This document shows, in pieces, positions 1-40,873 of a stretch of 40,873 nt of DNA (position 1 is the stretch's first letter; the number at the start of each line of letters is the position of its first letter). Source of the DNA: Alphaproteobacteria bacterium (GTDB lineage: Bacteria; Pseudomonadota; Alphaproteobacteria; GCA-2731375); contig JAPYPT010000008.1 of assembly GCA_029937535.1 (NCBI GenBank), positions 1 through 40,873 on the forward strand, in the 5' to 3' direction. The notes below the pieces were generated by a model. It was not told the origin of the DNA and ran no database searches. It saw only the letters and a program-made list of their open reading frames with translations. The translations under genes and the position numbers were made by a program.

Positions 1-35
1 GTCCGGCCATGCCCGACATGGGCGGCATGATGTAA
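1..35 (+). CDS. groL: 3' end of chaperonin GroEL (truncated by window)
   Basis: Frame 3 reads PAMPDMGGMM-stop (TAA 33-35), the characteristic GroEL C-terminal GGM-type tail; followed by a terminator. Confidence 0.85.
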   Translation, partial: PAMPDMGGMM

Positions 36-69
36 GCTGTTGTTTTTCTACGCGTATTGAGTACGGGGA

Positions 70-97
70 GGGGGCTGCCAACGGGCAGCCCCTTTTT
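70..97 (+). terminator. Rho-independent terminator after groEL
   Basis: GGGGCTGCC (71-79) / GGCAGCCCC (84-92) stem followed by TTTTT. Confidence 0.85.
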
Positions 98-117
98 CGT
101 TTGGGGGAGATGAACCT

Positions 118-936
118 ATGCTCCAAATGCCAGACATCGGGGCCGTCGCCGCGGCCATTGTCGAGGCCGCCCAGAGCCAGGCCCTGCCACGCTTTCAAAG
201 CCTGCAAGCCCATGAAATCAAAGAGAAGACGCCAGGTGACCTGGTCACCGTGGCGGATCTTGAAACCGAGCGGGCCCTGAACCGCGCGCTCGCGGCGCTG
301 ATGCCGGGCAGCATCATGGTGGGCGAAGAGGCGGTATCGGAAAACCCCGCTTTGTTGGCAGCCTTGCGGGGCGAGGAGGCCTGCTGGCTCATCGATCCCA
401 TCGACGGCACCATCAATTATGCCCATGGCGTGCCTTTATTTGCGACCATGGTGGCGCTGGTGGTCCGTGGCGAGGTCGTGGGCGGTTGGATCTACGATCC
501 GGTGCATGATGTCATGGCCATGGCCGAAAAAGGCTCCGGCGCCTCTCTGGGCGGCGAAAAGGCGGTTATTGGGGCGCCGCCCGCCTTGAACCGATTATCG
601 GGCTGTTTGCATCTGTCTGGTTATGATCGGGAGCTGGCCGCCACGGCGGCGCGGAATTTCAATGCCGTGGGGCCGTTGTTGGTGCTCCATTGCGCGGGCC
701 TGGAGTATCAATTGATGCTGAAGGACCGGCTGCATTACGCCGTCTACCTGCGCACCAACCCCTGGGATCACGCGCCGGGGCAGCTGATTTTGGCGGAAGC
801 GGGTGGTTATACCGCCCGTCTTGACGGCAGTCCCTACGATATCAACGTTACCAACCATGCCTGGCCGCTTCTGGCCGCGGTGGGGGACGGGGCCTGGAAG
901 GATTTACGCAGTTCCCTGTTTGGATTAAAAGACTAA
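118..936 (+). CDS. Inositol monophosphatase family protein
   Basis: ORF with GEE and WLIDPIDGTINYAHGVPLFATMVAL (IMPase DPIDGTxN motif) and WDHAPGQLILAEAGG. Confidence 0.9.
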   Translation: MLQMPDIGAVAAAIVEAAQSQALPRFQSLQAHEIKEKTPGDLVTVADLETERALNRALAALMPGSIMVGEEAVSENPALLAALRGEEACWLIDPIDGTINYAHGVPLFATMVALVVRGEVVGGWIYDPVHDVMAMAEKGSGASLGGEKAVIGAPPALNRLSGCLHLSGYDRELAATAARNFNAVGPLLVLHCAGLEYQLMLKDRLHYAVYLRTNPWDHAPGQLILAEAGGYTARLDGSPYDINVTNHAWPLLAAVGDGAWKDLRSSLFGLKD

Positions 937-944
937 TCGTAAGC

Positions 945-1784
945 CTATGTAATTTCTTTGCCTTTGGCGTTTCGCCAGGCTGCCTCCAACGCATCGATAT
1001 CCAGTTCAGCGGGATCGACGCCTTGATCGGCGAGGTCTGTTTCGAGGCTGCGGAAGCGGCGCTCGAACTTGTCATTCCCGGCTCTCAGCGCGGCTTCGGG
1101 ATCCAGGTCGAGATGGCGGGCCAGATTGACCACGCTGAATAACAGATCGCCCATTTCCTCGGCAATTCCCGCCTGATTCCGCGCTGTCATTTCGGCCCGC
1201 AATTCCGCAGTTTCTTCCGATAATTTGGCGAATACCGGGGCGATTTCCGGCCAATCGAAACCAACCCGCGCGGCCCGTTTTTGCAGTTTCAAGGCGCGGG
1301 TCAAGGCGGGCAGGGCGCTAGCGACCCCGTCCAGAGCCGAGGCCCGGCGTCCCTCCACCTTTGCCGCCGCCGCCCGCTCGGCCGCCTTTTGTTCCTCCCA
1401 GGCCAGGGTTTGGGCGGCCGATCCATCAATGTTCTCAATATTCGGGGCCGCTAACTCGGGTTCAAAGATGTGCGGATGGCGCCTGATCATTTTTTCCGAG
1501 ATGGCGTCGGCCACGGCCTCGAAATCAAAGAAATGTTGTTCAGCGGCCATTTGGGCATGAAAGACGACCTGCAATAACAGATCACCCAACTCGTCCCGCA
1601 GGTGGCTCATATTCCCGGTCGCGATGGCGTCCGCCACCTCGTAAGCCTCCTCGATCGTGTAGGGCGCGATGGAGGAGAAATCCTGTTCCAAATCCCACGG
1701 ACAGCCCTCTGCCGGGTCCCGCAGGCGGGCCATGATGGCCAACAGCCGGTTCATGGGCGATAGTTCGGATAAAACCTGTTTCAT
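945..1784 (-). CDS. mazG: Nucleoside triphosphate pyrophosphohydrolase MazG
   Basis: MNRLLAIMARLRDPAEGCPWDLEQDFSSIAPYTIEEAYEVADAI and EEMGDLLFSVVNLARHL; two MazG repeats. Start trimmed from ORF start 1928 to MKQVLSEL at 1784. Confidence 0.93.
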   Translation of the reverse strand: MKQVLSELSPMNRLLAIMARLRDPAEGCPWDLEQDFSSIAPYTIEEAYEVADAIATGNMSHLRDELGDLLLQVVFHAQMAAEQHFFDFEAVADAISEKMIRRHPHIFEPELAAPNIENIDGSAAQTLAWEEQKAAERAAAAKVEGRRASALDGVASALPALTRALKLQKRAARVGFDWPEIAPVFAKLSEETAELRAEMTARNQAGIAEEMGDLLFSVVNLARHLDLDPEAALRAGNDKFERRFRSLETDLADQGVDPAELDIDALEAAWRNAKGKEIT

Positions 1785-2074
1785 GGGTTGTAAAATATAA
1801 CCATCTCGACGGATTTCGCAATTGCCGGCGCCGTGGCCACGATAATGAGCATCTGAAATGGTCAGATTATCTACCCACACGAATCGGCGGAATACTGCTC
1901 CGAATCGGGTAGTACTTTGCCCTACCATGGCGTTTTCATGAACCGGGGACTGGGGTTGGACTTGGTTCCAATTTGGTGTTTTGAAATTTGTTTCGGGTTG
2001 GGAATTCTTTCGCCCGTGTGATTCCGACAGCCCGATTCCCTGAATGTCAAAATCGACCTTAATATCCGATAATG

Positions 2075-2105
2075 TATATTATGACAAATAAACTGTCATA
2101 ATATA
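2075..2105. repeat. Perfect 12-bp inverted repeat with 7-nt loop (TATATTATGACA-aataaac-TGTCATAATATA)
   Basis: Read directly; AT-rich, between mazG 5' end and tRNA-Val 3' end. Confidence 0.8.
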
Positions 2106-2177
2106 TATGCATAGAAACATCAGATAACGTATTGAAAGGTAGCAATAAATGCCTTGGTATGACCGGGCATATTTTGG

Positions 2178-2250
2178 TGGGCGGTGACGGTTTCGAACCG
2201 CCGACCTCCTCGGTGTAAACGAGGCGCTCTACCAGCTGAGCTAACCGCCC
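2178..2250 (-). tRNA. tRNA-Val(TAC)
   Basis: Minus strand GGGCGGTTAGCTCAGCTGGTAGAGCGCCTCGTTTACACCGAGGAGGTCGGCGGTTCGAAACCGTCACCGCCCA; 7-bp acceptor, CTCG-TTTACAC-CGAG anticodon arm, GGTTCGAAACC T-arm. Confidence 0.97.
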
Positions 2251-2316
2251 GAAAGACCGTAATTATAACCTAACCGCAACATGGCCCAGGCGGGCCGGAA
2301 AGGCAATGATGATGGG

Positions 2317-3345
2317 CTATATGAGTTCTTTTTTGCGCCAGGCCTTGATGTAGGTGGCGCAATCTGGGTCTTGGCCCAGCACGACGTCGGTGGCCAGGGT
2401 AAGCCCTTTTGACGGCTCCCCTGGCGCCAGGGCCGCATTGGGGTCATTTTGCACGGGGTCCATGATGCCGCTGTCGGCGCCCGCTTCGACCGCCAGACGC
2501 AGGAACGCCTCGTTGATGTATTTGCGGGCCGGTACCCCGAAGGAAGAATTGGAGATACCGCCCGTAATGTGCATTTCCGGGCCGAAACGCCGGCGGATTT
2601 CGCGGATCGCATCCAGACAATGACGGCCGTATTCAGGGTCCACGGCAACGGGAAAAACCAGGGGATCGAGGTATATGTGCTTGGCCGGGATACCTTTTTT
2701 CAAGGCCGCTTCAATCATCAGGGTGGCATTGGCGACCCGGCCCTCGGTGCCGTCCGGCATGGCGCTCTTGCCGGCGGCGGTGACGATGACGGCGGCGCCA
2801 TGGTCATGGGCCAGATCCAGGGCGCCCGGCCGCTCCATGGACGCGGAATTCAGCATGGCTGGGCCGTTGCGCCCGTCATAGGCCGCCAAACCGGCTGTAA
2901 TCACGTCCATATCGGAGGAATCGATGGATAAAGGCCGCCTCGCCATGTCCTGGACCCTGCCCGTCAGCCACAGCATGGCCTCGATTTGTTCTTCTTTTTT
3001 CAGAGAGATCTCATCGACGTTTATATCCAGGAAATCGGCTCCCGCGGCTTCCTGCTGGCGCACGATCGCGGCGATGTAATCCAATCCCGCCTCTTCTTGC
3101 CCGAACATGGCCTGTTGCAGGGCCGCCTTGACGTGTTTGACCCGGCCTTCCTGGAAGTCCTGGGTCTCCTTGATGGCGTCGGGAAGGACCAAAAACCGGG
3201 TTTCGCCGGCGCCATCCACGTAAGAGACCGCATCGGCGCCGGTTTCGTCCGTGGTCACCCGTTTATTGCGCCGCAACAGCGCCCGGGTAGTATGCACATT
3301 TTCCCCGATGACGATGAATTCACGGTCCATGCCGTCGATTTTCAT
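2317..3345 (-). CDS. Pterin-binding methyltetrahydrofolate:corrinoid methyltransferase (MT II, MtgA/MtvA/CmuB-like)
   Basis: IGENVHTTR; GADFLDINVDE; LSIDSSDMDVI; MLNSAS; GGISNSSFGVPAR; MDPVQNDP: pterin-binding TIM-barrel methyltransferase signatures; operon context with corrinoid protein. Confidence 0.88.
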   Translation of the reverse strand: MKIDGMDREFIVIGENVHTTRALLRRNKRVTTDETGADAVSYVDGAGETRFLVLPDAIKETQDFQEGRVKHVKAALQQAMFGQEEAGLDYIAAIVRQQEAAGADFLDINVDEISLKKEEQIEAMLWLTGRVQDMARRPLSIDSSDMDVITAGLAAYDGRNGPAMLNSASMERPGALDLAHDHGAAVIVTAAGKSAMPDGTEGRVANATLMIEAALKKGIPAKHIYLDPLVFPVAVDPEYGRHCLDAIREIRRRFGPEMHITGGISNSSFGVPARKYINEAFLRLAVEAGADSGIMDPVQNDPNAALAPGEPSKGLTLATDVVLGQDPDCATYIKAWRKKELI

Positions 3346-3355
3346 AGTGATTTCC

Positions 3356-5320
3356 TCATAGCGGTTTCCTCACATTATTCGCCATGGGCTTGAAGAAGCA
3401 GGCGTCCACGAAAATATCGAAAAAATTGGCCTCGCTTTCCAGCTCCACATGCTCCGCACGGCGGACCAATTGGTCCAGATCGCGCCTTCGGCCGGTATTC
3501 AATAAAGCTTCCGAGGCGCCTTGCAGGGCCGTGTTTCCGGCCTTGACGACCCGTTCCGGCGCAATCGGCGCCAACAGCCCGATGGCCACCGCATTTTCGA
3601 CGTCTACGTGGGAGGCAAAGCCGCCCGCCAGATACAGCCGGCTGATATCATCGACGCCAACGCCGAAACGTTCCATCAGAATACGCTGCCCCGCGTTGGA
3701 TGCCGCCTTGGCCTGGGCCAGGTGGGAGATATCCTGCCCGGAAATGGTAATGCCCTGTTCGGGCGCGATGATAACCTCGGCGTTGCGCTGCCCTTTTTTC
3801 CGCGCCAAGGCCCCCTTCTCGTTCATGCGCCCGCTGCGGCGCAACACCGCCAATACATCGATCAGGCCGGAGCCGCAAAGGCCGGCGGGTACGCAATCGC
3901 CAATAGTGCGGAGCTCGAAGCCATCGCCGCTTTCCCTGACCGCCTCAATGGCGCCCTGGTAACTGGCCATGCCATGGCGCACCAGACCGCCTTCGAAAGC
4001 CGGACCGGCGGGGCAGGAGGCCACCATGAGCCGGCCCCTGCCCGCCAGCACGATCTCGGTATTGGTGCCCATGTCCACCAGCATGGTGACCTCTTCGGCG
4101 TCCGGGGACAGATCAAGGGCGAGGAGGGAGGCGGCGGCGTCCCCGCCCACATGGCTGGCAATCAACGGCAAGCCCTGCACCAGACATTTGGGATGAGCCC
4201 GGAGGCCCAATTTGCGGGCCTCCATGACAAGCGCCGTGTCCTCGCGCTCACCGGCCAGAAATGCCAGTTCCACGGGGGATTTATAGGGCCGCTGACCAAT
4301 GGGCTGGACATCGCCCTTGAAAAACAGATCCCGCATGGTGGAATTGCCGGCGACGACGATTTCGTAGATTTCCCGGCGCTTGAAGTCGAATTGCTGGCAA
4401 AGACCCTCTATTTCCCGGTTCAGGGCATTGATGATCACCTTGTGCAACTCGCCCTGGTGGGGACCGCCGTCGTAGGAAATCCGGTGCATGACGTCGCTGC
4501 CGCCAAAACGTTGCGGGTTTTCAAACGAAGCCGTGGCGATGGCGGCCCCGGATTCGAGATCGAACAGGTTCGCGGCCACGGTGGTGGTGCCCAGATCAAT
4601 GGCCAGGCCGTAAATATGGCCGCGGAATTTGTCGATCACCTGGCCGTCCCGCAGGACGTCCGTGCCCTGGCGGGTTATGGCCGGGGCCAGCGCCACGGGT
4701 TTCTCAAGGGCGCTTTGCAGAATGCGGGGGTCGCGGATCAACGGCTCGAAAGTAATTTCGGCCCCCGCATCGATGACCTCGGCCTGGCAGGCCAGACGGT
4801 AGTTTTCCGCCAAAAAGGCCTCGGCTTCCGTGCGCGGCGCCAATGCTTCGGCGCCCTTTGTCACGCTGATGATGCATTCATGGCAGTCGCCGTAGCGGCC
4901 GCAGGAAGACGCCAGGCGCAGGCCAATTTCGTCCGCGCGGTCGAACAGATTGACGTTCTCGGCCCGTTTGCCCTCCATGCCGGCGCGGCGATCTTGCCGG
5001 CGGTTTTTGCGGGCCTTAGCCGATTGCTCTCTCACCTGGGCGATTTTCTCCTTGGTTTTGCCATAGCTTTCCGGCCGGGTTTCCCAGGCACTGCGGAAAT
5101 CCAGGGTGCCGTCATGGGCGCACATGGGAACGGGGTCTGAGCCGCCGGGATTTTCGCGGTTGGCGCAACCGAACTTCGCCGTACAGACATCCTTGGCCGA
5201 GCGATAGGGACAACGCCCCTCCCCTTGCATCTGACCCTGGGCCTGCCCCAGTATTTCGCCAAAAATACCGGAAATCCGGTCCAAACGCTGTTGGTAGTCT
5301 TTTTTCGTTGGGCCGGTCAT
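3356..5320 (-). CDS. RACo-type reductive activator of corrinoid protein (2Fe-2S ferredoxin domain + ASKHA/DUF4445 domain)
   Basis: SSCGRYGDCHECI...LAC (CX5CX2CXnC 2Fe-2S), then YGLAIDLGTTTVAANLFDLESG, GNSTMRDLF, LVDMGTNTEIVL, CPAGPAFEGG, LAGGFASHV. Confidence 0.92.
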   Translation of the reverse strand: MTGPTKKDYQQRLDRISGIFGEILGQAQGQMQGEGRCPYRSAKDVCTAKFGCANRENPGGSDPVPMCAHDGTLDFRSAWETRPESYGKTKEKIAQVREQSAKARKNRRQDRRAGMEGKRAENVNLFDRADEIGLRLASSCGRYGDCHECIISVTKGAEALAPRTEAEAFLAENYRLACQAEVIDAGAEITFEPLIRDPRILQSALEKPVALAPAITRQGTDVLRDGQVIDKFRGHIYGLAIDLGTTTVAANLFDLESGAAIATASFENPQRFGGSDVMHRISYDGGPHQGELHKVIINALNREIEGLCQQFDFKRREIYEIVVAGNSTMRDLFFKGDVQPIGQRPYKSPVELAFLAGEREDTALVMEARKLGLRAHPKCLVQGLPLIASHVGGDAAASLLALDLSPDAEEVTMLVDMGTNTEIVLAGRGRLMVASCPAGPAFEGGLVRHGMASYQGAIEAVRESGDGFELRTIGDCVPAGLCGSGLIDVLAVLRRSGRMNEKGALARKKGQRNAEVIIAPEQGITISGQDISHLAQAKAASNAGQRILMERFGVGVDDISRLYLAGGFASHVDVENAVAIGLLAPIAPERVVKAGNTALQGASEALLNTGRRRDLDQLVRRAEHVELESEANFFDIFVDACFFKPMANNVRKPL

Positions 5321-5349
5321 GGATCAAGGGTTCCGGATACAGGCGCCGT

Positions 5350-6096
5350 TCAGGCCGCCGTCATCAGATCCTTGGCCACGGCAACGCAGCTTAAGGCGTC
5401 CGCGCCATAGCCGTCCGCGCCCATATCGTCGGAGAATTCCTGGGTCACCGGTGCGCCGCCGACCATGATCAGCACCTCGTCGCGCAGATCCGCGTCAATG
5501 AAAGCCTCGATGGTCCGTCCCATGTTCGGCATGGTGGTGGTCAGCAGGGCGGACATGCCCAAAACCTTGGCGCCGCTTTCCTCCACCGCATCAATGAAAG
5601 TGTCCTCGGCCACGTCCACGCCAAGATCGATAACGTCGAAGCCGGAGCCGCGCAGCATCATGATGCAGAGATTTTTGCCTATATCGTGCAAATCCCCCTT
5701 CACCGTGCCCATGATCACGGTGCCCTGTTTCTCAACGCCGGCGGCCGAGAGGATCGGCTCGATATGGGCCATGCCGGCCCGCATGGCCCGCGCGCAACTG
5801 AGGACTTCCGGCACGAATACGAAATTTTCGCGAAATTTGATGCCGACGATACCCATGCCGCCGATCAGGCCGTCGTCCATGATCTCGATGGCATCGATAC
5901 CCTCTGCCAGGGCCTGGGTGGTCAATGCGTCCACGCCGTCGTCATCGCCCTCGATAATGCCCGCCGCGATCTCCAGCAGGCGCGGTTTCGCGCGCGTGAA
6001 TAACTCAATAAACCGCTCAATCTCCTCGGGCCGTTCGAGGTATTCCTCGATCTCGTCCCGGAGGGTCTGGTTCTGAATATCGCTCAGTTCCGCCAT
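5350..6096 (-). CDS. Corrinoid (cobalamin-binding) protein of methyltransferase system (MtvC/MttC/MtaC-like)
   Basis: B12-binding-2 cap domain plus GTVKGDLHDIGKNL (DxHxxG cobalamin His), GMSALLTTTMPNM, VGGAPVTQEFSDDMGADGYGADA. Confidence 0.95.
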   Translation of the reverse strand: MAELSDIQNQTLRDEIEEYLERPEEIERFIELFTRAKPRLLEIAAGIIEGDDDGVDALTTQALAEGIDAIEIMDDGLIGGMGIVGIKFRENFVFVPEVLSCARAMRAGMAHIEPILSAAGVEKQGTVIMGTVKGDLHDIGKNLCIMMLRGSGFDVIDLGVDVAEDTFIDAVEESGAKVLGMSALLTTTMPNMGRTIEAFIDADLRDEVLIMVGGAPVTQEFSDDMGADGYGADALSCVAVAKDLMTAA

Positions 6097-6140
6097 TGCT
6101 ACGCTACCGTTTTTTCAATTATTCATGGGATTTAAAGGGC

Positions 6141-7166
6141 TTAATGGACCGCATGCCATTCCTGCACGGCCTCGGGGATGGCGCGCAGATTGGCGATGGA
6201 GGTTTGCAGGGGGATGGCGCATTCGGGTCCGATCATCTGCACGCCCGCGTCCAAATTGGCGAAAACCTCCCGCTTGACGTCATCCGGGCCCTTGGCGAAC
6301 AGGGTTTCGGGATTGTTGATATTACCGACCAGGGCGATGCGCCCCTCGACCACGTCCATGGACTCACCGGGTTTATTTTTGGAATCGTAGTGGAACGCCG
6401 CCATGCCGGTTTCCGCGATAAAGCCCATGCGGTCCACGGTCCGGCCGCAAATATGCAGGATCAAGGGACAGGGAATGGCCTGGGCGAACTCAATATGCAG
6501 ATCCTTGAGATAGCGGTGATAATACTCGCCGCTGACCAAATCGCCCGTCGCGTGATCCGGCAAGGTCAGGGCATCGACGCCGGCCGCGATCTGGGCGCGG
6601 CCAAAATCGATGGTGACTTTTTTCAGTTTTTGCAGGACCTCAGCGGTGGCTGCGGGATCGTCGAGTGACAACAGCAGGAATTTCTCAACCCCGAAACAAT
6701 GATAGGCCAGGGACCACGGTCCCATGGTTTTGCCGATGATGGCGACATCCGGTCCAAGGTCCTCGCGCAGCAGCTTGATGGCGTCCAGCACGCATTTGGT
6801 ATCGGGATGGTCGATCAGGTCGTTGGGCACATAAATATCGTCCGGGTGCTCCCAAATCGGCTCCGACATACGCACCGTGGGCCAATTGTCCTTGCCTTCC
6901 CATTGCATCTTGCAGCCCAGGGCGGAGGATTCCTGAATGATGGAGAACACGGGCATGACCGTATCGAAACCAAGCAGGGTGTGCGCCGTGGCCGCCAAAC
7001 GGGCCATGGGTTCCGCCTGGCGGTTGGCGTCGGGAAAGGGTGCATCCACTAAATCCATCAATTCCACGGTGGCGACGGAGGTCGGGCAACAAATTGGCGT
7101 CCGGTCCACCGGCTGGCCGTTCAGGGCCGCCAATACACGTTCCCGGCTGGTCATGCTCATAGCCAA
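6141..7166 (-). CDS. URO-D superfamily corrinoid methyltransferase (MtaA/CmuA/MtvB-like)
   Basis: MTSRERVLAALNGQPVDRTPI; Zn-ligand-like LHICGRT ... GPECAIPLQTSIANLRAIPEAV typical of URO-D methyltransferases. Confidence 0.92.
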   Translation of the reverse strand: MAMSMTSRERVLAALNGQPVDRTPICCPTSVATVELMDLVDAPFPDANRQAEPMARLAATAHTLLGFDTVMPVFSIIQESSALGCKMQWEGKDNWPTVRMSEPIWEHPDDIYVPNDLIDHPDTKCVLDAIKLLREDLGPDVAIIGKTMGPWSLAYHCFGVEKFLLLSLDDPAATAEVLQKLKKVTIDFGRAQIAAGVDALTLPDHATGDLVSGEYYHRYLKDLHIEFAQAIPCPLILHICGRTVDRMGFIAETGMAAFHYDSKNKPGESMDVVEGRIALVGNINNPETLFAKGPDDVKREVFANLDAGVQMIGPECAIPLQTSIANLRAIPEAVQEWHAVH

Positions 7167-7183
7167 TCCCTTTCTTTTCCGGC

Positions 7184-7825
7184 CTATTTCTGGCTGCCAG
7201 GCGCCAGCAGGACGCCCTTGGCCGCATTCATCTCGAATTCCCGCATGACGGCGCGCACATTGGGCGCCGATTGTAACAAAAGACCGACCATGGCGTGGTG
7301 ATCATGGCCGCAAGCGAAACAAAGCCGCTCGCCCACATCGTCATCCGCCTGGGCATCCGCCAGTTTGACCAGGGCATTGCGCAGGGCGGTGAGGCGCCCG
7401 CCGGCATCGCCGTCCGCCGACAGCTCATAAGCCCCCTGCCCCAATCCCTGCGCCGAGACCGTCAGCTCGGCTTTCTTGTCCCACATGGACAGCGGCGACA
7501 TTTCCGCCGCGCTGTCGGGTTTTTCCTTGCAGGCTTGCAGAAACAGCCGCCGCACGGCCACCAGATGTTCGCCGCCGCAGGGAAACCGCAGCCGATCTTC
7601 GTCCCCCGCCGGCGCCATGCCGCCGAGGGTCTGCATGGCATCGCGAATAAAGGCCAGGCGCGCCTTGATGCCGTCATAGGCGGCAAAGCTTTGCACAAGA
7701 AAGCGCCAACCGTCAGCTTCCTGCAGGGCGTAGAGGGCGATGGAGACGTCGCGGAAATACTTGTCCGTCGAAACCAGTTCGACCCGCGTTCCCAGACCGG
7801 CAAATGGGTCTTCGATGTTCACCAT
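7184..7825 (-). CDS. Uncharacterised 213-aa protein, first gene of corrinoid operon; internal duplication with C-G-x-[E/D]-H motifs
   Basis: Start MVNIEDPFAG (7825); RLAFIRDAMQ..RLRFPCGGEHLVAVRRLFLQA and RLTALRNALV..RLCFACGHDHHAMVGLLLQS are recognisable repeats. No family recognised. Confidence 0.75.
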   Translation of the reverse strand: MVNIEDPFAGLGTRVELVSTDKYFRDVSIALYALQEADGWRFLVQSFAAYDGIKARLAFIRDAMQTLGGMAPAGDEDRLRFPCGGEHLVAVRRLFLQACKEKPDSAAEMSPLSMWDKKAELTVSAQGLGQGAYELSADGDAGGRLTALRNALVKLADAQADDDVGERLCFACGHDHHAMVGLLLQSAPNVRAVMREFEMNAAKGVLLAPGSQK

Positions 7826-7888
7826 ATTGGCGCGCTCCAATAATCGAGACTTGACGCAGGCCGGCATATAAGATCAATATTGGCCAGC

Positions 7889-7899
7889 TGGTCAGACCA
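7889..7899. promoter_or_regulatory. Candidate FadR/GntR operator TGGTCAGACCA
   Basis: Perfect palindrome TGGTC-A-GACCA in the divergent promoter between the GntR gene and the corrinoid operon; matches the FadR-subfamily TGGTnnnACCA pattern. Confidence 0.75.
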
Positions 7900-7952
7900 A
7901 TTCTAGAAAAATCGACACCGTCTGTAAAGTCAAACTTGACCAATCTGAAAAT

Positions 7953-17471: not shown

Positions 17472-19130
17472 ATGGCTATTCGAGAACTCTACCACGATGC
17501 CGCCACGATCGAAGCGCGGGTCGCGGCGGGCGAGTGGCGGAACCAGACCCTTGACGATTGCCTGCGCCGGCACGTGGCCGAGCGCGGTGAGCAACTGGTT
17601 ATGATCGACCGCAAATGGCGGCTCACCTTCGCCGAACTGGACCGCCTGGCACATCGGGCCGCCTGCGGGCTTTACCAATACGGTATCAGGCCGGGCGATG
17701 TCATCTCCATCCAGTTGCCGAATTGGGCGGAATGGCTGATCCTGCATTGCGCCGCCACCAAGCTTGGCGCCGTAACGAATTCGATCGGCGCCGTCTATCG
17801 CCAAAGTGAAGTCGGCTACATCCTGGGCTACGCCGAAACCGCTCTGTTGCTGATCCCCGATCGTTACCGCAACTTCGACTATACTGAAATGGTGGCCGAG
17901 CTCTGGCCGGATCTGCCCCATTTGAAGCATGTCTTCGTTGCCGGTGAAGAGGTCCCGAACAGCATGCGGCGTTTCGATGAGCTGTTGACGAAACCGTGGG
18001 AGGATGAGGTATCCGGCGCCACCATCGATCAGCTGCGCCCGGACCCGAACATGGTGGCAACCTTGATCTTCACTTCGGGCACGACGGCGGAGCCCAAGGG
18101 CGTCATGCACACCCACAACACAATGGGCGCCGGGACCGATCAATTGAACGACACGGTCGGTTTTGCGGCTGGCGATACCATCTTCATGGCGTCGCCAATA
18201 GGTCACACCACGGCCGTTATCGCCGGTGCGCGGCTGCCGGTGCAGTACGGGTTGACGGCCGTATGGCAGGAGCATTGGGATGCGGAAGCGGCTGTTGAGC
18301 TCATTCATGCGGAACGCTGCATCTATACCCTGTCGGCGACACCGTTCCTCCACGGTCTGATGAACGCGCCGAACGCCAACCGGGAAAAGCTACAAACCCT
18401 GAAGACTTTTGCCTGCGGCGGCGCGCCTATTCCAAGGGAGCTGGTCAGGCAGGCCGACGAAGATTTTGGCCTGTTCGTCTCGGCGATTTATGGCTCGTCG
18501 GAAACCCTGATCAACAGCGCGGTCTCTCCCGAGGCGCCCATGGTTCGGCGTTATAGCACCGATGGCCGGATTATTCCCGGCGTCGAAGGTCGCTTGGTGG
18601 ATCTCGAGACCGGGGAGCCGGCCGACCCCGATGACGAAGGCGAGCTGCAAATCTGGTCCGCCGCGCGGTATGCGGGTTATTACAAGGATCCTGAAACCAC
18701 CCGCCAGGTGAACCTCGAGGGCGGCTGGTATGCGACGGGCGATATTTGCACCTTGGACGCCGAGGGGTATGTCAATGTCGTCGGCCGCAAGAAAGACATG
18801 ATCATTCGCGGCGGCGCCAACATCTCCGCCCGCGAGATTGAGGAGCTGCTTTTCACTCATGCAAAAATCGTCAACGCCGCCTGCGTTGCCATGCCCGACC
18901 CGGTGCTCTCGGAGCGGGTCTGTGCCTATGTCATCTGCGCCCCGGGGGAAAGCCTGACGTTCGAAGAGATGGTAAGTTTCCTACGGGACAAGCGGATCAG
19001 CGCATGGAAATTGCCGGAGCGGCTCGAAATCCGCGACGAATTTCCCATGACGCCGAGCGGCAAGATTCAAAAATTCCTGCTCCGTCAGGAGATTGCGGAA
19101 TTAATTGGAGAGGCACAACTGATCCGCTGA
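17472..19130 (+). CDS. AMP-dependent acyl-CoA synthetase/ligase
   Basis: LIFTSGTTAEPKGVMHTHN P-loop; IYGSSET; GWYATGDICTLDAEGYVNVVGRKKDMIIRGGANISAREIE; TPSGKIQKFLLRQEI. Confidence 0.95.
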   Translation: MAIRELYHDAATIEARVAAGEWRNQTLDDCLRRHVAERGEQLVMIDRKWRLTFAELDRLAHRAACGLYQYGIRPGDVISIQLPNWAEWLILHCAATKLGAVTNSIGAVYRQSEVGYILGYAETALLLIPDRYRNFDYTEMVAELWPDLPHLKHVFVAGEEVPNSMRRFDELLTKPWEDEVSGATIDQLRPDPNMVATLIFTSGTTAEPKGVMHTHNTMGAGTDQLNDTVGFAAGDTIFMASPIGHTTAVIAGARLPVQYGLTAVWQEHWDAEAAVELIHAERCIYTLSATPFLHGLMNAPNANREKLQTLKTFACGGAPIPRELVRQADEDFGLFVSAIYGSSETLINSAVSPEAPMVRRYSTDGRIIPGVEGRLVDLETGEPADPDDEGELQIWSAARYAGYYKDPETTRQVNLEGGWYATGDICTLDAEGYVNVVGRKKDMIIRGGANISAREIEELLFTHAKIVNAACVAMPDPVLSERVCAYVICAPGESLTFEEMVSFLRDKRISAWKLPERLEIRDEFPMTPSGKIQKFLLRQEIAELIGEAQLIR

Positions 19131-19180
19131 CGGCGGTTCCGATTATCCACTGCCCAGTATCAATGACTTTTGGTCTTAGA

Positions 19181-20227
19181 TCAGGGTTTGACCACGACGC
19201 GCACCATTCCCGGCGGCCTTTGTTCCAGGATGTCCAGCGCATCCGGCGCATTATCCAAATCGATCACATGGCTCACGAGCCCGTCGAGCGGCAATTTTCC
19301 GCTCATCGCCATTTCAGCGACCGCGCGCAAGTCGGATAGGGTGGAGGCATAGCTGCCGACGATTTCGATCTCGCGCGTAACCAGCCCGGTATAGGTTGTC
19401 GCAAGGGCGACCTTTTCGTCGAGAATAGCGCCAAGGACGAGGCGTCCGCCACGGCGCAGCATGCGCAAGGCCTCGCTGGGCGCCGCCGCAGCGCCGCTGA
19501 AATCGATGACCGTGTCCATGCTGCCGGCCAACTCGCGCACGGCACGCCCGGCGCCCGCCAATCCCTGGACGATGGGAAAACCAAGGCCGGCGATACGCCG
19601 GGCCGTACTGTCGCTATGAACCACCGCAACGGCCTGTGATGAGGGGTCCAAGGCGCGGCTGATCCGCAATACATTCGTGCCGACGCCGCCCGCGCCGATA
19701 ACGGCGAGTTTGCCGCCAGGCGGAAGTGCCGCGCGTTTGACCGCGTGATAGGCCGTCGCCACGGCGTCGGGCAGCAAGGCGGCGAGCAGGGGGTCCAAGT
19801 CATCAACGGCGACAAGCCGGTCGGATCGCCAGATAAGCTCGTCGGATAATCCGCCCGGCCGGTGGATGCCCAGCATCTCGCCCGAGGCACACTGATGTTC
19901 CCGGCCGGTCTTGCAAGGATCGCACGCGCCGCAGGGCAGCAAGGGATGAAGGATTACGGTTGTCCCCGGGGGCAGGTCGGCGTCAGGGTCGGCCTCCAAA
20001 ATCCGCGCGGCGACTTCGTGTCCCGGATAAACCGGGTATGCCGCGCCGGCCGGCATTTTCATGCCGTGAAGCAGGTGAAGATCAGTGCCGCAAACGCCGC
20101 AAGCAAGCACCTGTAACCTGCTCCACCCCGCAGGCCTGTCGTGACGCGCCGTTTCCAGAACCGAGACGCTTCCAGGCGATATGGCGACCCGGCGGACCCG
20201 AGGATCCGATTTCGCATCGTTCATCAC
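19181..20227 (-). CDS. Zinc-dependent alcohol dehydrogenase family protein
   Basis: CGVCGTDLHLLHG, YPVYPGHEVAARI, CGACDPCKTGREHQC structural Zn motif, GAGGVGTNVLRIS. Confidence 0.95.
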   Translation of the reverse strand: MMNDAKSDPRVRRVAISPGSVSVLETARHDRPAGWSRLQVLACGVCGTDLHLLHGMKMPAGAAYPVYPGHEVAARILEADPDADLPPGTTVILHPLLPCGACDPCKTGREHQCASGEMLGIHRPGGLSDELIWRSDRLVAVDDLDPLLAALLPDAVATAYHAVKRAALPPGGKLAVIGAGGVGTNVLRISRALDPSSQAVAVVHSDSTARRIAGLGFPIVQGLAGAGRAVRELAGSMDTVIDFSGAAAAPSEALRMLRRGGRLVLGAILDEKVALATTYTGLVTREIEIVGSYASTLSDLRAVAEMAMSGKLPLDGLVSHVIDLDNAPDALDILEQRPPGMVRVVVKP

Positions 20228-20308
20228 GGGGCTCCCAGCCTGGTAATTGACGAATATTCCCTTATTGCAGGCATGCTATTAAACAAGCCGGGAGTGACGA
20301 AATAAGTC

Positions 20309-20320
20309 AATATGGCCATA
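20309..20320. promoter_or_regulatory. 12-bp palindrome ATATGGCCATAT in divergent promoter region
   Basis: Perfect palindrome between the divergent ADH and acyl-CoA dehydrogenase genes. Confidence 0.4.
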
Positions 20321-20407
20321 TGGATTTTTCTGAACGGCTATAATTAAGAACAACGTGCGGTCGCTGGTCTGCCGGGCCAACGTGATGCGACGAATGGAGA
20401 GAACACG

Positions 20408-21526
20408 ATGAGTGGTGTAGTAGAGTTGGATGCGTTTCGGAAATTTTTCCTCGAAGACATGGAAAAGGCTTACCCGGAGATCGAGCGCACTGACATCCTC
20501 CCCGAAGCGTTACATCGCCGGGCGGCCGACGTGGGTTGTTACCGGCTTACGATGCCCGTCGAATATGGCGGCTATGGCATGGGGATAATGGCTTTTCTCC
20601 CCTATCTGGAAGCCGCCGCCGAAGGACCTGGCATCGGCCGCATGCTGGTGCATTTGACCAACGGTACCTGGCAGCCGTTACGGATGTTCGGAAACGAAGC
20701 GCAACGGGCGATCATTCCGAAGATTGCCACGGGCAAGGCTGTCGTGGCTTTCTGCCTGACGGAAAAGACCGGCGGCACCGGCCGCGACTTGAAATCGAGA
20801 GCAATACGCGACGGCGATGCTTGGCGGATTAGCGGCGAAAAGCACCTGATCACGTTCGCCGACCGCGCGACGCATTTCATCTTGGTGGCTGCCTCTGATA
20901 CCAAGGGCGCCAAAGACTCGCTCACCGCCTTTTTGGTGAAGCGCGACACACCGGGCTTCGAGATCGACGCGTCACAGCACACAATGGGCATGCATGGAAC
21001 CGGGCATGCGTTTTTGCGCTACGAGAACATGGAAGTCGCGGATGAGTACAGGCTCGGTGAGGTGGGTCAGGGGCTCGAAGTGGCACTGAGTTTTCTTGAC
21101 TACAGTCGCGTGTCGCTTTCGATCTGCATGGTTGGACTTGCCCAGCGCGCGTTGGACGAGGCCGTTGCCTTTGCCAGGAACCGCGTCACCTTCGGCAGGC
21201 CGATCTCCACGCGCCAAGCCATCCAGGGGCATATCGCGAACATGCATTCGGAAATAGAGGCCGGGCGACATCTGGTCGGACACGCCGCCCGAATATGCGA
21301 AGACGGCGGGGATTACACGGCCGCCGCCGCCACCGCAAAACTATTCTGCCTTAACATGGTGGGGCGGGTGACCGACCTTTCGCTGCGGGTTCATGGCGGA
21401 TTTGGTTATACCAAGGAAGCAGCGATCGAACGAATTTATCGAGACGCGCGCGGTTTCTGGTTCGAGGAAGGCACGGCGGAAATCCAGGAACTTGTCGTCG
21501 CGCGGCACGTGTTGGCGGAGAACTAG
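20408..21526 (+). CDS. Acyl-CoA dehydrogenase family protein
   Basis: AFCLTEKTGGTGRDLKSRAI, FLDYSRVSLSICMVGLAQRALDEAVAFARNRVTFGRPIS, LRVHGGFGYTKEAAIERIYRDARGFWFEEGTAEIQ. Confidence 0.96.
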   Translation: MSGVVELDAFRKFFLEDMEKAYPEIERTDILPEALHRRAADVGCYRLTMPVEYGGYGMGIMAFLPYLEAAAEGPGIGRMLVHLTNGTWQPLRMFGNEAQRAIIPKIATGKAVVAFCLTEKTGGTGRDLKSRAIRDGDAWRISGEKHLITFADRATHFILVAASDTKGAKDSLTAFLVKRDTPGFEIDASQHTMGMHGTGHAFLRYENMEVADEYRLGEVGQGLEVALSFLDYSRVSLSICMVGLAQRALDEAVAFARNRVTFGRPISTRQAIQGHIANMHSEIEAGRHLVGHAARICEDGGDYTAAAATAKLFCLNMVGRVTDLSLRVHGGFGYTKEAAIERIYRDARGFWFEEGTAEIQELVVARHVLAEN

Positions 21527-21650
21527 AAAATTTCTTCCGGAGCGTCGCCCACGGTCAGACCTAATGGAGCATCCACGGCAGCTCCCTGTCGATTGGTCTC
21601 AGGCCGTCGATACACTCCGGCCGGAAAAGTTGCTCGAACTTAAAGGTTTT

Positions 21651-21689
21651 AGCGCATGGCCTCGCGTCCAATTGAACGCGACATGCGCT
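21651..21689. repeat. Intergenic palindromic element
   Basis: AGCGCATG-gcc-TCGCGT-ccaattga-ACGCGA-CATGCGCT: 14-bp stem with a 3-nt bulge. Confidence 0.7.
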
Positions 21690-21713
21690 AGCCTCAATTT
21701 TTCCACTTTGCCT

Positions 21714-22643
21714 TCATTTTCCGAGCCGCGCTTCACGCACCGCGATGTACAGCGTGCTTCCAACAATGAGAGCGGCTCCGAGCAGCGTTTGCAACGAGGG
21801 CAATTCGGCAAAGAACAGCATGCCGATTGCGGCGGCAAATAACAGACGGCTGTACTCGAAGGGCGCGACCGCGGTTGCCTCGCCAACCCGGAGGCTATTC
21901 ACCATACAGCTCTGTCCCCAAGCGGAGAACAGACCCATGAGCGCGACGACCCCGAGTTCGCCGAAGGTGGGAGTCTTCCAGATCACCGCGGTGGGAATAG
22001 CGGCGATGAACCCAATGATGAGATAAGACCACACCAAAATACGAAGCGGCGGCTCCGTGGATGTCAGGCGTTTGATCATTGTCGTTACCCCCGCCGCGAA
22101 AAGAGCGGCGACCACTCCGACAATGGTCCATGGGTCGAGGCCGGTGGCGCCGGGTTGTACACATAAGACGACGCCTAGGAAGCCGATACAGGTGGCCATC
22201 GTTCTCCGCCAGCGTACGACCTCGCCAAGGAACAACACCGCCAAGAGGATCATGAACAGCGTGCGGGTGAAGCCAAGCGTGGTAGCCAACGTCAGATCAA
22301 GGTGAGCCAATGAAAGCATCATCGTCGCGATACCGCAGATCCCGATCAGGCTGCGCAGCACATGTGCGCCGGCTCGTTCGGTACGAAAAAATCCTGATGG
22401 CGAGCGGAGGATAGCCGGCGAAATGACGAGCATGGCGAAAATGGCCCGTAAGAACACGATCTCGAATATAGGCATCGTCCGCGCCGAGACCTTGATGCAC
22501 ACAGTCATGCCAGTGAAGCCGACTCCCGCCAACAGCATCCATAGTGCACCACGGACATTGCCTGGCAGGCCTTCCCATCGGCGCAGTAGCGGCGCCAAAA
22601 TTCGGGTTGCTTGTACGTGCACGGCTATCCTTAAAATCCCCAA
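21714..22643 (-). CDS. EamA/DMT-family transporter
   Basis: Hydrophobic protein with two EamA halves: LLAGVGFTGMTVCIKV..., LGFTRTLFMILLAVLFLGEVVRWRRTMATCIGFLGVVLCVQPG, SLQTLLGAALIVGSTLYI. Confidence 0.93.
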   Translation of the reverse strand: MGILRIAVHVQATRILAPLLRRWEGLPGNVRGALWMLLAGVGFTGMTVCIKVSARTMPIFEIVFLRAIFAMLVISPAILRSPSGFFRTERAGAHVLRSLIGICGIATMMLSLAHLDLTLATTLGFTRTLFMILLAVLFLGEVVRWRRTMATCIGFLGVVLCVQPGATGLDPWTIVGVVAALFAAGVTTMIKRLTSTEPPLRILVWSYLIIGFIAAIPTAVIWKTPTFGELGVVALMGLFSAWGQSCMVNSLRVGEATAVAPFEYSRLLFAAAIGMLFFAELPSLQTLLGAALIVGSTLYIAVREARLGK

Positions 22644-22949
22644 CCAGCCACGTCTGCCGTTACGATTGTCGTCAGTCTACGTTGTATCCCTTCCGCCATG
22701 GACCGAAGTGTAGCCGTCACGGTTATGGGAATCCATGCCGATCAGTAAATCGCCCAATGTCGGCTTCTAATAGATTTTGTTGATACTGGCTCCTAACCGC
22801 AATTTCCGTTCTTCACTCTTTAGCGAGCTTTTGCTACTAGTCTGAATGCCCGGCCTTGCGAAGGCTACGCCCACGACCGCGTTGCTGCCAATAGCAGGCG
22901 CGAAAGCAACAATCACCGCTACATCGTACCGAAGACCGACCCCAAACGA

Positions 22950-23093
22950 TCAATGATCCGCCGCGCCAGCCGGGGCTGCATCGTCAAAGTAGGTTGTCGC
23001 CTCGGCGATCGCGTGGTGGCGCGGCATAAATCCCCGGACCGTCATGTCCTCGATCATGCTTTGGCGCAAGGGGCTAATAGCTTTGTCGGTCAT
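22950..23093 (-). pseudogene. Truncated N-terminal remnant of a site-specific (tyrosine-type) integrase
   Basis: Minus strand reads MTDKAISPLRQSMIEDMTVRGFMPRHHAIAEATTYFDDAAPAGAADH-stop. First ~20 residues (SPLRQxMIEDMTVR) resemble the N-terminus of integrases associated with IS91-type elements; the rest diverges and stops early. Confidence 0.6.
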
Positions 23094-23298
23094 GGTTCTG
23101 CTCTTGTGTTGAGTGAGGTTCGGAAAACCCTAAATCGCAACACAGGGCGGGCCCGCCCGTTATCGCGCGGTCCTCACCACACGCCGACAAAAATTATCGC
23201 GAGAGCGATTTAGTTCGTTGGCACATTTCTGCCGTAAATTTAATATGTGCCGCAACCCTATATGTAGTGGGTGTCTGAATTAACCGGCTCGGCACGGT

Positions 23299-24138
23299 TT
23301 ACTCGTTGACGGTACGTTCCGATTGATAGAACGACCAGATCAGCCCGAGCCCCGCGCCGTAGGTCAGATCTTCGCGGAACAGGGGGCTATTTTCGTTGGC
23401 GGCGCCATGGTGGCTATCGGCATCGCCGATCAGGAACAGGCGCAGGTGTTTACCCAGGGGATAGAGCAGGGACAGGCGCAGGCGGCTGCCCAGATAACCG
23501 GCCTCGGCATCGAACAGGGCGCGCGTCGCCGTGACGAAGGGCGCGTCAACCTGATAGAAAAAATCCTGCAGGTCCTCGCTGGCATAGGTCGCTGACAGGC
23601 CCAGCTTTAACTTGATACCGGATTGGAGAAAATTTTTGTGCTGGTAGGCGATTTGCGGCTCGGCCAGGTAACCGCGATGCTCCAGGGAGGAAAAATCCGT
23701 CGAGAAAACGGCGCGGAGCGGCAGTTCAAGATCAATTTTCGCCCATTTTGTCGCCCGTGCGATGGTCCATTGAATGCGCGGGCCAAATGCGGCCAGGTGA
23801 TCCAGGTCCGGCATGCCGCGGCGGGCATCGTTGTCATCGGAATCGGCATCCAACGAACCGGACAGCGAAACATCCAGTTCGAAATCCCGGCTGTGAATGA
23901 ACCGGCCCCGCAGCAGCCCCTTGCTGTCGGAGCGGAAAAAATCGCCGCGGTAGATCGGAAATGGCAGCGCGATGCCGTTGAAATGATTCTGCCCCGCCGC
24001 CGGGTAGTCCGGCAAATATCCCACGCCGGCGGCCAGACCCAATTCGAACAGGGGTTTTTCTTCCGCCATCGCCCCTAACGGCGCAAGGATCAGGATCGCT
24101 GCCAGAGCCAGGGATTTGCAGATTGTGGTGTGGGCCAT
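23299..24138 (-). CDS. MipA/OmpV family outer membrane protein
   Basis: Signal peptide, ELGLAAGVGYLPDYPAAGQNHFNGIALPFPIYRGDFFRSD, beta-barrel pattern. Confidence 0.88.
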   Translation of the reverse strand: MAHTTICKSLALAAILILAPLGAMAEEKPLFELGLAAGVGYLPDYPAAGQNHFNGIALPFPIYRGDFFRSDSKGLLRGRFIHSRDFELDVSLSGSLDADSDDNDARRGMPDLDHLAAFGPRIQWTIARATKWAKIDLELPLRAVFSTDFSSLEHRGYLAEPQIAYQHKNFLQSGIKLKLGLSATYASEDLQDFFYQVDAPFVTATRALFDAEAGYLGSRLRLSLLYPLGKHLRLFLIGDADSHHGAANENSPLFREDLTYGAGLGLIWSFYQSERTVNE

Positions 24139-24249
24139 ATGGGTCTTCCGGACAATTCAAGCGGGTGGCCCCTTCTAACAAATAACCAGCCAAAAAGGCA
24201 AAACAGATTGCCTCCACTCCTAAATTTTGGGGGTGCGACAGCATGCCGC

Positions 24250-24277
24250 TTGACATGATTTTAACATTTGCTATTTA
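24250..24277 (+). promoter_or_regulatory. Sigma70-type promoter of suf operon
   Basis: TTGACA (24250-24255), 16-bp spacer, TATTTA (24272-24277). Confidence 0.65.
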
Positions 24278-24283
24278 AACAGT

Positions 24284-24294
24284 ACTAAATTAGT
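24284..24294. promoter_or_regulatory. IscR/Rrf2-type operator ACTAAATTAGT
   Basis: Matches ACTRWWWYAGT core of the E. coli IscR type-1 consensus; lies at the expected transcription start of the suf operon. Confidence 0.65.
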
Positions 24295-24313
24295 CCCTTT
24301 TATGAGGTGGCAG

Positions 24314-24820
24314 ATGATCCGCTTGAACAAAATGACAGATTACGCCGTCGTCATGCTGAGCCATATGGCCGCCGACGATGGCAAAGTGGTGACATCGGCG
24401 CAGATGGCCCAGGAATCCGGCGTCCCCCTGCCCTCCGCCACGAAATTGATGAAACAATTGAGCAAGGCGGAAATTTTGACCTCCCAACGCGGCGCCGGTG
24501 GCGGTTACATCTTGAAACGGCCGCCAACGGCGATCACCGTGGCGGACATCGTCGTTGCCCTGGAGGGCCCCATTGCCCTGACCGCCTGCATCGACGGGGC
24601 GGATACCTCGTGCGATGCGATGTCTCTTTGCGCCATGAGCGGCCATTGGAACAAGGTCAACGGGGCCATACAGGTCGCTTTGGAAAGCGTCACCCTGGCC
24701 GATATGATCCCCACGCCCTTCACCTTCGAACCGGCGCCCAAGGAACTGATAAATAAGCTTAAAATAGCCTCACAAGAGACTGATAATAATACCATATCGA
24801 CAACCGTAAGGACTCCATGA
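24314..24820 (+). CDS. Rrf2 family SUF system Fe-S cluster regulator
   Basis: MIRLNKMTDYAVVMLSHMA, VPLPSATKLMKQLSKAEILTSQRGAGGGY, three-Cys C-X7-C-X5-C segment. Start 24314 follows GAGGTGG. Confidence 0.92.
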   Translation: MIRLNKMTDYAVVMLSHMAADDGKVVTSAQMAQESGVPLPSATKLMKQLSKAEILTSQRGAGGGYILKRPPTAITVADIVVALEGPIALTACIDGADTSCDAMSLCAMSGHWNKVNGAIQVALESVTLADMIPTPFTFEPAPKELINKLKIASQETDNNTISTTVRTP

Positions 24821-26278
24821 ATGAGTTATTCCGCGGAAACGGCCGAACAGGTCTCTTCGATTGCCGGCGATAAGTACAAATACGGTTTCGTAACCGATAT
24901 CGAGACCGAGTTGGCGCCCAAGGGCCTGAATGAGGACATCATTCGGTTTATTTCGGCCAAAAAGAACGAGCCGGAGTGGTTGCTGAAATGGCGCCTGCGG
25001 GCCTACGAGCGCTGGCTGGGGATGGAGGAGCCGAGTTGGGGCAAGGTTGATTACCCGGAAATCGATTTTCAGGACGCCTATTATTACGCAGCGCCGAAAT
25101 CCATGGAAAATGCCCCCAAAAGCCTGGATGAAGTCGATCCGGAACTGCTGCGCACCTACGAAAAGCTGGGCATTCCCTTGCACGAACAGGCCATGCTGGC
25201 CGGCGTGGCGGTGGATGCGGTGTTCGATTCCGTCTCGGTGGCGACCACGTTCCGCAAGGAACTGGCCAAGGCCGGGGTAATTTTCTGTCCCATTTCCGAG
25301 GCGGTGCGGGAATACCCCGAACTGGTGCAAAAGTATTTGGGCTCGGTCGTGCCCTATTCCGATAATTTTTACGCGACGCTGAATTCCGCCGTCTTTACCG
25401 ATGGATCCTTCGTCTACATCCCCAAGGGCGTGCGTTGCCCCATGGAATTATCGACTTATTTCCGCATCAACGAGGCCAATACGGGGCAGTTCGAGCGGAC
25501 CTTGATTATCGCCGACGAAGGCAGCTACGTCTCATACCTTGAGGGCTGCACGGCGCCGCAACGGGACGAAAACCAGCTCCATGCCGCCGTGGTGGAACTG
25601 GTATTGATGGACGATGCCGAGATCAAATATTCCACGGTGCAGAATTGGTATCCGGGCGATGCGAATGGCAAGGGCGGGATTTATAATTTCGTGACCAAGC
25701 GGGCCGCCTGCCGGGGCCGTAACTCAAAGGTATCCTGGACCCAGGTCGAGACCGGCTCCGCCATCACCTGGAAGTATCCGAGCTGTATTTTACAGGGCGA
25801 CAATTCCGTGGGTGAATTTTATTCCGTCGCCATCACCAACAACCTGCAACAGGCCGATACGGGCACCAAGATGATCCATATTGGCAAAAATACCTCCTCC
25901 ACCATCATCGCCAAGGGTATTTCGGCCGGGCGTAGCCAGTCCACCTACCGCGGTCTGGTGCGCATGCAGCCGGGCGCCTCGGGCGGGCGCAATTATACCC
26001 AGTGCGACAGCCTGCTGATCGGCGATCAATGCGGCGCCCACACGGTGCCCTATATCGAAAACCGCAACCGCACGGCAACCATAGAGCACGAGGCGACGAC
26101 GGCGAAAATCAGCGAGGATCAATTGTTCTATTGCCGCCAAAGGGGGCTATCGGATGAAGAGGCCCTGGGCATGATCGTCAACGGTTTTTGCAAGCAGGTA
26201 CTACAGGAATTACCCATGGAATTCGCGGTCGAGGCACAAAAACTGGTCGCCATCTCCTTGGAAGGCAGCGTTGGTTAG
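24821..26278 (+). CDS. sufB: Fe-S cluster assembly protein SufB
   Basis: [96 protein letters not shown]. Confidence 0.98.
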
Positions 26279-26282
26279 GAAA

Positions 26283-27047
26283 ATGCGTAACATGTTGGAA
26301 ATTAAGGGCCTGCACGCCACCGTGGACGGCACGGAAATTCTCAAGGGCATCGATCTGACCATTGGGGCCGGGGAAGTGCATGCCATTATGGGTCCGAACG
26401 GCTCGGGCAAAAGCACCCTGTCTTATGTTCTTTCGGGACGGGACGGCTATGATATCACCGCCGGCTCGATCACCTATAAGGGCCAGGATCTCACCCAATT
26501 GTCGATCGAGGAGCGGGCGGCGGAAGGTTTGTTCCTGGGCTTTCAATACCCGGTCGAACTGCCCGGTGTCTCCTCCACCACTTTCCTGAAAACCGCCCTG
26601 AACGCCATACGCCGCCATCGCGGCGAAGAGGAGTTGGACGCGGCGCAATTCATGAAGCGCCTGCGCCAACATACCAAGACCCTGAATATCTCCGACGACA
26701 TGCTGCGCCGGGGCGTCAACGAAGGGTTTTCGGGCGGTGAGAAAAAACGCAACGAAATCCTGCAAATGGCCTTGCTGGAGCCATATCTGGCGGTGCTGGA
26801 CGAGACCGACAGCGGCCTTGATATCGATGCCCTGAAAGTCGTGGCCGAGGGGGTCAACGCCTTGCGGGGCCCGGCCCGCGCCTTGCTGGTGATCACCCAT
26901 TACCAGCGCCTGTTGGATTACATTGTCCCAGACTATGTCCATGTGCTGGCCCAGGGGCGCATCGTGCGCTCGGGCGGCAAGGAACTGGCCATGGAGCTGG
27001 AGGAAAACGGTTACGGCGAATATCTTGGCGACGAAAAGGCAGCCTAG
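26283..27047 (+). CDS. sufC: Fe-S cluster assembly ATPase SufC
   Basis: IMGPNGSGKSTLSYVLSGRDGYDITAGSI, GFSGGEKKRNEILQMALLEPYLAVLDETDSGLDIDALKVVAEGVN. Confidence 0.98.
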   Translation: MRNMLEIKGLHATVDGTEILKGIDLTIGAGEVHAIMGPNGSGKSTLSYVLSGRDGYDITAGSITYKGQDLTQLSIEERAAEGLFLGFQYPVELPGVSSTTFLKTALNAIRRHRGEEELDAAQFMKRLRQHTKTLNISDDMLRRGVNEGFSGGEKKRNEILQMALLEPYLAVLDETDSGLDIDALKVVAEGVNALRGPARALLVITHYQRLLDYIVPDYVHVLAQGRIVRSGGKELAMELEENGYGEYLGDEKAA

Positions 27048-27050
27048 ATC

Positions 27051-28304
27051 ATGACGCCGGAAACCTACGCGACCGAGTACGCCCCCACGCTGCCGGGCGG
27101 CCATCTGCCGTGGCTGGCGGATTTGCGGGCGGATGCGGCGGCCCGGTTTGCCAACCTTGGCCTGCCCGACCGCAAGGTCGAAGCCTGGCGCTACACCGAC
27201 CTGAAACCGATCCGCGATCAGTTATTCGTCCCTCGGAATGGGCAAACAGGCGCCGTCCCCCCGGCCCTTTTACCCACCGCCCATCGCCTGGTCTTCGACA
27301 ATGGGTGCTTGATGGAAAGCGCCTCCGATCTGCCCGCCGGCGTGCGCCTGTTGGGCATGGCGGAGGCCATGGATCAGGCGCCGGAGCTGTTGGCGGACAA
27401 TCTGGGACGGATCGCGGCCGTCAAGGGGCTACCCCTGCCCGCCTTGAACCAGGCCATGAGCCGGGATGGTTATCTTTTGGTTGTGGCGCCGGGCGTTGCC
27501 GTGACCCAGCCGATCGAGATTTTGTTTCTAAATCACCTCAGCGCGAATTATCCCCGCAATCTGATCCTGGCCCAATCGGGCAGCTCGGTTACCGTTCTCG
27601 AGCATTATCTTGGCCAGGGTGAAGAGGCCTATGTCCTGAATGCGGTCACCGAAATTGTCGCCGAGAGCGGCGCGTGGGTCCGCCGGTACAAAATTCAATG
27701 CGAAGCCAGGACGGCCAGCCATATCGCCACGGTCGCCGCGCAGTTGGCGGAGACGGCCAAGTTTGAGAATTTCGATCTCAATCTGGGCGCCCGGCTGGCC
27801 CGCAGCGAAATACACGTGGCCCTGCAAGGGCCCGGCGGGAGGGCGGATCTGAACGGCATATATCTGCTGCGCGGCAAACAGCATTGCGATAATGCCATTC
27901 ACATGGATCACGTGGTGGGCGCGACCCATAGCCAGCAAGATTATCGCGGCATCCTCGATGACAGCGCCCACGGTGTCTTTCAGGGCAAGATCACCGTGCG
28001 GCCCGATGCCCAGGGCATCGAAGGCCATCAATTGAACAAAACCTTGCTGTTGTCCGACAAGGCGGAGATCGACAGCAAGCCGGAATTGGAAATTCTGGCC
28101 GACGACGTTAAATGCAGTCACGGCGCCACGGCGGGAGAGCTGGACGAGACGGGGCTGTTTTATCTGCGCACCCGCGGAATTCCGGAATGGGAGGCGCGGC
28201 GCCTGCTGATGACCGCGTTCGTGGCCCAGACCCTGGACAAGATCGGCGATGATGCCGTGCGCGGGACCATGGATGGTTTGGTTGCCGAGTGGATGGGATC
28301 ATGA
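27051..28304 (+). CDS. sufD: Fe-S cluster assembly protein SufD
   Basis: RKVEAWRYTDLKPI; HVVGATHSQQDYRGILDDSAHGVFQGKITVRPDAQGIEGHQLNKTLLLSDKAEIDSKPELEILADDVKCSHGATAGELDE. Confidence 0.97.
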   Translation: MTPETYATEYAPTLPGGHLPWLADLRADAAARFANLGLPDRKVEAWRYTDLKPIRDQLFVPRNGQTGAVPPALLPTAHRLVFDNGCLMESASDLPAGVRLLGMAEAMDQAPELLADNLGRIAAVKGLPLPALNQAMSRDGYLLVVAPGVAVTQPIEILFLNHLSANYPRNLILAQSGSSVTVLEHYLGQGEEAYVLNAVTEIVAESGAWVRRYKIQCEARTASHIATVAAQLAETAKFENFDLNLGARLARSEIHVALQGPGGRADLNGIYLLRGKQHCDNAIHMDHVVGATHSQQDYRGILDDSAHGVFQGKITVRPDAQGIEGHQLNKTLLLSDKAEIDSKPELEILADDVKCSHGATAGELDETGLFYLRTRGIPEWEARRLLMTAFVAQTLDKIGDDAVRGTMDGLVAEWMGS

Positions 28305-29569
28305 ACGATATGAACCAGAGCGCCAATCTGGCCGGCCACAACGTTGAAGGCGCCTTTGACGTGGCGCGCATCCGCCAGGATTTCCCCATTCTCGGGCGCC
28401 AGATCCACGGCAAGCCGTTGGTTTATTTCGACTCCGGCGCCTCGGCGCAAAAACCCCGCGCCGTGATCGACGCCATGACGGCGGTGCTGGAAAATGAATA
28501 TACCAACGTCCACCGGGGCGCCCACTATCTCAGCCAGACCCTGACCGACCGTTATGAAGGCGTTCGCGGCACCATTGCCCGTTTTCTCAACGCACCATCC
28601 GAAGAACAGATCATCATCACGCGGAACACCACCGAAGCCATAAATCTGGTCGCCGCGACTTATGGCCGGCGGTTTTTGAACAAGGGCGACGGCGTCTTGA
28701 TCTCGGACATGGAACATCACGCCAATATCGTGCCCTGGCAGCTGCTGCGCGATGAAATAGGCATCGAATTAAAGATCGCACCCATCGATGACCGCGGCGT
28801 GCTGGATCTGGACGCTTATGCGGCGCTGCTGGACGGGAATACCAAGCTGGTCGCCATGACCCACTGCTCCAACGTCCTGGGCACCCACGTGCCGGCCAAG
28901 GAGATCATCGGCCTGGCCCATGAGCGGGGTATTCCGGTGCTGCTGGATGGCAGTCAGTCCGTGGTTCACAGCCGCATTGATGTGCAGGACCTGGATGTGG
29001 ATTTTTTCGTCTTCACGGGTCATAAACTGTATGGGCCGACTGCCATCGGGGTGTTGTACGGCAAGGCGGAACTGTTGGCCAAAATGCCGCCCTATCAGGG
29101 TGGCGGCGATATGATTGCCTCCGTGACCTACGAAAAAACCACCTACGAGGAACCGCCCTACCGCTTCGAGGCCGGGACCCCGCCCATCGTCGAGGCCATC
29201 GGGCTTGGCGCGGCGATCGATTATGTCACGGCCATTGGCATGGACAAGATCATGGCCCACGAAAAGGCCCTGCTGGCCTATGCCACGGAACAACTGGCGG
29301 CGCTGGGGGATATCAGACTATTTGGCACGGCGCCGGAAAAGGCGGCTATTTTGTCGTTCGTCCAGGAGGGTATTCACCCCTTCGATACCGCCGCGACTTT
29401 GGACAGGGCCGGCGTGGCGGTCCGCGTTGGCCAGCATTGCGCCGAGCCCCTGATGGCCCGCCTAGGCGTGGATGGGACCGTGCGGGCCTCACTCGCCATG
29501 TATAACACCACGGCCGAGATCGACGTCATGATAGAAGCCCTGGAACGGGCCCGGACCTTGTTTGGTTGA
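28301..29569 (+). CDS. sufS: Cysteine desulfurase SufS
   Basis: VYFDSGASAQKPRAVIDAM, NVHRGAHYLSQTLTDRYE, MEHHANIVPWQLL, FTGHKLYGPTAIGVLYGK (PLP Lys), RVGQHCAEPLM. ATGA overlap with sufD. Confidence 0.98.
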   Translation: MNDMNQSANLAGHNVEGAFDVARIRQDFPILGRQIHGKPLVYFDSGASAQKPRAVIDAMTAVLENEYTNVHRGAHYLSQTLTDRYEGVRGTIARFLNAPSEEQIIITRNTTEAINLVAATYGRRFLNKGDGVLISDMEHHANIVPWQLLRDEIGIELKIAPIDDRGVLDLDAYAALLDGNTKLVAMTHCSNVLGTHVPAKEIIGLAHERGIPVLLDGSQSVVHSRIDVQDLDVDFFVFTGHKLYGPTAIGVLYGKAELLAKMPPYQGGGDMIASVTYEKTTYEEPPYRFEAGTPPIVEAIGLGAAIDYVTAIGMDKIMAHEKALLAYATEQLAALGDIRLFGTAPEKAAILSFVQEGIHPFDTAATLDRAGVAVRVGQHCAEPLMARLGVDGTVRASLAMYNTTAEIDVMIEALERARTLFG

Positions 29570-29588
29570 GTTGGAGTAAACGATCATC

Positions 29589-30026
29589 ATGACCATAGCC
29601 CCTGAAAAACTGACCCAATACGATGAGTATGTCGAGGCGCTGGATCTGTTGGATGAAGACAGCCGGTTCGAATACATCATCGATATCGGCAAGCGCGCCG
29701 ACAAGGTCGCCTTCCCGGCCGAATGCATGGACGAGGCCCATATGATGCACGGCTGTATGTCAAAGGTCTGGATCGTTCATGACATGGAGGGCGATGGGCA
29801 TAATTTCCGGGGGCAAAGCGATGCCATCATCGTCAAGGGTCTGGTTTCCATGATGACGGGGTCGTTCAGCGGTCTGACCACCGCCGAACTTGGGGAATTG
29901 ACCCTGGATCACGTGCGCGGCCTGAATTTGGGCGCGCTGACCATGCAGCGCCAGGTGGGGATGATGGCGATGTTGAAACATATGCAAAAGCTGAGCCGGA
30001 TTTCCGATCTGGCGGCGGCGAATTAG
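29589..30026 (+). CDS. sufE: SufE family protein
   Basis: DSRFEYIIDIGKRADKVAFPAECMDEAHMMHGCMSKVWI. Confidence 0.95.
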   Translation: MTIAPEKLTQYDEYVEALDLLDEDSRFEYIIDIGKRADKVAFPAECMDEAHMMHGCMSKVWIVHDMEGDGHNFRGQSDAIIVKGLVSMMTGSFSGLTTAELGELTLDHVRGLNLGALTMQRQVGMMAMLKHMQKLSRISDLAAAN

Positions 30027-30040
30027 AGTGGGGGAACGAT

Positions 30041-30457
30041 ATGTCTGATATGGGTTTCTATGGGGGAGCTGATCTCTTTGGTCATCTCAATGGCCCGGAA
30101 CTGGACGAAGACGGCAAGGCCCGGGCCGGCGCGGCATTGGAAGCTGGCGTCGCCGCCGCCTCGGAATCTGCCGTGATCGATGCCATGCGGGATGTTTATG
30201 ATCCCGAAATTCCGGTCAATATTTTTGAACTGGGTTTGATCTATGACTACAAGATCGATGGCGTTGGCGCCGTCGAAATTCAAATGACTCTGACCGCGCC
30301 AGGCTGCCCGGTGGCGGGCATTCTGCCCGGTCATCTGGCCCGCACGGTGTCGGAGGTCGACGGCGTGGGCGAGGTCGTGGTTGAACTGGTTTGGGATCCG
30401 CCGTGGAGCATCGATTTGATGTCCGAGGCCGCCCGCGTCGAACTGGATATGTTTTGA
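30041..30457 (+). CDS. SUF-associated DUF59/MIP18 family protein (SufT-like)
   Basis: VIDAMRDVYDPEIPVNIFELGLIYDYKID ... MTLTAPGCPVAGILPGHLA ... VWDPPWSIDLMSEAARVELDMF. Confidence 0.93.
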   Translation: MSDMGFYGGADLFGHLNGPELDEDGKARAGAALEAGVAAASESAVIDAMRDVYDPEIPVNIFELGLIYDYKIDGVGAVEIQMTLTAPGCPVAGILPGHLARTVSEVDGVGEVVVELVWDPPWSIDLMSEAARVELDMF

Positions 30458-30543
30458 TGGGGAACTTTGATCCCGACCGGCGTCAAGAAACCTTAAGGTT
30501 ATGGAAACATTGTAACCGTTAGATTTTGCGTTAGATTAAAGCT

Positions 30544-30909
30544 ATGGGGAAGTGGGATAACAAGGCCATGGAAAGACCAGCGGTAATTACGATGACGGAC
30601 GCGGCCGTGACGCGGGCCAAGGATCTAATCGCGCGCAGCGACGGCGATGTCCTAGCCTTGCGCGTCGGCGTGAAGACGGGCGGCTGTTCCGGTCTGATGT
30701 ACGAAGTGCAATACGCCAAGGAAAAGAAACGCTTCGAGGAAGAGGTTGAAGTGGATGGCGTAAAGGTTTTCATCGACCCCACGGCGATCATGTTCCTGAT
30801 CGGCGCCGAGATGGATTTCAAGACCGACAAGTTTCAGTCCACCTTCGTCTTCAACAACCCCAACGAAGCCGACCGCTGCGGCTGCGGCGAAAGTTTCCGC
30901 GTCGCCTGA
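30544..30909 (+). CDS. sufA: HesB/IscA/SufA family Fe-S scaffold/carrier
   Basis: VGVKTGGCSGLMYEVQYA ... NPNEADRCGCGESF: conserved C...CGC A-type motif. Confidence 0.93.
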   Translation: MGKWDNKAMERPAVITMTDAAVTRAKDLIARSDGDVLALRVGVKTGGCSGLMYEVQYAKEKKRFEEEVEVDGVKVFIDPTAIMFLIGAEMDFKTDKFQSTFVFNNPNEADRCGCGESFRVA

Positions 30910-30916
30910 GGCGGCT

Positions 30917-31132
30917 TTATCCGGCTTTTTCAAGCGCCGCGTCGATGCGCGGCAAGGCAACGTTCAGACCAACTTGTTCCGCTTGTGCTTTCAGCTCGCG
31001 CAGGGTGTCGATTGCCGCTTCGCGGTCGTGGCCCCGATGAAAATTTCTCAATGTCTGGGCGCGGGCGATAAAAAAGTCGGACAATGGTAGAGGTTCCTCG
31101 CGAGTATATGCGGCCAGCCCATCGCAGCCCCT
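30917..31132 (-). pseudogene. In-frame C-terminal continuation of the cyclase beyond the TAA stop
   Basis: Same frame after TAA (31135-31133): RGCDGLAAYTREEPLPLSDFFIARAQTLRNFHRGHDREAAIDTLRELKAQAEQVGLNVALPRIDAALEKAG-stop, resembling C-terminal ends of related cyclases. Confidence 0.7.
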
Positions 31133-34100
31133 TTACAGCAAATCCCAATCGCATCGGTCCAGACCGACTTCCATGATGTCGCGGTGGAAGAACAGATGGT
31201 TATGGCTCACCGCCCCTTGGGAGAGGAGGCGAAAACCTTCGTCGATGGCCCAGTCTTGACGGGAGGTCTGGGGCGCCGACCGGGCGATCACGCCGAGGCA
31301 ATTTGGACCCATGAAAGCCTCGAAATGATTTTCAGAAACCAGCCGCCAACAACGTTCCGCCAGCTCTATGGCCTTGTCGAGTCGGCCCGCCGCCAGGCAT
31401 GCCGCCGAATGATGACGCAAGGCGCCGGCGGCCATGGCGCCAACGCCGTTCTCGTGGGCGATTTCATAAGATGTGCCGGCATGTTCCGATGCCGCTTCGA
31501 ACTGCCCTTGTTCCGTCAAATTCACGCTTGCCGCGTTCCGGGCAAGGATTTCCGATCGATAATCCCCAATCGACTTTGAAACCGCCAGCGCTTCCAGCGA
31601 TACTTCGGTCCCGGATACAAGCTCCAAGGCATAACCCTTCGTGGCGCCGACCATCAAAAGATTGGCGGTCACGATCCGGGTTAAATTGTTTTCTTTCGCC
31701 AAAGTGACGCACCGTTCGAACATTTCTTTTGCGCTCAACATTCGTCCGCGCAGGTAATTGGCGTCTGCCAAACCACCATAAGCCCGAGCCTGGATTTCGG
31801 CGGATCCGCTTTCCTGGCCGTAATGCAACGCTTTTTCGTGGGCGGCCAGACATTCCTCATTCTCGCCCAGCGGAAAATGCAAGTTGCCTTTCAGACCATG
31901 AACGCGCCCGAGGTACGCAGCCGAATCAACCGCTTCCCCGGCCGCTTCCGCCTCGATCAAACAAGCCAGCCCATCGCGATATCTGCCCCTGATCCGCAAA
32001 CCCTCGGCTAAGCCGATATTGGCGCGGCAGGTTTGATCGTCTCCCATCGCCGTTTCGAGGGCGGTTTCAAATGCGCCGATGGAGTGGTCCACCTGACCCA
32101 ATGCGCGCAATATATCGCCGTGGATGCAAACAAGATCGAACCGCACTTGCTGCGTGGCGTCCAGTTCCAGGGCGCGCTCCACAAGCCGCAGCGCCCGTTC
32201 GTTTCGGTGGATCTCAACCTCCAGATTGGCGGCTTCCAGATAGGCTTGCCCGGCGCCAGGCTCTTCCGCCTTGTCGAGATGCTCGGCATGCAGGATCGGG
32301 TCGCTGTCCTGGAACCAGTCCGCTGCGCGGCGGTGCAGCCCGGTCCGCCGGGGCTTTAACATCGAGGCATAAACACCTTCCCGGATCAGCGCGTGGGCGA
32401 AATGATAATCGTCACCGGCGGGCCGGATCAACACGTTCGCCAGCAGGTTGGCGGGATCATAATCATCGCCGTCCAAAAGCGCCGCGAGGGCGGATCGGGA
32501 GAAACGCTGGCCCAGGACCGAGGCTGCCTGGATCGCCTCCCGGTCGTGGCTCGCCAGGACATCAAGACGCGCCTGCACGATACCTTGGATGGTGCCGGGA
32601 ATGTCGCCGGCGGTTAGATCGTCGGCATTACGCAGCAATTGTTCCAGGAATAAAGGATTTCCGCCCGAACGCTCCACACAGGCGGCGATCATCTCTTCAT
32701 TCAAGGTCTCGAATTCGCGCGCTAGGTCGTTCGCTTCCAAAGGCTGTAACGGCCCCAAATCGATTGTTGTCAATGGCGCGCCGTCGGCGCCGGCGCGCCA
32801 GGTTTGATCCAGTTGATCGCCGGTTATTCTGGTGGTCAGAATCATTAATACGGGAATATCCTGTACTGTCCGCGTCAAATTCGCCAGATGATCCAGCAGA
32901 ACCGGATCGGCCCAATGGGCGTCTTCGACCCGCAACAACAGCGGCTGAACCTGGCCCTCATGGCGGACCAATTCGGCTAGCGCCTCCTGTTTGCCCCGAT
33001 TGCGGATATTATTATCCATGGCCTGGTAAATGCCGTTGAGATCCGGGGGCTGCGGCAAATCCAGCAGGTCGTTCAGGTGGACCCGCCGGGCCTCCGCCAG
33101 CAGGCCGGAACTGAGGGCTCTTTCAGCCGCCGCCGATCTCGCCGGTTTATTGCTGCCGGGCGGGATTTTAAGCAGGCTGCGCACCAGGGCGCGAATGGCG
33201 TCCTGGCCCTTGGCGGTGCCGAAATCCAGGATCAATCCGGTGTGGACCGCAAAACCGCGCGCGCCGGCCAGAGCCCCGAACTCCTCAACCAGATGGGTTT
33301 TCCCGATGCCCGCCTCGCCGCGCAGGATAAGGGTTTCACCGCGCCCGGTTTCGAGGCAATTGTCCAGCGCCGTGGCGAACTGCCGCAATTCCCGCGCCCG
33401 GCCAACGAAGCCATGGCCGCCCCCTTCCCGACCGGCGCCGAGTTCATCAAGCCGCCAAACCGCGACCGGCTCGGGCATGCCGGCGACCGGCCGTTCGCCT
33501 AGGTTGACGCCCATGAAGCGTTCACCCAAGGCTCGCTGCACGGAGGCGGAGGCCAGGGTTTCACCGCCCTTGGCCATATCGGTTAGGCGGGCGGCTAGGT
33601 TCACGCTGTCACCGGTGACGGTATATTCAGTGTGCGCCGCGCTGCCGGTGGAAGAGGCCACGACCTGGCCGGAGGCAACACCGATGTGGACCCGCAATGG
33701 CGGCTCCATCCGGGCGACCGCATCATGAATTTCGAGGGCCGCGCGCAAGGCCCGTTCGGGGTCATCGGTATGGGCCACGGGGGCGCCGAAAACCGCCATC
33801 ACGGCATCGCCCATATGCTTGTCGATAGCACCGCCATAGCTGCCGACCGCCTCGTCGACAACGGCGAAAAACCTGTTCAGCAAGGCATGGGTTTCTTCCG
33901 CGTCCAATTGGCTCGACATTGTGGTGAAGCCGGAAATATCCGCGAATAGCACCGTGACCTGACGCCGCAAGGCATCGACGCCAACGTCCGCCGGTTCATC
34001 GTCCTTGTTCGACAGCTCGGCGATTGCGTTCAGCAATTTGCGGCGGTCGCCGACCATGCGCACGCCAATGTCCTTGAGATCGTCGCTCGTCAGGGTCGGC

Positions 34101-34192
34101 AGGACATCGGCGTCAATTCGGTTTTCGGCGAATGCGGTGGTATATTCGCCAAGTCCAAGATCTTCCAGCCAATGTTGAATTTCGATTGTCAA
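31133..34192 (-). CDS. Multidomain SAM - class III adenylate/guanylate cyclase - AAA ATPase - TPR protein (apparently truncated by in-frame TAA)
   Basis: IQHWLEDLGLGEYTTAFAENRIDADVLPTLTSDDLKDIGV (SAM), VTVLFADISGFTTMSSQLDAEETHALLNRFF (cyclase), LILRGEAGIGKTHLVEEF (Walker A), TPR tail. Likely TTG start at 34192 (ORF track start 34297). Confidence 0.9.
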   Translation of the reverse strand: MTIEIQHWLEDLGLGEYTTAFAENRIDADVLPTLTSDDLKDIGVRMVGDRRKLLNAIAELSNKDDEPADVGVDALRRQVTVLFADISGFTTMSSQLDAEETHALLNRFFAVVDEAVGSYGGAIDKHMGDAVMAVFGAPVAHTDDPERALRAALEIHDAVARMEPPLRVHIGVASGQVVASSTGSAAHTEYTVTGDSVNLAARLTDMAKGGETLASASVQRALGERFMGVNLGERPVAGMPEPVAVWRLDELGAGREGGGHGFVGRARELRQFATALDNCLETGRGETLILRGEAGIGKTHLVEEFGALAGARGFAVHTGLILDFGTAKGQDAIRALVRSLLKIPPGSNKPARSAAAERALSSGLLAEARRVHLNDLLDLPQPPDLNGIYQAMDNNIRNRGKQEALAELVRHEGQVQPLLLRVEDAHWADPVLLDHLANLTRTVQDIPVLMILTTRITGDQLDQTWRAGADGAPLTTIDLGPLQPLEANDLAREFETLNEEMIAACVERSGGNPLFLEQLLRNADDLTAGDIPGTIQGIVQARLDVLASHDREAIQAASVLGQRFSRSALAALLDGDDYDPANLLANVLIRPAGDDYHFAHALIREGVYASMLKPRRTGLHRRAADWFQDSDPILHAEHLDKAEEPGAGQAYLEAANLEVEIHRNERALRLVERALELDATQQVRFDLVCIHGDILRALGQVDHSIGAFETALETAMGDDQTCRANIGLAEGLRIRGRYRDGLACLIEAEAAGEAVDSAAYLGRVHGLKGNLHFPLGENEECLAAHEKALHYGQESGSAEIQARAYGGLADANYLRGRMLSAKEMFERCVTLAKENNLTRIVTANLLMVGATKGYALELVSGTEVSLEALAVSKSIGDYRSEILARNAASVNLTEQGQFEAASEHAGTSYEIAHENGVGAMAAGALRHHSAACLAAGRLDKAIELAERCWRLVSENHFEAFMGPNCLGVIARSAPQTSRQDWAIDEGFRLLSQGAVSHNHLFFHRDIMEVGLDRCDWDLL

Positions 34193-34368
34193 TTGACGCC
34201 CCCCACGTGGAGTGACGTTAGCATAGCGGCCAGCCAATGTCCGTAATCGGTTCGTCGGAGCAGTGCCGCCCTTAGCCGCCGAATTTCCCACTGACAAATT
34301 TCGCTACGCCCCAGTGACCTTGCCGCACTACAATCAGCGCCAATCACGATGGAAAGGAACTCAACACC

Positions 34369-35256
34369 ATGGCTGATCTTGACGACATCAAGGAAGGCAA
34401 GGATTTCGGCCTGGATAACCCGGCCCGGAACGAACCGTTTTTCCTGAAGGGTTCCAATGCGCTGGATTGGGGCATGCAGAACCGCCTCGCGCGCATTTTC
34501 AACCCGGAATCCGGCCGCACGGTCATGCTGGCCTTCGATCATGGTTATTTTCAAGGCCCGACCACGGGTATCGAACGCATGGATCTGGCGATCCCGCCAT
34601 TGATTCCCCACGCGGATGTCTTGATGTGCACGCGCGGCGCCCTGCGCAGTTGCATATCGCCGACCGCCAACAAACCCATCGTGCTCCGTTCCTCCGCCGG
34701 GCAAAGCATCCTGAGCGAATTGTCCAACGAATTGGTCGCCGTGGATATCGAGGACGCCATCCGTTTGAATGCCGCCGCCATCACGGCGCAGGTCTATATC
34801 GGGGCCGAATACGAACACAAATCCATCGCCAACGTGGTGAAGCTGATCGATACGGGCAGCCGCTACGGCATCCCCACCCTGGCCGTGACCGGGGTTGGCG
34901 CCGATATGGTGCGGGATGCCAGGTATTTCGGCCTCGCCACCCGCATCGCGGCCGAGATCGGCGCCCATTATGTGAAGAGCTATTTTATTGAAGAGGGCTT
35001 CGAAAAGGTGGTTGCGGGCTGTCCCGTACCCATCGTCATCGCGGGCGGGAAGAAACTGCCCGAGGGGGAGGCCCTGGACATGGCCTATAGGGCCGTCGAT
35101 CAGGGCGCCTCGGGCGTCGATATGGGGCGGAATATTTTTCAATCCGACTGTCCCGTGGCCATGATCCAGGCCGTGGGCGCCGTGGTGCACCGCAACGTTG
35201 GCACTGACAAGGCCCTGCAGATGTATCACGACCTGAAAAGCGATATGGGGATGTAG
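34369..35256 (+). CDS. lsrF: LsrF-like class I aldolase family thiolase (3-hydroxy-5-phosphonooxypentane-2,4-dione thiolase-like)
   Basis: [137 protein letters not shown] closely follows recalled LsrF sequence. Confidence 0.85.
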
Positions 35257-35258
35257 CG

Positions 35259-40873: not shown

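Follow-up and report, generated by a model that had tools for sequence, protein, structure and literature searches.

The orphan protein whose gene opens a corrinoid operon is linked as a partner to the URO-D superfamily methyltransferase encoded next to it, a relation that is well supported by the distribution and position of the two genes. Their one-to-one tracking raises the question of what this methyltransferase needs a helper for, given that MtaA and CmuA apparently manage without one. As a specific marker and a new component, the orphan gene bears on corrinoid methyl-group use in Latescibacterota, Alphaproteobacteria, Gemmatimonadota, Poribacteria and Chloroflexota; the gap that it addresses in those uncultured groups is how methylated sulfur or selenium compounds are routed.

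The window, the whole stretch of 40,873 nucleotides that was analysed, is the entire contig C43 of a genome of 5.58 Mb in 534 contigs. Near relatives are MAGs that carry the label Rhodospirillaceae or Alphaproteobacteria. Its relevant features are the following.

7184-7825, minus strand: orphan protein of 213 residues starting with MVNIEDP, putative accessory factor, operon gene 1, unassigned in searches of Pfam, NCBIfam, PHROGs and PDB
7532-7684, minus strand: repeat 1, residues 48-98 of the orphan protein, from hhalign of the halves
7265-7420, minus strand: repeat 2, residues 136-187 of the orphan protein, from hhalign of the halves
7565-7579, minus strand: motif 1, C83-G-G-E-H87, lost in L119 and L120
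7298-7312, minus strand: motif 2, C172-G-H-D-H176, Cys missing from both L119 and L120, His only from L120
7187-7216, minus strand: C-terminal tail, residues 204-213, highly conserved and predicted disordered, candidate docking peptide
6141-7166, minus strand: URO-D superfamily methyltransferase of the MtaA/CmuA type (TIGR01463) with a His238-Cys240-Cys316 zinc site, aligned to 4ay7 MtaA
5350-6096, minus strand: corrinoid protein (PF02310 and PF02607)
3356-5320, minus strand: RACo-type ATP-dependent corrinoid activase (PF14574, PF17651, PF00111)
4991-5320, minus strand: Cys-rich N-terminal domain of the RACo product, encoded separately in many other lineages
2317-3345, minus strand: methyltetrahydrofolate:corrinoid methyltransferase, MeTr (PF00809; PRK07535 187 bits, under the cut-off of 259)
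7953-8696, plus strand: divergent GntR/FCD-family regulator (PF07729 and PF00392)
7889-7899, no strand assigned: TGGTCAGACCA palindrome in the divergent promoter, predicted GntR/FCD operator

Linkage of the orphan gene to the URO-D methyltransferase

The orphan gene is first in the operon and adjoins the regulator, as the earlier note had described: URO-D starts 17 nt past its end and the divergent GntR gene lies at 7953. The order orphan gene, URO-D, corrinoid protein, RACo and usually MeTr is conserved, and no fusion of the orphan protein to a neighbour was found in the three loci checked for it, whose reported open frames are long. Of the 23 corresponding promoters, which span MAGs labelled Alphaproteobacteria, Gemmatimonadota and Latescibacterota, 22 carry TGGTC[AT]GACCA in the stretch from regulator to orphan gene, with a background of 0.15 matches per kb. 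This sequence fits TNGTNNNACNA, the pattern of FCD-type GntR operators, and TGGTCAGACCA is a conserved predicted GntR-type operator ahead of the orphan-gene operon.

Orphan gene and URO-D orthologue are found in identical sets of 8 of 296 alphaproteobacterial genomes and 44 of 65 genomes of Latescibacterota, and no genome in these samples has just one partner. The probability of such co-occurrence by chance is about 1e-15 and 1e-17, respectively, assuming independent genomes, values that overstate the evidence because the sampled genomes are related. In 57 of the 59 loci with both genes, URO-D is co-directional and starts no more than 150 nt downstream; in the remaining two the genes are 1.0-1.5 kb apart. 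Since these loci came mostly through the orphan-gene search, the reverse search matters: with URO-D as query, the same 296 genomes yield exactly the 8 that carry the orphan gene. The orphan gene is also present in three of the four genomes of Chloroflexota with a URO-D orthologue; the fourth (G447) has less than 200 nt upstream of URO-D at a contig end and is uninformative on its absence. Outgroup URO-D proteins of 41-49% identity are without the orphan gene, and G586 has kept it though unlinked from the operon. Operon carriers come from many phyla and are mostly marine. Nearly all bear the label MAG or uncultured; a carrier strain in culture was not found, nor any match to the orphan protein in plasmids.

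Co-occurrence with corrinoid genes, predicted by the earlier note, is thus perfect with URO-D in the two sampled groups. Together with near-perfect adjacency and the lack of a known family or a significant PDB fold match it strongly supports a new accessory factor of the corrinoid operon, whereas the roles suggested for that factor are not told apart. Operon neighbours can stay together for reasons besides complex formation.

One such role is that of a partner in corrinoid reactivation or protection, a counterpart of DUF1638 that would aid RACo in converting Co(II) to Co(I) or shield Co(I) from oxygen. DUF1638 is a genetic precedent of a small second B12-reactivation factor (PMC5764234). It is present in just 5 of 20 operon genomes and never within the orphan-gene operon, and many hosts are probably aerobic, judging from their groups and habitats. 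However, the orphan gene tracks URO-D and not RACo, the outgroup URO-D cluster L160 has RACo and a corrinoid protein without the orphan gene, and reactivation would more readily be assigned to the Cys-rich domain that is fused to RACo or encoded beside it. We consider this role unlikely.

The Cys-rich domain (window 4991-5320, minus strand) has about 100 amino acids with the pattern RCPY[RK]...CTAxFxC...C...DYRxAWE and is fused to the RACo N-terminus. In many lineages it is a separate gene ahead of RACo (L056:10573-10845, L058:12527-12832, L072:12505-12831, L119 about 11395-11637). It has no Pfam or PDB match and is likely a second novel component, which may serve reactivation as an Fe-S or zinc domain. 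At L072 (about 12505-13890) and L083 (about 12512-13874) MeTr comes directly after the stand-alone Cys-rich gene, and the ASKHA part of RACo is missing there.

Two halves, paired Cys/His motifs and a predicted fold with no significant PDB match

The minus-strand ORF yields the 213-residue product from MVNIEDP, with C83-H87 (CGGEH) and C172-H176 (CGHDH) placed as noted earlier. The two halves are homologous, as had been proposed: hhalign of the N-half against the C-half profile (59 sequences each) aligns residues 48-98 with 136-187 over 51 columns, with a score of 55.9 and E=5e-10. The best of 100 shuffled-column controls scores 21.2, so the duplication is not due to chance.

Among homologues covering each position in the 60-locus set, which was taken from genome contigs, C83 (59/59), H87 (60/60), C172 (59/59) and H176 (59/59) are invariant. 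The four soft ligands, kept in all covering members, make a two-fold CxxxH pattern resembling metal binding. Of the motif C-G-x-[E/D]-H given in the earlier note, Cys and His are borne out in this set and Gly is merely preferred; the acidic residue is not retained, with Ala as frequent as Glu at position 86 and Ala, Asp or Ser at position 175, so the motif is better written C-x3-H. Homologues without the Cys/His residues, which that note held to speak against its proposal, are limited to two divergent Chloroflexota cases from small genomes, L119 and L120, that came later from a wider Chloroflexota search; there are none in the 60-locus set. These two have three or four of the four residues replaced and keep the operon together with an intact URO-D zinc site. 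Both have Asp in place of C172, suggestive of a single ancestral loss. The Cys/His site is therefore dispensable in at least one lineage, and the joint loss of Cys from both halves fits a single interdependent site. The four residues probably form one structural or auxiliary metal site and not an invariant catalytic centre.

The paired motifs could also belong to a metallochaperone that supplies the URO-D active site or the corrinoid protein with zinc (or cobalt). Four soft ligands invariant in nearly all homologues and strict linkage to a zinc-type enzyme agree with such a function. It is weakened by L119 and L120, in which most or all ligands are gone beside intact URO-D zinc sites, and a domain search detects no COG0523-type nucleotide-binding domain in the orphan protein. 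We regard metal delivery as distinctly improbable.

The earlier note recognised no family, and profile and PDB searches likewise give none. Naming at the level of PHROGs, Pfam and NCBIfam fails also for the homologues, with no match to DUF1638 (PF07796) in 57 members. A Pfam Erythro-docking hit (E=0.0003, under cut-off) is a single-sequence match in 1 of 57 homologues and was discarded; ankyrin-like PDB sequence matches and a phage protein match (E 0.007) are not significant. Predicted structures of the window protein and of L095 reach pLDDT 87.8 and 87.7 and pTM 0.85 and 0.82. Two strand-strand-helix units are seen in both models, and a C-x3-H turn leading into a helix comes after each unit. 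In a fold comparison against the PDB only, these two confident models have no match at E <= 0.001; hits to PUR-repeat and Arp2/3 folds, at E 0.09 or worse, are not significant.

Conservation is highest at residues 12-32, 81-100, 170-196 and in the tail, 204-210, which tops the segments compared with a mean of 0.84. In the window-protein model, pLDDT is below 50 at residues 206-213 and averages 69 at residues 21-30. The L095 model is confident at the matching loop and low at the tail, so low confidence at residues 21-30 is not general and that of the tail is common to both models. Conservation combined with low confidence, as would be expected of parts that fold on a partner, leads to the proposal of an accessory subunit.

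Probable substrate class and proposed role of the orphan protein

The window URO-D passes TIGR01463 (MtaA/CmuA) with 246.3 bits over a cut-off of 235.4, and its zinc ligands H238, C240 and C316 are invariant (55/55). The corrinoid protein keeps DxHxxG with one exception, at the His, in 53 sequences. With the RACo-type activase, these are the features of an MtaA/CmuA-type system. In the URO-D superfamily, His-Cys-Cys marks S- or Se-methyltransferases rather than enzymes acting on O substrates (PMC10418091). Since the triad is invariant here, we infer, by analogy of its ligands, that the operon uses a methyl-sulfur or methyl-selenium compound. A methylthioribose-like kinase neighbour (TIGR01767, 51 bits versus a cut-off of 275) is too weak for naming the substrate. 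An enolase-superfamily gene close to cis-3-hydroxy-L-proline dehydratase (L056:12672-13772; 467.6 bits, cut-off 500) adjoins the operon in some loci, either as a substrate hint or by chance.

We propose, with even confidence for and against, that a corrinoid S-demethylase with an MtaA-like URO-D relies on the orphan protein as a dedicated, obligate accessory subunit, which docks through loop and tail and holds one zinc-type site. The methylated compound would bind at the URO-D zinc and its methyl group would be transferred to Co(I) of the corrinoid protein, from which MeTr would pass it to tetrahydrofolate, RACo restoring Co(I) with ATP. The orphan protein, with its two pseudo-symmetric halves, would bind URO-D and perhaps also the corrinoid protein through the conserved N-terminal loop (about residues 16-27) and the conserved, otherwise disordered C-terminal tail, and would shape or guard the active complex. 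C83, H87, C172 and H176 would make a single zinc-type site clamping both halves.

The motifs might instead handle the substrate, binding and passing on the thiol or selenol or the leaving group. Soft ligands beside an S/Se-type enzyme would suit this, as would the invariant charged residues E16, D116 and R144. Motif loss in L119 and L120 speaks against it, and fold comparisons show the orphan protein to be unlike binding proteins; we judge substrate handling very unlikely. A broader form of the accessory-subunit proposal, doubtful in our estimate, is that this unrecognised and obligatory metalloprotein subunit, whose fold would be missing from the PDB, sets apart a new and widespread class of corrinoid S-/Se-demethylases in uncultured marine and sponge-associated bacteria that also makes methionine where MetH and MetE are missing.

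Related systems and the link to methionine

The operon shares with the CmuA/CmuB chloromethane system of aerobic methylotrophs an MtaA/CmuA-family methyltransferase, a corrinoid domain and an H4folate methyltransferase. CmuA fuses methyltransferase and corrinoid domain, whereas the orphan-gene operon has separate genes, and we know of no orphan protein of the window's kind in the CmuA system. Type 1 mlp clusters (Kountz and Balskus, PMC10418091) comprise MtaA-like URO-D proteins, a corrinoid protein and Ram/RACE. Common to both are a soluble CoM methyltransferase-type URO-D with His-Cys-Cys, the corrinoid protein and an activase. Type 1 mlp clusters are confined to obligate anaerobes, mainly Firmicutes, with at least two Mlps and no H4folate methylase (PMC10418091), whereas the orphan-gene operon has one URO-D, usually MeTr, and the orphan protein, and occurs in Alphaproteobacteria and other phyla. 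The type 1 set of at least one Mlp2 and at least one Mlp3 is absent, the window operon having one URO-D and the neighbourhoods listed no second one.

MtgBCD, a split methionine synthase/glycine betaine demethylase with RamA and DUF1638 (PMC12478193, PMC5764234), resembles the operon in being a split corrinoid methyltransferase of marine bacteria, accompanied by a RACo-like activase and by a small accessory protein that is likewise uncharacterised. It differs in a methyl-donor enzyme other than URO-D and in DUF1638, which is unlike the orphan protein and missing from 15 of 20 operon genomes. The genome of the window itself has, at a separate locus, DUF1638 with corrinoid and pterin modules (G000:C338:1064-5194), possibly an Mtg-type split methyltransferase.

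In some lineages the operon has MTHFR with DUF5981, PF13769 and homocysteine S-methyltransferase as neighbours, which would fit a flow of methyl groups into the metabolism of folate and methionine. A general role as sole methionine synthase is rejected by MetH above the family cut-off in 13 of 20 operon genomes; methionine synthesis is thus not the operon's general reason to exist. MetH above the cut-off and a MetE-type domain are both lacking in three Chloroflexota operon genomes, which may use the operon for demethylation and methionine synthesis alike, a dual use for which MtgBCD is a precedent (PMC12478193). At L095, L119 and L120, in Chloroflexota genomes of this kind, a homocysteine S-methyltransferase family gene lies just upstream of the orphan gene, a possible dual methionine synthase.
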